A stretch of DNA of 64,000 nucleotides, from positions 1 through 64,000 of the forward strand of contig JAKLJW010000018.1 of the NCBI GenBank assembly GCA_023150935.1, read 5' to 3'. This document shows, in pieces, positions 1-64,000 of the stretch. Within the stretch, counting starts at the first letter, position 1, and every line of letters begins with the position of its first letter. This DNA comes from Candidatus Binatia bacterium. Its GTDB lineage: Bacteria > Desulfobacterota > Binatia > HRBIN30. The translations under genes were made by a program, and so were the position numbers. Under the pieces are notes generated by a model. It was not told where the DNA came from. It did not search any database and saw only the letters and a program-made list of their open reading frames with translations.

Positions 1-7388: not shown

Positions 7389-8546
7389 GTGGAGCAGGGA
7401 CCTCCCGATCCGAACCGATTCGACCCGTGGGCCGGGCACCGCTTCGGCGGAATGCGGTGGTTTGCCTTCTCCACCCTGGCGCACGTGGGTCTGCTCGTTC
7501 TGCTCGCAACGGTGACGCTGACGGTGATGCGCAAGGTGGAAGAGATCCGCGTCAGTGTCGTCGACGAGGCGCCGGTCGGTGCGGAGTCGAGCGACGGCGC
7601 CGCTTCGCTGCAGGACCTTGCCGGCGTGCTCCGTATGGAGAAGGCGGCGCCGCAGCGCGCCGCGCCGAGCGGGCCGGTGATTCAGGGTGTGCGCGCTCCC
7701 GACCTGCCGCGACTCGCCGGCGTCGGTCCGAAGCTCGGCGCGGGCCCGGCGATCGAGACGGTTTCGACGAGCCTCGGCGGCGGCTCGGGACTGTCGATCG
7801 GCGGCAGCGGCGGGCTCGGCGGCCTGGGCGGGGGCTTCGGCGACTACGTCGGCGGGCTGCGCAAAGTCGGCCTCGATGTCGCGCTGGTGATCGACACCAC
7901 GGACAGCATGCAGTTCGTGATCGACGACGTGAAAGAAAAGTTGTCCGCGCTGGTTGCCTCCATTCAACGCATGGTGCCGACCAGCCGCATCGGCATCGTC
8001 GTCTATCGCGATCGGGGCGACGACTACGTCGTCAGGTGGACCGATTTGAGCTTCAACACCAAAAAGCTCCAGGACTTCCTCGCCGGCATCAGCGCTCGCG
8101 GGGGCGGCGACTGGGAAGAGGCGGTGCGGGACGCGCTCGATGCCGCGGTCAACGACCTCAAGTGGCGCAAGCAATCGAAGCGGCTGATCGTTCTGGTCGG
8201 CGGCTCTCCCCCGCACCAGGTCGACGAGTCGGCCGTGCGCCGCATCGTACGCAACTTCCGCGAGGACGGGGGCTACGTGAGCGCCATCGACGTTACGCAT
8301 CGCATGCACGAGGAGTTCGACCGTAACCTGTGGAAGTCGCTGCACGGCACCAAGCCGTACCAACCGTCGCCGTTTCCGGACTACTTCAAGGAGACGGCGC
8401 GCACCTTTGCCGACATCAGCCGTGACGGAGGCGGCGAACTCGTCGTGCTCGATCAGGACAAAGCCCTCATGCGCAGTATCTTCGAGCTCACCTTCGGCTC
8501 GCGATGGAAGACCGAGATGGCGAAATACCTCAATGATCTGTCGTGA
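7389..8546 (+). CDS. Membrane-anchored vWA-domain protein of the Exb-like cluster
   Basis: 385 residues. One N-terminal membrane helix (about 24-48), a Gly-rich linker (about 125-155, GGSGGLGGLGGGFG), then a von Willebrand A domain starting VALVIDTTDSM, whose DxTxS pattern is the MIDAS metal site, and GGGDWEEAVRDALDAA further on. The shape (TM helix, linker, C-terminal domain) resembles TolA/TonB, with the vWA domain in place of the usual C-terminal domain. GTG start 7389; stop overlaps the next GTG (GTGA). Ligand unknown. Confidence 0.85.
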   Translation: MEQGPPDPNRFDPWAGHRFGGMRWFAFSTLAHVGLLVLLATVTLTVMRKVEEIRVSVVDEAPVGAESSDGAASLQDLAGVLRMEKAAPQRAAPSGPVIQGVRAPDLPRLAGVGPKLGAGPAIETVSTSLGGGSGLSIGGSGGLGGLGGGFGDYVGGLRKVGLDVALVIDTTDSMQFVIDDVKEKLSALVASIQRMVPTSRIGIVVYRDRGDDYVVRWTDLSFNTKKLQDFLAGISARGGGDWEEAVRDALDAAVNDLKWRKQSKRLIVLVGGSPPHQVDESAVRRIVRNFREDGGYVSAIDVTHRMHEEFDRNLWKSLHGTKPYQPSPFPDYFKETARTFADISRDGGGELVVLDQDKALMRSIFELTFGSRWKTEMAKYLNDLS

Positions 8547-11068
8547 ACCGGCCCGTGGTCTCCTTCTTCCGCACCGGCGCGGCAAAGGGCCGCGGTAAGG
8601 ATACGGGGATGCGTTGCTTTCGCCGTACCCCTCTCCCGCGGACAAACGCGGAAGTGGATGCCGGAGTTCGCGGCAATCCCCGCTCCGCCGCAGGCGGCTT
8701 CCTTGCGGCTCTCATCCTGCTTGCCGGGGCGACCGCCGGACCGCTGCACGCGCAGAGTGGGGGCGACCTGCGCGCCCAGGCGCGGCAGATCGGCGCCGAC
8801 GTCGCCGCGGCAAGGAGCGCCGGCCGTCTTGACACCGCCACCCAACAGCGTGCCGTCGAACAGCTCGGACAGCTCGTCGTCGGGTTCATCTCCGCCAGCG
8901 ACCGCGCCGCCAACAGCGGCGACGCCGGCCGCCAGGCCGAAAGCCTGCGTCCTACCTTCGAGGCCATCCACACGCCGCTCGATGACATCTACAAGCAGAA
9001 CACCGAAGCCCTCGAGCGCATGGCGCGCAAAGTCATGGACGAAGACGGCGACCTCGAGGCGCTTTACGAGACGCAGCCGTTCAGGGACGCGCAGGTCATC
9101 GCCTCGGCCGCTTTGTACTACCTGAACTGGCTCTCGTACTACGGGGCGCGCCTGTACGACGGTCCCAGGCGCAAGGCGCTGCTGGAGCAGGCGCAGCGCG
9201 GCTTTTCCGAGTTTGCCACCGGCGATCGCCGTTCCGACCTGCTCGTCGAGAGCCTGCTCGGCCGCGGGCTCTGTTACCTCGAACTCGGCGAGGCGGCGCT
9301 GGCGCGGCGCGACCTGGAGGCGGTCATCGCCGACGCGAAGGCGTCGCCGGAACGCCGCAACAAGGCCCGCCTCGCGCTGCTCGACGCCGCCGTTCAGGCC
9401 GGCAACACCGCCGAGGCCCTGCGCATGTCCGACGAAATCCTCGCCGCCGGCGCGCGCACGGACGAGAACGTCGTACGCTTCCTGCGGCTGCGCGCGCTCA
9501 TGGCGGCGGCCAGGCGCGGCACGGGAGCGGAGGCGGAGCGCTATCGCCAGCAGGCTCTCGTCCTGATGGAGCAACTGCGGCGCGCCGGCGCGGGATGGGA
9601 CGAGCGGGTATCGGCGCTCCTGCAAACCGGCGTGGACAATCCCGAACAGTGGGCGGCAAAGGCGACCAGCCCGTTCGCGCAGTGGGAGCTGGCCCGCATG
9701 CTGGCGCAAAAGAACGACTACAAAGCCGCGGCGCCGCTGCTCGAGGCGGTCGTGGCCAGCGACGACCCGCAGGTGCGCCCCAATCGACGCGAGGCGCAGT
9801 ACATGCTCGGCCTGGCGAAGTTCCAGGCCGGCGAGTATGTTGCCGCCGCCGACCTGCTCGATGCGGCGCTGGCCGAAGGCACTCCCGCCTATGGTGCGGA
9901 CGCCGCCTACATGCGCTTCAAAGCCCTCGAAGCGGAAGTGGCGAAGCAGCCGACACCGGAGATTACCGAACGCTACGGGCACGCCATACGCGATCTGCTG
10001 GCGCGTTACCCCGATCACCGTTCGGTGTTCGAAGCGCAGTTTCGACTGGGCGAGCTGCTGCAGGCGCAACGCGAGTTCGCGGCTGCCGTCGACGCCTACG
10101 CCGCTGTGCGCGGCGAGCCGATGCTTCAGCTCCGGGCCCGCTTTGCGACGCTGCAATGCCAGTTCGAACTGCTCGGCGCTGCCGGCGACGGGACCGACCC
10201 AGCCGCACAACGAAGGGTACGCCTAGAAGCGATCGGGCGTGACCTGGAAAGCTTCGCGCAAGAAGCCGCGGCCCTGGAAAAGAGCGCCGGCCGCACCGCC
10301 GCCCCGGCAGTGCAACCGATGCAGGCCAAGGTCGCCATTATGCGCGCCGTCTACGCCAAACTGCTGCCCGGCGATCGCGGGGCCGAAGTCCTCCGCGCGC
10401 TGGCGGGATTCGAGACCTCCTATCCCGAAGAGAAGGACCTGCTACCGCAGGTGGTACGCCTGCGCCTGGAAGCCGACCAGCGGCTCGGCCGCTTCGCCGA
10501 AGCCCAGAGCGAAGTCGCGACCCACGGCGCGGTGTTGGTGGGTGGCCTCGGCCGTCAGGGGATCGAGGAGCTGGCGGTCGGTTTCATTCGCGAGGGCGCA
10601 CGCCGTCGTGCCCGCGAGGGCGATGGGGTCAACGATGCGGCGCAGAAGGTTGCCCTCGGTCTCTATGAATTGCTCGCCGACGGTGCCGACGGAAGCGGCA
10701 AGACGGCGTTGACCATGGCTCGCCTGTACGAGACCACCGGCGACCTGAAGAAGGCAACCGATCTGTACAACGAGGTGCAACAGAAAGGCCCCTCGCCGGC
10801 AGCCCTGCGCGGACTCGCGCGCATCGCCGAAGCGGAAAAGCGGCCGGCCGAGGCCATCGAACGCTGGCGCCAGTTCACCGCGCTCGCCCGCCCCGGCGAC
10901 GCGCCGTGGTACGAGGGTCAGTACGAACTCGCGCGTACGACGGCGCTGAGCGGCGACGCCAAAGGCGCCTGCGCGCAACTCGATAAGCTCAAACCGGCCA
11001 TGCCCGGCCTGTCGGACGTCGAGCTGCGCCGCAAGCTCGGAGATCTCTACGACCAGACCTGCCGTTGA
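8543..11068 (+). CDS. Large exported TPR-repeat protein
   Basis: The frame gives 841 residues. A signal-like segment (AALILLAGATAGPLHAQ) lies at about residues 54-72, so ATG 8609, which shortens the cytoplasmic N-terminus, is an alternative start to GTG 8543. The rest is helical with many degenerate TPR units (for example YMLGLAKFQAGEYVAAADLLDAAL and TALTMARLYETTGDLKKATDLY). It is translationally coupled to the vWA gene. By analogy to CpoB-like proteins of Tol systems it may be the periplasmic scaffold of the same machine; this is inference. Confidence 0.8.
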   Translation: MNRPVVSFFRTGAAKGRGKDTGMRCFRRTPLPRTNAEVDAGVRGNPRSAAGGFLAALILLAGATAGPLHAQSGGDLRAQARQIGADVAAARSAGRLDTATQQRAVEQLGQLVVGFISASDRAANSGDAGRQAESLRPTFEAIHTPLDDIYKQNTEALERMARKVMDEDGDLEALYETQPFRDAQVIASAALYYLNWLSYYGARLYDGPRRKALLEQAQRGFSEFATGDRRSDLLVESLLGRGLCYLELGEAALARRDLEAVIADAKASPERRNKARLALLDAAVQAGNTAEALRMSDEILAAGARTDENVVRFLRLRALMAAARRGTGAEAERYRQQALVLMEQLRRAGAGWDERVSALLQTGVDNPEQWAAKATSPFAQWELARMLAQKNDYKAAAPLLEAVVASDDPQVRPNRREAQYMLGLAKFQAGEYVAAADLLDAALAEGTPAYGADAAYMRFKALEAEVAKQPTPEITERYGHAIRDLLARYPDHRSVFEAQFRLGELLQAQREFAAAVDAYAAVRGEPMLQLRARFATLQCQFELLGAAGDGTDPAAQRRVRLEAIGRDLESFAQEAAALEKSAGRTAAPAVQPMQAKVAIMRAVYAKLLPGDRGAEVLRALAGFETSYPEEKDLLPQVVRLRLEADQRLGRFAEAQSEVATHGAVLVGGLGRQGIEELAVGFIREGARRRAREGDGVNDAAQKVALGLYELLADGADGSGKTALTMARLYETTGDLKKATDLYNEVQQKGPSPAALRGLARIAEAEKRPAEAIERWRQFTALARPGDAPWYEGQYELARTTALSGDAKGACAQLDKLKPAMPGLSDVELRRKLGDLYDQTCR

Positions 11069-11092
11069 GCACCCCACGTCCCAAGGCCCTCC

Positions 11093-12307
11093 ATGCTCAT
11101 CCCCCTCGCCGCCATCCGGAACGCTCGCGAACGCGCTGCCGGTATCGTCAAGGCGACCCCGCTCGACCTCAGTGCGACCTTCAGCAGAATCTGCGGTTGT
11201 AACGTCTATCTCAAGCTCGAGAACTTGCAGAAGACGGGTTCGTTCAAGGTTCGCGGCGCGCTGAACAAGATCCAATCGTTGGCTCCGGAGGCGAGGGATC
11301 GTGGCGTGGTTACGGCCTCCGCCGGCAATCACGCGCAGGGCGTCGCGTACGCGGCCGGACGCGCCGGTGTTGCCGTGACCGTGGTGATGCCGGAGACGGC
11401 GTCTTTCAGCAAAGTCGCCGCGACGATCGGCTACGGTGCGCACGTTGTGCTGGCGGGGCACGACTACGCCACGGCCTGTCGGCACGCCACCGCGCTGGCG
11501 GCGGAACGAGGCGCACCGTTCGTCCACGCCTTCGACGACGAACAGGTGATCGCCGGGCAGGGCACGCTCGGCCTCGAGGTGCTGGAGCAGTTGCCGGAAG
11601 TCGACACGATCGTCGTGCCGGTTGGCGGCGGAGGTCTGTTGGCCGGAGTGGCGGCGGCCGTCCGCGGCGCCGGCAGCCGGGCGCGCATCGTGGGCGTGCA
11701 GGCGGCGGGGGCGTCATCGCTGCGGCCAAGCCTGCAAGCCGGACAGCGTGTCGAGATCGCGAGCGTGGACACCATTGCCGACGGTCTGGCGACGCGCGCC
11801 ATCGGCGAGTTGCCGTTCGCGATCATCCGCGGCGCAATCGACGACGCCGTCGAAGTCGGCGACGCCGAGATTGCCGAGGCGGTACTGCTGCTGCTCGAAC
11901 GCGCCAAGACCGTGGCCGAAGGCGGCGGCGCCGCCAGCCTGGCCGCGTGCCTGACCCGACGCTTGCCGGCCGGGGCGACAAACGTCGTCGCCGTGATCTC
12001 AGGTGGCAACATCGATACCAACCTGCTCGACCGCATCATCAACCTCGGACTTATCGCCGAAGGTCGCCTGTTCCGGCTCGGCACCCGGCTCGAGGATCGG
12101 CCGGGAGAGCTGCAACGTCTGGTGACGTGCATCGCGGCCTGCCGCGCCAACATCCATCAGATCGCGCACGAGCGCGCTCGCCCCGGGCTGCCGCTGACCC
12201 GCGCCGCCGTCACGCTGGAGATCGAGACCCGCGGCCCGGACCACATCGCCGACATCGAACGGGCCGTTACTGCCGCCGGTTTCACCATCGAGCGCGGGAA
12301 CGGCTAG
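11093..12307 (+). CDS. ilvA: Threonine ammonia-lyase (threonine dehydratase)
   Basis: 404 residues. The PLP lysine is Lys52 in the motif KTGSFKVRGA; ASAGNHAQG and the glycine loop VPVGGGGLLAG bind the cofactor phosphate. A C-terminal ACT-like regulatory domain starts near residue 325 (LGTRLEDRPGELQRL). The enzyme turns threonine into 2-oxobutyrate and ammonia, the first step of isoleucine synthesis or threonine use. The size and single ACT-like tail match the short TdcB/IlvA form. It is followed by an amino-acid-lyase-like gene. Confidence 0.92.
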   Translation: MLIPLAAIRNARERAAGIVKATPLDLSATFSRICGCNVYLKLENLQKTGSFKVRGALNKIQSLAPEARDRGVVTASAGNHAQGVAYAAGRAGVAVTVVMPETASFSKVAATIGYGAHVVLAGHDYATACRHATALAAERGAPFVHAFDDEQVIAGQGTLGLEVLEQLPEVDTIVVPVGGGGLLAGVAAAVRGAGSRARIVGVQAAGASSLRPSLQAGQRVEIASVDTIADGLATRAIGELPFAIIRGAIDDAVEVGDAEIAEAVLLLLERAKTVAEGGGAASLAACLTRRLPAGATNVVAVISGGNIDTNLLDRIINLGLIAEGRLFRLGTRLEDRPGELQRLVTCIAACRANIHQIAHERARPGLPLTRAAVTLEIETRGPDHIADIERAVTAAGFTIERGNG

Positions 12308-12312
12308 TCCCA

Positions 12313-12486
12313 ATGCCCGTCTGGCGTCACCTGCATCGTGCCCTGCGGGCGGGCGCGCTTTCCTTCTTGCCGCGTGAAATGCTACGCGGCGGATCGCGAA
12401 GGGAGGCCGAAATGTCCGCAGCTTCGTCCGCCGAGAGCGACGCGACGGCGTCCGCCCGCTCGGCAGAACGCGGGGGTACGGCGTGA
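12313..12486 (+). CDS. Small basic open frame between ilvA and the lyase gene
   Basis: A 57-residue frame starting ATG 5 bp after the ilvA stop and ending inside the GTG start of the next gene (GTGA 12483-12486). It is rich in Arg, Ala and Ser and resembles no family I know. The tight spacing suggests it may be translated, perhaps only as a coupling leader. It could equally be chance. Confidence 0.3.
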   Translation: MPVWRHLHRALRAGALSFLPREMLRGGSRREAEMSAASSAESDATASARSAERGGTA

Positions 12487-13718
12487 GCGGCGCGACGCGC
12501 GTCGAATCGGACGCACTGGGGAGCGTGTCGCTGCCGGCGCGGGCGCTGTACGGTGTACGTACCGCGCGGGCGCTGGCCGATCTCAGCTTCTCGGGGCGGC
12601 GACTCGGCAGCTACCGCGAGTACGTGGCGGCGCTGGCAACGGTGAAGCAGGCGGCGGCACGTGCGAATCATGACGCCGCTGTGTTGCCGGGGAACGTCGC
12701 CGATGCGATCGAGAACGCCTGCGTGCAATTGCGCGGCGGCGCCCATCACAATGCCCTGGTCGTCGATGTGCTCGGGGGCGGCGGCGGTGTCGCGGTCAAC
12801 ATGAACGTCAACGAGGTGATCGCCAACCTCGCCAACATTGCTCTGGGCGGCGAGGCGGGCGTCTACCTGCCGGTAGACCCCAAGCGCCACGTAAATGCAT
12901 CGCAGTCGACGGCCGATGTGTGTCACACGGGGCTGCGTCTCGCCGTGCTCGACCGCGGCGACCGTCTCGCCGCGGTCCTGCACCGCTGCGTGGCGGTGCT
13001 GCAGGCGCAAGCCGCGACCCTGGCGGGCGTTCGTACCCTCGCCCGCACGTGCTTGCAGGACGCCTTGCCGGCGTCGCTCGGCGATCTCTTCCGCGGCTAC
13101 GCCGCGGCGGTGGAAAGGAGAGCGGCGGCGCTCGGTGGGGTCGTCGAGGCCTTGAACATGGTGAATCTCGGCGGCACGGTGATCGGCGATGGCGCGGGTG
13201 CGCCGCCCGCGTACCGCGCGCGGGTGCTCGATCACCTCCGCGCGCTTACCGGACGCGAGGTCGCACTGCGTCCCGACCTCGGAGACGCCGCGCAGAACTG
13301 CGACGACCTGGCGGCGGTGGCGGCGGAACTGGCACTGCTGGCGGAAGTGCTGATCAAGGTCGCCCAGGATCTGCGTCTGTTGTCGTCGGGGCCGGCCGGG
13401 GGCTTCGACGAGATCCGCGTGCCGGCCACTCAGGAGGGGTCTTCGTTCTTCCCCGGAAAGATCAATCCGGTGCTTCCCGAGACGCTATTGCACTGCTGCA
13501 TGCAGGTGCTCGGCTGCGAGCGTGCGGCCCGTCTCGCCCTGGAACGTGCGGAGCTTAACCTCAACGTGTTCGAACCCGTGGTCGCGGTGAACGTGCTGGA
13601 CGCCCTCGAAATGCTGAACGCGGCGCTGGGCTCGTTCACCGAGAAATGTCTCGTCGGCCTGACGGCGAACCCGGACCGCTGCGCCGCCCTCGCAGCGACC
13701 GTACCGCCGCGCGATTAG
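12483..13718 (+). CDS. Aspartase/fumarase-superfamily lyase
   Basis: 411 residues with the superfamily blocks LPARALYGVRTARAL at the N-terminus, a VNVNEVIAN-like helix (NMNVNEVIANLAN), HVNASQSTAD and the signature loop GSSFFPGKINPV. The last differs from the usual GSSxMPxKxN by Phe in place of Met. The TSxD-type and QSTxD motifs favour aspartate ammonia-lyase or fumarase class II over argininosuccinate lyase; which substrate is used cannot be decided. Coupled to the upstream genes, so it may act with ilvA in amino-acid deamination. Confidence 0.82.
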   Translation: MSGATRVESDALGSVSLPARALYGVRTARALADLSFSGRRLGSYREYVAALATVKQAAARANHDAAVLPGNVADAIENACVQLRGGAHHNALVVDVLGGGGGVAVNMNVNEVIANLANIALGGEAGVYLPVDPKRHVNASQSTADVCHTGLRLAVLDRGDRLAAVLHRCVAVLQAQAATLAGVRTLARTCLQDALPASLGDLFRGYAAAVERRAAALGGVVEALNMVNLGGTVIGDGAGAPPAYRARVLDHLRALTGREVALRPDLGDAAQNCDDLAAVAAELALLAEVLIKVAQDLRLLSSGPAGGFDEIRVPATQEGSSFFPGKINPVLPETLLHCCMQVLGCERAARLALERAELNLNVFEPVVAVNVLDALEMLNAALGSFTEKCLVGLTANPDRCAALAATVPPRD

Positions 13719-13821
13719 CCGTGTGCCGGAGTCCTGCCGCGGCAGCGAGTCCTCCCGGTGCGGGCCCTTCGTCGCCGTGTCGGACAGCCCGTTCGCCGGG
13801 GGCCGGCGCGGAACCTTCCGG

Positions 13822-14631
13822 TCATGGCAACCCACGTTCCAGTGCCCGTTGCGTGAACAACTCGTCGGCCAGGTCGGTGTCGTACTTCACCTCCGGAAAG
13901 GTGACCACCGTGCGAGAGCCGCTCGCCGCCGTGCGCATTTCGAGGCGATGCGGAGTAGGGATGGCACCGACCGGGCGAATGTCGTCGAGGATAACCGTCT
14001 TGGCGACGGTGTCGTCGGCATTGCGGAACTCGAGGCGGCGCGGCGTGAGGTCCGCACGGTCCATCCAGACGACGATACGCCCGTAGGGCATTCCCGCCAT
14101 CGTGGGGCGCAGCTCGACGACGTCGGTCAGATTGCCGTCGACGGTTTCCGTGCCGGCGAGGCGGGAGGGGGCCACCGCTTCGGGCCAGCGCTGGAACTCG
14201 GCGAGAATGTCGAGGTCGCGGTAACTGAGGTCGGTACTCATGAAGCTCTCGTCGCGCAACCGCGCGGCGATCTGACGGGTGCGTTTCAGCTCCGGCAGGT
14301 AGAGCCACTGCTCGGCGTCGGCGTCGGGTCGGGACCACTGCAGGAAGCCGACTCCCTCGACTTCGCGTGGCGAGACGAAGAACGACACGGCTCTTTCGCC
14401 GCCGCCGGGGGAACGCTTCGTGAAAACCTTGAGCTCGCGCACGCGCGTACCGCCGCCGGGCTCGTGGATGGTAAGCGACATGAGCTGCACGCGATCGGTC
14501 CAGGCTCGGGTCGTGTCGTCGAGGGCGCGGGCGCGGTCGAGGATGGCGCGCGCCGATTCCGCGGCCACGGCCGGTGCGGCGATCGGGACGAGCAGAACGG
14601 AGAGACCGATGGCGACGAAGACGCGGTGCAT
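13822..14631 (-). CDS. Outer membrane lipoprotein-sorting-like exported protein
   Basis: 269 residues with a signal peptide (cleavage after PAVAAES) and the blocks GVGFLQWSRPDADAEQWLYLPEL and SDLSYRD-like (STDLSYRDLDIL), which mark the COG2834-type LolA-fold proteins often linked to RND exporters. It probably handles lipids or lipoproteins in the periplasm. The start is fixed by GGAGG about 12 bp upstream of ATG 14631. It is convergent with the lyase gene; no RND transporter is next to it. Confidence 0.78.
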   Translation of the reverse strand: MHRVFVAIGLSVLLVPIAAPAVAAESARAILDRARALDDTTRAWTDRVQLMSLTIHEPGGGTRVRELKVFTKRSPGGGERAVSFFVSPREVEGVGFLQWSRPDADAEQWLYLPELKRTRQIAARLRDESFMSTDLSYRDLDILAEFQRWPEAVAPSRLAGTETVDGNLTDVVELRPTMAGMPYGRIVVWMDRADLTPRRLEFRNADDTVAKTVILDDIRPVGAIPTPHRLEMRTAASGSRTVVTFPEVKYDTDLADELFTQRALERGLP

Positions 14632-14788
14632 AGTTATATGTATCCTCCGGTGAACGTGCAGCTTTCTATTTCCGCATGCGGGGCGGCGAAAGGCCAGCCC
14701 AATTGTTGCCGCCCTGGCCGCGGTGCACGATCCGTAGTCCTTGCCTGCCGGCCCGACCCGTGAGAGAAGAAACGGCGAAACTGCGTCC

Positions 14789-15871
14789 ATGTCCTCACGC
14801 CACCCACCGCCGTCGCGGGGAACGACGGCGAACCCCGCGAACCGCTACGAACCGCTGCACATCGAGCCCGCCGGCGACGAGGACAGTGGAGCCGGAGATC
14901 CCGAGTGGGGCGACGACCGCGCCGAGCCGACGCTGTTCTTGCGCGATACGAGTCGTAGCGTGCTCGCCGAAAACGACAGCCCCGATGTGGGTTTCCGTTT
15001 CAGTCTCAATCCCTATCGCGGCTGCGAGCACGGCTGTACCTACTGTTACGCGCGACCGTCCCACGAGTACCTGAGCTTCAGTGCGGGCCTCGACTTCGAG
15101 CGCCGGATCCTGGTGAAGCCCGACGCTCCGGAATTGCTGCGCGCCGCCCTGATGTCGCCCCGTTGGGTTCCGCAAGTCGTCGCTCTCTCCGGCAATACCG
15201 ACTGCTATCAGCCCGTCGAACGCCGTCTGGGACTCACCCGTCGCTGTGTCGAGGTCTTTCTCGAATTCGTCAACCCGGTGAGTATCATCACCAAGAGCCA
15301 TCTGGTGACCCGAGACGTCGATCGGCTCGCCGCCCTTGCCGCGTACCGCGCCGTACACGTGCAGCTTTCGATCACCTCCCTCGACCCGGACGTGGCGCGC
15401 CGCATGGAGCCGCGGGCGGCGAGGCCCGACCGGCGGCTGGAAGCGGTGCGCGTTCTGAGCGCCGCCGGCGTTCCCACGGGCGTGTCGGTCGCGCCGGTCA
15501 TCCCCGGTCTGAACGACGAGGAGATCCCGCGCATACTCGAAGCTGCCGCGGATGCCGGTGCGTGCAATGCCATCTGGCAGCTGGTGCGCTTGCCGCGGCC
15601 CGTGGACGACTTGTTCGCGCGCTGGCTTGCCGAGCAGTTTCCGGCGCGCCGCCACCGCGTCCTCAACCGGATTCGGGAATGTCGCAACGGTTGCCTGACC
15701 GACACGCGCTTCGGCACGCGCATGCGCGGCGAAGGCGTGTACGCCGAGCACGTAGCGGCACTCTTCCGCACCGCCGCACGACGGACCGGCCTCGATCGGC
15801 CGTTCCCGCCGCTCGGCACATCCGCGTTCCGACGCCCGGCGCGCGCCGGCGAGCAGTTGCGGCTGTATTGA
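14789..15871 (+). CDS. PA0069-family radical SAM protein
   Basis: 360 residues. The radical SAM cluster motif is CEHGCTYC (Cys79, 83, 86) inside NPYRGCEHGCTYCYAR, typical of the PA0069/Rv2578c family related to SplB. Further blocks are the SGNTDCYQPVE loop and APVIPGLND. The upstream part (about 1-60) is polar and poorly conserved. Reaction unknown; the family is widespread and sometimes proposed to act on nucleic acids. ATG 14789 is the first start in frame that keeps the conserved NRYEPLHIE region. Confidence 0.9.
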   Translation: MSSRHPPPSRGTTANPANRYEPLHIEPAGDEDSGAGDPEWGDDRAEPTLFLRDTSRSVLAENDSPDVGFRFSLNPYRGCEHGCTYCYARPSHEYLSFSAGLDFERRILVKPDAPELLRAALMSPRWVPQVVALSGNTDCYQPVERRLGLTRRCVEVFLEFVNPVSIITKSHLVTRDVDRLAALAAYRAVHVQLSITSLDPDVARRMEPRAARPDRRLEAVRVLSAAGVPTGVSVAPVIPGLNDEEIPRILEAAADAGACNAIWQLVRLPRPVDDLFARWLAEQFPARRHRVLNRIRECRNGCLTDTRFGTRMRGEGVYAEHVAALFRTAARRTGLDRPFPPLGTSAFRRPARAGEQLRLY

Positions 15872-15931
15872 TCTTCCGATTCGCGCCGCGGCGCTTGCGG
15901 CGTACCGTGGCGGCCGACTACGATCGGCCCG

Positions 15932-16948
15932 ATGATCGAGCGGTCTCCCGATTTTGCCGACGCCCGGATTCTGGTCACCGGCGGCGCGGGTTTCATCGGC
16001 AGCGCCGTGGTCTGGGCGCTCAACCGTGAGGGGGCACGCGACGTCTGGGTCGCCGACATTCTCGGGGACAGCGACAAGTGGCGGAATCTGGCGGCGCTCG
16101 ATTTCCGGGAGTACCTCGAGGCCGACGACCTGCTGCCGCGGCTCGAGGATGGCCGTCTTGAACGGTTCGACTTCGTCTTTCACCTCGGAGCCTGCTCGTC
16201 GACGACGGAACGTGCCGCCTCGTTCCTGTTCCGCAACAACACCGATTTCACGTGCCGCCTCGCCGCCGCCGCCCTCGCCCGCGGCACCCGGTTCGTGTAC
16301 GCGTCCTCCGCGGCTACCTACGGCGACGGCGGCCGGGGCATGGACGACAACGATCCGAACCTGCGCCGGCTGCGTCCGCTGAACATGTACGGGTACTCCA
16401 AGCACCTGTTCGATCTGTATGCGCAACGCGAGGGCTGGCTCGAGCGGATTGCCGGCCTGAAGTACTTCAACGTCTTCGGTCCCAACGAAGACCACAAGGG
16501 CGATATGCGCAGCGTCGTGCACAAGGCTTACGGGCAAGTCCTTGAGACGGGCACGATCCGGCTGTTCAAGAGCTACCGTCCCGACTATCCCGACGGCGGG
16601 CAACAACGCGACTTCCTTTACGTAAAGGATGCCGCCGCGATGACGCTGCACCTCGCCCGTACCGCCGAGGCCAACGGCATCTTCAACGTCGGCTCGGGTA
16701 CGGCCAATCCGTGGCTTGCGCTCGCTCGTGCGGTGTTCGCGGCAATGCAGCGCGAGCCCCGGATCGAGTTCATCGACATGCCGGAGTCGCTGCGCGCGAA
16801 GTATCAGTACTTCACGCGGGCCGACATCGGCAGGCTGCGAGCGTCGGGGTACGTGGCGGCCGTGACGCCTCTGGCGGAGGCCGTTGCGGACTATGTCCGC
16901 AATTACCTGATGCACGATCGCCGGCTCGGCGACGAGCCGGAACTTTAG
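15932..16948 (+). CDS. hldD: ADP-L-glycero-D-manno-heptose-6-epimerase
   Basis: 338 residues, a short-chain epimerase with the Rossmann motif VTGGAGFIGS and the HldD-specific block HLGACSSTTE, then the catalytic pair YGYSKHLFD (Tyr-x3-Lys) and KYFNVFGPNE. It makes the heptose precursor of the LPS inner core, so the host has LPS. It stands 60 bp after the radical SAM gene in the same direction. Length is near the family norm (about 310-330). Confidence 0.93.
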   Translation: MIERSPDFADARILVTGGAGFIGSAVVWALNREGARDVWVADILGDSDKWRNLAALDFREYLEADDLLPRLEDGRLERFDFVFHLGACSSTTERAASFLFRNNTDFTCRLAAAALARGTRFVYASSAATYGDGGRGMDDNDPNLRRLRPLNMYGYSKHLFDLYAQREGWLERIAGLKYFNVFGPNEDHKGDMRSVVHKAYGQVLETGTIRLFKSYRPDYPDGGQQRDFLYVKDAAAMTLHLARTAEANGIFNVGSGTANPWLALARAVFAAMQREPRIEFIDMPESLRAKYQYFTRADIGRLRASGYVAAVTPLAEAVADYVRNYLMHDRRLGDEPEL

Positions 16949-17062
16949 GGTTCCGGCCGAGTTCTCTCCGGCGCCGAACCCGCTCCGCACTCGCTGCCGC
17001 GGTCTAAGTGCTCTGGTTCATGAATTCGCCAACGTATTCTGCATGATGCGACCCGCTCACCC

Positions 17063-17232
17063 TGAGCCTCCAGGGAATCGTTCTTACCAACATGTTGAGA
17101 GAGGTAGGCGCGCAGGAAATCGGATGGGGAGGGCGAGGCTCCAGCCGAGCCGTCGTCAGGCCGTTGCGGCTCGGCGGGCGCCTCGCCCTCCCGAAGGCAT
17201 GGCTGAGCCTCCAGGGGATCGTTCTTACCAAC
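17063..17232. repeat. 29-bp direct repeats flanking a 110-bp repeat copy
   Basis: A 29-bp sequence at 17063-17091 recurs at 17204-17232 with one mismatch (A/G in the middle). Between and partly overlapping them lies copy 1 of the 110-bp dispersed repeat. The arrangement looks like an insertion with a long target duplication, or an unequal-exchange scar. Confidence 0.75.
17097..17206 (+). repeat. Dispersed 110-bp palindromic repeat, copy 1
   Basis: Identical to 25879-25988 except for 5 substitutions over 110 bp. The centre folds into a hairpin: GGGAGGGCGAGGC at about 17128 pairs with GCCTCGCCCTCCC near 17180, and GCCGAGCCG pairs with CGGCTCGGC inside it. It codes for nothing recognisable and looks like a non-autonomous or REP-like element. 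Confidence 0.8.
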
Positions 17233-17236
17233 GCCC

Positions 17237-17284
17237 CCGCGGCGCGTGCTCGCGCGCCCGAACCTTTCAGTGGATGGCGGTGGC
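17237..17284 (+). repeat. 48-bp fragment of the IS transposase gene
   Basis: Perfect 48-bp match to 24499-24546, the part of the DDE transposase gene that encodes RGACSRARTFQWMAVA. It is in the frame that runs into the integrase remnant. Perfect identity implies a recent copy or deletion event involving the same IS type. Confidence 0.85.
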
Positions 17285-17285
17285 C

Positions 17286-17830
17286 GGCATCCAACGCACG
17301 GCAGAACCCACGTTCCGCGATGTCGCACAGGTATTCGAGAACGAGTATGGCGTCCTCACGCTCGGCGAACGAAGTCCGCGCTGGGTAGAAGGCCACGCGA
17401 TTCGACTTCGCCTACACCTCCTGCCTTTTTTCGGCGACCTTCCGATCTCCAAAGTCACCTCCGGCAAAGTGCGGGAGTACAGGGTCATGCGCATGACCCC
17501 ACGGACCGAGAAAAGCCCCCACGCGCGCGACAACCGTCCGTTCAAGTCAACGACGCCTGCGAGGAAGACGCTGCACAACGAAATCATCACGCTACGGCAC
17601 GTGCTCAAAACCGCCGTTCGTCACGAATGGCTCGATTCGCTCCCGGACCTTGCGCTGCCTTACAAGGCTCAAACCAAAGTCGGGCACCGCGCCTGGTTCA
17701 GCCCCGCCGAATACAAGCAACTCTATGAAGCCACGCGTGCGTATGAGCACGTCTCCCGTGAGCGTTATTTCCGAGCAGTCAATTTTCCACGTGCCCGCCC
17801 GTATCTGCCCGATTTCGTCAGGGTTCAACA
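17286..17830 (+). pseudogene. Tyrosine recombinase (phage integrase) remnant
   Basis: The frame holds an Arm/core-binding region: FRDVAQVFENEYG, then RLRLHLLPFFGDLPISKVTSGKVREYR, followed by a linker TLHNEIITLRHVLKTAVRHEWL and HRAWFSPAEYKQLYEATR. These match the N-terminal SAM-like domain and first part of tyrosine recombinases. The catalytic half (R...HxxR...Y) is absent: similarity stops near 17830, about 30 bp before the convergent hipA-like gene ends. Upstream the frame fuses to repeat DNA and the transposase fragment. It is a dead relic marking the edge of the island. Confidence 0.75.
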
Positions 17831-17856
17831 TTCCGTCGCGCGAGTGCAGTCAGCAG

Positions 17857-19695
17857 TTATCCGAACGCCTCGACCCGCCGCCGGCACAGGTCGAGGACCT
17901 GGCTTGCTGCCTTCTCACTGGTCTGTTCGTAGTGCAGCCCCTTTGGCAGCACGACGCGATCCAGCGCAAGCGCGAGCTGCTTCAGCATCGCGTCGATTGC
18001 CGCATCCGCATCGCTCACTTTTAGGCCAACGGTGCTTGCGAAGGTGCGGAAATCTCCGCGATCGAGATTATCGTCTTTGCCGCTCAGCTTGAGCGCAAGA
18101 CGATCCTTGTCGAGGCGCGGAAAGACGCGCGTGGTGAGCGCATCATACAACGGGGCCATCCGGACGATCCTAAACGTCGTGTCGCCCGATCCCGCGGTCT
18201 TCAGCAGGGCCATGTTCTTCAGATGCATGTCGCCATCGGCAACCAGCCACGCAAACAGCGCCCGCTTCAGAATGATCAAAATGTCCTCTTCTGGTTCGGT
18301 CGAAAGCGGACGCACTGCGCGGGCGACGCGCTCCATTGTCGCGCTGTATTTCGCGTCGGGGGAGAGATCCAGCACGGAGCACAAATCTTCGAGCGCCAGC
18401 ATGCGCTTGTCGTCGAGCGCATCGCGAATATCGAACCGCTCGACGATGAGAGCGGGGGGCATCCCGTCGGGCATCTTGACGAGCGCCGTCGACGGCACTG
18501 CCAACCCCGCAGCTCTTCCAAGCTCCATCCCGAGCCATTCGACAACGGGAAGAGCCTCGAACCCGCTTGTTCCGGCAGGTTTCAGAATATGCGTGAATGG
18601 TTTCCCCGTGCTCGGCGCGAGCGTTCCCGCCGGGTCGAGATACATCGGAGCCTTGATTTGAACCCCCGACAACCGCGGCGTGTCCGCGCGCGCATAAAGC
18701 TCTGCAAGGTTTTGTTCGAAGCTGTGTTCGAGGTCGCCACGTCCCGGCCCGTGATACTGCCCGGTGAAAGTGCCGTCCTTCGTGTACGCCTCAAGCCGCG
18801 TCAGCAAAATGTCCGGTGGCAACCCCGCCAACTCGCTTTCACGCTCCACGACGCTGATGTTTGACATGTAGCGTTTGCCTGATCGCAGCAACGCGCGCTC
18901 GTCCTGATCCTTCAGCACACGTTCCAGCCACCCTTCCGGGAGCAGCGAAACGATGAAGGGCGGCAACTTACCCGGCGTCGTCTGCCGCACCAGCGGAAGG
19001 CTGCCGCCATCCAGCGGCTTCCATCGCCACTCGAAGCCGTCGTGCGTGAGATGACCGATGGGCGCACCATGCCAGGCGACGATCAAGTCCAGTGCGGCGA
19101 GGTTCTTCGCATTCTGGATATGCGACAGCCGGACAAGGAACCGCTCGGCCAGCTCGCCTTCACGGTTCCAGCCGTTCTCTCGCGCGAGAGCCCAGACCGC
19201 GTCCGCTGCAGCGTGCGCGCTCCCGTATTCCTCGACCAAGCGGGCGGCGGTTGTCTCCCGCATCGTTTCGTCAATGGCGCTGGCGTGTTCGCTCCTCAGC
19301 CGGAACGCCTCTAGAAAGCGCTGTCGCATGGATGAGACGTTGACTCGGAATTCTCCCATGCCGTCATCGATGACCGCTTCGGCGATGGACGGATGTTTGG
19401 GCGCTGCGTTTTGGATGATCTCCAGCGCCCGAATGCGCGTGCGCTGAATCCGTCGGCCGCTCAGAAAAAGCCGCCCGTCGCGGGTCGGCGCGAGAAGGGC
19501 GGCGCTTGCGCCGGACAAAAACGCCTTCGGATAGAGGTATTTCGCAATACGGACGGCGTGCTTCAGGATGGTCGCTTCGACCTCATCATGGGCGTCGACA
19601 TAGATGCCCCGCATCAGCTGTACGAGCCTTCCTGTCTCGACGAGGTAGTAGCTTCGGTCCTTGTCTATGTTCTCGCCAACCAGGTGCAGGGCCAT
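17857..19695 (-). CDS. HipA-type kinase fused to an AbiEi-like N-terminal domain
   Basis: 612 residues from ATG 19695. The N-terminal third is an AbiEi-like antitoxin/regulator domain (YYLVETGRLVQLMRGIYV wing, then LYPKAFLSGASA). The C-terminal part is a HipA Ser/Thr kinase: ALPVVEWLGMELGRAAGLAVP, IVERFDIRDA and the catalytic GDMHLKN loop, followed by MAPLYDALTTR. Such kinases phosphorylate aminoacyl-tRNA synthetases or similar targets. A separate HipB gene is not seen, so the fused domain may take its place. In-frame starts exist up to 19842, but a palindrome at 19711-19723 sits where an operator would for 19695. Confidence 0.83.
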   Translation of the reverse strand: MALHLVGENIDKDRSYYLVETGRLVQLMRGIYVDAHDEVEATILKHAVRIAKYLYPKAFLSGASAALLAPTRDGRLFLSGRRIQRTRIRALEIIQNAAPKHPSIAEAVIDDGMGEFRVNVSSMRQRFLEAFRLRSEHASAIDETMRETTAARLVEEYGSAHAAADAVWALARENGWNREGELAERFLVRLSHIQNAKNLAALDLIVAWHGAPIGHLTHDGFEWRWKPLDGGSLPLVRQTTPGKLPPFIVSLLPEGWLERVLKDQDERALLRSGKRYMSNISVVERESELAGLPPDILLTRLEAYTKDGTFTGQYHGPGRGDLEHSFEQNLAELYARADTPRLSGVQIKAPMYLDPAGTLAPSTGKPFTHILKPAGTSGFEALPVVEWLGMELGRAAGLAVPSTALVKMPDGMPPALIVERFDIRDALDDKRMLALEDLCSVLDLSPDAKYSATMERVARAVRPLSTEPEEDILIILKRALFAWLVADGDMHLKNMALLKTAGSGDTTFRIVRMAPLYDALTTRVFPRLDKDRLALKLSGKDDNLDRGDFRTFASTVGLKVSDADAAIDAMLKQLALALDRVVLPKGLHYEQTSEKAASQVLDLCRRRVEAFG

Positions 19696-19710
19696 TTTTC
19701 CGATCTTCCA

Positions 19711-19723
19711 GTATCTCAGATAC
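19711..19723. promoter_or_regulatory. Perfect 13-bp palindrome upstream of the AbiEi-HipA gene
   Basis: GTATCTCAGATAC reads the same on both strands apart from its centre base and ends 16 bp from ATG 19695. It is placed for autoregulation by the fused winged-helix domain and supports this start over longer ones. No binding data. Confidence 0.5.
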
Positions 19724-19869
19724 GCGATAGTAGCAGCCTGGCAGCAATTCTCCAATGGATTCCGATGATCACGTGGGTGAGATACGTGAAGATCGGACAA
19801 CCAAGGTTGCCAAACGCCGTTGACATTGTCGGCTATTTCCATAATACTTCCTGACATCAAGGGGCACCG

Positions 19870-20436
19870 ATGAGCGACGGACCCCACCGAAGTCTGCCAA
19901 TGACCAGGGCCTGGAAGAAGGTTGCCGAGCGCGCAGACAACGCCGCATGCTCTCCCGAGGAGATCCGGGACGCGATCCTTCCGGCGCTGGCACACGACTG
20001 GAGCCGCGACATCCCTCACGCCTTCCTTCAAGGCATCGAGGCTGTCTCGCGCGAGCAGCCGGGCCTTTTCCCGGACCAGAAGCTCTCTCGACTCGAGTCG
20101 CTCCAGCCGATCACTGCTGGTCACGGCCTCGCCAGGCTCGTACTCGATTGCGCCATCGAACATGCAGCGTCGACTGGGGATGCAAGCGACCTTTCCCTCG
20201 ATGCCGTGAGCAGCGCACTCGCTATTCGCGCCGCGCGCGGTGCTCACCAGGTGGAGGAACACTATTGCCGTAAATCAACCGGCCCACGCGCGCAGAGGGT
20301 CCGCTCCGGCATCGAAGACGGGATCGCGATCGCGCCCATCCAGGACCTCGCGCGTCAGCTCCTGAAACGCGATTCCGCGCCTGCCCCGCGGAGCGCGCCG
20401 AAGAAACGCGGGATCGACGAAGGAGTGAAGCTATGA
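19870..20436 (+). CDS. Unknown 188-residue protein, first gene of the QueC-like operon
   Basis: I do not recognise this protein. It is mostly helical and soluble, without signal or membrane segments; notable stretches are WSRDIPHAFLQGIEAVSRE, a central LDAVSSALAIRAARGAHQVEEHY and a basic C-terminus (APKKRG). GGGG of AAGGGGCACCG provides a modest ribosome site before ATG 19870. Its stop overlaps the QueC-like start (ATGA 20433-20436), so the two products are made in step and probably act together, for example as substrate and modifying enzyme. That pairing is inference. Confidence 0.7.
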   Translation: MSDGPHRSLPMTRAWKKVAERADNAACSPEEIRDAILPALAHDWSRDIPHAFLQGIEAVSREQPGLFPDQKLSRLESLQPITAGHGLARLVLDCAIEHAASTGDASDLSLDAVSSALAIRAARGAHQVEEHYCRKSTGPRAQRVRSGIEDGIAIAPIQDLARQLLKRDSAPAPRSAPKKRGIDEGVKL

Positions 20437-21806
20437 GCGCTGCGGCACCAGACATCCTCGCCCCGCATCCGCATCTGAGCGTCGCGGTCATTGAAGCCGG
20501 GGGACGCCCGCCGCGGTCTTCGCTTCCGTGCGTGATCGGGGAGAACGTGCGCTTTTCGACCGAAAGCCTTGAGTCGTATTTCTTCGCCCGCTGGGAACCT
20601 GTCGCTTACGATGCGCTCCTTGTCGCGGCGGCGGTGGAGTTTTGCGATCGAACTCAACACCGCCCGGCCTTCGCGTGGGGGCGGGAGTTCGAGCTGTGTG
20701 TCCCCGTCCACGATCCTGACCGCTGGAACCAAAAGCCTGTTGGCAACACGCTGCACGACGCGTTGAATTGTCTGACCGGCGATCGCTGGAGCATCAGCTT
20801 TTGCCCCCGCAAAGCTCCGCTCGACCCACCGCGCCAGGTTCAGTTTCCGCTCAGCCCCAACGTGTCAGCGGTGATGCCTTTCAGCGATGGGCTGGATTCC
20901 CGCGCCGTCGCCGGACTGATGGCGCGCGAGCTCGGCGACAAGCTGATCCGCATCCGCCTCGGCCACACGCTGTCGCCTCCCAAGCAGCCCTTCACCGCCG
21001 TCCCGTACAAAGTCGTGCGCGGGAAGCGCGCGTTCGTCGAATCAAGCGCACGCGCGCGCGGGTTCAAGTTCGCGCTCATCGCGGGCATCGCCGCGCATTT
21101 CGCGAACGCCAATCAGATCATTCTTTCCGAAAGCGGCCAGGGGGCTCTGGGACCCGCCTTGCTGCCCGTGGGACAGGCGTATGAGGATTATCGCACCCAT
21201 CCGCTCTTCACCGCGCACATGGAGCAGTTTCTAGCCGCGATCCTCGGATGCCGCGTTTCGTTCAAGTTCCCGCAGCTGTGGCACGCGAAGGGGGAGACGC
21301 TCTCCCGCTTCGTCCGCAAATGTGCGGGCGGGTCTTGGGCACAGACGTGGTCATGTTGGCAGCAGGCGCGGCAGGTCAGCGTGGACCAGAAAAAGCGTCA
21401 GTGTGGTATCTGCGCCGCCTGCATGCTCCGTCGCCTGAGCATCCACGCCGCGGGTCTCACGGAATCAAGGAGCACCTACGTCTGGGAGGATCTTGGCGCG
21501 GCAACCTTTGAAGCCGGCGCCGCCGCCAGCTTCGACAACAGGAAGATCACGCGGGCGATGCGCGAATATGCCATCGCCGGCACTTTGCACCTCGACCATC
21601 TCGCGGCGCTGGCGCATTCACCCGCCAACGCGAGAGTTCTCGCGCTCAATGCCGCTCAGCTCAGCCAATCGTGCAACCTGGCGCTCACCGATACGCGCCA
21701 GCGGCTTGATCGCCTGCTCGCGCAGCACGAGAGCGAGTGGAAATCATTCATGGAATCCCTCGGATCCAACTCCTTTGTCGCCCATTGGGCAATTCACGAC
21801 CGATGA
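20433..21806 (+). CDS. QueC-like PP-loop ATPase (QatC/Cap9-type)
   Basis: 457 residues. A poorly conserved N-terminal region of about 140 residues precedes a PP-loop domain with SDGLDS (151-156, a variant of SGGxDS), an ESGQGALG segment (233-240) and a KFPQLWHAKGE segment (279-288). Near the C-terminus Cys308 and CGICAAC (Cys324, 327, 330) make the zinc site of QueC, the 7-cyano-7-deazaguanine synthase. It is longer than QueC (about 230) and stands without other queuosine genes. QueC-like proteins of Qat and type IV CBASS defence systems have this form. The stop overlaps the next start (ATGA). Confidence 0.82.
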   Translation: MSAAAPDILAPHPHLSVAVIEAGGRPPRSSLPCVIGENVRFSTESLESYFFARWEPVAYDALLVAAAVEFCDRTQHRPAFAWGREFELCVPVHDPDRWNQKPVGNTLHDALNCLTGDRWSISFCPRKAPLDPPRQVQFPLSPNVSAVMPFSDGLDSRAVAGLMARELGDKLIRIRLGHTLSPPKQPFTAVPYKVVRGKRAFVESSARARGFKFALIAGIAAHFANANQIILSESGQGALGPALLPVGQAYEDYRTHPLFTAHMEQFLAAILGCRVSFKFPQLWHAKGETLSRFVRKCAGGSWAQTWSCWQQARQVSVDQKKRQCGICAACMLRRLSIHAAGLTESRSTYVWEDLGAATFEAGAAASFDNRKITRAMREYAIAGTLHLDHLAALAHSPANARVLALNAAQLSQSCNLALTDTRQRLDRLLAQHESEWKSFMESLGSNSFVAHWAIHDR

Positions 21807-22987
21807 CCACGCCGCTCGACGACATCTCCGCCACCGAAGTCGGCGAACGCCTGCGCCTCGCCCGCGAAAGCGCCGGCATCAAGCAGTCCGAAGCCGCAAC
21901 GGCCATCTCAGTTGCGCGCACGACACTGATCGCGATCGAACAGGGGCAACGCCGCGTCCGCATGAACGAGCTGCAGCAGCTTGCGCGGCTGTACGGCACC
22001 TCCGTGAACGCGCTGTTACGGCGCGAAGCCGTCCACGTGGACCTCACGCCGCGGTTTCGCAAACTCTTCATCAGCACCGCACGGGCGGAGGATGAGGCGG
22101 CACAATTGCTCTCCAATCTCGCCAAGGCCGAAGTCGAGCTGGAGAATCTCCTGGGCGTGAAGCGCCCGCGGAACTATCCGCCCGAGCGACCGCTTCTTCC
22201 GGGAGATGTCCGGGCACAGGCGGAACAAGACGCCGCGGAACTGCGCCAGCGTCTTGGTCTCGGTATCCGGCCCGTTGAGGACATCGTCAAGCTGCTGGAA
22301 CTCGAACTCGGTGTTCGCGTCTACGTCCGCAGGTTCGATGGCCGCATCTCGGGATTGTTCGGCTACGACGAAGCGCTGGGCGCCTGCATCTTGCTGAACG
22401 CCAATCATCCGCGTGACCGCCGCACGCAAACCGCCGCGCACGAAACCGGACACCTGGTGGCCGACCGTCGCAAGCCGGAGATCCTGCACGTCGACGCGCC
22501 GGAGACTTCCCGCGAAGAGCGCTATGCCAGCGCCTTCGGCCGCGCCTTCCTCACGCCCGCGCGCGCCGTGATGCAGAAGTTCCAGGATGTGACCGCCGGC
22601 TCGGACGTATTGACGCGCCGTCACGTCATCGTGCTGGCGCACTTCTTCGGCGTGTCGCGCGAAGCCCTGGTCCGCCGGCTGGAGGAATTGAAGCTCGCCA
22701 AAACGGGGACGTGGGATTGGTTCCAGGACAACGGCGGCATCACGGACGACCAGGAGCGTCAGGTGCTAGGCGACCTCAGCGCGCCTGACGCGCAGAAGGC
22801 GGACGCGGATCGCCCGACGACGCTGCGCCTCAACATGCTCGCAGGCGAGGCCTATCGCCGGAATCTTTTGAGCGAGGGACAGCTTGCGCGTCTCTTGCAA
22901 CTCGACCGCGTCGAGCTGCGCGAGATCCTGGACCGGCTGGAGATGGAAGGGAGCGGGGCGGTCGGTGTCCCTCACGTGCTTGACTGA
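21803..22987 (+). CDS. HTH (XRE) - ImmA/IrrE metallopeptidase
   Basis: 394 residues. An N-terminal XRE helix-turn-helix (about 12-66, ERLRLARESAGIKQSEAA) is followed by a COG2856 zinc peptidase domain with HETGH at 213-217 and downstream FLTPARAV, as in ImmA/IrrE proteins. A C-terminal helical tail follows. Such proteins sense stress and cleave or relieve a repressor, or act as antitoxins of a nuclease encoded next to them. ATGA overlap with the QueC-like gene and a 23-bp overlap with the PIN gene put it in the middle of one coupled operon, as probable regulator. Confidence 0.88.
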   Translation: MTTPLDDISATEVGERLRLARESAGIKQSEAATAISVARTTLIAIEQGQRRVRMNELQQLARLYGTSVNALLRREAVHVDLTPRFRKLFISTARAEDEAAQLLSNLAKAEVELENLLGVKRPRNYPPERPLLPGDVRAQAEQDAAELRQRLGLGIRPVEDIVKLLELELGVRVYVRRFDGRISGLFGYDEALGACILLNANHPRDRRTQTAAHETGHLVADRRKPEILHVDAPETSREERYASAFGRAFLTPARAVMQKFQDVTAGSDVLTRRHVIVLAHFFGVSREALVRRLEELKLAKTGTWDWFQDNGGITDDQERQVLGDLSAPDAQKADADRPTTLRLNMLAGEAYRRNLLSEGQLARLLQLDRVELREILDRLEMEGSGAVGVPHVLD

Positions 22988-23636
22988 CCCCGCGGCCGTC
23001 GCCGTCGCTGATGCGAGCGCCGTCATCAATCTGAACGCGACGGGCTGCGCAACAGACATTGTTGCCGCGCTACCCAATCGGGTCGTTGTCGTCGACATTG
23101 TGCCCCAAGAACTGGAGAGGGGACGCGAGAGAGACCGCAAGGATGCCGATCAACTCAACGCCCTTGCAGCCGGCGGCGCCATCGAGATCGTCCGCCTCGG
23201 CGACACAGCGCTTGAGTACTTTGAAGGGTTCGTCGTCGGTCCGGCAGCCGACACGCTCGACGACGGCGAGGCCGCGACGATCGCTTATGCGCTTGCGCAA
23301 GTCGCGATACCTCTGATTGACGAGCGCAAAGCGACGCGCCTTTGTGCTGAGCGGCATCCCGCGTTGCGGGTTGGCTGCACCGTCGACCTCTTCGCGCATC
23401 CGGAGGTGCTGCAACGTCTTGGCAGAGAGCCGCTGGCGAACGCCGTGTTCAACGCCCTCTTTCACGGGCGCATGCGCGTCTTTCCGCACCACCTTGAATG
23501 GGTGCTGGAACTCATCGGCACAGAGCGCGCAAGACGTTGCAGTAGTCTGCCTGCGGCGGTTCGTTGCCCGTCGCAAGGCTCGGCAACTGACGCATCGAAA
23601 TTCGAGCACTCCGCCTCGCGGCCGACAACGCGTTAA
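22965..23636 (+). CDS. PIN-domain nuclease (DUF3368-like)
   Basis: 223 residues from GTG 22965 (TTG 22980 also possible). The PIN pattern is visible: VADASAVINL with the first Asp, VVDIVPQELERG with Glu, DDGEAATIAYA, and PLIDERKATRLC. This matches PIN proteins of the DUF3368 kind that pair with HTH-ImmA partners. The C-terminal 40 residues are low-complexity and may be a frame extension. It is the last gene of the operon and the probable effector (RNase). Convergent with the minus-strand gene at 23689. Confidence 0.78.
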   Translation: MSLTCLTDPAAVAVADASAVINLNATGCATDIVAALPNRVVVVDIVPQELERGRERDRKDADQLNALAAGGAIEIVRLGDTALEYFEGFVVGPAADTLDDGEAATIAYALAQVAIPLIDERKATRLCAERHPALRVGCTVDLFAHPEVLQRLGREPLANAVFNALFHGRMRVFPHHLEWVLELIGTERARRCSSLPAAVRCPSQGSATDASKFEHSASRPTTR

Positions 23637-23688
23637 AGAGAGCATTGGAAGATCTCGTGAGTACGGAGTTCTCCCAAGGTAGGTCGGC

Positions 23689-24057
23689 TCAGAGTGGGTC
23701 GTCGTAGGGTGTGGTCCACTGCTCGATCAACCGTTCGAACTCCTCCATCTGCTTTTCGTCCAGGCCCTCGGGCTCGTAGGTCATCTGGAGCCAGCCGACG
23801 ACATGAGACTGAAGCTGGTCGAGGGGTGCCCCGGACTGCGAATGAACTCTGCGGGCGGTGTCCTCGATGGATAGGCGTGCACCGTCTGGCCATATGATCC
23901 TCCGTTCGCGAGCATCCACGGACGCCCCCGCGAGCGCCTCGATGACTTCGAACAGTGCCTGCTCGGACTCGAAGAAGTCCGGGAAGTCGTCTCGCTCGCT
24001 CCGCACAATGTGATCTGGCCAGAGAGACGGTGGCGACCCCCGCGAACGTGCGCCCAT
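23689..24057 (-). CDS. Hypothetical acidic 122-residue protein
   Basis: Not recognised. The protein is acidic with a Trp-rich C-terminal half (HVVGWLQMTYEPEGLDEKQMEEFERLIEQW) and no signal peptide. It begins 31 bp downstream of the DUF6788 gene on the same strand, so the two probably form a small operon next to the IS element. Codon use resembles the neighbours. Confidence 0.55.
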   Translation of the reverse strand: MGARSRGSPPSLWPDHIVRSERDDFPDFFESEQALFEVIEALAGASVDARERRIIWPDGARLSIEDTARRVHSQSGAPLDQLQSHVVGWLQMTYEPEGLDEKQMEEFERLIEQWTTPYDDPL

Positions 24058-24087
24058 TCGACCTCCAGCTGCGTGTCCCCTCCTCTT

Positions 24088-24399
24088 CTACCTCGATCTC
24101 TGCTGCATGGACAGCCGTGAGTATTCGATGCCCAGCGCCACCCATTTCGCGATCATCCTTTTGAGCTCCTTGTAGTCGCGCGTCTGCTGGCGAATCCCTT
24201 CGAGAAGGGAAGATCGGACGTACTCGGTCTTGCTCTTCATGCGGTGGGTATAGCTGATCTGGTAGTACGCACCCCGCCGGTTCCTGGGATCTTTATACTG
24301 CCGCGTGAGCGACCCCGGACGGACAACGCCGATCTTGGCGATTCGAGCCTTGATCACCGCGATCTCCTTCTCGATCTTTTTCAGCCGTCGTGCGTTCAT
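24088..24399 (-). CDS. DUF6788-type small basic protein
   Basis: 103 residues from ATG 24399, which has GAGAGGAGG directly upstream; ATG 24420 lacks a ribosome site. A coiled-coil start (KKIEKEIAVIKARIAKIG) is followed by RPGSLTRQYKDPRNRRGAYYQISY, KSKTEYVR and LKRMIAKWVALGIEYSRL, the layout of the DUF6788 family that is commonly found beside transposases. Function unknown. It is divergent from the DDE transposase, with a perfect palindrome between them. Confidence 0.75.
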   Translation of the reverse strand: MNARRLKKIEKEIAVIKARIAKIGVVRPGSLTRQYKDPRNRRGAYYQISYTHRMKSKTEYVRSSLLEGIRQQTRDYKELKRMIAKWVALGIEYSRLSMQQRSR

Positions 24400-24415
24400 C
24401 CTCCTCTCGTTGGAT

Positions 24416-24429
24416 AGCATATATATGCT
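24416..24429. promoter_or_regulatory. AT-rich 14-bp palindrome between divergent IS-linked genes
   Basis: AGCATATATATGCT is a perfect palindrome and by far the most AT-rich spot of its surroundings. It lies between the DUF6788 and transposase starts and could be an operator or a -10 region shared by divergent promoters. Confidence 0.45.
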
Positions 24430-24457
24430 GTACCACCAAGCGGCAGGAGGGTGGCGG

Positions 24458-25855
24458 ATGGTGCTGTGGCGGGAGTGGTGGAGGATCGTCGAAGGGCTCC
24501 GCGGCGCGTGCTCGCGCGCCCGAACCTTTCAGTGGATGGCGGTGGCGCTGGCCGGCCTGTGCGTCCGAGAGGATCTACTCGGCGTGACCAGCCTGGTGCG
24601 GGTCTTCGGCCTCGAGCGGGCCTGCTACATTCGGCTGCTCGACTTCTTCCACAGCAACGCCCTGGATCCCGAACGCCTCGCGTGCCAGTGGACCTCCCTG
24701 GTCCTGCGCCTCTTCCCGGACCTGCTGCGCGTGGGCGGCCGGCTCGTGCTGCTCGCCGACGGCATCAAGATCCCCAAGTCGGGACGCAAGATGCCCGCCG
24801 TCAAAAAACTCAAACAGGTCGAGAGCAACACCAAGCCGGCCTTCATCTTCGGCCACTCCTGCCAGGCGATCGCCGCCGTGGCTGGGGCTGAGAAGACGGC
24901 CTTTGCTGTGCCCCTGGCGGCGTGCATTCACGAGGGCGTGGTGTTCACCAACCGCGATCACCGCCGCCTGCCGGGCAAGCTCTTCTCGCTGCTCGGCAGC
25001 CTCGGGATCAACGAGCCGGTCACCCTCGTGGCCGATGCCTTTTACGCCTGCCGAGTTCTCGGCCTCGGACTGCTCGCCTGCGGCTCCCACCTGGTCTCGC
25101 GCGTCCGCAGCAACGCCGTCGCCTACCGCCCCGTAAAGCGTCACCCGCGCCGTCGCGGTCGCCCCCGACTCTACGGCACCAAAGTGCGGCTTCGCTCGCT
25201 GTTCGACGACCCCTCGGGCTGGCTCCAGGCGGATAGCCCCGTCTATGGAGAACGCAACGTCAAAATCCGATACCGTGTCGTCGATCTCATCTGGCGTCCC
25301 CTGCGGCGCCTGGTCCGCTTCGTCGCCGTCGAGCACCCCATCCGGGGCAAGCTCCTCCTGCTGTGCACGGATCTGGCGCTTGACCCCATCGATGTGATTC
25401 GCCTCTACGGCATCCGATTCAAGATCGAGCTCTCCTTCAAGCAAGCTCTGCGGGTCGTCGGGGCCTACGCCTACCACTTCTGGATGATGACCATGAAGCC
25501 GTTGTCCAGGCGCCGCTCAGGCAACCAGTTTCTCCATCGCGAAACCGACCGCTACCGTGCGGCCGTTCGACGAAAGATCGCCACCTATCACCGTCACATC
25601 CAACTCGGCCTCATCGCCCAGGGCCTGCTCCAGTACTTGGCGGTTCGGGCGCCGCGAACCGTCTGGGGCTGCTTCGGATCGTGGCTCCGAACGATCCGGC
25701 CCGGAATCCCACCTTCCGAGAAGGTCACCGGCATGGCACTGCGCCACGCTCTGCCCGAATTTCTCGCAGGCAGTGCCCCGGACCATGCCTTCGCGAAATT
25801 CCTACTCGACCGAATCGACCTCAACAGATACGAAGGCCTACGACTTGCCGGATAG
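24458..25855 (+). CDS. DDE transposase (IS4-like fold)
   Basis: 465 residues from ATG 24458, after GGCAGGAGGG. The catalytic triad is readable: LLADGIKIPKSGRKMP (first Asp), LVADAFYAC (second Asp) and YGIRFKIELSFKQ (Glu in the Y-x-x-R-F-x-I-E context). RTFQWMAVALAGLCVREDLLGV and RLLDFFHSNALD at the N-terminus are typical of this IS group. The frame is intact, so it may still be active. No clear terminal inverted repeats were found; copy 2 of the 110-bp repeat starts 23 bp after the stop. A 48-bp piece of the gene is found again at 17237. Confidence 0.88.
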   Translation: MVLWREWWRIVEGLRGACSRARTFQWMAVALAGLCVREDLLGVTSLVRVFGLERACYIRLLDFFHSNALDPERLACQWTSLVLRLFPDLLRVGGRLVLLADGIKIPKSGRKMPAVKKLKQVESNTKPAFIFGHSCQAIAAVAGAEKTAFAVPLAACIHEGVVFTNRDHRRLPGKLFSLLGSLGINEPVTLVADAFYACRVLGLGLLACGSHLVSRVRSNAVAYRPVKRHPRRRGRPRLYGTKVRLRSLFDDPSGWLQADSPVYGERNVKIRYRVVDLIWRPLRRLVRFVAVEHPIRGKLLLLCTDLALDPIDVIRLYGIRFKIELSFKQALRVVGAYAYHFWMMTMKPLSRRRSGNQFLHRETDRYRAAVRRKIATYHRHIQLGLIAQGLLQYLAVRAPRTVWGCFGSWLRTIRPGIPPSEKVTGMALRHALPEFLAGSAPDHAFAKFLLDRIDLNRYEGLRLAG

Positions 25856-25878
25856 AAGAGAACGCAAGACTCTCAAGT

Positions 25879-25988
25879 GAGAGAGGTGGACGCGCAGGAA
25901 ATCGGATGGGGAGGGCGAGGCTCCAGCCGAGCGGTCGTCAGGCCGTTACGGCTCGGCGGGAGCCTCGCCCTCCCGAAGGCATGGCTGA
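25879..25988 (+). repeat. Dispersed 110-bp palindromic repeat, copy 2
   Basis: Same orientation as 17097-17206 with 5 substitutions. Its inner hairpin arms are slightly better paired than in copy 1. It lies directly after the transposase gene, so it may be part of the IS end, or the favoured target of that IS. Confidence 0.8.
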
Positions 25989-26079
25989 TCGGGCCATTGG
26001 GTTGCGGGCGCCAGCCCGCGCTAGGCCTGTCGAAGGGTGAGCGGCTGCGGATACGTTGCCATACTTATGTCGACGAGTA

Positions 26080-28044
26080 CTAAGGCCAGTTCCCCGTGCA
26101 GTCGCCGAAGGCGATGGCAAGGAAGTCCTGCGCCGCGGCGTCCGCAATCAAAGGCTCGTAGGCGATCCCACCCGCCTGACATGTCCCGGCGGCAACCTGT
26201 GGCTGCACGACGCGTTGATTCTGCGCCACGGCGGCTGATGGAACGAATATCCAGTCGCCGCCACAGGCGGCGGCAACGGGAAAGGCGGCAATCAGTCCGA
26301 CCCGGTACTGCAATATCAGCGAGGCGTCGTACGCCGAGACCGTACCGTTGCCGCTGACGTCGCACGCAAGGGACTGGGCGGCGGTGAAGGTGCGCAGGCC
26401 GACGGTAGCCTGCAAGGCGTACGCGGCATCGAGAGCGCTGACCCCGCTGTCCGCGCCGCCGCTGCGTGCCGGTTCGATCTGCCGGTTGCCGCCCCCGCTC
26501 GCGGTGTGGACGAAGGCGCCGTTGGTGTCCGTGTCGACGGCGACCGGCGTGGCACCCAGCAAGCGCACGGTGACGCCGTCGACGGGTTCCCCGCTGGCGT
26601 AGTATCGAATCGCACCGGCGATCGAGTAGCTTGCCGGCGTCGGCGTGGGGTTCGGGGCCGCGGAGCCGTACTCGTAGGCGCCGATGTCGGGCGCACTGCC
26701 CTGCGAACGCGACTTGCCGTCGAGGTCGACTGCGGGGGCAAACCCTGCCGTACCCGCGTCGATGGCCGGGCTGCCGGCGGCGAGATGGAAGTCTTTCGTG
26801 CCGGCCGACACAAAAGACGGGTCCGCCGACCGCGCGTTGGGTTCCATCCACGGGTGTGTGGTCTGGCCCTCGATGTCGGCGGCACTGAAGCAGTCGCCGC
26901 CGTAGGGCGGGAATGCGGCGCAGACCAGGGCGTCGCTGCGATACGGGTTGTAGTAGAGATTGTTGTCGGCCGTCAGGCTCACGCCGCTGTCGAAGAACAC
27001 CAGCGTGCCGCCCATGGCCGGGTTGTCGTTGGCGAAGATCGTGTTGTGCAACGCCACGGTCGTCGGCACATTGCCGTCGCCGGCGGTTGCCAGATACGCA
27101 TAGCCGGTCATGTTGGCGATCGTGGAGTTGGCGATGGTGTAACTGCCGCCTCCGGCCAGCACGAGGTTGGCATCCGCCGTGGCATCGTAAGCTAGCGCGT
27201 TCTCGATGCCGCTGCCCCCGCCCCAGAGCTTGATGTTGTTGCGAGTGCCGTAGGCGATGACGCGAGAGAGCATTGTCCGCTGCGACTTGAAGTCGAAGCC
27301 GTCGCCCGGACCGCCGGCAGCCAGGCAGCGCTCGACGTCGATCCGATCTCCGCGCTCTACCGCAAACGCGTCGACCCCGGTGTGGCTGCCGGTGCCGTTG
27401 TCGATCGCCTGCACCTCGACGATGGTCAGGTCGGTGCAGCCGGGATCGTCGGGCAGACCCGGCAGAATCGGCGTACAGTCGAAGCCGCCGGCGTTGCCCT
27501 CGAGACGCACGGTCTCGACGTGACTTCCGGCGCTGTTGGAAAGCCGAATGCCTTCGTCGTCGTTGTCCTGGATCAGCAGATTGAGCAGCGTCCAGCGGTC
27601 GTTGGTGCTCCAGGCGACGATGCCGAAGCCGGCGTAGTTGCGAATGGAGAAACCGTCGATGACGATGTCGGAAACGTCGAGGTTGGAGTCCGTCGTGAAC
27701 CCGGCGTACAGGCCGCCGCTGCCGTCAAGGACGGGGGTAGCGCCCGCTGCCGCCACGAAACGGACGGGGGCGCCGGAGGCGCCGCTGCGAGTCAGGGTCA
27801 CCGATTCCGCGTACGTGCCGGCGCGAACATAGGCGGTGTCGCCGGCGGACATCGTGTCGGCGGCCCGTTGAATGGTGCGCCAGGGGAGGGCCGACGTGCC
27901 CGGACCGGCGTCGTTCCCGGCGGGATCGACGTAGTAATCGATCGCGCCCACGGTCTGAGCGGTCGCGACCAGCGCGACGACGAAAGCGGCGACGGCAACT
28001 CCGACACGTCGCTGCCTAACCCCCGATCTCGCGGTTTCTGCCAT
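26080..28044 (-). CDS. Secreted parallel beta-helix protein with dockerin-like C-terminus
   Basis: 654 residues. A signal peptide (cleavage near TVGAIDYYVDP) leads into the block YVDPAGNDAGPGTSALPWRT and many DNDDEGIRL-type coils of a right-handed beta-helix, up to SPAIDAGTAG and DIGAYEYG. A Pro/Thr linker follows, then a carboxypeptidase-regulatory-like repeat (IAGAIRYYASGEPVDGVTVRL), and a pair of calcium-site-like helices, SALDAAYALQ and SAYDASLILQ, resembling dockerin type I repeats. A paralogue is encoded at 45844-48177. Probable surface or secreted polysaccharide-related protein; substrate unknown. No cohesin scaffold seen. Confidence 0.82.
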   Translation of the reverse strand: MAETARSGVRQRRVGVAVAAFVVALVATAQTVGAIDYYVDPAGNDAGPGTSALPWRTIQRAADTMSAGDTAYVRAGTYAESVTLTRSGASGAPVRFVAAAGATPVLDGSGGLYAGFTTDSNLDVSDIVIDGFSIRNYAGFGIVAWSTNDRWTLLNLLIQDNDDEGIRLSNSAGSHVETVRLEGNAGGFDCTPILPGLPDDPGCTDLTIVEVQAIDNGTGSHTGVDAFAVERGDRIDVERCLAAGGPGDGFDFKSQRTMLSRVIAYGTRNNIKLWGGGSGIENALAYDATADANLVLAGGGSYTIANSTIANMTGYAYLATAGDGNVPTTVALHNTIFANDNPAMGGTLVFFDSGVSLTADNNLYYNPYRSDALVCAAFPPYGGDCFSAADIEGQTTHPWMEPNARSADPSFVSAGTKDFHLAAGSPAIDAGTAGFAPAVDLDGKSRSQGSAPDIGAYEYGSAAPNPTPTPASYSIAGAIRYYASGEPVDGVTVRLLGATPVAVDTDTNGAFVHTASGGGNRQIEPARSGGADSGVSALDAAYALQATVGLRTFTAAQSLACDVSGNGTVSAYDASLILQYRVGLIAAFPVAAACGGDWIFVPSAAVAQNQRVVQPQVAAGTCQAGGIAYEPLIADAAAQDFLAIAFGDCTGNWP

Positions 28045-28226
28045 GCGTTGCCGCTCCCCTACTCGGGACAAGCAACGCTTGAACCAAAGCTTCGGCCATC
28101 GACAACAAAGGCCCGCGAGCCGGGCGTGGACGATGAGGGGATGGGCATATCCGGGATATCGTGATGCGCCGACACCTCTGCGCCGCGGTCCAGGCGGTTC
28201 CCTTAATCCGGGGGGATCGAGGATTA

Positions 28227-28330
28227 GGGGACGATGGTACTCTTGGTACTTTACGCGAGGGGGGATCCACGAACGACGGTACTACGGCCACGAATCAGCA
28301 GCGAAACGTACCAAAGGTATCATCGTCCCC
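28227..28330. repeat. 104-bp MITE-like inverted-repeat element
   Basis: The terminal 25 bp (28227-28251 and 28306-28330) are inverted copies with 4 mismatches and both start or end with GGGGACGAT / ATCGTCCCC. The inside is not coding in any clear way. Size and ends fit a miniature inverted-repeat element or a REP-like hairpin. It lies next to, and may have disrupted, the small antitoxin gene that follows. Confidence 0.6.
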
Positions 28331-28466
28331 ACAGGCCCCCAAGCGTGGAAGGGCCGCGCTCTCAGAAGCGGAGGTTCGGACCGCGATCGAAGAAGGTCGT
28401 CGGTGACGAAGGAGTTCGTCGTCGACGCATCGATCGCCATCGCGTGGGTCCACCCGGCGCAGGCAC
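28286..28466 (+). pseudogene. Remnant of an antitoxin / PIN toxin pair
   Basis: The frame ending at 28406 finishes KRGRAALSEAEVRTAIEEGRR, like the C-terminus of a small antitoxin. Overlapping its stop, GTG 28403 opens TKEFVVDASIAIAWVHPAQA, a typical PIN toxin N-terminus with the first catalytic Asp. The PIN frame is lost after about 21 residues, where a duplicated 15-bp unit (TGGGACATCCACTCG, twice between 28471 and 28510) begins. So a VapBC-like pair has been broken by later rearrangement. Confidence 0.55.
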
Positions 28467-28550
28467 AGTCAACTGGGACATCCACTCGTGTCGCTGGGAC
28501 ATCCACTCGCGCCGGAAGTGGTGGGCACCGCTCCGGCGCGACGCGCACCC

Positions 28551-28585
28551 TCGGGGTCGGTATCGCTATCGCCTTCGGCATCGAT
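28551..28585. repeat. Hexanucleotide-periodic tract (TATCGC/GGTATC type)
   Basis: A short tract of repeated GGTATC/GCTATC units, close to the tract at 51521-51552. Similar tracts form the low-complexity tails of four-helix-bundle genes in other genomes; here no such gene is attached. Confidence 0.5.
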
Positions 28586-28659
28586 GCTCTGCACCCACGT
28601 TGGACTCGGCGCGTGTGGCCTCCGAGCGAGTACATGAACGAGGCCGGGGCCAGCTCTCG

Positions 28660-28864
28660 ACACGGGCGCAATCGGGCCGGTGAGCAAAGCCTATCGAGCC
28701 GTGGACCGACACACGGCCGAGACAGGCTGCGACAGTGGTTGTGCCGGAAGCACAAGATGCAGGGAGCGGGGACGACACGCTACCCCTATCGATACGTGTA
28801 CGAAGAGCTGAAATTGGTTCGGTTCGAAGGGCGGCGGCGCAACGTCGCGTGGGCGAACGCGTGA
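28660..28864 (+). pseudogene. 3' end of a group II intron-encoded reverse transcriptase/maturase
   Basis: Two frames together give the C-terminus of an intron-encoded protein: GPVSKAYRAVDRHTAE in one frame, then LRQWLCRKHK, YRYVYEELKLVRF and NVAWANA in the next, ending at TGA 28864. These blocks match the X/maturase end of bacterial group II intron proteins. A single-base frameshift near 28725 and the missing reverse transcriptase domain show that it is a remnant. It is followed at once by a domain V-like hairpin. Confidence 0.75.
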
Positions 28865-28865
28865 G

Positions 28866-28903
28866 TGCCTGTCCGAAAGCCGGATGCCTGTCCGAAAGCC
28901 GGA
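28866..28903 (+). repeat. 19-bp tandem duplication in the intron 3' end
   Basis: A 19-bp unit (28866-28884) is repeated exactly at 28885-28903. The second copy supplies the 5' strand of the domain V-like hairpin, so the duplication probably arose inside the intron end. Confidence 0.8.
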
Positions 28904-28928
28904 TGCGGGAAAACCGCATGTCCGGTTT
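28896..28928 (+). ncRNA. Group II intron domain V-like hairpin
   Basis: AGCCGGATGCGG, a GAAA loop and ACCGCATGTCCGGTTT form the domain V shape: AGC triad at the base of the 5' strand, two-base UG bulge on the 3' strand, GNRA tetraloop. It follows the maturase stop by about 30 bp, as in real introns. Sequence downstream to about 29040 also looks like the usual intron-distal region. Confidence 0.7.
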
Positions 28929-29054
28929 GATGAGCGGGATGTGGAGACGAAGCCTGGCTGTAATACTGGGACACTCGCAGACGAAAGGGCGAGCAACAGG
29001 GAATCCAAAACTCAGCCTACACCACCGCGCCACACCTCGACTCTACCTCCGGGG

Positions 29055-29627
29055 TGCATCATCGGCATTGAATTGCACTCGATTGCGCGCCTCGGCTTTC
29101 TGCCCGCCGACGGCCCCGACCACTGGACCGCGGGGACGCTGTTCCCGAAGTCGTCGAAGAAGATCGCACGCGCAATTAACGCCACCAGCGGCAATCGGCC
29201 TCTGGTGGTATTGGCGAACCAGTCGGGATTCGACGGCTCGCCGGAATCGAGGCGCGAAGTGCAGCTCGAGTACGGGGCCGAGATCGGACGCGCCATCGTC
29301 AACTTCCGTGGACCGATCGTCTTCTGCGTTGTCTCCCGATACCACGGTGGCGCCTACGTGGTTTTCTCGGGCAAGCTCAACGAGCACATCGAAGCGGCGG
29401 TGGTGGAAGGATCGTACGCGTCGGTGATCGTCGGCGCGCCGGCGGCGGCGGTCGTGTTCGCCGGCTGGGTGGCGGCACGGGTACGCAAGGACCCGCGCGT
29501 GCAAGCGCTCGAAAAGGACCTGGCGGCCGCGGAAGGAGCGGAAAAGGTGCGCTCGCGTGGCCAGTTCGACGAGGTTACCAGGAGCGGCCACTCCGAAAAG
29601 CTCGGCGAGGTAACCGGGCGCGGTTAG
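29055..29627 (+). pseudogene. Fragment of an acyl-CoA carboxylase carboxyltransferase
   Basis: The blocks LANQSGFDGSPESRREVQLEYGAE, VNFRGPIVFCVVSRYHGGA and VEGSYASVIVGAPAAAVVFAG are the C-terminal carboxyltransferase (PccB/AccD-like) core that binds acyl-CoA. The N-terminal half is missing, replaced by the group II intron remnant, and the frame ends in EKLGEVTGRG, before the family's last helices. An in-frame ATG at 28884 lies in intron-derived sequence. The gene therefore appears truncated at both ends and not functional. Confidence 0.75.
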
Positions 29628-29974
29628 AATACGAGGACCTTGTCGGCTTCTTTGGTCCAGGCAGTCAGTTCGTCCATCGAGCTTCGGTGCGCCCCTTCCA
29701 CGAGTGTTTCGGGCTTGATGCCGCGGGCGTCCATACAGGTCCCGCAGACGCCGATCTTGCCGCCCTTGGCAACGATAGGTTTGAGCATCCGCTCGATGTT
29801 GTAGAAGCCGGTCGGAGTCGTCTGCCCGGCGACCGCGCAGCCGGCGGCATCGCCCATCAGGAAAACCGCGACGCTGATACCTTCGGCCCTGGCGAGCGAG
29901 CCGGCGAGTCGCAGGCCGTTGTAGCTCCGTTCGGTTCCGTAGGGCGGATCGTTGAGAATGATCAAGTACGTCAT
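29624..29974 (-). CDS. DsrE-family sulfur-relay protein
   Basis: 116 residues with the DsrE/YchN fold blocks LIILNDPPYGTERSYNGLRLA, ISVAVFLMGDAAGCAVAGQ and KIGVCGTCMDARG. The two conserved cysteines of CGTC could carry persulfide. GTG 29977 or ATG 29974 may start, both after GAAGGGA. It is encoded 22 bp downstream of the SQR-like flavoprotein on the same strand, and probably passes sulfane sulfur made by that enzyme. Its last bases overlap the end of the convergent carboxyltransferase fragment. Confidence 0.88.
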   Translation of the reverse strand: MTYLIILNDPPYGTERSYNGLRLAGSLARAEGISVAVFLMGDAAGCAVAGQTTPTGFYNIERMLKPIVAKGGKIGVCGTCMDARGIKPETLVEGAHRSSMDELTAWTKEADKVLVF

Positions 29975-29996
29975 CACGCGGTTCCCTTCGTCGGCG

Positions 29997-31208
29997 CTAC
30001 CAGCCGAAGTTCAGCGACGGCCAATCGTGACGGATACGAGCGAGGTAGAACTGCTCGAACGCCACCTTCAGGTAGTGTGCCCACCTGCCCTGCTTGTGCA
30101 CGATTCGGTTCCGCGGCGGGAGGAACGGATCGGCGTGGAAGTAGAAGGCGGTATCGCCGGCGTCGGCAATGCAGGTGGACGGTAGCCGTAAGCCGTCGAC
30201 CTTGTTGCCGCCCTTCAGCTCCGCGGCGATGTTATGCGCCGCCGCATGCGCCATCAGTTCGGTCATGTGGCCCGTCTTCGGCACCGCCACGGGCACCGGT
30301 GTTGGTCCGGGCGGGGCGATGGCGATCGCCACGCCAACTGCGTAGATGTTGCTGAACTGCGTGCTCGTCAGCTCGTTGGTGACGGTCACAAAGCCCCGCG
30401 CGTTGGCGAGACCTTCGACCGCGCGGACGAAACCGCTGCCAACGAAGGCGGGAATGATGAGAGCAAAATCGAAGGGGACGTCTCCTCGGTCCGCGATGAC
30501 GAGGCGATCGGGATGAGCTGCGCTGAGCCTGGCGCTGACGATGGTCTCGATGTCCCGATCGGCGAGTTCGTCCTCGATCAGGCGCGGCGCCATGCCAATG
30601 CCGCCGACTCCGAAGTGGCCGACGAAGGGCTCTGGGGTCACCAGCGTAAGGTGAAACCCCGGGCGTTTTCGGGCGCGCTTCAACGCCGTATCGATCATCA
30701 TAACGAGCTCGTAGGCGGGCCCAATGCAGCTCGCTCCGGGGGCAGCCCCGATGACGATCTCGCCGCGATCGCCGGCAAGGACCCGCGCCAGCGCCTCCCG
30801 GGCACGGCCCGCCTCGTCGGCGCTGAAGGTCGATTGCGTGTGGCCTTGTACGGGGCCGAGGCCGGGCACCGCGGCGTAGTCCAGATCGCCTCCCGAGGCG
30901 ATCGCAAGAATATCGTAGGGGAAGGTCGAGACGGCGGTCCTGACCTCGCCCCTGGCGGGATCGACGCTTGTGACCTCGGCTTCGACGAAGTGGATGCCGC
31001 GGCGCGCGAGTGTCTGTTGCAGCGGCACCTGCAAACGCGCGGGATCGCGCCAGCCGAGAATGGCCCACGGCAACGAGGGAAGGAAAGTGAACGCGGCGTC
31101 CTTCGAGATGACGGTGATGTCCGCGGCGCTGCCGAGCGCTCGCCGGAGCGCGTAGGCGACGTTGATGCCGCCGAAGGACCCGCCGATGATCACGATCTTC
31201 TTGCGCAC
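29997..31208 (-). CDS. Sulfide:quinone reductase-like flavoprotein
   Basis: 403 residues, a two-dinucleotide-binding-domain flavoprotein: GGSFGGINVAYALRR binds FAD, IASGGDLDY and the AAPGASCIGPAYELV strand follow, and NIYAVGVAIAIAPP closes the FAD site. The overall shape and the C-terminal membrane-facing tail (HYLKVAFEQFYLARI) fit sulfide:quinone oxidoreductases or related NAD(P)/FAD enzymes. The cysteines expected in classical SQR are few here (Cys in GASCIG and STCIAD), so the substrate is uncertain. It is divergent from an ArsR-rhodanese regulator. Confidence 0.8.
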   Translation of the reverse strand: MRKKIVIIGGSFGGINVAYALRRALGSAADITVISKDAAFTFLPSLPWAILGWRDPARLQVPLQQTLARRGIHFVEAEVTSVDPARGEVRTAVSTFPYDILAIASGGDLDYAAVPGLGPVQGHTQSTFSADEAGRAREALARVLAGDRGEIVIGAAPGASCIGPAYELVMMIDTALKRARKRPGFHLTLVTPEPFVGHFGVGGIGMAPRLIEDELADRDIETIVSARLSAAHPDRLVIADRGDVPFDFALIIPAFVGSGFVRAVEGLANARGFVTVTNELTSTQFSNIYAVGVAIAIAPPGPTPVPVAVPKTGHMTELMAHAAAHNIAAELKGGNKVDGLRLPSTCIADAGDTAFYFHADPFLPPRNRIVHKQGRWAHYLKVAFEQFYLARIRHDWPSLNFGW

Positions 31209-31307
31209 GTGTCACCTCATTGGGTTCGTGGGGATGGTTCGTTCGTCGCCCGGTGGTGTCGAAGCCGAAGACAGCACCATCCCTCGTGCTTGCGCCTGTC
31301 TGGTCAT

Positions 31308-31323
31308 TCAATTACTCAATTGA
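31308..31323. promoter_or_regulatory. Inverted repeat in the SQR/ArsR divergent promoter
   Basis: TCAATT-ACTC-AATTGA is a perfect 6-bp inverted repeat in an AT-rich part of the 138-bp spacer between the flavoprotein and the ArsR-rhodanese gene. ArsR-type sulfide sensors bind short AT-rich dyads in this position, so it is a likely operator for both genes. Confidence 0.55.
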
Positions 31324-31346
31324 GCGATTATGTGTCTGGAGGCGTG

Positions 31347-32012
31347 ATGTCAAGCGAGGGTCCGAAGCGCGCCATGTTACGGCGGTTCGGCGCAGTCGCG
31401 AAGGCGATGAGCAATCCGAACCGGCTGGAGCTCCTGGAGCTGCTGGCGCAAGGGGAGCGTAATGTGGAGGCCGTGGCGGCGCGTGCGGGCCTGTCGGTCG
31501 CGAACGCATCGCAGCACTTGCAGCACCTGCGCCGGGCGGGTCTGGTCCGGGCCCGGCGAGATGGCAAGCAGGTGCGCTATCGGCTCGGCGGCGACGCGGT
31601 GGTAGCCGCGCTCGCGGCGTTACGGCGGGTTGCGGAAATCGAGGTCGGCGAAGCGGAGCGCGTGGTGACCGGCTACTTCGGCGAGCGGGACGGCATGGAG
31701 CCGGTGGTGCGCAAGGAACTGCTGCGGCGCATCCGCGATGGCCTGGTTACCGTGCTCGACGTTCGGCCGGCGGACGAATTCGCCCACGGGCATCTGCCGA
31801 ACGCCATCAACATCCCGCTCAAGGACCTCAAGCGGCGGCTGCGGGAATTGTCGCGCACGCAGGAGATTGTCGCATACTGCCGGGGTCCGTACTGTGTGCT
31901 GGCCGTGGAAGCGGTAGCGGAGCTTCGCAAGCGCGGCTTTGTCGCGCGCCGGCTCGAGGACGGATTCCCGGAGTGGAAGGCCGCGGGCCTGCCGGTCGAG
32001 GCCGCCGTATAA
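31347..32012 (+). CDS. ArsR-family regulator fused to a rhodanese domain
   Basis: 221 residues. An ArsR winged helix (about 10-95, with NVEAVAARAGLSVANASQHLQHLRRAG) is joined to a rhodanese domain (about 120-218) whose active cysteine is Cys178 in YCRGPYC. LDVRPADEFAHGHLPNAINIP is the standard rhodanese start. The fusion links DNA binding to sulfane sulfur sensing and fits control of the divergent sulfide-oxidation genes. GTG 31344 is directly in front of ATG 31347 and could also be used. Confidence 0.92.
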   Translation: MSSEGPKRAMLRRFGAVAKAMSNPNRLELLELLAQGERNVEAVAARAGLSVANASQHLQHLRRAGLVRARRDGKQVRYRLGGDAVVAALAALRRVAEIEVGEAERVVTGYFGERDGMEPVVRKELLRRIRDGLVTVLDVRPADEFAHGHLPNAINIPLKDLKRRLRELSRTQEIVAYCRGPYCVLAVEAVAELRKRGFVARRLEDGFPEWKAAGLPVEAAV

Positions 32013-32184
32013 GTGGTCCGTTCGGGGTTTTCGCGTGGCCGGTCGAAGGGGTGGTAACGTCCGAGAGGGGGTCTTACGTCAAACAGGGCGTTTATGCCGG
32101 CTATCCGGATGCGCTTCTCGAAATCGACGCCAGACTCGACGCTCCCAAGCACCTTATCAGATGCACCGAAGACGCCAGCCAGCC

Positions 32185-32320
32185 GGCGGCGCTCGCGATC
32201 GGCGAACTCGCGCGGCGCGAGCCGCACCACCACCGACCGGTTGCGCAGCGTGCGCGAAGCGCCAACCAGCTGATCGACGGCCCGTAGAGTCTGGTCGTCA
32301 ATGGTGACTGCAATAGTTTG
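32185..32320 (-). pseudogene. Ribbon-helix-helix antitoxin remnant
   Basis: The minus strand encodes TIAVTIDDQTLRAVDQLVG, LRNRSVVVRLAPREFADRERRRL, an Arc/ParD-like ribbon-helix-helix pattern. No start codon stands in the right place and the frame drifts into unrelated sequence. The remainder of the 357-bp spacer 32013-32369 shows nothing else. Confidence 0.5.
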
Positions 32321-32369
32321 CCCCAGCGTGGACGGAGCGCGGTGCCGACTCCGCGATCGAGTTCGACGA

Positions 32370-33161
32370 TCAGAAGTCGCGGCGGCGGTAGAAGCGGGCG
32401 GCGAGCGCAACCGGGGCGCAGGTCCATACCGCCAGCGCGGTCATGGACAGTGCCATGCCCCAGGCGCTGCCGAAGAAGCGCTCGAACACGGCGCCGGTGT
32501 AACCCATCAGCGCCGCCACATCGAGCCGCAGCAGGATGACGATCCGCGCCAGATCGACCGGATTCAACATCGTCAACGCGATCAATGGGGTTTCCAGCGG
32601 ATAGGCGTCGAACAGCAGGATCACCATCAACAGCATTCCGTCGTACAGCACCGTGAAGTACAGCCACAGAAAGATGACCGCGCCGAGGGCGCGGAGTCGG
32701 TTGTCGGTAAGCGTCGAGGCCAGCAGCGCCATGGCGGCAAAGATCGACGTCAGCAAGACACCGGCGAGCAACAGGCCCAGCAACGGGCCGATATCCTCGG
32801 AGTACTGGATGGCGTACCAGAGGAACGGCGTCGATACGCCGATGACGAAGGCGAGCGCCAGCGTACCGGCGAGTCCGACGTATTGCCCGTAAAAGACGCT
32901 GCGCCGATCGAGCGGTTGCGCCAGCAACAACTCGACGAACTCGCGCGAGTTGTAGAACTGGGTCATGCCGAAGATGGCGCTGACCAGCGGGATAACTATC
33001 AACACCACGCTGAGCAGGCTGACGATGGCCTGTGCGGGTTCCTCGCCGAAGTAGAAGAGCGCCCAGCCGATCGCGGCAAAGAAACCCGCATAGGCAAACA
33101 TCCAGCGACTGCGTAGCAAGTCGGCGAACGTGTATCGCGCCAGCTTGAGTGCGTGCCTCAT
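32370..33161 (-). CDS. nosY: NosY, ABC-2 type permease of the nos cluster
   Basis: 263 residues with six predicted membrane helices, GMTQFYNSREFVELLLAQPL after the second, and ALTMLNPVDLARI near the end, typical of NosY. With NosF and NosD it forms the transporter that supplies sulfur for the CuZ cluster of nitrous oxide reductase. ATG 33161 overlaps the nosF stop (ATGA). It is the last gene of the nos run. Confidence 0.92.
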   Translation of the reverse strand: MRHALKLARYTFADLLRSRWMFAYAGFFAAIGWALFYFGEEPAQAIVSLLSVVLIVIPLVSAIFGMTQFYNSREFVELLLAQPLDRRSVFYGQYVGLAGTLALAFVIGVSTPFLWYAIQYSEDIGPLLGLLLAGVLLTSIFAAMALLASTLTDNRLRALGAVIFLWLYFTVLYDGMLLMVILLFDAYPLETPLIALTMLNPVDLARIVILLRLDVAALMGYTGAVFERFFGSAWGMALSMTALAVWTCAPVALAARFYRRRDF

Positions 33162-33868
33162 CTGCCCTCCCCCTCCATCATGCGGGCGATGGCCCGTTCC
33201 AGCGTGCGCTCGGCGGTCCGCTGCCGGATCTCCTCGAGCGTGCCGTCGAAGTACACCTGCCCCTCGGCAAGGAACACGACGCGTTCGCAGAGTTCTTCGA
33301 GATCGCTCATGACGTGCGAGGACAGCACGATCGTCTTGCCGCGCCGGCGTTCCGCGGCGAGGCGGTCCTTGCAGCGGCGACTCGACAGCGGGTCGAGTCC
33401 TACGGTGGGTTCGTCGAGAATGAGGATCTCGGAATCGAACATCAGCGCGATCACGGCGCTGATGCGCTGTCGCGTGCCGCCCGAGAGCACCCGCAGCGGC
33501 CGGCCGAGCGCGGCGTGCAAGTCGAAGAGCCGCACCAACTCGTCCTCGAACGGCGCCGGCGCCCCGCGCAGATCCTTCACCAGCGCCAGTAGTTCGTCGA
33601 GGCTGAGATTCTCCGGGAAGCGCGCGGTCTGCGGCATGTAGCCGATGCGCGCCCGATATGCCCACGAATTGCGCGTCGGCACGCCGTCGACCCGGATATC
33701 GCCGGCGTCGGGGATCACCAGCCCCACCAGGCTCTTCATGAGAGTCGTCTTGCCGGCGGCGTTCGGCCCGACGATCGCCGTGACGCGCCCGGGCTCGATA
33801 GTCAGGTCGATGCCCTTGAGCGCGCAGAGGGCACCGAACGACTTGTGCAGCCCGCGGATCGCGATCAT
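33158..33868 (-). CDS. nosF: NosF, ABC ATPase of the nos cluster
   Basis: 236 residues. Walker A GPNAAGKTTLMKS, signature LSGGTRQRISAVIAL and Walker B ILILDEPTVGLDP are intact. NosF powers the NosDFY complex. It overlaps nosD at 33865-33868 and nosY at 33158-33161, so the three are co-translated. Confidence 0.95.
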   Translation of the reverse strand: MIAIRGLHKSFGALCALKGIDLTIEPGRVTAIVGPNAAGKTTLMKSLVGLVIPDAGDIRVDGVPTRNSWAYRARIGYMPQTARFPENLSLDELLALVKDLRGAPAPFEDELVRLFDLHAALGRPLRVLSGGTRQRISAVIALMFDSEILILDEPTVGLDPLSSRRCKDRLAAERRRGKTIVLSSHVMSDLEELCERVVFLAEGQVYFDGTLEEIRQRTAERTLERAIARMMEGEGR

Positions 33869-35187
33869 CGCGCACTCCGCATCAGCGGCCTGTGGTCGGC
33901 AAGCACTTTCGGCGTCAGGATCGGGATGACGCGCTCCGCGAGGTCGAGCATTTCGAGAAACGGACTGCGCAGCAGGATCAGCGCCTGCGGGTAGCGCTCG
34001 ACGAGGACGGCAAACAGCCGGACCGGCCGATGCGGGATGTCGCCGGCGCCGTTACGGTCGAGGTCGTAGCCGCGGTAGTCGCTCCAGAAGTTCTCCAGAA
34101 ACGAGTTGAAGCTGCGGGTCCCGTTGGTGGTCACCTCGAAGGTATTGCCGACGAAGCTGTTGTGCGCAAACACCACGCCCATCGAGTTGGCCATGATTCT
34201 GACCGCCCAGCCGTTGCGGACAAAGCGATTGCCGGCGACGGTTATGCGGTTGGCCCCCTCGGCGAAGATCCCGGTCGTGTTGCGCACGAACAGGTTGCCG
34301 AACACCTCGCTGTCGGAAATGTCCTTGAGCAGCAGTCCATAGGCGGACGCGCCCCAATTATCCTCGAACGTGTTTTCGCGCATGTTCACCCGCTTCGAGT
34401 ACATCACCGCGACCCCGGCATTGCTGCGCCGGAAGACGTTACGGACGTAGGAGTTGTTCTCCGAAAACATGAAATGGAGGCCGTAGCGGAGGTTGCCCTC
34501 GCTGACGTTGTCCTCGACCGTGCAGGAGCGGGCGAACTCGAGGTAGATGCCGTCGCGGTGGCCCTGCGCGCGGTTGTTACGGATGCGCAGGTGGTCGGCG
34601 TTCCAGACGTGGATGGCGTTGCCGGAGGAGGTTTCGGAAACGGCCTTGCCGCGGATGTCGTTGTTCTCGACCGTGCAGGTGACCACCTGAGCCAGGTAGA
34701 TGCCGAAGAAGGCGTCGAGGATACGGTTATCGGCGATGGTGCAGCCGCGAACTCCCTCGACGCGGATGGCGGCGAGGTCGGCGATGTAGCTCATACCCGA
34801 ATTGGCGACCGTCAGGTTGCGAATCGACACGTCGTTGGCGCGCACGGTGATAACTTCCACTTCGTGGGCGCCGTCGATGACGGCGTCGCCTTCGCCGATC
34901 AGGGCCAGCGGCTTGTCGATCGTCAGATTGCCCTCGCGGTAGGTGCCGGAACGTACGCGCACCGTGTCGCCCGGAGCGGCACGGGCGATGGCGTCACGAA
35001 CGCTGGCAACCGGGCAGGTCGGGCAGACGACGATCTCACCCGCCCGCGCGAGGGCGGGGTGGACGACCAGGGGGGCAGCGACGAATATCAGGAAGGCGAC
35101 CGCACGCTTCGCCCCGCTCGTCTTTTTGGTTGCGCAGGCCGAGCGGGGCGGTCGTCGAGGCGGGCATTGCGGGGTAATACTCGGCAC
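33865..35187 (-). CDS. nosD: NosD, periplasmic beta-helix copper/sulfur-transfer protein
   Basis: 440 residues from GTG 35187, 4 bp after the stop of the upstream gene; the longer frame would overlap that gene by over 200 bp. A signal peptide (AFLIFVAAPLVVHPALARAGE) is followed by a carbohydrate-binding/hydrolase-like beta-helix with the NosD blocks LRYGLHFMFSENNSYVRNVF, NGWAVRIMANS and NFWSDYRGYDLDRNGAGD. NosD delivers sulfur and helps load copper into NosZ. Length fits the family. Confidence 0.93.
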   Translation of the reverse strand: MPSITPQCPPRRPPRSACATKKTSGAKRAVAFLIFVAAPLVVHPALARAGEIVVCPTCPVASVRDAIARAAPGDTVRVRSGTYREGNLTIDKPLALIGEGDAVIDGAHEVEVITVRANDVSIRNLTVANSGMSYIADLAAIRVEGVRGCTIADNRILDAFFGIYLAQVVTCTVENNDIRGKAVSETSSGNAIHVWNADHLRIRNNRAQGHRDGIYLEFARSCTVEDNVSEGNLRYGLHFMFSENNSYVRNVFRRSNAGVAVMYSKRVNMRENTFEDNWGASAYGLLLKDISDSEVFGNLFVRNTTGIFAEGANRITVAGNRFVRNGWAVRIMANSMGVVFAHNSFVGNTFEVTTNGTRSFNSFLENFWSDYRGYDLDRNGAGDIPHRPVRLFAVLVERYPQALILLRSPFLEMLDLAERVIPILTPKVLADHRPLMRSAR

Positions 35188-35191
35188 GCCG

Positions 35192-36325
35192 TCACGATCG
35201 TGGCGGGCGTGCCCCGGAAACCGCGGCTTCCGGCTCGGGATCGTCGAGCGCGGCGCGCAGTGCGGGGAGGTCATCCCATGTAACGGCTTCACCCGCATAC
35301 TGCGCGCGCGCCGCATCGCGATCGCCGTTATTGGCGAACGCGAGTACGTTGAGGCCCATCGGGCTGCGCACCCTGTCGGTGCGGAGATATGCGGCGGAGC
35401 GCGCATCGATCAATTCCCCGGGTGTAGCGAAATTTCCGACCCAAAGGGAATGGATCTCGTCGCTTGCCACGGCCTGGCGGCCGACGAATCCGACCAGGCA
35501 CTCCACCGCGTCGAACTTGTACGGCTTGCCGCGCTTCGTGACCAGTTCGGAACCGAAGCGCGCGTCGACAATCCGCATACGACAGGCGGCACACTCGTCC
35601 TTGCCGTAATCGATCGGGGTCGGACGGACCGAGCACCCGACGGTCGCCGCGCCCATAAGCAGCAGCACGACAATCGCCTTACCCATCTGCCCGGCGGGTC
35701 GCAGATGGTGTGTCCCGACAGCCTTACCGGCCTTGCGCTTCTGCCGGGCCCGGCTCAACTGCCGCCCCAGTCGATGTTTCTGCCACTCGACAGCCACCGC
35801 CACAAACGCGAGTAGACCGGCAACGAAGGCAGCCCAGCCGGCGGTGTCAGGGTACGACGAGATCTCGAAGTTCGCGAGCATGTTCGTACCGAACAGCGGC
35901 GGCACAAACGGCTCGATCGTTATGGGCGCGTCCGGACTGAGATCCGTGCCGTAATCGTAAAGCCACCAGTAGAAGTCCGCCAACCCCGCCGTGCCCAGCA
36001 CGACGAAGGAGACGAACCAGGCGACCAGCGCTCGCATGCGGCCGATGGCCGCCACCAGCAGCCCGGAGACGATGAGCCCGACGATGACCCAGGGGATGAT
36101 CTTCAACTCCGCCATCGAGTCCGGCTCGATGTGCTTCATGCCGATGTAGTGGTTGAGCTGGTTCACCAGCGGCAATTGCCCGCCGACCTTGTTGGCCCAA
36201 ATGGTCATGGCCAGACCTTCCGGATACTGAGGCGCTCCCATGTCGTAGCGCCAGAGCGGAAAGAAGAACGAAGTGACGAGCAGCAATGCTGCCAGTGCAG
36301 TAAGGATACGCGATGCGATGTTCAT
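35192..36325 (-). CDS. nosL: Membrane domain fused to a NosL copper chaperone
   Basis: 377 residues. The N-terminal 190 residues hold about four membrane helices with a periplasmic loop (FFFPLWRYDMGAPQYPEGLAM). A basic cytoplasmic linker and a fifth hydrophobic stretch lead to a NosL domain starting at about residue 235: CSVRP lipobox-like cysteine, DECAACRMRI and GKPYKFDAVECLVGF. NosL hands Cu(I) to NosZ. In most clusters NosL is a separate lipoprotein and the membrane protein a separate gene, so this is a fusion. The region of the join was read in one frame without a stop. Confidence 0.85.
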   Translation of the reverse strand: MNIASRILTALAALLLVTSFFFPLWRYDMGAPQYPEGLAMTIWANKVGGQLPLVNQLNHYIGMKHIEPDSMAELKIIPWVIVGLIVSGLLVAAIGRMRALVAWFVSFVVLGTAGLADFYWWLYDYGTDLSPDAPITIEPFVPPLFGTNMLANFEISSYPDTAGWAAFVAGLLAFVAVAVEWQKHRLGRQLSRARQKRKAGKAVGTHHLRPAGQMGKAIVVLLLMGAATVGCSVRPTPIDYGKDECAACRMRIVDARFGSELVTKRGKPYKFDAVECLVGFVGRQAVASDEIHSLWVGNFATPGELIDARSAAYLRTDRVRSPMGLNVLAFANNGDRDAARAQYAGEAVTWDDLPALRAALDDPEPEAAVSGARPPRS

Positions 36326-36398
36326 AGCCGATGCCTCTCAGTCGGGAAGGAAGCCTTCGGCCCCCTTCCCGCTCCAGTCCACGTACCGGCGCCGGCCC

Positions 36399-38384
36399 TC
36401 ACCCTGCCGGCGGGGCCGCCGCAGGCGGTGCCGGCGGCGCCCCGGAACCCAGCGGAACGTTCGCTTCCGCCGGAGAAACGCGGATGTAGCCTTGCATCTC
36501 CTGGTGCAATGCCGAGCAGAAATCCGTGCAGTAGAACGGATAGATGCCCGGGCCGGGGGCGGTCCACTGCAGCGTCCGCGTCTCCCCCGGCATGACCAGC
36601 AACTCGGCGTTCTGACTACCCATCACGGCGAAGCCGTGCGGGACGTCCCAGTCCTGCTCCAGATTCGTCACGTGGAACAGGACGTTGTCGCCGGGTTGGA
36701 TGCCTTCGATGTTATCGAGCTTGAAGTGCGAGCGGATGGCCGTCATGTACACGTGCACATCCTTGCCCTGACGTTCTACGCGCGCTTCCTTCTCGCTCTT
36801 GCTCACGTACGGATGCTTGCTGTTCTCGAGCGGATAGATGCGCGTCGACTTCTCCATGAGCTTGTCGGCGGGGATGGCCTGCGCGTAGTGCGGCTCGCCG
36901 ATCGTCGGGAAGTCGAGCAGGAGCTGCATCTTGTCGCCGCTGATATCGATCAGTTGCGCGGCCTGCGTCAGCTCGGGGCCGGTAGGCAGGTAACGGTCCT
37001 TGGTGATCTTGTTCAGCGCGACCATGTACTTGCCCGACGGCTTGGTGGAGTCGCCGCCGGGAATCATCAGGTGCCCGATCGAGTAATAGGTCGGGATACG
37101 GTCGACGATCTTCCACGTCCCGAGTTGCCACTTGATGATCTCGGAGCTGAGGAAACAAGAGGTGTACGCATAGCCCTTGCCGTCGAATTCGGTGTGCAGC
37201 GGACCCAGGCAGGCGTTCGGCACCTGACCGGCGATGACGGCGTCGAACTTGAGCACCGGCACGCCCTGGATCGTCGTTTCGAACTGCTTGCCGGCGATCG
37301 CCTTCTGCATGTTATCGAACGAATGCACCGGGATCGTCGAGGAGAGCTTGCCGCCGGCGACGATGTACTTGCCGGTGTCGTCGACGTCGACGCCGTGCGG
37401 GGACTTGGGCGTCGGCAGGAAGTACACCAGGCCTTCGCAGTTATCCGGCGTCAGCACCGTCTCCTGCTTGATCTCCTCCGACTTCGCGATGCGGCTTTCG
37501 TGGTCCATGACGTTATGGCGGTGCGGGGTGTTCCAGACCGTGCCCTTACCCTGGGCTATGCATTCCTCGGCGCGTTTCCAGTTCACCGCAGCCACGAAGT
37601 CCTTGTCGTTCTTCGAAGCGTTGACCTCGAGGAGGGTGTGCGCCTGCTCGGTATTGTACGAGGTGAAGAAGCACCAGCCGTGGGACGGACCCTTGCCGCA
37701 GTGCCCGAGATCGTAATCGTATCCCGGCATCAGGATCTGGAAGCCGATCTTCATCTCTCCGGACTTGGGGTCCACCTTGACGAAGGTGAGCGTGCCCTTG
37801 AAGTTGTCCTTGTAGCTGGCAATCGGCACGTCCTTGTTCGGCATCGGACGACTGAACCGCGTCGCGGCGACGAGATACTCGGTATTCTCGGTGGCGAAGG
37901 GCGAGCCATGCTGTCCGGCGGCGTTCGGGATCTCGATCACCTCGGCCGTTTCGAAGGCTGACAGATCGATGCGCCCGATACGCGGCGTGTTGTTGCCGTT
38001 GATGAATATCCAGCGCCCGTCGGCCACGCCGTTCGTGCGCGACAACTGCGGATGGTGGGCGTCGTCCCACGGCACCATGCCGTAGCTGGTCATCAGCATC
38101 GGCTTGGTTTCCTCGGAGTACCCGTAGCCGTTCTCCGGATTGACCGAGAACACCGGGATGACCCTGAAGAGGCGGCCTGACGGCAAACCGTATACGGCGA
38201 GTTGCCCGCTGAATCCGCCCGACATGAACCCGTAGAACTCGTCGTAGCTCCCCGGCGGCACGAAAACCCGCTGCGCCGCGTTCGAGGCCAGCGACTTGGC
38301 CTCCTTGGCGGCCCGAGCGGCTACCGCAACTCCGACCAGGACCAATCCCACTGCTACTACCTTGACCACGGTTTTCTTCGTCAT
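36399..38384 (-). CDS. nosZ: NosZ nitrous oxide reductase, clade II type
   Basis: 661 residues. The leader (KKTVVKVVAVGLVLVGVAVA) has no twin arginines, so export is by Sec, as in clade II NosZ. CuZ histidines are visible in DAHHPQLSR, GHCGKGPSHGW, NTPHRHNVMDHES and SPHGVDVDD. The CuA domain at the C-terminus holds HVTNLEQDWDVPHGF and CTDFCSALHQEM. The enzyme reduces N2O to N2 in the periplasm. ATG 38384 has GGAGGG upstream. A Pro/Ala-rich tail ends the protein. Confidence 0.95.
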   Translation of the reverse strand: MTKKTVVKVVAVGLVLVGVAVAARAAKEAKSLASNAAQRVFVPPGSYDEFYGFMSGGFSGQLAVYGLPSGRLFRVIPVFSVNPENGYGYSEETKPMLMTSYGMVPWDDAHHPQLSRTNGVADGRWIFINGNNTPRIGRIDLSAFETAEVIEIPNAAGQHGSPFATENTEYLVAATRFSRPMPNKDVPIASYKDNFKGTLTFVKVDPKSGEMKIGFQILMPGYDYDLGHCGKGPSHGWCFFTSYNTEQAHTLLEVNASKNDKDFVAAVNWKRAEECIAQGKGTVWNTPHRHNVMDHESRIAKSEEIKQETVLTPDNCEGLVYFLPTPKSPHGVDVDDTGKYIVAGGKLSSTIPVHSFDNMQKAIAGKQFETTIQGVPVLKFDAVIAGQVPNACLGPLHTEFDGKGYAYTSCFLSSEIIKWQLGTWKIVDRIPTYYSIGHLMIPGGDSTKPSGKYMVALNKITKDRYLPTGPELTQAAQLIDISGDKMQLLLDFPTIGEPHYAQAIPADKLMEKSTRIYPLENSKHPYVSKSEKEARVERQGKDVHVYMTAIRSHFKLDNIEGIQPGDNVLFHVTNLEQDWDVPHGFAVMGSQNAELLVMPGETRTLQWTAPGPGIYPFYCTDFCSALHQEMQGYIRVSPAEANVPLGSGAPPAPPAAAPPAG

Positions 38385-38427
38385 GAGGTCGCCCTCCCTT
38401 TCTGGCGTCTTAGCGTCGATCGAAGCG

Positions 38428-38901
38428 TTACTTGGCCGGCTTGGCCTGGCCCACCTTACCGGCGGCTGCGGCGCCGCCGGAGTCGTGCTGCCGGAAGAAC
38501 TCGAGGATCGCACGGGCGTCGGGTTCGCTGACGTTCTGGAAAGTCATCTGCGTCATATACTCGCCCAGCAGGTGCTTTGCGGTTTCATTCTCCGCGGTCA
38601 TTTCCTGCGGGTTCAGGATCATGTTCATGATCCACTCCGGTGACCGGCGCTGTGTCACCCCGCCTATCGGCGGGCCCACGTATCGCTCGTCGAACTTGTG
38701 ACAAGCACTGCACTTCTGCTCGAACGCCTCGCCCCCGCGCTTGGCGAGCGCCGGGTCGATGGCGCCGAGCTTCACCGCCTTGATCGGACCGACCCCCTTG
38801 TCTGCCATGTCCGCAGTCGCCGCGACCGCAATGCCCGCGCCGATCAAGCACGTCGCGATGGCAATCCCGAAACGGCGCGCTGCACGTGAAAGTACCCGCA
38901 T
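38428..38901 (-). CDS. Periplasmic cytochrome c of the nos cluster
   Basis: 157 residues with a signal peptide, haem site CSACHKF (CXXCH) and later Met residues (EYMTQMTF) that could be the sixth ligand. AGGAGG stands 8-13 bp before ATG 38901. It is first in the run nosC-like, nosZ, nosL, nosD, nosF, nosY, the usual order in clade II clusters, where such cytochromes pass electrons from the quinol pool to NosZ. No nosR gene is seen. Confidence 0.87.
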   Translation of the reverse strand: MRVLSRAARRFGIAIATCLIGAGIAVAATADMADKGVGPIKAVKLGAIDPALAKRGGEAFEQKCSACHKFDERYVGPPIGGVTQRRSPEWIMNMILNPQEMTAENETAKHLLGEYMTQMTFQNVSEPDARAILEFFRQHDSGGAAAAGKVGQAKPAK

Positions 38902-39325
38902 CTGTCGTGTCCTCCTGGTTGACCAATGTCTGCCGGCCGCCCGTGGCATCTCACCCGAATGTACAGGAACCGCCGCCCGAGTCCGCAGGTCTCCCGGGAA
39001 ATAGTAACCGGACACCTGCATTCTCCGGAGCAGGCGTTTCAATCGTTCCAGACCCTCGGCTATTCGCGTATCCACAGGACGCTACTCCAAGCGACGCTCG
39101 AAGCAACATCGAGGCCAGCGGTGCCCCACTTTGTGCGACAATTCGCCACGCCGCGTCTGCCACCGGAATGGGCAGTCCGCGTCCCACGAATGGGAATAGC
39201 CGTGCCGATACGGGAAATGCAATCAGGAATGAGAAATCGGGGTCTTGGGGGCCTGGGGGGGCGTCGGCTCCGGGCGGTGGCCGGGGACCGCCGGGGGATT
39301 GTCGGCCCGCGGATCGTCTGGTGCC
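38902..39325. other. Spacer upstream of the nos run
   Basis: 424 bp between the nos cytochrome start and the thrH stop. No gene is supported. The nos promoter should lie here, but I find no FNR/NNR-type TTGAT-N4-ATCAA dyad. A G-rich tract sits at 39239-39262. Confidence 0.5.
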
Positions 39326-39928
39326 TCAGGCTCCTGCGATTCTTGCAAACGCTTCCTGCAATTCGGCATACGTTCGCGTGACCGGGAACTGAGGGAATTC
39401 GCGGATGACGTTCTCGGGCGGGCGAAACAGAATGCCGTGATCGGCTTCGGCGAGCATGGTTGTGTCGTTGTACGAATCGCCGGCCGCGACCACGTCGAAG
39501 TTGAGCAGCTTCAGCGCCATCACGGCCTTGCGCTTCCCGTCACGGATGCGGATGCGATAGTCGGCAATCCGTCCGGCGTCGTCGATCACCAGGGTATTGC
39601 AGAACAGCGCCGGACGGCCGAGTTGGGCCATCAGCGGACTGGCAAACTGCTCGAAGGTATCGGACAGGATGATCACCTGGAAGCGCGCGCGCAGCCAGTC
39701 GAGGAAAGCCGGGGCGCCCTCCAGCGGCTGCATGCTGCCGATGACGGCTTGAATGTCGGCCAGCTTCAAGCCGTGCCGGTCGAGAATCCCCAGCCGGTAA
39801 CGCATCAGCTTGTCGTAATCGGGCTCGTCGCGCGTCGTAACGCGCAATTCCGGGATGCCGGTACGCTCGGCCACGTCGATCCAGATCTCCGGCGTGAGCA
39901 CACCTTCGAGGTCGAGACAGGCGATCAT
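39326..39928 (-). CDS. thrH: ThrH-like phosphoserine phosphatase / homoserine phosphotransferase
   Basis: 200 residues of the HAD superfamily. [14 protein letters not shown] holds the nucleophile Asp, ILSDTF is motif [20 protein letters not shown] is motif IV. ThrH proteins start [12 protein letters not shown] and are about 203 residues. They dephosphorylate phosphoserine and can move the phosphate to homoserine. The start is ATG 39928; the frame continues upstream without conserved residues. Confidence 0.88.
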
Positions 39929-40087
39929 GGGCGGGTCGTTAACCACATTTCGGCCGCCCGCGCTACGCCAGGCGACCCGCACCGCAAAACCCACGGTAGG
40001 TGAGCACGCCGCCGTTCTTCCTTGCCCGGGAATCGCCGTCGCGTGCGCTCATCCGCGAGAACCGCAAGTCGGGTCGAACCGCAACCC

Positions 40088-41917
40088 TCATTGAGCGGTG
40101 AGAATCAGCGCGGTGTTGAGGTCGGCCAGGCCGAATGGCGACGGCAGGCTTATGTCCAACGCGGGCACCGACGTCACCAGCCTCACCCCGGATGTCCCCG
40201 TGATGGGCGCTAACGGATCGCTGTCGCAGGTAAACCGGACACCGGTGACGGCAATCGCCTGCACCTTGCCGGCCGCCGGCGCGATGCCGGGAAACACGTC
40301 CATAATCGTCGACGCCGCGGTTCCCGTTGTCAGTGGACCGCGGTTCGGATCCGTCGTTGGGGGACCGAGGCAGAGGTCGCCCAGGGACCGGATCTCGATG
40401 GCCGCGCTCAGGGTCAGGATGGCATCCCCCGCCTGCCAGGACGACGCGCCGAAGGCGCCGAACAGCGGGCTACGACAGACGCCGTCGTGAGGGTCGCCGC
40501 TCGGCGCATCCTCCAACACGGCCGCGGTTCCGCTGGCGGCATCGGTGGCTACGCACATCGGATCGCTCGGCGCGGCCGGTACGCATAGCCCGGTTGACGA
40601 GTGAAGTTTTCCGCCGTTGCCGAGCGAGCCCGTGCACGCGGCGCCCGTACCGCTGTTGCAGGCCGTGCCGTTGGAGCAATGATCCGTGTGCACCAGGAAG
40701 TCCGGACTGGCGAGACCGGGAACGGGCGAACCAAAGCAGTTGAGTACGCCGGTGCCGGCCAGGCCGGACCCGGGCATGGTTGTGTCCTCGACCAGGAAGA
40801 CGCATGCGGTCCCGACCACGCCATATCCCGGGACGGAAACCGGCAGGGGTGGCAGGGTCGTCTCCGGCACCGAGATTTCGTACTGGCCGGGGCGTAGCCG
40901 GCCGTCGACGTTGAGCGTCAGCGTACCGGCTAGGCCGCCGAGCGACAGCGCCCGATCGACCCCCGGTCCGAGCGCCGACAGACCTCGCACTTCGATCTGG
41001 CTGTTGGCCGGATCGAGCGTGAACGGGAACTGCTGGCGGCACGCGCACAGGCGTGAGCACAGCCCCGGACAGGCGGCGTCGTCCGTGCCGTCACAGACCT
41101 CGGCCGGTTGATTGATCTCGTTGTCGCCGCACTCCGGGTCGACGACCGATGGCAGGCAGATCTCGGCCTCCTTCCGGGTGTCGAACTGCTCGTTCTGACC
41201 GAGGCTGTTGCCGATCTTCACTCCGGTGAGTGGCACGTGCTTGAGCTGTTCCTTGGCCGGCTTCGCGGCGTAGCAGAGGTAGTGGCCCTTCGAGTTCTTG
41301 ACCCCGCCACCGGCATAGTCGGTCGGCAGGCAGAGACGCCTGGGCTTCTTGATGTCGAAAATCTTAGCCGGAGCGGTGAACTGGTCGCCGAGGGTGATCT
41401 GCAGGCCCTTGGGGAACTTCGGCTGTCCGTCGGCGATCTTGACGGAGTAACAGGTGTAGTGATCGACGTCGTGCAGCAACGGGTTCGGCGCCGGCGGCGT
41501 GATGGCGAAGTCGATGGCCGTCGGCAGCAGAAGGCGGTCGGGCTTCTTGGTCTTCAGCACCAGCTCGCCGAGCGAGTTAACCACCCTGACGGCGAGTTGC
41601 GGCACGTGCTTCGGTTCGGTCTTGACCGGCTTGATCGCGTAGCTCTCCAGATGGGTCGCAGCATCGACGATGCCGGTACCGTCGTCGGCCGGGTTGCAGA
41701 GGAGAGCGGGTTTGGCGAGGTCGAAAACATCGGGACCGGCACCGGCGAACGCGTCGACCGCCGAGACCCCTGGGACGGGAGTGAACTTGGGTGTGCCGCT
41801 ACTGCCCTTGACGACGTAACAGAGCATAGGGTCGTCAGGGGCGCCTGCCGGCGTGAAGGCCGACGCTGCACTTGCTGCCAGAAATACCGACACCACCGCC
41901 GTTAACCGGATCCGCAT
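40088..41917 (-). CDS. Exported protein with three DUF7450-like repeats
   Basis: 609 residues. After a signal peptide (VFLAASAASAF) come three repeats of about 80-90 residues, each with MLCYVVKG/YTCYSVK/YLCYAAK followed by a Pro-Lys-Phe or KHVP stretch, a DxF strand and ...LCNPAD/LCLPTDY/ICLPSV. Next is CGDNEINQPAEVCDGTDD, a short Cys-rich spacer found in myxobacterial-type secreted proteins. The C-terminal half is Gly/Ser/Thr-rich and unrecognised. Such repeats are common in large Delta-like genomes and have no known function. Confidence 0.75.
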   Translation of the reverse strand: MRIRLTAVVSVFLAASAASAFTPAGAPDDPMLCYVVKGSSGTPKFTPVPGVSAVDAFAGAGPDVFDLAKPALLCNPADDGTGIVDAATHLESYAIKPVKTEPKHVPQLAVRVVNSLGELVLKTKKPDRLLLPTAIDFAITPPAPNPLLHDVDHYTCYSVKIADGQPKFPKGLQITLGDQFTAPAKIFDIKKPRRLCLPTDYAGGGVKNSKGHYLCYAAKPAKEQLKHVPLTGVKIGNSLGQNEQFDTRKEAEICLPSVVDPECGDNEINQPAEVCDGTDDAACPGLCSRLCACRQQFPFTLDPANSQIEVRGLSALGPGVDRALSLGGLAGTLTLNVDGRLRPGQYEISVPETTLPPLPVSVPGYGVVGTACVFLVEDTTMPGSGLAGTGVLNCFGSPVPGLASPDFLVHTDHCSNGTACNSGTGAACTGSLGNGGKLHSSTGLCVPAAPSDPMCVATDAASGTAAVLEDAPSGDPHDGVCRSPLFGAFGASSWQAGDAILTLSAAIEIRSLGDLCLGPPTTDPNRGPLTTGTAASTIMDVFPGIAPAAGKVQAIAVTGVRFTCDSDPLAPITGTSGVRLVTSVPALDISLPSPFGLADLNTALILTAQ

Positions 41918-42024
41918 ACGATCCCCCACCTTCGTTTAGTCGCCCCTGCAACCTGCCGTATAGCCGGTTCCGTGCCGACTTGTAAGCCGAAAATTGTTGG
42001 TCGACGAGAAACGGCCGGCCCCGG

Positions 42025-42765
42025 CTACGAGGGGCGGTGGCCGCCGATCGGCGCTTCCTCTTTCAGGGGTTCGCCCTTCTGGTTCTTCTCCCGCAGCAAA
42101 TCGATAAGCCTCTGCGGGCCGCCCTGCGCGATGATGTCCTGGAACTGCGAGCGGAAATTCGACACCAGGCTGACTCCCTCGACGATGATGTCGATGATCC
42201 GCCACTGGCCTTCCCGTTGTCGCAGGCGATAGTCGACGACGATGTCCTGGGAACCGCCGCCGCGGACGATTCGGCTGAGGACCGTGTAGTCGCCGCGCGC
42301 CTCCTCGCGTCCACCGACGATCTGCACCCGTTCGTTCTTGTAGCTATCGATGTTGCGCCCGTAGGTAACCGACAGGTGCTTGCGGAACTCCTGCATGAAC
42401 TCCTCTTGTTGCGCCGCGGAGAGTCGCTTCCAGTTCTGCGCCAGCACCAGGCGCGACAGGGTTTCGAAATCGACCTGTTGGTAGACGATGTCTTCGATCT
42501 GTTTGCGCTTCTCTTCCGACGACAGGCCGTTGTTGCTGAGGATGGACACCACCCTCGTGCTGGTCTCGTCGACCACTTCCTGGGGGCTGAGGGCGGCGGA
42601 GCTGCGTGCCGGCAGCCCGCCGTTGACGAGGGCCAGCAGGAACGCGGCGCCGAGCGCGACTCGGCAATACAGTCGTCCGCCCCCGCCGTTCGCCGCCCGC
42701 GGAGCGCTTCGCGCCGGCGCTCGCAGCGCCCTATCAGTCCTCGATCTGATAGAGGTCTTCTTCAT
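42025..42765 (-). CDS. mlaC: MlaC, periplasmic phospholipid-binding protein
   Basis: 246 residues with a long basic leader before the signal helix (VALGAAFLLALVNGG). The blocks VDFETLSRLVLAQNW, EFMQEFRKHLSVTYG and RLRQREGQWRIIDIIVEGVSLVSNFRSQF identify MlaC/Ttg2D. It shuttles phospholipid between MlaA at the outer membrane and MlaFEDB at the inner membrane. Its start lies 32 bp inside the mlaA end. Confidence 0.92.
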   Translation of the reverse strand: MKKTSIRSRTDRALRAPARSAPRAANGGGGRLYCRVALGAAFLLALVNGGLPARSSAALSPQEVVDETSTRVVSILSNNGLSSEEKRKQIEDIVYQQVDFETLSRLVLAQNWKRLSAAQQEEFMQEFRKHLSVTYGRNIDSYKNERVQIVGGREEARGDYTVLSRIVRGGGSQDIVVDYRLRQREGQWRIIDIIVEGVSLVSNFRSQFQDIIAQGGPQRLIDLLREKNQKGEPLKEEAPIGGHRPS

Positions 42766-43486
42766 AATCGGTTTCCTTCCGCGCAGGTTCCGTGGAATCG
42801 TCGATCAGCGCCCGCCGCCGCTGGAAGTATGCGTTGCGGACGAACGTGTAGTAGTCGAGCGAGGCGGCCCGGGCGTTTTCGATCTCTTCGAGGAACTGCG
42901 CCCGGGCGTTGACGAAGTTCACCGCCGTCGCCGTAGTGGCGTAAAACCAGAAGTCGCCGATGAAGAACGGGTACACGCTCATCAGGTAATCGCCGACGAG
43001 GCCGGCCATGTCGCGCGGATTCGACGGCCCAAGCACCGGGAGGACAACGTACGCGCCGGGCGCGAGGCCCCAGTAGCCGAGGGTTTGCCCGAAGTCCTCG
43101 CGCTGTCGCTCGAGCCCCCATCCGGTGGCCGGGTCGAAGAAGCCCACCACGCCGACTGTCGTATTCACCACGAACCGGCCCGCGCTCTTCGCGAACGCGA
43201 CGGGCTTGAGCTGGAGAACGCAGTTGCCCGCCTCGATCGGGAAGAGGACGTTGGCAAAGAAGTTCGAGATCGACCGCTCCGCCAGATCCGGCAGCGCCCA
43301 GTGCCACACCCTCGCCGCCGGTTCCATGGCGTAGACGTCCAGGGTGTCGTTGAACCAGAACACCTTTCGGTTCAACGATTCGAGCGGGTCGTAGTCGGGT
43401 CGCGTTCGGCTTGCCGCGCACCCGTTCAGTGTCACCAACGCAAGTCCGAGGGTCAACCACCACCAGGCCCCGCCCCCCCTCGTCAT
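42734..43486 (-). CDS. mlaA: MlaA/VacJ outer-membrane lipoprotein
   Basis: 250 residues. The lipobox is LNGC at about residues 20-23. DYDPLESLNRKVFWFNDTLD, the SNFFANVLFPIEAGN helix and GPSNPRDMAGLVGDY are the VacJ signature blocks. MlaA forms a channel that removes phospholipid from the outer leaflet. ATGA overlap with mlaD. Confidence 0.95.
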   Translation of the reverse strand: MTRGGGAWWWLTLGLALVTLNGCAASRTRPDYDPLESLNRKVFWFNDTLDVYAMEPAARVWHWALPDLAERSISNFFANVLFPIEAGNCVLQLKPVAFAKSAGRFVVNTTVGVVGFFDPATGWGLERQREDFGQTLGYWGLAPGAYVVLPVLGPSNPRDMAGLVGDYLMSVYPFFIGDFWFYATTATAVNFVNARAQFLEEIENARAASLDYYTFVRNAYFQRRRALIDDSTEPARKETDYEEDLYQIED

Positions 43487-43962
43487 TCTTTCTTTTCCTT
43501 CCCATCGTTCCCGCCGACGTTGACGTTGTGGACGAGCTTGCCGATCAGGCGTTCGAGGAGCACGGCCGACTCGGTGAAGCCGATCTCCTCGCCGGAGCGC
43601 AGAGTCTGATCGTCGCCGCCGACCTGCAGCGAGACGAAGCGATCGCCGAGGATACCCGCGGTCATGATGGATGCCGTGGTATCGACCGGCAGTTGCAGGC
43701 TCGCGTCCAGGTTGAGTTCGACGCGCGCCCGCGAGTTCTTGTCCAAGGTGATCGACGACACCTGGCCAACCTTCACCCCGGCGATTTCGACCGGAGCCCG
43801 CGGCTTCAGGCCGCCGGTCTGATCGAAGGATGCGAACAGGATGAGGCCACCGTTCGAATTACGCCCGAAGCCGGCGACACTGAAGGACAGGTAAGCTATG
43901 GCGCCGAGACCGGCCAGCACGAAAAGCCCGACCAGCAGGTCGCGCGTCGAGGATCGGCTCAT
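43483..43962 (-). CDS. mlaD: MlaD, MCE-domain protein
   Basis: 159 residues: one N-terminal membrane helix (LLVGLFVLAGLGAIAYLSF), then one MCE domain with GLKPRAPVEIAGVKVGQV and TAGILGDRFVSLQVGGD. MlaD hexamers form the periplasmic ring of the Mla transporter. Four bp separate it from mlaE, and it overlaps mlaA by ATGA. Confidence 0.95.
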   Translation of the reverse strand: MSRSSTRDLLVGLFVLAGLGAIAYLSFSVAGFGRNSNGGLILFASFDQTGGLKPRAPVEIAGVKVGQVSSITLDKNSRARVELNLDASLQLPVDTTASIMTAGILGDRFVSLQVGGDDQTLRSGEEIGFTESAVLLERLIGKLVHNVNVGGNDGKEKKE

Positions 43963-43966
43963 GCGG

Positions 43967-44743
43967 TTACACTCCCCACAGCGCAGTAATGAAGTAATCG
44001 AAGATCAGTATGCTCACGGAACCCACCACCACCGTCGAAGTCGTCGCCGCACTTACCCCCGCCGACGTCGGCGCGGTGGTGTAGCCGCGATACGTTGCAA
44101 TCAGCCCGACGAGAACGCCGAACACGCAGGCCTTCAACAGACTCCCGGCGACGTCGTCGTCGAAAACGACGGCGTTCTCCAGGCCACTCATGTAAGCGCC
44201 GCTGTCGACTCCCATCAGTCCGACTCCCACCAGGTAGCCGCCGAAGAGGCCGGCGACGATGAACAAGGCCGAGAGCAAAGGCATGACCGCCACCATCGCC
44301 AGCGCCTTCGGTGTGACCACCATGTGCACCGGGTCGACCGACATCATCCGCAAGCCGTCGAGTTGCTCGGTGGCCACCATGGTGCCGATCTCTGCCGTCG
44401 TCGCCGAACCTGCACGCCCGGTCGTGAGCAGGGCCGTCAGTACGGGCCCCAGCTCTCGGATGAGACTGAGGCCCACGACCGCACCGAGCGATTCGGTGGC
44501 GCCGAAGCGAACCAGCGTGTTGTAGCCTTGCAGTCCGAGCACCATGCCGACGGCGACGCCGCTCACGCAGATGATGACCAGCGACAACACGCCCAGCTTG
44601 AAGATCTCGTCGACAAACGGCCGCAGCCGGATCGGCGGCGTGATCACCGACCGCACGATGTGCGCCGCGAAAACCGCCATCCGCCCGAGGTCGTCGACGA
44701 ATCGCAGCGTGGCCCAGCCGAGATCGTGAACGAACGTCGTCAT
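43967..44743 (-). CDS. mlaE: MlaE permease
   Basis: 258 residues with five hydrophobic helices; SLIRELGPVLTALLTTGRAGSATTAEIGTM is the conserved MlaE helix and PKALAMVAVMPLLSAL follows. Inner-membrane part of the phospholipid transporter. Overlaps mlaF by ATGA at 44740-44743. Confidence 0.95.
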   Translation of the reverse strand: MTTFVHDLGWATLRFVDDLGRMAVFAAHIVRSVITPPIRLRPFVDEIFKLGVLSLVIICVSGVAVGMVLGLQGYNTLVRFGATESLGAVVGLSLIRELGPVLTALLTTGRAGSATTAEIGTMVATEQLDGLRMMSVDPVHMVVTPKALAMVAVMPLLSALFIVAGLFGGYLVGVGLMGVDSGAYMSGLENAVVFDDDVAGSLLKACVFGVLVGLIATYRGYTTAPTSAGVSAATTSTVVVGSVSILIFDYFITALWGV

Positions 44744-45561
44744 GCCCCGGCTCCCGGCGCGATCTCCACGGGAAGCTCCACCGCGGCGAGATACTCGTCG
44801 ATGTCCTCCCTGAGGAAGCTGACGATGCGCGGGTCGGCACTGTCTTGCAGTTCTCCGGGGGTGCCCTGAAACGAGCCGTCGGGAAGCAGCGCAAGGACGT
44901 GCGCGGCCATGCGCATCGTCGAGGCAACGTGATGCGAGACGACCACCATGGTCATCCGGTACCGGTCGTTGATGCTGGCGAGTAAAGCCTCGATTCGCCG
45001 CGCCGAAATCGGGTCGAGGCCCGAGAACGGTTCGTCGCAGAGAAGAACGATCGGTTTGCGGATGATGGCGCGGGCGAGCGCCACGCGCTTGGTCATGCCC
45101 CCGGAAAGCTGCCCCGGCAGCAGCCGGTCGACGTCACTCAGGCCGACCGCATCGAGACAATCGTGCACCACGCCGGCGATTTCCGGCTCTCCCAGATGCA
45201 TGTGCTCCCGCAGCGGAAACGCCAGGTTGTCGAACACGCTGAGCGAGTCGAGCAGCGCCCCGCCCTGGAACATCATCCCGAGCTTCTGTCGCACCCTGAA
45301 CAACTGCCGTTCCGAAAGCCGCGTGATGTCCTCGCCGTCCACCAGTATCTGCCCGCTCTGCGGGCGGACCAGTCCGCCGATGAGCCGCAGCACCGTGCTC
45401 TTGCCCGAGCCGCTGCCGCCGAGAATGACGGTGATCTTGCCGCGCGGGAACGCGCAACTGAGCGACTTGAACACGGTGCGGTTGCCGAACGCCATGCGGA
45501 CCCGGTCGAACACGATGTGCGCATCGTCGGTAGGCGGTGGGCTGGGGCGCGCGGCAGTCAT
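44740..45561 (-). CDS. mlaF: MlaF ABC ATPase
   Basis: 273 residues. Walker A GGSGSGKSTVLRL, signature LSGGMTKRVALARAI and Walker B VLLCDEPFSGLDP are intact. First gene of the operon mlaFEDAC; MlaB (STAS) is not seen. The 282 bp upstream (45562-45843) contain only short frames without a clear start. Confidence 0.95.
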   Translation of the reverse strand: MTAARPSPPPTDDAHIVFDRVRMAFGNRTVFKSLSCAFPRGKITVILGGSGSGKSTVLRLIGGLVRPQSGQILVDGEDITRLSERQLFRVRQKLGMMFQGGALLDSLSVFDNLAFPLREHMHLGEPEIAGVVHDCLDAVGLSDVDRLLPGQLSGGMTKRVALARAIIRKPIVLLCDEPFSGLDPISARRIEALLASINDRYRMTMVVVSHHVASTMRMAAHVLALLPDGSFQGTPGELQDSADPRIVSFLREDIDEYLAAVELPVEIAPGAGA

Positions 45562-45843
45562 AGGACCGGTAAAGCAACGCGGACGAGAAATCCTCTCAAT
45601 CTAGCCAGATGGCGGCCGCGAAGTCGACCGTGCCGGCGCAGGGTCCGCGCGGCTCTGAATCGAGCACCTCCTGCCAGTCCGCAAGCGCCACGGTCTCCCG
45701 TCCAATCGGCCCGGGCAACGGCAGCTCCTGAAAATCGCCGATCGGTCCTTCCAGAACCGCGCGCACGCCGGACCGGACATCTCGCGGACCGAGACGAGTC
45801 CAACGTCGATTCGTCCCTGCATGAGAGATCGGTCAGGCCCTGC

Positions 45844-48177
45844 CTACGGCACCGATTCCACGCGGACGGCTCGCAGCGCGAGCGGCCGGGTGGCGCCGGG
45901 AGGCCGCGAAGTATCCTCCAGCAGAATCGCCAGCAGGGGACCCGGCGCCAGGGGATGTGCGCTTGCGACCGCGATCGAGAGGGTTCCCGCGGCGCCGATA
46001 TGCGCCGCTGCGAGAACGTCAGGGTTGCGGCTCAGCCGCCGCACGCCGCGTACGGCCTGCAGCGCCGGGTCGTAGGCAAGATCGATGTCGACCGCGTGCA
46101 CGGCGCCCGCGCCGACCAGGGCGACCGGCACGAGCGCTCCGCCACGGCCTCGAGGAAGCGGACGGCCGAGGCGGATATGCCCGTTGCTGCCGGGCGTACT
46201 GACGCCGGCACCGGCGGGCAACCAGTTGCCGGTGCAGTCGCCCGCAGGCAGGCCGAGGAAGTCTTGATCGCTGGCGACTGCCGCGAGCGGAGAGAAGGTA
46301 ATCCGTCCGGGCTGGCAGGCGCCTCCGCCGACGACGGGATTGACGGCGGTCTGATTGGCCGCGGGGGCAGGGTTCGGCAGGAAGAACCAGTCCGAATCGC
46401 AAGCGACGGCGACCGGAAAGCGGGCGATGAGACCGACGCTATGTTGCAGGATCAGGGCGGCGTCGAGGGCGCTCAGGCCGCTCGCGGCACTCACGTCGCA
46501 CGCGAGTTGCTGCTCCGCGGTCAACGTGCGCAGCCCGACCACGGCTTGCAACACGTAGGCGGCGTCGAGCGCCGAGACCGCGCCGTTGAGGCGACCGAGC
46601 TGCCGCGGCGTGACGCTCAGTGTGCCGGCGGGAACCGCGGCGAAACTGTACGCGCCGCCGGCGCCGGTGGTTGTGCTGCCGGTCGTATCTCCCGTCAGGG
46701 CGACGGTGACTCCGTCGAGGCCGGCTCCCGACGGCTCGTGGCGAACCTGTCCGGCGACCGCGACCGTAACCGCCGTGGGCGACGGGCTCGGGGTTCGCGT
46801 CGGCGAACTGGTGCGCGTGGCCGAGGGAAGCGGCGTCGACGTCGCCGTCAGCGACGGCGTGAGGGAGGGAGTGGATGCCGCCGCGCGTTCGTAAGCGCCG
46901 ATGTCGTAGCCGTTACCCTGGGGCCGTGGCTGACCGTCGAGGTCGGTGGGCAGGTCGGCCACCACGGTCCCGGCATCGATAGCGGGGCTACCGGCCTTCA
47001 GGCGGTAGTTCGCCATAATCGTATCGGTGAAAACCGCGCCGGCGGCGGCGACAATCGAGTGAGTGTCGAACCCGAGCGCGCGCCACTCGGTCAGGGAGAG
47101 GAAATCCACGTCGTCGGAGAAGACGGTGGTCACGATGTTGTAGTCGGAAACCAGCCCGGCGAAGCTCGATGCCTCGACTTCGAGGCTACCGCGCGAACCG
47201 AGATGGAGGAGGATGTTGTTCAAGACGGCGTTATTGACGCTGCCGTTGCGCAGCACGATGGCGAAGCGGCCGTTCGAGGCCTGGACGATAGTGTTGCCGA
47301 CGATCCGATTGTCGCGGGTGCCGTAGAGGTTGCTGCCTTCCCCGTCGTCCCAGCCCGCGATGCCGCTGGCGTGGTTGTCGTAGAGCAGGTTGTTGCGAAT
47401 CGCAGAAGAGCGCACGGAAGCGAGATTGATGGCCGCACCGCCGCCGGCGCCGTTGCCGTGGATGACGTTGGCCTCGATGGTGGCGTCTTCGATGATGCCG
47501 TCGCCTTGCGGATCGTTGGGGTCGTCTCCCAGTAGCAGGGGATCGGCGTTGAGCTGAATGCCGGAGGCGCGGTTGTCGTGGACGCGGTTGCGGCGCACGG
47601 CCGGGCGGTCGCCGCTGTTCGAGACGTAGATACCGTGCTCGACGGCCGAGAAGGACGTTTCGTTGTCTTCGATGACGAGGTCGCGGGCGAAGCCGGTGAA
47701 GATGCCCCAGCGCGAGTTGTGGTGGCAGTGGCAGTTGCGGATCTCGACGCCGGTGGAATTGGCGTCGGGTTCGCCCTGCACGGCGATTCCGGCGCGGGTA
47801 GCGTTGGTGCATTCGAAGCCGTCGAGGACGACGTAGTCGACGTTGCGCACCCAGATGTTGTCGCCGTTGCTGTTGGCTGCACCGGGCGCGTTGACGACGA
47901 CCCCCGGTTGCGCCGTAAAGCGCACGGGAGCCAGGGCCGTGCCGGTGTTGCGGGTGCGGAAACCGACGTACGTGCCCGGGACGACGATTACGGTGTCGCC
48001 GGCGGCGGCCACGTCACCGGCCTTCTGCAGCGTAAGCCAGGGCAGAGCCTGGGTGCCGGGGTTGGTGTCGAGCCCGGTCGGTGCGACGTAGTAAGTGGCG
48101 GCGCGGACGGCTGCGGATGGAAGGCAGACGGACAGGAAAAGGCTGAGGCAGAGACTGCTGATGCAGCGATGGTTCAT
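45844..48177 (-). CDS. Secreted beta-helix protein with dockerin-like and cohesin-like C-terminus
   Basis: 777 residues. Signal peptide, then YYVAPTGLDTNPGTQALPWLTLQKAGD and beta-helix coils up to SPAIDAGTVV and DIGAYERA. A long Ser/Thr/Pro linker (SLTPSLTATST...) leads to a regulatory-like repeat, then SALDAAYVLQ and SALDAALILQ dockerin-like helices, and a final domain (GGALVPVALVGAGAVHAVDIDLAYDPAL) that resembles a cohesin-type beta-sandwich. It is a paralogue of 26080-28044 with the extra final domain. Having both dockerin-like and cohesin-like modules raises the possibility of self-assembly. Confidence 0.82.
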   Translation of the reverse strand: MNHRCISSLCLSLFLSVCLPSAAVRAATYYVAPTGLDTNPGTQALPWLTLQKAGDVAAAGDTVIVVPGTYVGFRTRNTGTALAPVRFTAQPGVVVNAPGAANSNGDNIWVRNVDYVVLDGFECTNATRAGIAVQGEPDANSTGVEIRNCHCHHNSRWGIFTGFARDLVIEDNETSFSAVEHGIYVSNSGDRPAVRRNRVHDNRASGIQLNADPLLLGDDPNDPQGDGIIEDATIEANVIHGNGAGGGAAINLASVRSSAIRNNLLYDNHASGIAGWDDGEGSNLYGTRDNRIVGNTIVQASNGRFAIVLRNGSVNNAVLNNILLHLGSRGSLEVEASSFAGLVSDYNIVTTVFSDDVDFLSLTEWRALGFDTHSIVAAAGAVFTDTIMANYRLKAGSPAIDAGTVVADLPTDLDGQPRPQGNGYDIGAYERAAASTPSLTPSLTATSTPLPSATRTSSPTRTPSPSPTAVTVAVAGQVRHEPSGAGLDGVTVALTGDTTGSTTTGAGGAYSFAAVPAGTLSVTPRQLGRLNGAVSALDAAYVLQAVVGLRTLTAEQQLACDVSAASGLSALDAALILQHSVGLIARFPVAVACDSDWFFLPNPAPAANQTAVNPVVGGGACQPGRITFSPLAAVASDQDFLGLPAGDCTGNWLPAGAGVSTPGSNGHIRLGRPLPRGRGGALVPVALVGAGAVHAVDIDLAYDPALQAVRGVRRLSRNPDVLAAAHIGAAGTLSIAVASAHPLAPGPLLAILLEDTSRPPGATRPLALRAVRVESVP

Positions 48178-48212
48178 CGCAGGGGTTCAAATTGCAAGTC
48201 ACGTACCGCCAT

Positions 48213-49055
48213 TCACTTCGCCTCTGACCCTGCGGGAACGAAGCGTACGCGAAAGACCTTCGGCCAGAACTTGCCGGTGACGAGGAATGTATCGGAGTCG
48301 GGATCGTAAGCGATGCCGTTCAGGACATCGGCCTTGCGGCGCTCGGCGGCGCCGAGCAGATCGGGCAGGCGGATGCGCGCCGTGACCCGCCCACTTTGCC
48401 GGTCGATGCGGACGATGTCGTCGGTTTCCCAGACGTTGGCATAGACGTTGGTGCCGACGCATTCGAGTTCGTTGAGATTCTGCACCGGCCGGTTCTGCTC
48501 GGTGACGAGGATGACGCCGCTGGCGTCGAAATTACGCGGATCGCGGACGAACAGCTTGTGGCTGCCGTCGCTCATGACCAGGTTCCGGCCGTCGAAACAC
48601 AGACCCCAGCCTTCGGTCGGATACGCGAACCGTTCGCGCTCGGCGAACGTGTCGGCGTCGTAGACGAAGGCGACGTGGTTCTGCCAGGTTAACTGAAAGA
48701 GCCGTTGGTCGACGATGGCGATGCCCTCGGCAAAGTAAGGCTTCGGCACGTCGATGCGCCTGAGGACTCGCCCGGTGACCAGCTCGACCTCGCGCAGACT
48801 GGAACGTCCGACAAGTCCGGTACTCTCGTAGAGCTTGCCGTCGTGCAGGAGGAGTCCCTGCGTGAATGCGGCCGGATCGTGCGGATAGGTGGCGACGATT
48901 TCCGCCCGCATCCTCTCCGGGACGCCTGTGGAGTCGGCGGACCCGCCCGAACCCCACAGGAGCGCCGCACATGTTACGAGCCACCCGACCCGACGTACCC
49001 GGCTTCCGTACGCGGCCGTCGGAGCGACCGGGAACATTGCGTGAGCGCTGTCCAC
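48213..49055 (-). CDS. Glutaminyl-peptide cyclotransferase (plant/bacterial QC type)
   Basis: 280 residues, with ATG 49037 an alternative start that gives a better signal peptide. The five-bladed propeller shows the QC blocks PHDPAAFTQGLLLHDGKLYESTG, the TEGWGLCFDGRNLVMSDGSHKLFVRDP run and NELECVGTNVYANVWETDDI, and LNGIAYDPDSDTFLVTGKFWPKVFRV. It cyclises N-terminal glutamine of exported proteins to pyroglutamate. Divergent from the thioesterase gene. Confidence 0.88.
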   Translation of the reverse strand: MDSAHAMFPVAPTAAYGSRVRRVGWLVTCAALLWGSGGSADSTGVPERMRAEIVATYPHDPAAFTQGLLLHDGKLYESTGLVGRSSLREVELVTGRVLRRIDVPKPYFAEGIAIVDQRLFQLTWQNHVAFVYDADTFAERERFAYPTEGWGLCFDGRNLVMSDGSHKLFVRDPRNFDASGVILVTEQNRPVQNLNELECVGTNVYANVWETDDIVRIDRQSGRVTARIRLPDLLGAAERRKADVLNGIAYDPDSDTFLVTGKFWPKVFRVRFVPAGSEAK

Positions 49056-49162
49056 GAACGGCCCCTACACCTTCGTCCCGGCCCTCGCAACGTCGCCGGC
49101 TCGCGTCGCCGTCGGGCAAACCGCTTGCCTGGGCGCCACACCGGGGTTAGCTTCCGGCGCCT

Positions 49163-49582
49163 GTGACCGAGACCCGGTTTATCGAAGTGGCGCGCTATCG
49201 AGTCATCTGCGGCGACTGCGACCCGATGCGCATCATGTACAACGGAACATACCTGCGTCTGTTCGAGATCGGCTGGACGGAACTCCTGCGCGTCATGGGT
49301 ACGCCTCTGGCGGAGTTCGTTGCCCAGGGCCGTTATCTGGCGGTCGTCGACGTCCAGTGCCGCTATCTCAGGCCGGCACGTTACGATGACGTGGTCGTCA
49401 TTCGCGCTGCCATGCCCGGGGTCAGTGCGGCGCGTCTCGAGATCCAGTACGAGCTGGTTCGCGAAGACGGCGAAATGCTGGCCGGCGGCCGCACCGTACA
49501 CGCCATCGTCGACGACGACGGACGCCCACACCGGATACCCGAGGCCGTCCGCGCCGCGGCCCGGCGGTTCGCCGCGGACTGA
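49163..49582 (+). CDS. Hot-dog fold acyl-CoA thioesterase (YbgC/4HBT type)
   Basis: 139 residues. GDCDPMRIMYNGTYLRLFEIGW carries the 4HBT active-site region: Asp18/Asp20 and the Tyr-Asn that replaces the usual Tyr-His. The remaining strands (CRYLRPARYDDVVVIRA, LEIQYELVR, GRTVHAIVD) fit the fold. Substrate not deducible. GTG start 49163 is the first that keeps the family's N-terminal strand. Confidence 0.85.
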   Translation: MTETRFIEVARYRVICGDCDPMRIMYNGTYLRLFEIGWTELLRVMGTPLAEFVAQGRYLAVVDVQCRYLRPARYDDVVVIRAAMPGVSAARLEIQYELVREDGEMLAGGRTVHAIVDDDGRPHRIPEAVRAAARRFAAD

Positions 49583-49610
49583 GCGCCGTAGTGGGTGGGA
49601 GAAGGCCTTT

Positions 49611-49695
49611 TGGGGGCCGGGGGTTTGGGGGCGTGAGGGCGTGGGGGGGGGCGGTAATGGTGGCGAGTCAGGCCGTGGCTTCGGCCACGGTTGTC
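49611..49695 (+). repeat. G-rich tract plus TTCG hairpin, left copy
   Basis: A run of GGGGG blocks (49611-49651) is followed by the perfect hairpin CCGTGGC-TTCG-GCCACGG (49673-49690). An inverted, diverged copy is at 51573-51659. The spacer 49583-49896 has no gene; the part after the hairpin (49696-49870) shows nothing recognisable. Confidence 0.65.
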
Positions 49696-49875
49696 GAGTG
49701 CGTCGGCGGTGACGGCGAGGACGTTCGGCAGGGCCGTCGAGACCAGCTCGGGCAGTCCCGCGCCGTTGACCAGATAGAACCAGGGATTGAAGGTCGGCGC
49801 GCTGCTGCCGGCGGCTCAAGCGGAGCGTGTTCGGCTGTTTGCCCTGTTCAAGAACCTTGACGGGTCTCTCGGAAT

Positions 49876-49894
49876 TGTACAGAGTTCCTGTACA
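49876..49894. promoter_or_regulatory. Operator-like inverted repeat before yefM
   Basis: TGTACAG-AGTTC-CTGTACA is a perfect 7-bp inverted repeat ending two bases before ATG 49897. Phd/YefM antitoxins bind such dyads (often with a TGTACA core) to repress their own operon, so this is a probable YefM operator. Confidence 0.75.
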
Positions 49895-49896
49895 CC

Positions 49897-50187
49897 ATGG
49901 CGATTCAAGCGACATACACCCGGGCACGGGCGGAGCTGGCGAAGTTGTGCGATGCCGCGGCAAGAGACAACGAGGTGGTGATCATCACCCGTCGCGGGGC
50001 TGATGACGTCGCGCTCGTCTCTGCCGCGGAGTTCCGCAGCTTGCAGGAGACGGCGCATTTGTTGCGCTCACCCCGCAACGCCGAACGACTCCTGAAGGCT
50101 TTGGCGCGGGCCCGAGCCCGCGGGGGACGGCCGCGGTCGGTCGGCTCGCTACGGCACGAGGTCGGGCTTGACGAGAAAGGCGACTGA
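49897..50187 (+). CDS. yefM: YefM-like antitoxin (Phd family)
   Basis: 96 residues: YTRARAELAKLCDAAARDNEVVIITRRGADDVALVSAAEFRSL is the Phd/YefM DNA-binding core, RSPRNAERLLKAL the toxin-binding tail. An operator-like dyad lies directly upstream. It overlaps the toxin gene by 20 bp. Confidence 0.92.
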   Translation: MAIQATYTRARAELAKLCDAAARDNEVVIITRRGADDVALVSAAEFRSLQETAHLLRSPRNAERLLKALARARARGGRPRSVGSLRHEVGLDEKGD

Positions 50188-50443
50188 CCGTGATGCGGTC
50201 TTCCAGCCCGAGTTCCGCGAAGACTTACGGTACTGGGTTGAGAACGACCGTCGCGTTGCCCTTCGCGTTCTCGATCTGGTCGAGGCGGTCTTGCGAGACC
50301 CGTTTCGCGGTATCGGCAAACCAGAACCGCTTCGCCATTTGGCGCCCAACACCTGGTCGCGCCGAGTCACGCAGGAGCATCGTCTGGTCTACCTGGTGCG
50401 CGCCGACCGAATCGATTTCCTGCAAGCTCGTTATCACTACTGA
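50168..50443 (+). CDS. yoeB: YoeB-like mRNA interferase toxin
   Basis: 91 residues from TTG 50168. FREDLRYWVENDRRVALRVLDLVEAV, GKPEPLRH, WSRRVTQEHRLVYLV and the end ARYHY match YoeB; the Arg of SRRV, the Glu-His of QEHR and the C-terminal His-Tyr form its active site. It cleaves mRNA on the ribosome. Overlaps its antitoxin gene. Confidence 0.92.
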   Translation: MTRKATDRDAVFQPEFREDLRYWVENDRRVALRVLDLVEAVLRDPFRGIGKPEPLRHLAPNTWSRRVTQEHRLVYLVRADRIDFLQARYHY

Positions 50444-50577
50444 GCCGTGGCCGAAAAGGCCGCGCGGGCGGGCCGGCTCGAGCGCCGCTGTTTGTCGCCA
50501 CCGTCGTTGCGCCGTCGGCTCAGCGCCATGCCGTTTGGCGGCGCCTGACCCGGCAAGGCCGTCTCTGTCAGGATTGT

Positions 50578-50593
50578 CATTACTGCGGTAATG
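50578..50593. promoter_or_regulatory. Inverted repeat upstream of the AbrB-like antitoxin
   Basis: CATTAC-TGCG-GTAATG is a perfect 6-bp dyad 15 bp before ATG 50609. It is the probable binding site of the AbrB-type antitoxin. Confidence 0.55.
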
Positions 50594-50608
50594 TGCGATA
50601 CGGGGTGC

Positions 50609-50869
50609 ATGGTGCTCGCACAGTCGAAGGTGACCGCGCAGGGACAGATTTCGGTTCCCGCGGAGGTACGGCGGAAGCTGGGGCTCGGCCCCGGTTCCGT
50701 GTTGGAATGGGACGAGGACGGCGAAAGGATCGTGGTCCGCAGGGCAGGTCGATACAGCTCGGAGGAGATTCATCGGCAGTTGTTCGTCGAGGCTCCGAAA
50801 CCGCGCAGCCTGGCTGAACTCAAAGAAGGAATTCGGCGCCACATGCGGAAGAGGCATGCGCGCAGTTGA
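50609..50869 (+). CDS. AbrB/SpoVT-type antitoxin (VapB)
   Basis: 86 residues from ATG 50609: KVTAQGQISVPAEVRRKLGLGPGSVLEW is the swapped-hairpin DNA-binding fold. The C-terminus (RSLAELKEGIRRHMRKRHARS) should bind the PIN toxin. It overlaps the toxin gene by 14 bp. Confidence 0.92.
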   Translation: MVLAQSKVTAQGQISVPAEVRRKLGLGPGSVLEWDEDGERIVVRRAGRYSSEEIHRQLFVEAPKPRSLAELKEGIRRHMRKRHARS

Positions 50870-51236
50870 TACCAACGTCCTGGTGCGTCTCATCGCCCGC
50901 GACGATCCGAAGCAGATGACGGCGGCGGAGTCGTTCGTGGCGAAGGGTGCCTGGATATCGCATCTGGTTCTCGCCGAGACGCTGTGGGTCCTGGAGTCGG
51001 TTTACGAGCTCGACGCGGAACAGCGCGCCACCGCCGTCGACATGCTTCTGAATCATCGGAGTCTCACGCTCCAGGATGCGGACGTAGTCACGGCGGCGCT
51101 GGCGCACTTTCGACACAAGCCATCGCTTGGCTTTTCCGATTGCCTCGTTCTGGAGATTGCCCGGAAGGCGGGACATGTTCCCCTCGGAACCTTCGATCGT
51201 GATCTCGGGAAACTCGATGGCGCCGAGCGGCCATGA
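50856..51236 (+). CDS. vapC: VapC-type PIN toxin
   Basis: 126 residues. The PIN acidic residues are Asp5 (AVDTNVLVR), Glu41 (VLAETLWVL), Asp94 (GFSDCLVLE) and Asp115/113 (TFDRDL). Typical endoribonuclease toxin of a VapBC pair with an AbrB-type antitoxin. Its stop abuts a decayed RelE frame. Confidence 0.92.
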   Translation: MRAVDTNVLVRLIARDDPKQMTAAESFVAKGAWISHLVLAETLWVLESVYELDAEQRATAVDMLLNHRSLTLQDADVVTAALAHFRHKPSLGFSDCLVLEIARKAGHVPLGTFDRDLGKLDGAERP

Positions 51237-51500
51237 TCTGTCGAGCCGGACCGGCGGCTCGAGCGGACCGCGAGGACGCAGCGAAAGAGCTGTCCCTGGA
51301 CGAGCATCGCCACATGCAGGTCGCACTGATGCTCCGCCCGGAGCAGGGCGCGGTCATCCGGGGCTCCGGTGACCTTCGTAAGATCAGATGTCGCCGCGGT
51401 GGCCTGCAGGTTCTGAGAAAGAACCCAGAGCGAGTGGACCTCCGGGTACGTAGGCGCCTGCCGAAGGACGACAACCTGCCGCCGGAAGAAGGGTGGTGCC
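51237..51500 (+). pseudogene. Decayed RelE/HigB-like toxin gene
   Basis: The frame after the vapC stop encodes KELSLDEHRHMQVALMLRP, EQGAVIRGSGDLRKIR, the typical RelE/HigB core (usually ...LRPEQG.VI.GSGGLRKIRW). The next part shows GGLQVL and then KDDNLPPEE in the same frame, while the strand between them (normally GGVRVIYY) has been garbled. A full toxin cannot be made. No partner antitoxin is seen. Confidence 0.6.
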
Positions 51501-51520
51501 GGGATCGTTGGCGACGGGCG

Positions 51521-51552
51521 GGGTCGGGGTCGCTATCGGTATCGGTATCGAT
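51521..51552. repeat. Hexanucleotide-periodic tract (GGTATC units)
   Basis: GGTATC/GCTATC units repeated about four times, read as Asp-Thr/Asp-Ser repeats on the minus strand. Similar to 28551-28585. Confidence 0.6.
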
Positions 51553-51572
51553 CTCCCCCGCGACGGGCTCGG

Positions 51573-51659
51573 CACCCGTGGCCAAAGCCACGACCTGCCT
51601 CGATGCCGATACGCCCTCAGGCCTCGAAACCCCAGGCCCCCACGCCCTCAAACCCCCAG
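51573..51659 (-). repeat. G-rich tract plus hairpin, right (inverted) copy
   Basis: On the minus strand G-rich blocks (51628-51659) precede the hairpin CGTGGC-TTTG-GCCACG (51577-51592), the same order as at 49611-49695. The two copies face each other across the toxin-antitoxin genes. Confidence 0.6.
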
Positions 51660-51679
51660 GAGCCCCGCTCCCGCCGGGT

Positions 51680-52621
51680 CTAGCGATGTCGTGCCAGTTC
51701 CAGAGCGCGCTCGACGGTTGGGATGCCTGGGCGTCCGCCGAGACGCTCGCACTTGAGCGCTGCCGCGGCTGCCGCGAAGCGCAGGGTCTCGCCGGCATCC
51801 CAGCCCTGCAGGAGTCCGTAGATGCTGCCCGCATGAAAAATGTCCCCCGCCCCCGTGCTATCCACAACTCGGACCCGATAGGCGGCAATGTAGTGCATCC
51901 TCCCGTTGACCAGTGCCAGGGCGCCGCCGGCGCCCAGCGTCACGCCGACGAACCACGGCCCCCGGCGGGCCGCGTCACGCAGGGCACGACGCAGGTCGGA
52001 TTGCCCGGTAAGCCGCTCGACGAACTCCCGCGCGGTGATCAGCACGTCGGTCACCGCCAGTAAAGCCTCGATGCCGGGCCCGGGCACGTCGACATCGAGA
52101 ACGGTCAGCACCCCCGCCGCCCGCGCCCACTGCGCCGCACGCACCGCCGTCTGCGCGTCGGCGGCATCCATCAACAACACCCGCCCGGCGGTCAGCAGCG
52201 TTTGCGGCAGCTCTTCGTCCGCCAGGGCCATGGCCGGCACCCCGGCCCCGAGCACCGACCGCTCGCCGCTGACGCCGTCAATGAGAATCACGGCGACCGG
52301 GTGGCGCGTGTTCCGCCTCACCAGGGTCGCCGTCACGTCCACACCCTCGGCCGCCAACGCACTGCAAGCCACCACGCCGCCTGGATCGTCGCCGAAGGCG
52401 CCGACATACGCGGTACGCAACCCCCAGCGCTGCAAGGCCACGAGCGCCGTCGGGACCTGCCCGCCCGGCTGCTGGTCGTAGGCCACCAGCGCCTGCTTCG
52501 AGTCCAGCCGCGGGTGGCGCTCGACCACGCACAGGTGATCGATGCTGTTCAGCCCGAACCCGACGACGTCGAACTGCCGACCCGCGGGTAGGATTAGTCC
52601 CGCCCGTACCTTTCGGGTCAT
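51680..52621 (-). CDS. PfkB-family sugar kinase
   Basis: 313 residues. GGQVPTALVALQRWGLRTAYVGAFGDD is the N-terminal PfkB signature; DSTGAGDIFHAG carries the catalytic Asp260 of the second signature. Ribokinase-like fold; the sugar (or nucleoside) is not predictable. ATG 52621 overlaps the stop of the DUF1573 gene (ATGA 52618-52621); the frame upstream is only the antisense of that gene. Confidence 0.92.
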   Translation of the reverse strand: MTRKVRAGLILPAGRQFDVVGFGLNSIDHLCVVERHPRLDSKQALVAYDQQPGGQVPTALVALQRWGLRTAYVGAFGDDPGGVVACSALAAEGVDVTATLVRRNTRHPVAVILIDGVSGERSVLGAGVPAMALADEELPQTLLTAGRVLLMDAADAQTAVRAAQWARAAGVLTVLDVDVPGPGIEALLAVTDVLITAREFVERLTGQSDLRRALRDAARRGPWFVGVTLGAGGALALVNGRMHYIAAYRVRVVDSTGAGDIFHAGSIYGLLQGWDAGETLRFAAAAAALKCERLGGRPGIPTVERALELARHR

Positions 52622-53655
52622 TGCTTCACCACGCGTGCGGTGAACGGCACCTCGACCCGCGCCTGGTCCCCCGCGTCGGTGTCGATCACCACGCTGCCCT
52701 GAAAACGTCCCGGCGGAAGTGGGCGCACCGCGCTGCCCTCGAGCCGGGCCGTGACGCGATAGCGACGGCCCGGTCGCATGGTTTCCGTATCCACTCGCCC
52801 CACCGCCGGCTCCATTCTGGCTCCGGTTATCGACACCGCCCGATTCGTGGTGCTCCGGATTTCCACGACCCGCGTGGCCTCCGCGTCGGCGGCAACGCGT
52901 CCGAAGTCGATCTTCCGCGGCGACCATGCAACCGCCCCGTCGACGATTCCCGCCACCTTCACGTCCAACATCGGAACCGCCTCCTGACCTGTCGCCACGC
53001 GCACCGTGGTCGCAAACGGCCCCAGCGGCGCGGCGCGGTCGATCCTGAGCCGGAGCTGTGTCCCCCGCATGTCGGCCGGCATGTCCCGCGGCGCGAGCGG
53101 CGCCAGTGTCGCACTGACGACGCGACTGTCCACTTCCACCGGTCCGAACCGGCCACGGGAATCCCGCGGCGCGAGCAACCTGGTCGCCATGTCGATTTCC
53201 TGATCGCGTTGCACATGGCCGAGGTACACCGCCGCCGGCTCCGCGATCGCCACCGGTCGAACGTCGGCAGTGAGCGTCAGCGTCGTTGCCGGCTGTCCCG
53301 GATCGTTGGCGTAGACGGTGACGGTGCGCGACAGCGCTCCGGCGACCTGCAGGGTCGAGCACCGCAACTCGATCGTACCCTCGGCGCCCGGCGCCAGCAC
53401 CGTCGCCGTCGTCGCCGCCTCGCACTCGCAACCGGCCTGCGGCGGCTCGACGAGCAAGGGCATGTTGCCGGCATTGCGGAAGGTGAAACGTGCGGCGACC
53501 GAATCGCCCTGCCGCACGGTGCCGACGTCGTACGCGGTAGAGGCAAACACCAGGCGCGGCGGCAACCGGCCGCCGCCGTCCCGGTTGGGGGAACAGCCGC
53601 CGGCCACGATCGCGCCGAACACCGCGCTCAACGCCAACCGGAATCGTACGGTCAT
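52618..53655 (-). CDS. DUF1573 lipoprotein
   Basis: 345 residues. Lipobox GGCS near residue 20, then a DUF1573 domain (FASTAYDVGTVRQGDSVAARFTFRNAG, then CECE and ASTLQ-like GTIELRCST) and further Ig-like strands. Probably an envelope structural protein; coupled to the kinase gene, though no functional link is known. Confidence 0.8.
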   Translation of the reverse strand: MTVRFRLALSAVFGAIVAGGCSPNRDGGGRLPPRLVFASTAYDVGTVRQGDSVAARFTFRNAGNMPLLVEPPQAGCECEAATTATVLAPGAEGTIELRCSTLQVAGALSRTVTVYANDPGQPATTLTLTADVRPVAIAEPAAVYLGHVQRDQEIDMATRLLAPRDSRGRFGPVEVDSRVVSATLAPLAPRDMPADMRGTQLRLRIDRAAPLGPFATTVRVATGQEAVPMLDVKVAGIVDGAVAWSPRKIDFGRVAADAEATRVVEIRSTTNRAVSITGARMEPAVGRVDTETMRPGRRYRVTARLEGSAVRPLPPGRFQGSVVIDTDAGDQARVEVPFTARVVKQ

Positions 53656-53661
53656 GGAGGA

Positions 53662-54528
53662 CTACGGCAGTTGCGCGACGATGCGCGTCGGACCGCCGCT
53701 ACCCCCGGCGATCTTCATGGGTAACGCGATGAACGTCGCGCCCCGGGCCGGAAGCCGATCTACGTTGGCGACGTTCTCGAACGCCGGCTTGTTCGCGCCG
53801 TTGATGATGCGGTGCACGGCGAAGTCGGTCGATGGGCCATGATCGATGCTGGCGGTGTCGACCGCAATGGCCGCGACGTCACGTTGCGCGACCAGGAACT
53901 CCGCCGCCTCCGACGAGAAGCCCGGAAAGTGCAGGTTGGCGGTATCGCCCTGCCGATCGGTACCCAGATACCGCTTGCGATTGCCCCAGTACTGTCCCCA
54001 TCCGCTGAACATGACGACGATCGCTCCCGGCGGGATGCGCCCGTGCTCGGCTTCCCAGGCTGCAAGGTCGGCCACCGTGAGGCGGTAGTCTCGATCGGCG
54101 GCCGCCTGCCGGCGCACATCGACCACAACGGCGGGCCCGATACCCGCCCGCAACGGCACCTGATCGGCGGTGTCCTTGTCGCGCCCGAAGTGGATCGGCG
54201 CATCCATATGAGTGCCGCCATGCTCCGCCAGACAGAGGTTGTTGGCGGCGTACCAGTAGCCGCCCGCGGTCGGACCGTATGCGACACGCTCGAGGCTGAA
54301 CGATTCTCCGGTCGGCCAGTAGATCGTGTCGGGACCGAACGCGTACGAAAGGTCGATGAGCCGGTCGACGTGCAGCGCGGAGGTATCCGGGCGGTGCGAA
54401 GCGCAGCCCGCGCCCGTGCCGGTTGCGGCAATCGCTCCGGCCAGGACGAGCAGCGTCCAAACCGAAACGCGGATTGCGCCCGCCCGTGCGTGCGGTAGAC
54501 CGTTCGGTTTCCGTTGGTCCGCTTCCAC
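53662..54528 (-). CDS. Cyclase-family (KynB-like) exported hydrolase
   Basis: 288 residues from GTG 54528, which has GGGGAG 8 bp upstream; the frame reaches 54648 but without a good site. A membrane/lipoprotein leader (LAGAIAATGTGAGCAS) precedes the cyclase domain: HGGTHMDAPIHFG is the metal-binding signature, then VVVMFSGWGQYW, FPGFSSEAAEFL and VDTASIDHGPS. Family members hydrolyse amides such as formylkynurenine; substrate here unknown. Seven bp before the DUF1573 gene. Confidence 0.87.
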   Translation of the reverse strand: MEADQRKPNGLPHARAGAIRVSVWTLLVLAGAIAATGTGAGCASHRPDTSALHVDRLIDLSYAFGPDTIYWPTGESFSLERVAYGPTAGGYWYAANNLCLAEHGGTHMDAPIHFGRDKDTADQVPLRAGIGPAVVVDVRRQAAADRDYRLTVADLAAWEAEHGRIPPGAIVVMFSGWGQYWGNRKRYLGTDRQGDTANLHFPGFSSEAAEFLVAQRDVAAIAVDTASIDHGPSTDFAVHRIINGANKPAFENVANVDRLPARGATFIALPMKIAGGSGGPTRIVAQLP

Positions 54529-54602
54529 TGAGTGCTCCCCGTTTCGGGTTCTTTCGCCGCGGTCGGCGTCGTCGCGGAGGCTAGGTAAGCCTCGCTGAGG
54601 AG

Positions 54603-54950
54603 TCAACGCGGAGCGGGGGTGCGTTCCGACGCTTGCTCGCGAAGCCATACTTCGACCGCCCCGTCACCGCCCGTCGGGTCGGGGAGGCGGCGATAGCGTT
54701 CGACCAGCGCGGCACCCTCGCGTTCGAGCCAGCGCGGCACCACCTCGCGCAGGACGCCCCGGCCGCCCGGGCTGCCGTGCCCCTTGCCGTAAACGATCCG
54801 CACGCACCGATCGCCGTGTTGCCGGGCGTGCCTGAGAAAGCCCTCGACCTCGGCGAGCGCGTCGCGCACTCCGTAGCCGTGCAAGTCGAGCGTCGGGACC
54901 ACACCCAGCAACTCCCTGATCGCCGTTCGCAGTTCCCTCAGCCAGCGCAT
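54603..54950 (-). CDS. Smr-domain protein
   Basis: 115 residues from ATG 54950. TLDLHGYGVRDALAEVEGFL and RIVYGKGHGSPGG, then a REVVPRWL helix, are the Smr (MutS2 C-terminal) nuclease fold with its DLH and GKG motifs. Small stand-alone Smr proteins nick DNA or cleave RNA on collided ribosomes. Divergent from bioB. Confidence 0.88.
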   Translation of the reverse strand: MRWLRELRTAIRELLGVVPTLDLHGYGVRDALAEVEGFLRHARQHGDRCVRIVYGKGHGSPGGRGVLREVVPRWLEREGAALVERYRRLPDPTGGDGAVEVWLREQASERTPAPR

Positions 54951-55034
54951 ACGCCGGCAGTCTGGGGCATCGTGGCCCCGGTTGTCGAGGCCGCGGCCTT
55001 GCGGCAACTGGGGGCCGCTGGTAGCTCTGCGGCG

Positions 55035-56054
55035 ATGCAAACCGTGGCCGCCTCATCGACGTCGTCGAGCACCTTCCACACGCTGGCGCAGGCCGTCCTC
55101 GACGGAGCCGGCGTCACCCGTGCCGAAGCGGCATCCGTTCTGGCGGCACCCGACGGTGCCCTGGTCGATCTCTTGTACGCCACCTTCCGAATTCGCGAAC
55201 GCTACCACGCCAGGAAGGTGAAGATCTGCGTCCTGAAGAACGCGCGTAGCGGTCTGTGTCCGGAGGACTGCAACTACTGTTCGCAGTCCGCGGTGTCGGA
55301 AGCGGCCATCCCGCGCTATCGGCTCGACTCGGTCGAGGATCTGAAGCTGGCCGCGCGCCGTGCCGTCGAGACCGGCGCGCGCCGCTATTGCATGGTCACC
55401 AGCGGCCGTGGTCCGAGCGCCCCGGACATCGAGCGCTTCATGACCGCCGCGCGCGCGATCAAGGCCGAATTCCCGCAGCTCGAGCTGTGCGTCTCGCTGG
55501 GGCTGATGACCGAGGCGCAGGCGCGGGAGTTAAAGGCCGCCGGTATCGGCTACGTGAATCATAACCTCAACACGAGCCGCCGTTTCTATTCCCAAGTGTG
55601 CAGCACGCACACCTACGACGAGCGGGTCGAGACGGTGCGCAGCGTCAAGCGCGCTGGCCTGCACACCTGTTGCGGCGGCATCGTGGGAATGGGCGAGAGC
55701 GACGACGACCTCGTGGATCTGGCCTTCGCTCTCGGCGAGCTGCAAGTCGACTCCCTGCCGGTGAACTTCCTGCACCCGATCGACGGTACCCCGCTCGGCG
55801 AACGGCGCGACCTGACGCCGGGGAAGTGCCTGCGGGCATTGTGCCTGATGCGCTTCACCAATCCGCGCAGTGAAATCCGCGTGGCCGGCGGACGCGAGCT
55901 TAATCTGGGTTGGTTTCAGGCTCTGGCGCTGTATGCCGCCAACTCGATCTTCGTGGAGGGGTACCTGACCACTCCCGGCCAGGCAGCGGCCGAAGCGCAG
56001 CGGATGATCACCGACATGGGCTTCGAGGTGGAAGCCGTCGAAACCGAGGAGTGA
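55035..56054 (+). CDS. bioB: Biotin synthase
   Basis: 339 residues. CPEDCNYC holds the SAM-cluster cysteines Cys75, 79, 82; KNARSGLCPEDC, YNHNLNTSRRFY-like VNHNLNTS, GGIVGMGES and FLHPIDGTPL are BioB blocks. It inserts sulfur into dethiobiotin. Other biotin genes are not in the window. ATG 55035 starts within a short leader. Confidence 0.95.
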   Translation: MQTVAASSTSSSTFHTLAQAVLDGAGVTRAEAASVLAAPDGALVDLLYATFRIRERYHARKVKICVLKNARSGLCPEDCNYCSQSAVSEAAIPRYRLDSVEDLKLAARRAVETGARRYCMVTSGRGPSAPDIERFMTAARAIKAEFPQLELCVSLGLMTEAQARELKAAGIGYVNHNLNTSRRFYSQVCSTHTYDERVETVRSVKRAGLHTCCGGIVGMGESDDDLVDLAFALGELQVDSLPVNFLHPIDGTPLGERRDLTPGKCLRALCLMRFTNPRSEIRVAGGRELNLGWFQALALYAANSIFVEGYLTTPGQAAAEAQRMITDMGFEVEAVETEE

Positions 56055-56138
56055 ACGCCGGCCGCATCCGCGGCCGATCTCGACCCGGGCGGTGTCTTGC
56101 CGGACGTCCGCGGGCGGCTTCGAGCGGGGTTGCCGCAA

Positions 56139-57302
56139 TCAGCGCTCGACGGCGGCCAGCGCGCCGGCGAAGTCGTCGAGTAAGTCTTCGATGTCTTCGA
56201 TGCCCACCGAGACGCGCACCAGACCGTCGCCGATGCCGGCGCGCTGCCGTTCGGCGGGGCTCATCTTGCGATGCGACGTACGGCTGGGAATGCACACGAG
56301 GCTCTCCACGCCGCCGAGGCTCAACGCCGGCATGACCAGGCGGAAGCCGGCCAGCACCTCGTCGACGCGTGCGGCCGCGCGCAGCTCGAAAGCGAGCATG
56401 CCGCCGAAACCCCGCATCTGGCGCGCCGCAACGGCGTGGTCCGGATGATCGGGCAGTCCCGGATAGTGAACCGCCTCGACCGCCGGGTGTTGGCGCAGGA
56501 ACTCCGCCAGGGCGGCGGCGTTGTCGTTGTGCTGTTTGACGCGTAACGCGAGCGTCTTGAGCCCGCGCTCCAACAGGAAACACGCGTGCGCGTCGAGCAT
56601 GCCACCGTGGTTGACGGCATATTCGGTGACGCGCGCGATGACGGCTCGCGAGGCGACGACGAAGCCGGCATTCAAGTCGCTATGCCCGTTGAGGTACTTC
56701 GTCGCGCTGTGGATGACGACGTCGATGCCGCTGGCCAGCGGGTTCTGGTTTATCGGGGTGGCAAAAGTGTTGTCGGCGACCGTGAGCACCCCGTGGGCAC
56801 GCCCGAGCTGCGCGATGGCGTCCAGGTTCACGACGCGCAGCAGGGGGTTGGACGGGGACTCGACGTAAATCACCCGGGTTTCGGGCCGTATTCCCGCCGC
56901 GAATTCGTCGACCGTGCTCGCAAAGGATATGGCGACGCCGATCCGTTTCAGCTCCTGGGTAAGAAGGAATGTGCCGCCGTACAGTTCGGTCTGGAAGATC
57001 ACATGATCGCCGGGCACGAGACGGGAGACCAGCAGGGTGGCGATGGCTGCCATGCCGGAACCGAACACAAGCGCCGCTTCCCCCTCCTCCAGGGCGGCGA
57101 TCTTGTGCTCGACAACGCGCTGGTTCGGCGTGTTGAAATAGCGCGGGTAGTAGTTCTCGTTGTCGGGGTTGGGGAAGGCATACGCCGTCGACGTAAAGAT
57201 GGGACTGCACGCTCCACCGGTGCGCTCGTCGTGATACGTGCCGGCGTGGATGCACAGTGTCGACCGCCGCATGGGGCGCTGCCCGGTTGTCTGCATGGCC
57301 AT
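56139..57302 (-). CDS. Cys/Met metabolism PLP enzyme (cystathionine gamma-synthase-like)
   Basis: 387 residues. The PLP lysine is Lys202 in HSATKYLNGHSD. Blocks: YPRYFNTPNQRVVEHKIAALE, FGSGMAAIATL, ESPSNPLLRVVNLDAIAQL, VADNTFATPI, SLGGVESLVCIPS. These fit the trans-sulfuration family (MetB, MetC, MetZ). ATG 57302 follows GAGAAGGG. Substrate not settled by sequence. Confidence 0.9.
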   Translation of the reverse strand: MAMQTTGQRPMRRSTLCIHAGTYHDERTGGACSPIFTSTAYAFPNPDNENYYPRYFNTPNQRVVEHKIAALEEGEAALVFGSGMAAIATLLVSRLVPGDHVIFQTELYGGTFLLTQELKRIGVAISFASTVDEFAAGIRPETRVIYVESPSNPLLRVVNLDAIAQLGRAHGVLTVADNTFATPINQNPLASGIDVVIHSATKYLNGHSDLNAGFVVASRAVIARVTEYAVNHGGMLDAHACFLLERGLKTLALRVKQHNDNAAALAEFLRQHPAVEAVHYPGLPDHPDHAVAARQMRGFGGMLAFELRAAARVDEVLAGFRLVMPALSLGGVESLVCIPSRTSHRKMSPAERQRAGIGDGLVRVSVGIEDIEDLLDDFAGALAAVER

Positions 57303-57556
57303 GCCGTGTCCCTTCTCTCCGAGAACGCCAGGGACGTCGGCTGCGGATGTCCTCCCGCTGACGACTCGCCTCGCGTCCTCCGGCGGCCCTCTTCTTATCT
57401 TTGAAGAGTCCAGAGATCGACCCGGGGCGCGCAAAGAATCATTGACGATTTTGCCACGATGGTGGTACGGATCGGTTACTTCTGTGCGGTGTTGGGAGGG
57501 GGCCACCTCCGGAACCGTAACAGGCGTTAACGCATCGGACCGTGATCGGGGGAAAC

Positions 57557-59692
57557 ATGCGGCACACCATCATGCGGGTTGTGGCGTTGGTTGTCGTCGT
57601 GGCGGCCGTTCCGGCGACATCCATGGGTGACAAAGACGCTCCGGCAGCCGTGCGACAGGCAGTCGATGCGCTGGTCCGCGCCGCCGGCGCGCCACTGCGC
57701 GTGCGACTCGCTCCCGCAACCGGCACCGCGGCACTTGTTTCAGCTCCTGCAGGCGGGGGCATCCCGGTCGCGACGGCGGCTTCCGCGCCCGCCCCCGAGC
57801 GGGCGCGCGCCTTTCTCGGAACGTACGGGGCTGCGCTCGGTCTCGGGCCGGACGACGAAGTCGCCGTCGATCGCATCAGTGGCAGCGACGAGGTCGGCCT
57901 CGAGCACGTCCGGCTGCAGCAGATGGTCCGGGGCGTGCCGGTAACCGGGACGCGCATCGGCGTGCACCTGCGCAATGCCGCGGTGACTGCGGTCACGGCG
58001 AAGACGGTGCCCGACGCGGCGACGGTCGATACCACGCCGGTGGTCAGCGCCGCCGACGCCTTGTTGGTTGCCGAACGCCTGCTGGCCGAATCTCTCGGAG
58101 AAGCCGCCGGACAGCTTGCCACACCGCGGCTGGAGATCTTCAACCGCGGCTTGCTCGAGGGCGGCATGGGCCGCTCTCGACTCGCCTGGTTTGTCGAAGC
58201 GAGCACCCCATCGCGTCTGGAGTATATCTGGGTTGACGCGCAAACTGCGGAGATCCTGCTGCACTTCAACCAGCGGCCCGATGCACTGAGTCGATTGATT
58301 TACGATGCGGGAAACTCCGGTGTTCTCCCCGGAACGCTGGTACGTGTTGAAGGCGACCCGGCGACGGGCAACGCCCTCGTGGACAATCTCTACGACTACA
58401 CTGGCGCCACGTACGCTTACTTCCTCAGCGAGCATGGCCGCGACAGCTTCGACGGCTTCGGGGCATCGATGATCGGCAGTGTGCGCTACTGCGCCCCGGG
58501 CTGCGGGTGCCCCTGTCTCAACGCCTATTGGAATGGCGCGCAAACGATCTACGGCGAGACATTCGCGGTCGAGGACATCGTGGCTCACGAGTGGACCCAC
58601 GGCGTAACGCAGTACGAGGCCGGGCTATTCTATTACATGCAGTCGGGCGCGTTGAACGAGTCGTACTCCGACGTGTTCGGCGAGACGGTCGATCTGTTGT
58701 CGCCCGGGGGCAACGACGCCTCGGACGTTCGCTGGGCGATCGGCGAGGACGTTTTCCCGCCACTCCGCGGCTTCCGCAACATGATGGACCCTCCGCTTCG
58801 CTCCGATCCGGGCCGCGTCGGCGATATCCGCTGGCTGATTTGTAACGATGGGTCGATCGACGCCGGTGGTGTGCACTCCAACAGCGGCATCAACAACCAT
58901 GCTTACGCGCTCATGGTGGACGGAGGCACGTACAACGGCTTCACCGTCATCGGCATCGGCCTCATCAAGGCCGGCAAGGTCATGTACCGTGCGCTGACCC
59001 AATACCTCGCACCGACCTCGACCCTCGCCGACAACGACGCCGCGATCCGTCAGGCGTGCAGCGACTTGATCGGCGTGGCCGGCATCAGCTCCGCAGACTG
59101 CGTCGAGGTTGGCTACGCGCTCGACGCCGTCGAGATGGCCGAACCATGGCCGTGCCTGGGGCCGGGGTGCGCCGCGACTCCATCGCAGTACTGCGAGGCG
59201 CCCGGCAAGTCTACGCTGCGGTTCAAACAAGACCCCGGCGACTCGACGAAGGACACGTTCACGTGGAAGTGGCTGAAGGGTACCGCCGCGCAAGCCGACT
59301 TCGGCGACCCGGTGGCCGGCGATCCTCAGTATGCCCTCTGCGTGTACCGTGACGGCACTTTGGCGACAACGGCAACCGTCGATCCCGGCGGCAGTTGCGA
59401 CGGTGACCCGTGCTGGTCGGTTAGTTCGAACGGGACGTACAAGTACCGCCTGCGCAACGGCAACGGCGACAGCATCGCCAGCGTCAAGCTGGTCCCCGGG
59501 ACTGGAACCGCAAAGGTGCAGATTAATGGCAAGGGTAGCGGGCTGGACATGCCGGGGCCGCTGCCCCTCGGCTACAGTTCGGCGATTACAGTGCAACTGG
59601 GCCGCAGTTACGCCGGCCGGTGCTTCAGCGCCACTTACCCAGCGCCAGCGCGCACCAACTCGGGATCGAGGTTCAGCGACTCGATTCCGTGA
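57557..59692 (+). CDS. M4-like (thermolysin family) secreted metalloprotease
   Basis: 711 residues from ATG 57557, preceded by GGGGGAA. Signal peptide, propeptide (FTP-like, VRGVPVTGTRIGVHL), then the catalytic domain: HEWTH at 344-348, glutamate ligand in GALNESYSD (Glu368) and HSNSGINNHAYAL. An unusual Cys-rich insert (YCAPGCGCPC, 311-320) lies just before the active site. The C-terminal 170 residues are a Ca/beta-rich extension of unknown role. Likely secreted protease. Confidence 0.9.
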   Translation: MRHTIMRVVALVVVVAAVPATSMGDKDAPAAVRQAVDALVRAAGAPLRVRLAPATGTAALVSAPAGGGIPVATAASAPAPERARAFLGTYGAALGLGPDDEVAVDRISGSDEVGLEHVRLQQMVRGVPVTGTRIGVHLRNAAVTAVTAKTVPDAATVDTTPVVSAADALLVAERLLAESLGEAAGQLATPRLEIFNRGLLEGGMGRSRLAWFVEASTPSRLEYIWVDAQTAEILLHFNQRPDALSRLIYDAGNSGVLPGTLVRVEGDPATGNALVDNLYDYTGATYAYFLSEHGRDSFDGFGASMIGSVRYCAPGCGCPCLNAYWNGAQTIYGETFAVEDIVAHEWTHGVTQYEAGLFYYMQSGALNESYSDVFGETVDLLSPGGNDASDVRWAIGEDVFPPLRGFRNMMDPPLRSDPGRVGDIRWLICNDGSIDAGGVHSNSGINNHAYALMVDGGTYNGFTVIGIGLIKAGKVMYRALTQYLAPTSTLADNDAAIRQACSDLIGVAGISSADCVEVGYALDAVEMAEPWPCLGPGCAATPSQYCEAPGKSTLRFKQDPGDSTKDTFTWKWLKGTAAQADFGDPVAGDPQYALCVYRDGTLATTATVDPGGSCDGDPCWSVSSNGTYKYRLRNGNGDSIASVKLVPGTGTAKVQINGKGSGLDMPGPLPLGYSSAITVQLGRSYAGRCFSATYPAPARTNSGSRFSDSIP

Positions 59693-59739
59693 GCGGAGGG
59701 AGTTGATGCGGGCGAAACGGTACGGGTGGTAGGTCGTGC

Positions 59740-60405
59740 TCAGCGGGTGGGCTGTGCGTCACGAAACACGAACCGGGAGACCATGTCGGACACCGCTGCC
59801 ACCGCGGCGTCGAGGTCCGCGCCGGCTGACCCGAGCACGAGACGCGACGCGGTCCACTCGACGGCGGTGTAGGTAACGAATGCCGCCGTCTCGATGTCGT
59901 CGATGCGCAGCCGTCCCTTGGCGCGCAACGCCGCAAACAGTGCCGTCAGTGCCGAGCGCACGCGCTGCTCGCTACGTTCCACGGCCTTGCGGAATTCCGG
60001 GTCCTTGAAGTAGCGCTCCCACAGAATGCGCTGCATGCCCGGATTGAAGGTCCGCGTATGGAACAGCGCGTCGATCAGCGATCGCACACTGGCGAGCGGG
60101 TCGGCGTCGCGCCACAACGCGGGGTCGAGCCGCTGAATGGTGTGGTCGACGATTTCGGCGGTTGTGGACTGCAGGACCTCGAGCAGGATGGCGCGTTTGT
60201 CCGGGAAATATCCGTAGAGGGTTCCGACGGCGACCCCTGCCTGGCGGGCAATCGCCACCGTCGTGGTGCGGTCATACCCCTGGGCCTCGAAACAGCGCAC
60301 GGCACTGGCGAGAATTTGTTGTCGGGTCCGCCGGCTCCGCTCCTGCTGCGGGGTCCGCAGGCCGCGGCGCACGTTGCGCTTGGTCGTGGCTCGCACCCGG
60401 CGCAT
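59740..60405 (-). CDS. TetR-family regulator
   Basis: 221 residues. QQILASAVRCFEAQGYDRTTTVAIARQAGVAVGTLYGYFPDKRAILLEVL is the TetR helix-turn-helix. The C-terminal domain is helical and unlike named subfamilies. Divergent from the di-iron gene; dyads at 60451-60464 and 60474-60487 between them may be its operators. Confidence 0.92.
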   Translation of the reverse strand: MRRVRATTKRNVRRGLRTPQQERSRRTRQQILASAVRCFEAQGYDRTTTVAIARQAGVAVGTLYGYFPDKRAILLEVLQSTTAEIVDHTIQRLDPALWRDADPLASVRSLIDALFHTRTFNPGMQRILWERYFKDPEFRKAVERSEQRVRSALTALFAALRAKGRLRIDDIETAAFVTYTAVEWTASRLVLGSAGADLDAAVAAVSDMVSRFVFRDAQPTR

Positions 60406-60450
60406 CCTAGCACCCCGAGACGACGGGGCACAGAAAGCGGGTGATCCATA

Positions 60451-60487
60451 TCAGTGAAAACTGAACCTAACGTCATATTCGGATATG
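60451..60487. promoter_or_regulatory. Two inverted repeats in the TetR/di-iron spacer
   Basis: TCAGT-GAAA-ACTGA (60451-60464) and CATAT-TCGG-ATATG (60474-60487) are perfect dyads just upstream of a -35-like box. TetR proteins bind palindromes of this size; either or both may be operators. Confidence 0.55.
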
Positions 60488-60489
60488 CC

Positions 60490-60518
60490 TTGACTCAGTT
60501 TGATCGTGCCGGTACGGT
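60490..60518 (+). promoter_or_regulatory. Sigma70-like promoter of the di-iron gene
   Basis: TTGACT at 60490-60495 and TACGGT at 60513-60518 are separated by 17 bp. The -35 lies next to the second dyad. Confidence 0.5.
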
Positions 60519-60579
60519 CGGGTCGGCTAGCAGTTGGCATGTTCCGGGGTTGTCCCCGGCTAGAAAAGGAGACGGACCC

Positions 60580-61599
60580 ATGGCCAGCGCCCCCGTGATC
60601 CCATCGGCACCGCGAACGGATGCCGAGTTGGAAACCATTCTCACCTCCTTCGATACGAACTACACGTGGAAATACGGGACCGTGAAAGACGGCCTGCGTG
60701 ACCTCTACGAGAAGGCCAAGCGGGAGCAGTGGAACGGCACCACGCAGCTCGCGTGGAACACGCACGTCGACCCCGAAAGCGAGATCATCCCGCAGGCCTT
60801 CAACCCGCTCGACGACTACGGTCCGTACAAGCAGCTCAGCATCAAGCAGCGCAAGCACATGCGGCACGCGACGCTGTCCTGGCAGTTGTCGCAGTTCCTG
60901 CACGGCGAGCAGGGCGCACTGATCGTCGCCTCTCAGTTGGTCGGGGCGGTGCCGTGGATCGACGCCAAGTACTATGCCTCCACGCAGACCATGGACGAGG
61001 CGCGCCATGTCGAGGTGTTCGCGCGCTACGTGCAGTCCAAGCTGGAATGGGAGTGGCCGATCAACGTCAACCTGAAGAAGCTGCTCGACTCCATAATCTG
61101 CGACCAGCGTTGGGACATGAAGTACCTCGGCATGCAGATCCTGGTCGAGGGGCTGGCGATGGCCGCTTTTTCCAGCATGTATCAGATGGCCCGCGAGCCG
61201 CTGGTCAAGGACCTGTTGCACTACGTCATGAAGGACGAATCGCGCCACGTGGCTTTCGGAGTACTGTCGCTGCGGGACTTCTACACCGACATGCCCGAGA
61301 ACGAACGGCGGGTGCGCGAGGAGTTCGTCATCGAGGGCTGTACGCTTATGCGCGACCGCCTGCTCGCGTTAGAGGTTTCCCGCTACATGGGGTTCAACGT
61401 CGACGAGGTGCGCCAGCTAGTGCTCGCGTCGCCGGTGATGAAGATGTTTCGGCAGGCGCTGTTTTCGCGCATTGTTCCGAACATCAAGAAGCTCGGGCTG
61501 CTGACCCCCCGCGTGCGCTCGGCGTTCGAAGAGCTCGAGATCATTCATTTCGAGACCCACGATCCGGAAGCGGCCGACCGGGAGTTGGGCCTGGGGTAG
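60580..61599 (+). CDS. Ferritin-like di-iron protein (putative oxygenase/desaturase)
   Basis: 339 residues. Di-iron ligands read from sequence: Glu110 (HGEQGAL), Glu140 and His143 (DEARHVEV), Glu190 (VEGLAM), Glu220 and His223 (DESRHVAFG), i.e. two ExxH pairs and two single Glu, as in ferritin-like oxygenases (AurF and related). AAAAGGAG precedes ATG 60580. The TetR neighbour suggests induction by a small substrate such as an aromatic or lipid. Substrate unknown. Confidence 0.85.
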   Translation: MASAPVIPSAPRTDAELETILTSFDTNYTWKYGTVKDGLRDLYEKAKREQWNGTTQLAWNTHVDPESEIIPQAFNPLDDYGPYKQLSIKQRKHMRHATLSWQLSQFLHGEQGALIVASQLVGAVPWIDAKYYASTQTMDEARHVEVFARYVQSKLEWEWPINVNLKKLLDSIICDQRWDMKYLGMQILVEGLAMAAFSSMYQMAREPLVKDLLHYVMKDESRHVAFGVLSLRDFYTDMPENERRVREEFVIEGCTLMRDRLLALEVSRYMGFNVDEVRQLVLASPVMKMFRQALFSRIVPNIKKLGLLTPRVRSAFEELEIIHFETHDPEAADRELGLG

Positions 61600-61750
61600 G
61601 GCGCGCCGCCGCGCCTTGCCCCCGAAGCCGCGGCATCTCCTTTCCACGGCCGTCCGAACGCGGGCGGCTGGCGGTGCGGAAACCCATTTGGCGTCCGTCG
61701 TGGATGTAAGCTACATTCGGACACCAATTGCAGTTTCCAAGGAGTTCCGT

Positions 61751-63634
61751 ATGGCTACCGCGAAATCGTCCCGGCCGGCATCGATCGGTCTTGCTGCCGC
61801 CCCCGAAGGGGAGGCGGGCGGCGCCAGGACCGCCGCGCCGCACCCACTGGCCGGCACCACCATGAGCAACGCCGACATCCTCGTTCAGGTGCTCGCCGAC
61901 GAAGGTGTCGATACGGTGTTCGGGTACAGTGGCGGGGCCATCCTGCCGACTTACGATGCCATCTTTCGTTATAACGATGGTCACCCCGGAGCGGAGATCA
62001 GGCTGATTGTCCCTGCCACCGAACAGGGCGCCGGATTCATGGCCGCCGGCTTTGCGCGGTCCAGTGGCCGCGTCGGCGTCGCGGTGGTGACCTCCGGGCC
62101 CGGCGCCACCAACACGCTCACCCCGATTCGCGACTGCCAGGCCGATTCCGTGCCGATGGTCCTGATCACCGGCCAGGTGCCGCGCGCCGCCATGGGCAGC
62201 GACGCTTTCCAGGAAGCGCCCGTGTTCAACATCATGGCCGCCTGCGCCAAACATGTCTTCCTCGTCACCGACGAAACCAAGGTCGAAGCGGTGATGCGCA
62301 GCGCCTTCGACATCGCGCGCAGCGGACGCCCCGGTCCGGTCGTGGTCGACCTGCCGCGTGACGTCCAGCTACTCCGGCACGTGTTCAAGGGCTCCGGCTT
62401 GCTGCGTATGCGCGGCTACGAAGAGCGTCTGCACGAATTGAAGAACGCAACGCTGTCGCCGGCCGACGCGGAGGCCTTTTATGCCCTGCTGGCACGGTCC
62501 GAGCGCCCGCTGATCTACGCCGGCGGCGGAGTCATTAACGGCGACAGCGCGCCACTCCTGCGCGCTTTTGCGGAGCGCTTTCGGATCCCCGTGGTAACCA
62601 CCCTGCTCGGTATCGGCGGCATCGACACCACAAACGAGCTGTGCCTGCACATGCTCGGCATGCACGGTACGGCGTACGCGAACTATGCCGTCGAGGACTG
62701 CGACTTCCTGTTCGCCGTCGGCGCCCGCTTCGACGACCGCGTCGCCGGCAAGGTCAAGGAATTCGCGCCGAACGCAAGGATCGCCCACCTCGACATCGAC
62801 GCATCGGAAATCGGTAAGGTCAAACGCGTCGATTGGGCCCACGTTGCCGACGCCCGCCGCGGACTGGAGCAACTGATCGAAGCCGGCGCCGGCTTCGAAA
62901 AGGACTTCAGCCGCTGGCTCAAACACGTTCGCGCCCTGAAGCAGAACCACCCGCTCAACTGGGACCGCGAGTCGCGCCTTATCCAGGCCGAGTACGTGCT
63001 CTCCACCTTGAACGAGATCACCCGGGGCGAAGCCATCGTCAGCACGGGTGTCGGTCAGCACCAGATGTTCGCCGCCCAGTACCTCGACTTCGTTCACCCG
63101 CGCACCTGGTTAACCTCGGGCAGCATGGGGACGATGGGGTTCGGACTCCCGGCAGCCATCGGCGCCCAGCTTGCCAACCCCGACAAGCTCGTCATCGACG
63201 TCGACGGCGACGGCAGCATCCGCATGAACCTGGGCGAACTGGAAACCCTCACGACGTACGACATCCCAGTGAAGGTGCTCCTCCTCAACAACCTCGGCGA
63301 CGGCATGGTCCGGCAGTGGCAGGATCTCTTTTACGCCAACCGCTATGCCGGGTCGGACAAGACTCTGCACAAGAAGGATTTCGTCAAAGCCTGCGAGGCA
63401 GACGGCTTCACCTTCTCGCGCCGGGTGACCCGGATCGAAGACGTGCGCGATGCCCTAGAGGCGTTCGTGAACCACAAGGGCCCGGCCTTCATCGAGGTCA
63501 TGACGGACCAATCAGCGCACGTCTATCCCATGGTCGGTCCGGGAATGGGATACAAGGACATGATCACCGGCAGGCACATCGCGGCCCGCACGCAGGGTCC
63601 GGAAACGGCGGAGGAACCGGAAGCGTATTTCTGA
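61751..63634 (+). CDS. Acetolactate synthase-like ThDP enzyme
   Basis: 627 residues after an N-terminal Ala/Gly-rich extension of about 37. FGYSGGAILPTYDA, TSGPGATN, GARFDDRVAGK, GVGQHQMFAAQY and the ThDP motif GDGSIRMNLGELETL (GDG...NN) match acetohydroxyacid synthase large subunits. The catalytic Glu91 is in ATEQGAG, where other AHAS have His-Glu-Gln-Gly. No regulatory subunit gene (ilvN) follows. It could be a catabolic acetolactate synthase; function of this variant is not certain. Confidence 0.85.
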   Translation: MATAKSSRPASIGLAAAPEGEAGGARTAAPHPLAGTTMSNADILVQVLADEGVDTVFGYSGGAILPTYDAIFRYNDGHPGAEIRLIVPATEQGAGFMAAGFARSSGRVGVAVVTSGPGATNTLTPIRDCQADSVPMVLITGQVPRAAMGSDAFQEAPVFNIMAACAKHVFLVTDETKVEAVMRSAFDIARSGRPGPVVVDLPRDVQLLRHVFKGSGLLRMRGYEERLHELKNATLSPADAEAFYALLARSERPLIYAGGGVINGDSAPLLRAFAERFRIPVVTTLLGIGGIDTTNELCLHMLGMHGTAYANYAVEDCDFLFAVGARFDDRVAGKVKEFAPNARIAHLDIDASEIGKVKRVDWAHVADARRGLEQLIEAGAGFEKDFSRWLKHVRALKQNHPLNWDRESRLIQAEYVLSTLNEITRGEAIVSTGVGQHQMFAAQYLDFVHPRTWLTSGSMGTMGFGLPAAIGAQLANPDKLVIDVDGDGSIRMNLGELETLTTYDIPVKVLLLNNLGDGMVRQWQDLFYANRYAGSDKTLHKKDFVKACEADGFTFSRRVTRIEDVRDALEAFVNHKGPAFIEVMTDQSAHVYPMVGPGMGYKDMITGRHIAARTQGPETAEEPEAYF

Positions 63635-63680
63635 TGGCGGTAAGCTGGGGGGAGTCGGCGAGTCGAAAGGTCGAGAAGCC

Positions 63681-63731
63681 GGGGAGTCGGGGAGCCGAAG
63701 GAATTACACTCCTTCGACCCCTCGACTCCCC
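63681..63731. terminator. Bidirectional terminator-like hairpin
   Basis: GGGGAGTCG (63681-63689) pairs with CGACTCCCC (63723-63731), and inside, CGAAGGA (63696-63702) pairs with TCCTTCG (63710-63716) around a 7-nt loop. It lies between convergent genes and suits both. No long T-run follows on the plus strand. Confidence 0.6.
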
Positions 63732-63737
63732 GACGAC

Positions 63738-64000
63738 TCACGAAGCCGCGGCAGCCGGAGGGGCGTCGGCCGCGCCCGCGCGTTCGCTGAACTTCACGGC
63801 CCGGTACTTCTCCGTGGGCAGATTGAAGGTGATGCGTCCGCCTTCGAGCCATGTGTACTCGCCCTTGAGGAGACCGGCCGCCACTTTGTTCATCTTCGCG
63901 TCGTCGTTTGACCACAGTGCCTTGAACGACGCTTTCACCTTGCGCTCGGACAGGCAGCAGAACAGATCGGCCAGCTCGATTGCCCTGGCGGCGTCCGGAT
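63738..64000 (-). CDS. 3' end of a gene of unknown function (5' outside window)
   Basis: The minus frame is open to the right edge. The visible end is ARAIELADLFCCLSERKVKASFKALWS..., ITFNLPTEKYRAVKFSERAG and an Ala/Pro tail. Not recognised. The open frame and normal composition support a real gene. Confidence 0.6.
   Translation of the reverse strand, partial: PDAARAIELADLFCCLSERKVKASFKALWSNDDAKMNKVAAGLLKGEYTWLEGGRITFNLPTEKYRAVKFSERAGAADAPPAAAAS

What the first reader, a model, noticed from the sequence alone, without database searches (positions are those of the whole stretch)
19870..23636. Coupled four-gene operon around a QueC-like enzyme: candidate undescribed defence system
Unknown 188-aa protein, QueC-like PP-loop ATPase, HTH-ImmA/IrrE protease and PIN nuclease follow each other with ATGA, ATGA and a 23-bp overlap. 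QueC-like proteins of Qat and type IV CBASS modify partner proteins with deazaguanine-type groups. Here neither QatA/QatD nor a cyclic-nucleotide synthase is present; a sensor-protease and a nuclease take their place. The unknown protein could be the conjugated partner. It sits in an island between a HipA-type fusion, an integrase relic and an IS.
Basis: partly seen in the sequence, partly recalled or inferred. Interest (0 to 1): 0.75.

Follow-up and report, generated by a model that had tools for sequence, protein, structure and literature searches.

The report
QatC-like operon with protease and nuclease
A four-gene cassette found on plasmids and in genomes of several bacterial groups pairs an enzyme of a family that attaches a nucleobase to a partner protein with that probable partner, a DNA-binding protease and a nuclease; it looks like an undescribed anti-phage or toxin-antitoxin-type system, but it has not been tested in the laboratory as far as we found.

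Summary
Four genes (188-aa g1, QueC-like g2, HTH-ImmA protease g3, PIN nuclease g4) are translationally coupled and form a conserved cassette, present in all 24 loci examined (window, Pseudohalocynthiibacter, 19 plasmid loci, 3 further genomes; two have one frameshifted gene). In 385 genomes of the Pseudohalocynthiibacter class and 395 of the window's phylum, g1 and full-length g2 occur together, in 5 genomes, each time with g3 and g4.

g2 is not true QueC: it forms a clade beside QatC of the Qat defence system. Its YxDxR motif aligns with QueC's substrate-reading YPDCR, which QatC has replaced. g1 has a near-invariant N-terminal tip, M(S/T)DGP, on a divergent helical body, the layout of QatB, the putative QatC substrate. 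A conserved TTGACATTGTC-type operator lies upstream in 22 of 24 loci, probably the target of g3. ImmA and PIN residues are intact.

Best reading: a Qat-like conjugation system whose output is a protease-controlled PIN toxin. Conjugation, trigger and phage protection are inferred. Two hosts seem to lack the known CDG pathway, so the conjugated group is open. Novelty: new variant of a known kind.

The parts
19820..19830 (+). Conserved operator TTGACATTGTC, an inverted repeat that contains the -35 hexamer TTGACA; likely bound by the HTH of g3
   Evidence: IR core TGAC[AT](N)TGTC within 110 bp upstream of g1 in 22 of 24 loci, 46-49 bases before the start in 21 and 77 bases before it in L069; missing in L011 and L023; random 110-bp stretches of the same loci: mean 0.23, maximum 3 loci in 300 draws
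19820..19848 (+). Sigma-70-like promoter TTGACA-17-AATACT
   Evidence: only promoter-like hit in 19690-24000, 10 of 12 matches; shuffles mean 0.4, sd 0.5
19851..19857 (+). Second operator half-site CTGACAT, just upstream of the start region
   Evidence: CTGACAT in the 113 bp ending with the start codon of g1 in 15 of 23 loci; random stretches mean 0.27, maximum 3 in 500 draws
19870..20436 (+). g1: 188-aa alpha-helical protein with disordered N-tail MSDGPHRSLPM; probable substrate/partner of g2, QatB analogue
   Evidence: M1, D3, G4 are the only invariant columns of 23 homologues (L008, frameshifted, left out; the GTG start of L023 read as M); synonymous codons vary in the tip; AF2 model pLDDT 81, residues 1-7 and 173-188 under 50
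20433..21806 (+). g2: QatC-family PP-loop ATPase (457 aa), S-D-G-L-D-S loop, YEDYR motif, four-cysteine zinc site
   Evidence: PADLOC QatC 8e-31; solved QatC 9vlk E 4e-16; profile-profile with QatC 5e-34; conserved columns in 20 sequences; own clade
21803..22987 (+). g3: N-terminal Xre HTH, ImmA/IrrE (M78) metallopeptidase with HExxH, C-terminal stretch weakly like UPF0175
   Evidence: Pfam; H213, E214, H217, E239 invariant in 24 of 24; UPF0175 only in 5 of 24 and below its cut-off here
22965..23636 (+). g4: PIN-domain nuclease, GTG start, 23-bp overlap with g3
   Evidence: PF01850 in 9 of 23 members; acidic residues E49, D100, D119 in 23 of 23 and D16 in 20 of 20 that reach it (the g4 of L068 is not in that alignment)

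Best explanation
It is a mobile four-gene system related to Qat. Step 1 (inferred, about 0.7): g2, a QatC-family ATP-dependent ligase, binds g1 and joins a small carboxylate, by analogy a 7-deazaguanine-type group, to the N-terminal amine of g1, exposed as Ser2 or Thr2 once the initiator Met is removed. Step 2 (operator shown by sequence, binding inferred, about 0.75): g3 sits on the conserved TTGACATTGTC operator with its HTH and holds the operon low. Step 3 (inferred, about 0.5): an infection or DNA-damage signal, perhaps read through conjugated g1, switches on the ImmA protease of g3, which cuts g3 itself or a partner and so derepresses the operon and frees the PIN protein. Step 4 (inferred, about 0.55): the PIN nuclease of g4 cleaves RNA and stops growth, which limits the phage. 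Shown here: the conserved cassette, co-occurrence, intact active sites, the near-invariant tip, the operator sequence and the clade next to QatC. Not shown: any biochemistry or any phage phenotype.
For: Cassette: all four slots in 24 of 24 loci examined (L008 and L016 have one frameshifted gene each). g1 and full-length g2 not found apart in 385 + 395 genomes. g2 homology to QatC: 5e-34 over 319 columns, own clade with support 98/99 (21 of the 24 loci). Tip: residues 1-5 have 4.04 bits mean against 2.06 for residues 12-172, with synonymous codon variation, so the constraint is on the peptide. QatB has the same layout: disordered tail, essential N-terminus, conserved P and W in the tail (PMC13279940, parts 1-3 of 6 read); g1 has P10 (17 of 23) and a well-conserved W15 (3.57 bits). 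Substrate site: Y250-x-D252-x-R254 aligns with YPDCR of QueC; D and R in 20 of 20, Y in 19 of 20. g3: ImmA residues 24 of 24; operator 22 of 24. Context: 10 of 15 annotated plasmid loci have an Abi, restriction, Shedu, Lit, reverse-transcriptase or toxin-antitoxin gene within about 5 kb (no random control).
Against: No experiment. g1 shows no profile similarity to QatB (E 0.33) and only weak, tip-centred similarity to another QatC-type partner (E 0.004, probability 8.5%). The exposed residue would be Ser or Thr, not the Gly of QatB and CD-NTase. G058 and G538, with intact cassettes, have no QueC over the cut-off (only weak hits of 21-27 bits, the best of them g2 itself) and no QueD or QueE hit, so the known donor CDG may be unavailable there. 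The PP-loop is S[DENK]GxDS, not SGGxDS (20 of 20), so activity cannot be assumed. L023 begins VRDGIW and breaks the tip rule. The UPF0175 match is below its cut-off and seen in 5 of 24. The fold comparison of g1 with QatB is within noise and the g2 model failed.
Confidence: 0.5

Rival explanations
1. It is mainly a three-component toxin-antitoxin or element-maintenance module: g3 is antitoxin, repressor and protease, g4 the PIN toxin, and g1-g2 are an added control arm. Its benefit is to the plasmid or island, and phage defence is incidental.
For: HTH-COG2856 fusions next to PIN toxins were proposed as a three-component TAS (PMC2701414, passages read); a weak UPF0175-like antitoxin stretch at the C-terminus of g3; 25 plasmid records carry it (a plasmid collection was searched, so this does not measure preference); self-contained promoter and operator.
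Against: g3 at 50% identity or more and g4 are not found without g2 in the plasmid collection, apart from one lone PIN gene. Strict co-inheritance with a QatC-type pair points to one function. Not exclusive of defence.
Confidence: 0.25
2. g1-g2 alone are the immune unit, as QatBC is; g3 is only the regulator of the operon and g4 a second-line effector or an accessory that widens the range, like QatA and QatD.
For: QatB and QatC alone protect against lambda vir (PMC13279940, read); g3 is the best-conserved protein, mean column identity 67% against 54, 45 and 42% for g2, g4 and g1, and an operator stands ready for it.
Against: g4 is present in 24 of 24 loci with its acidic residues intact in the 23 aligned, which argues against a dispensable accessory.
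Confidence: 0.2
3. g2 no longer conjugates; it is a scaffold or an ATP-dependent sensor that binds the g1 tip without chemistry.
For: Second Gly of SGGxDS replaced by D, E, N or K in 20 of 20; two hosts appear to lack the CDG pathway.
Against: S151, G153, D155, S156, R207, R209, F211, K286, the four Cys and D252 are all invariant in 20 sequences, which is not expected of a dead enzyme.
Confidence: 0.05

Closest known systems
qatABCD (QatB-QatC)
   Same: QatC-family enzyme with N- and C-terminal extensions next to a small helical partner with a disordered, conserved N-terminus that keeps a P...W element; coupled genes.
   Different: No QatA KAP ATPase and no QatD TatD nuclease; ImmA protease and PIN nuclease instead. 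Tip M(S/T)DGP, not MGTS. Active site YxDxR, not TRTTHP; PP-loop S[DENK]GxDS. Separate clade. g1 has no detectable sequence homology to QatB.
Type IV CBASS (Cap9 conjugating CDG to the N-terminal Gly of a CD-NTase; PMC11996544, abstract only, and PMC13279940)
   Same: QueC-family enzyme beside a protein with a conserved extreme N-terminus; the Y/D pair that reads 7-deazaguanine in Cap9 has its aligned counterpart in g2 (through QueC; Cap9 itself was not aligned).
   Different: No CD-NTase, no Cap10 transglycosylase among the four genes; enzyme about twice as long; acceptor would be Ser or Thr.
Three-component toxin-antitoxin sets: Xre-COG2856 (ImmA) fusion plus PIN (PMC2701414, passages)
   Same: g3-g4 fit this proposal closely.
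   Different: Here the pair is joined in each of the 24 loci to a QatC-type enzyme and its partner.
CapH-CapP and PprI-DdrO derepression switches (PMC10904395, passages)
   Same: HTH plus ImmA-type metallopeptidase; the published ones are activated by single-stranded DNA and lift repression.
   Different: In g3 HTH and protease are one protein with an extra C-terminal part, and the controlled genes differ.
MGH-type QatC relatives (seen here in L070, L071, L073, L075, L082)
   Same: QatC-like enzyme beside a small protein with a near-invariant N-terminus, MGHxRLGxLPxxxxW (L070 has LL for LP).
   Different: Gly after Met, larger enzymes (615-707 aa), TRTTHP-like active site; no relative of g3 or g4 in the four loci checked (L070, L071, L073, L075; L082 was not in that check).

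Membership tests
qatABCD | QatC-family enzyme | tested here: met
   profile-profile 4.6e-34, 319 columns; but NCBIfam equivalog score 120 vs cut-off 280 and separate clade
qatABCD | QatA KAP ATPase and QatD TatD nuclease in the operon | tested here: not met
   neither among the four genes, and none so annotated beside the 15 annotated plasmid loci, though unspecified AAA or ATP-binding genes lie nearby in 6 (L007, L010, L018, L019, L020, L023); control locus L024 has qatD and a P-loop NTPase
qatABCD | QatB homologue | tested here: inconclusive
   no sequence match; QatB chain 9y02_A is second in the fold list at Z 4.6, rmsd 5.0, 132 aligned, which is within the noise for helical proteins
qatABCD | MGTS N-terminus of the partner | tested here: not met
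   M(S/T)DGP in 22 of 23, VRDGI in one
qatABCD | T278/T280 in place of Tyr/Asp in the active site | tested here: not met
   YxDxR in g2 against invariant S-T-R-T-x-H-P in the 8 QatC aligned; by alignment only, no structure of g2
Type IV CBASS | CD-NTase and Cap10 transglycosylase in the operon | tested here: not met
   no such family among the four genes
Canonical QueC | Clusters with QueC; about 220 aa | tested here: not met
   457 aa; tree separates QueC 100/100; TIGR00364 15.8 bits vs cut-off 150.3
Canonical QueC / Cap9 | Tyr and Asp of YPDC that read the nucleobase | tested here: met
   aligned with QueC by hhalign; Y 19 of 20, D 20 of 20. Position in a structure not verified: the g2 model failed (pLDDT 40)
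Three-component TAS (Xre-COG2856 + PIN) | HTH-ImmA fusion with PIN gene in one operon | tested here: met
   24 loci
Three-component TAS (Xre-COG2856 + PIN) | PIN toxic, g3 neutralises | not testable with these tools
   needs expression
ImmA/IrrE (M78) peptidase | HExxH plus distal Glu | tested here: met
   H213, E214, H217, E239 in 24 of 24
Anti-phage defence system | Protects against phage | not testable with these tools
   only context: defence-type neighbours in 10 of 15 annotated loci, without a random control

The most novel reading that the evidence does not exclude
A nucleobase-to-protein conjugation switch that directly gates a protease-released toxin: g2 joins a 7-deazaguanine to Ser/Thr2 of g1, conjugated g1 is the ligand that triggers the ImmA protease of g3, and the cut frees the PIN toxin. 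Since some hosts seem unable to make CDG, in those hosts the donor could come from phages that make 7-deazaguanines for their own DNA, which would make the cassette a sensor of phage base-modification chemistry.
Probability: 0.08. Interest if true: 0.93.

Novelty: new variant of a known kind. Interest (0 to 1): 0.72.

Why it matters
QatC chemistry is an open question: QatC has lost the residues that read the nucleobase and its reaction could not be reconstituted (PMC13279940). It also suggests a modular rule: QueC-family enzymes of immunity come with a small partner whose extreme N-terminus is near-invariant (MGTS, MGGS, MGHxRLG, M(S/T)DGP), while the effectors are exchangeable. The Ser/Thr tip and the hosts that seem to lack the CDG pathway make the nature of the conjugate directly testable.

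Tried and rejected
True QueC / queuosine gene: rejected by size and tree. Type IV CBASS and qatABCD membership: rejected on missing partner genes. g1 as a QatB homologue by sequence: no match. Fold search of g1: no Foldseek hit under E 0.001; QatB at Z 4.6 is not separable from unrelated helical proteins. The AF2 model of g2 from two sequences failed (pLDDT 40) and was not used, so the active-site argument rests on profile alignment only. DNA-level explanation of the tip (operator running into the gene): rejected, since codons of the tip vary synonymously. Flanking 111-nt repeats as island ends: rejected, they belong to a genome-wide repeat with 79 matches. The integrase relic has no Pfam hit at 0.01, so the island argument rests on the transposase frame alone. 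Viral contigs and phage records: no g2 relative. One terminator-like site on the + strand (22844, inside g3) is not more than shuffles give. The lone PIN gene of Microvirga has no g1-g3 beside it. Absence from the literature rests in an open-licence library only: 58, 106 and 107 returned no paper; 15, 16, 134 and 140 listed 20 of 44, 18 of 19, 15 of 18 and 8 of 11 papers, none of whose titles and abstract starts describes this gene set. DefenseFinder models, supplements and subscription papers were not searched.


Full report
OBSERVATION. The four reading frames are present at the stated coordinates and coupled as described: ATGA at 20433, ATGA at 21803 and a 23-bp overlap at 22965-22987. I call them g1 (188 aa), g2 (457 aa), g3 (394 aa) and g4 (223 aa).

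WHAT EACH GENE IS. g1 has no Pfam, PADLOC or NCBIfam family; its one hit is a meaningless 13.9-bit one. g2 belongs to the QatC family in the wide sense: PADLOC QatC 8e-31, NCBIfam QatC 1e-34 but well under the equivalog cut-off (120 of 280 bits), solved QatC chains at 4e-16 and 4e-14. g3 has an Xre helix-turn-helix and an ImmA/IrrE (M78) peptidase; the whole family does (24 of 24 members), and 5 of 24 also show a weak match to UPF0175, an antitoxin family known beside PIN genes. g4 is a PIN protein: 9 of 23 members match PF01850 at E up to 0.1 (best 1.5e-6; P0004 itself does not) and the acidic residues are invariant.

IS IT A CONSERVED UNIT? Yes. The named genome collection gave one relative of g2, in Pseudohalocynthiibacter aestuariivivens, with the same four genes in the same order and the same first eleven residues of g1. 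In the plasmid collection 91 records match g2 (60 listed); the top 25 align at 36-56% identity, 24 of them over 80% or more of g2, then comes a drop to 28-33% over 57-73% of the query, mostly annotated as qatC. The same 25 records hold g3 at 50-73%, with a gap down to 31.5% (all 48 listed), and 25 of the 26 records with g4 are again the same ones (sets compared). The 26th, Microvirga sp. VF16, has a lone PIN gene. All 11 plasmid records that single-sequence search finds for g1 are among the 25. I fetched 19 of the 25 regions (H17-H19, H24, H25 and H30 were not fetched because their hit rows duplicate fetched ones) plus one true qat locus as a control. All 19 show the four slots. Two have one broken gene (g1 in L008, g2 in L016). 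By single-sequence search at E 0.01 P0001 matched g1 in 12 loci besides the window; in L016-L023 the slot is filled by a 182-191 aa frame recognised by position, size and, in 7 of 8, by the MTDGP start.

UNBIASED CO-OCCURRENCE. In 385 genomes of the class of G058 (the Pseudohalocynthiibacter genome), 3 have full-length g2 (over 600 bits) and the same 3 have g1. In 395 genomes of the window's own phylum, 2 have full-length g2 (653 and 567 bits) and the same 2 have g1; a third, partial g1 hit (G247, E 1e-5, without the N-terminus, inside a 534-aa frame) is judged chance. All five genomes also have g3 and g4 next door. Six loci with other QatC relatives (L070-L075, a part of those listed) have no hit to g1, g3 or g4 at E 0.01 in the 9-12 kb fetched.

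THE ENZYME. A tree of 40 proteins puts the 21 g2 proteins used (of 24 loci; L014, L016 and L021 left out) in one clade (98/99), with QatC and a third type together as the neighbouring group (95/88) and QueC far outside. Profile comparison with QatC gives 5e-34 and with QueC 5e-9. The latter places Y250-E-D252-Y-R254 of g2 on Y-P-D-C-R of QueC. In QueC and Cap9 this Tyr and Asp read the 7-deazaguanine; QatC has two Thr there and its reaction is unresolved (PMC13279940, parts 1-3 of 6 read). In this clade D and R are in 20 of 20 and Y in 19 of 20. The PP-loop is S[DENK]GxDS in 20 of 20 instead of SGGxDS, so it is its own active-site variant. PMC13329287 (parts 1-3 of 5 read, no supplements) maps PF06508 and reports qatA and qatD beside only about a third of its QatC cluster; it does not mention an ImmA or PIN context in what I read.

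THE PARTNER. Across 23 g1 proteins, M1, D3 and G4 are the only invariant columns. Mean information is 4.04 bits for residues 1-5, 2.06 for 12-172 and 2.87 for 181-188. Codons in the tip vary synonymously, so the constraint is on the peptide. An AlphaFold2 model (pLDDT 81) shows nine helices with low-confidence residues 1-7 and 173-188. QatB has the same layout, an N-terminal MGTS needed for defence and a needed stretch with conserved Pro16 and Trp18 (PMC13279940); g1 has P10 (17 of 23) and W15 (3.57 bits). I could not show homology to QatB (fold comparison Z 4.6, inconclusive). Against the partner of the third QatC type, which starts MGHxRLGxLPxxxxW (L070 has LL), hhalign gives E 0.004 in register from residue 7, with a probability of only 8.5%. 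Met is typically removed before a small residue (PMC13279940), so the exposed residue would be Ser or Thr, not Gly.

REGULATION. Upstream of g1 an inverted repeat TGAC[AT](N)TGTC lies 46-49 bases before the start in 21 loci and 77 bases before it in one (L069), 22 of 24 in all; 300 draws of random stretches from the same loci gave a mean of 0.23 and at most 3. The misses are L011 and L023. In the window it contains the -35 hexamer of the only promoter-like site in the region. A second CTGACAT sits near the ribosome-binding site in 15 of 23. This is the expected target of an autorepressor, and g3 is the only recognised DNA-binding protein of the cassette. Published HTH/ImmA switches are opened by single-stranded DNA (PMC10904395, passages). 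HTH-ImmA fusions beside PIN genes were proposed in 2009 as three-component toxin-antitoxin sets (PMC2701414, passages), so that half of the cassette is a known kind.

THE DONOR PROBLEM. If the conjugated group were CDG, hosts should make it. G535 has QueC, QueD and QueE above the cut-offs; G388 has QueC and QueD above the cut-offs and a QueE-like hit at 40 bits. The window's genome G000 has a QueD-family protein (76 bits, above the Pfam cut-off) and a QueE-like hit (47 bits, under the cut-off, as is that of QueC-bearing G415 at 49 bits) but no QueC over the cut-off. G058 and G538 have no QueD or QueE hit and only weak QueC hits (21-27 bits, the best being g2 itself). Tgt is present in all five. 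These assemblies are in several contigs and one QueE model was used, so absence is provisional. Either the donor is not CDG, or it is salvaged, or an infecting phage supplies it.

CONTEXT. Ten of 15 annotated plasmid loci (L005, L009, L010, L012, L013, L014, L018, L019, L021, L023) have an abortive-infection, restriction, Shedu, Lit, reverse-transcriptase or toxin-antitoxin gene within about 5 kb; five (L006, L007, L015, L016, L020) do not clearly. There is no matched random control for this count, so it is suggestive only. In the window the cassette lies between a HipA_C gene and a DDE transposase frame; the integrase relic is seen by eye only.

VERDICT. Real, conserved, and by the searches made not described as a unit: no PADLOC or NCBIfam model for g1, and no paper among those listed. 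It works most likely like Qat at the front end and like an ImmA-controlled PIN toxin at the back end. It is not a member of qatABCD or type IV CBASS. New variant of a known kind, interest 0.72.

Noticed in passing
L070 345-2991, L071 5256-7863, L073 4779-7659, L075 4039-6904, L082 4001-6645: A third QatC-type pair: 615-707 aa QatC-like enzymes (TRTTHP-like active site, extra C-terminal part) beside a 260-270 aa protein starting MGHxRLGxLPxxxxW (LL in L070). No PADLOC model for the partner of L073, the one scanned.
   Followed up: partly
G058, G538, G000 (genome handles): G058 and G538 carry the cassette but give no QueD or QueE hit and no QueC over the cut-off while having Tgt; G000 and its relatives G003, G007, G012 have a QueD-family protein but no QueC over the cut-off.
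   Followed up: partly
window 17857-19695 (-): Divergent HipA_C protein with a weak AbiEi-like N-terminal stretch (PADLOC 3e-4), about 174 bp from g1 (start inferred); the two genes share the intergenic region that holds the operator.
   Followed up: partly
window 17096-17206 and 25878-25988: Two 95% identical 111-nt copies of a partly self-complementary repeat that has 79 matches in the genome; looks like a MITE-type family.
   Followed up: partly
L012, L013, L014, about 1570-4320 (-): A divergent set of three hypothetical genes of matching sizes lies just upstream of the cassette in three Rhizobiaceae plasmids; their similarity was not tested. It could be another defence set.
   Followed up: no
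last residues of g1 (window 20410-20433): The C-terminus of g1 is also conserved and low in model confidence: (D/E/Q)G(P/V) in most; Gly185 is nearly invariant. It may be a second recognition tail.
   Followed up: no
window 17043-18092 and 24305-25855: A frame that reads by eye like a truncated tyrosine recombinase (no Pfam hit) and a 516-aa DDE transposase frame (DDE_5 8e-13) flank the region; a 55-nt repeat joins 17230-17284 and 24492-24546.
   Followed up: partly
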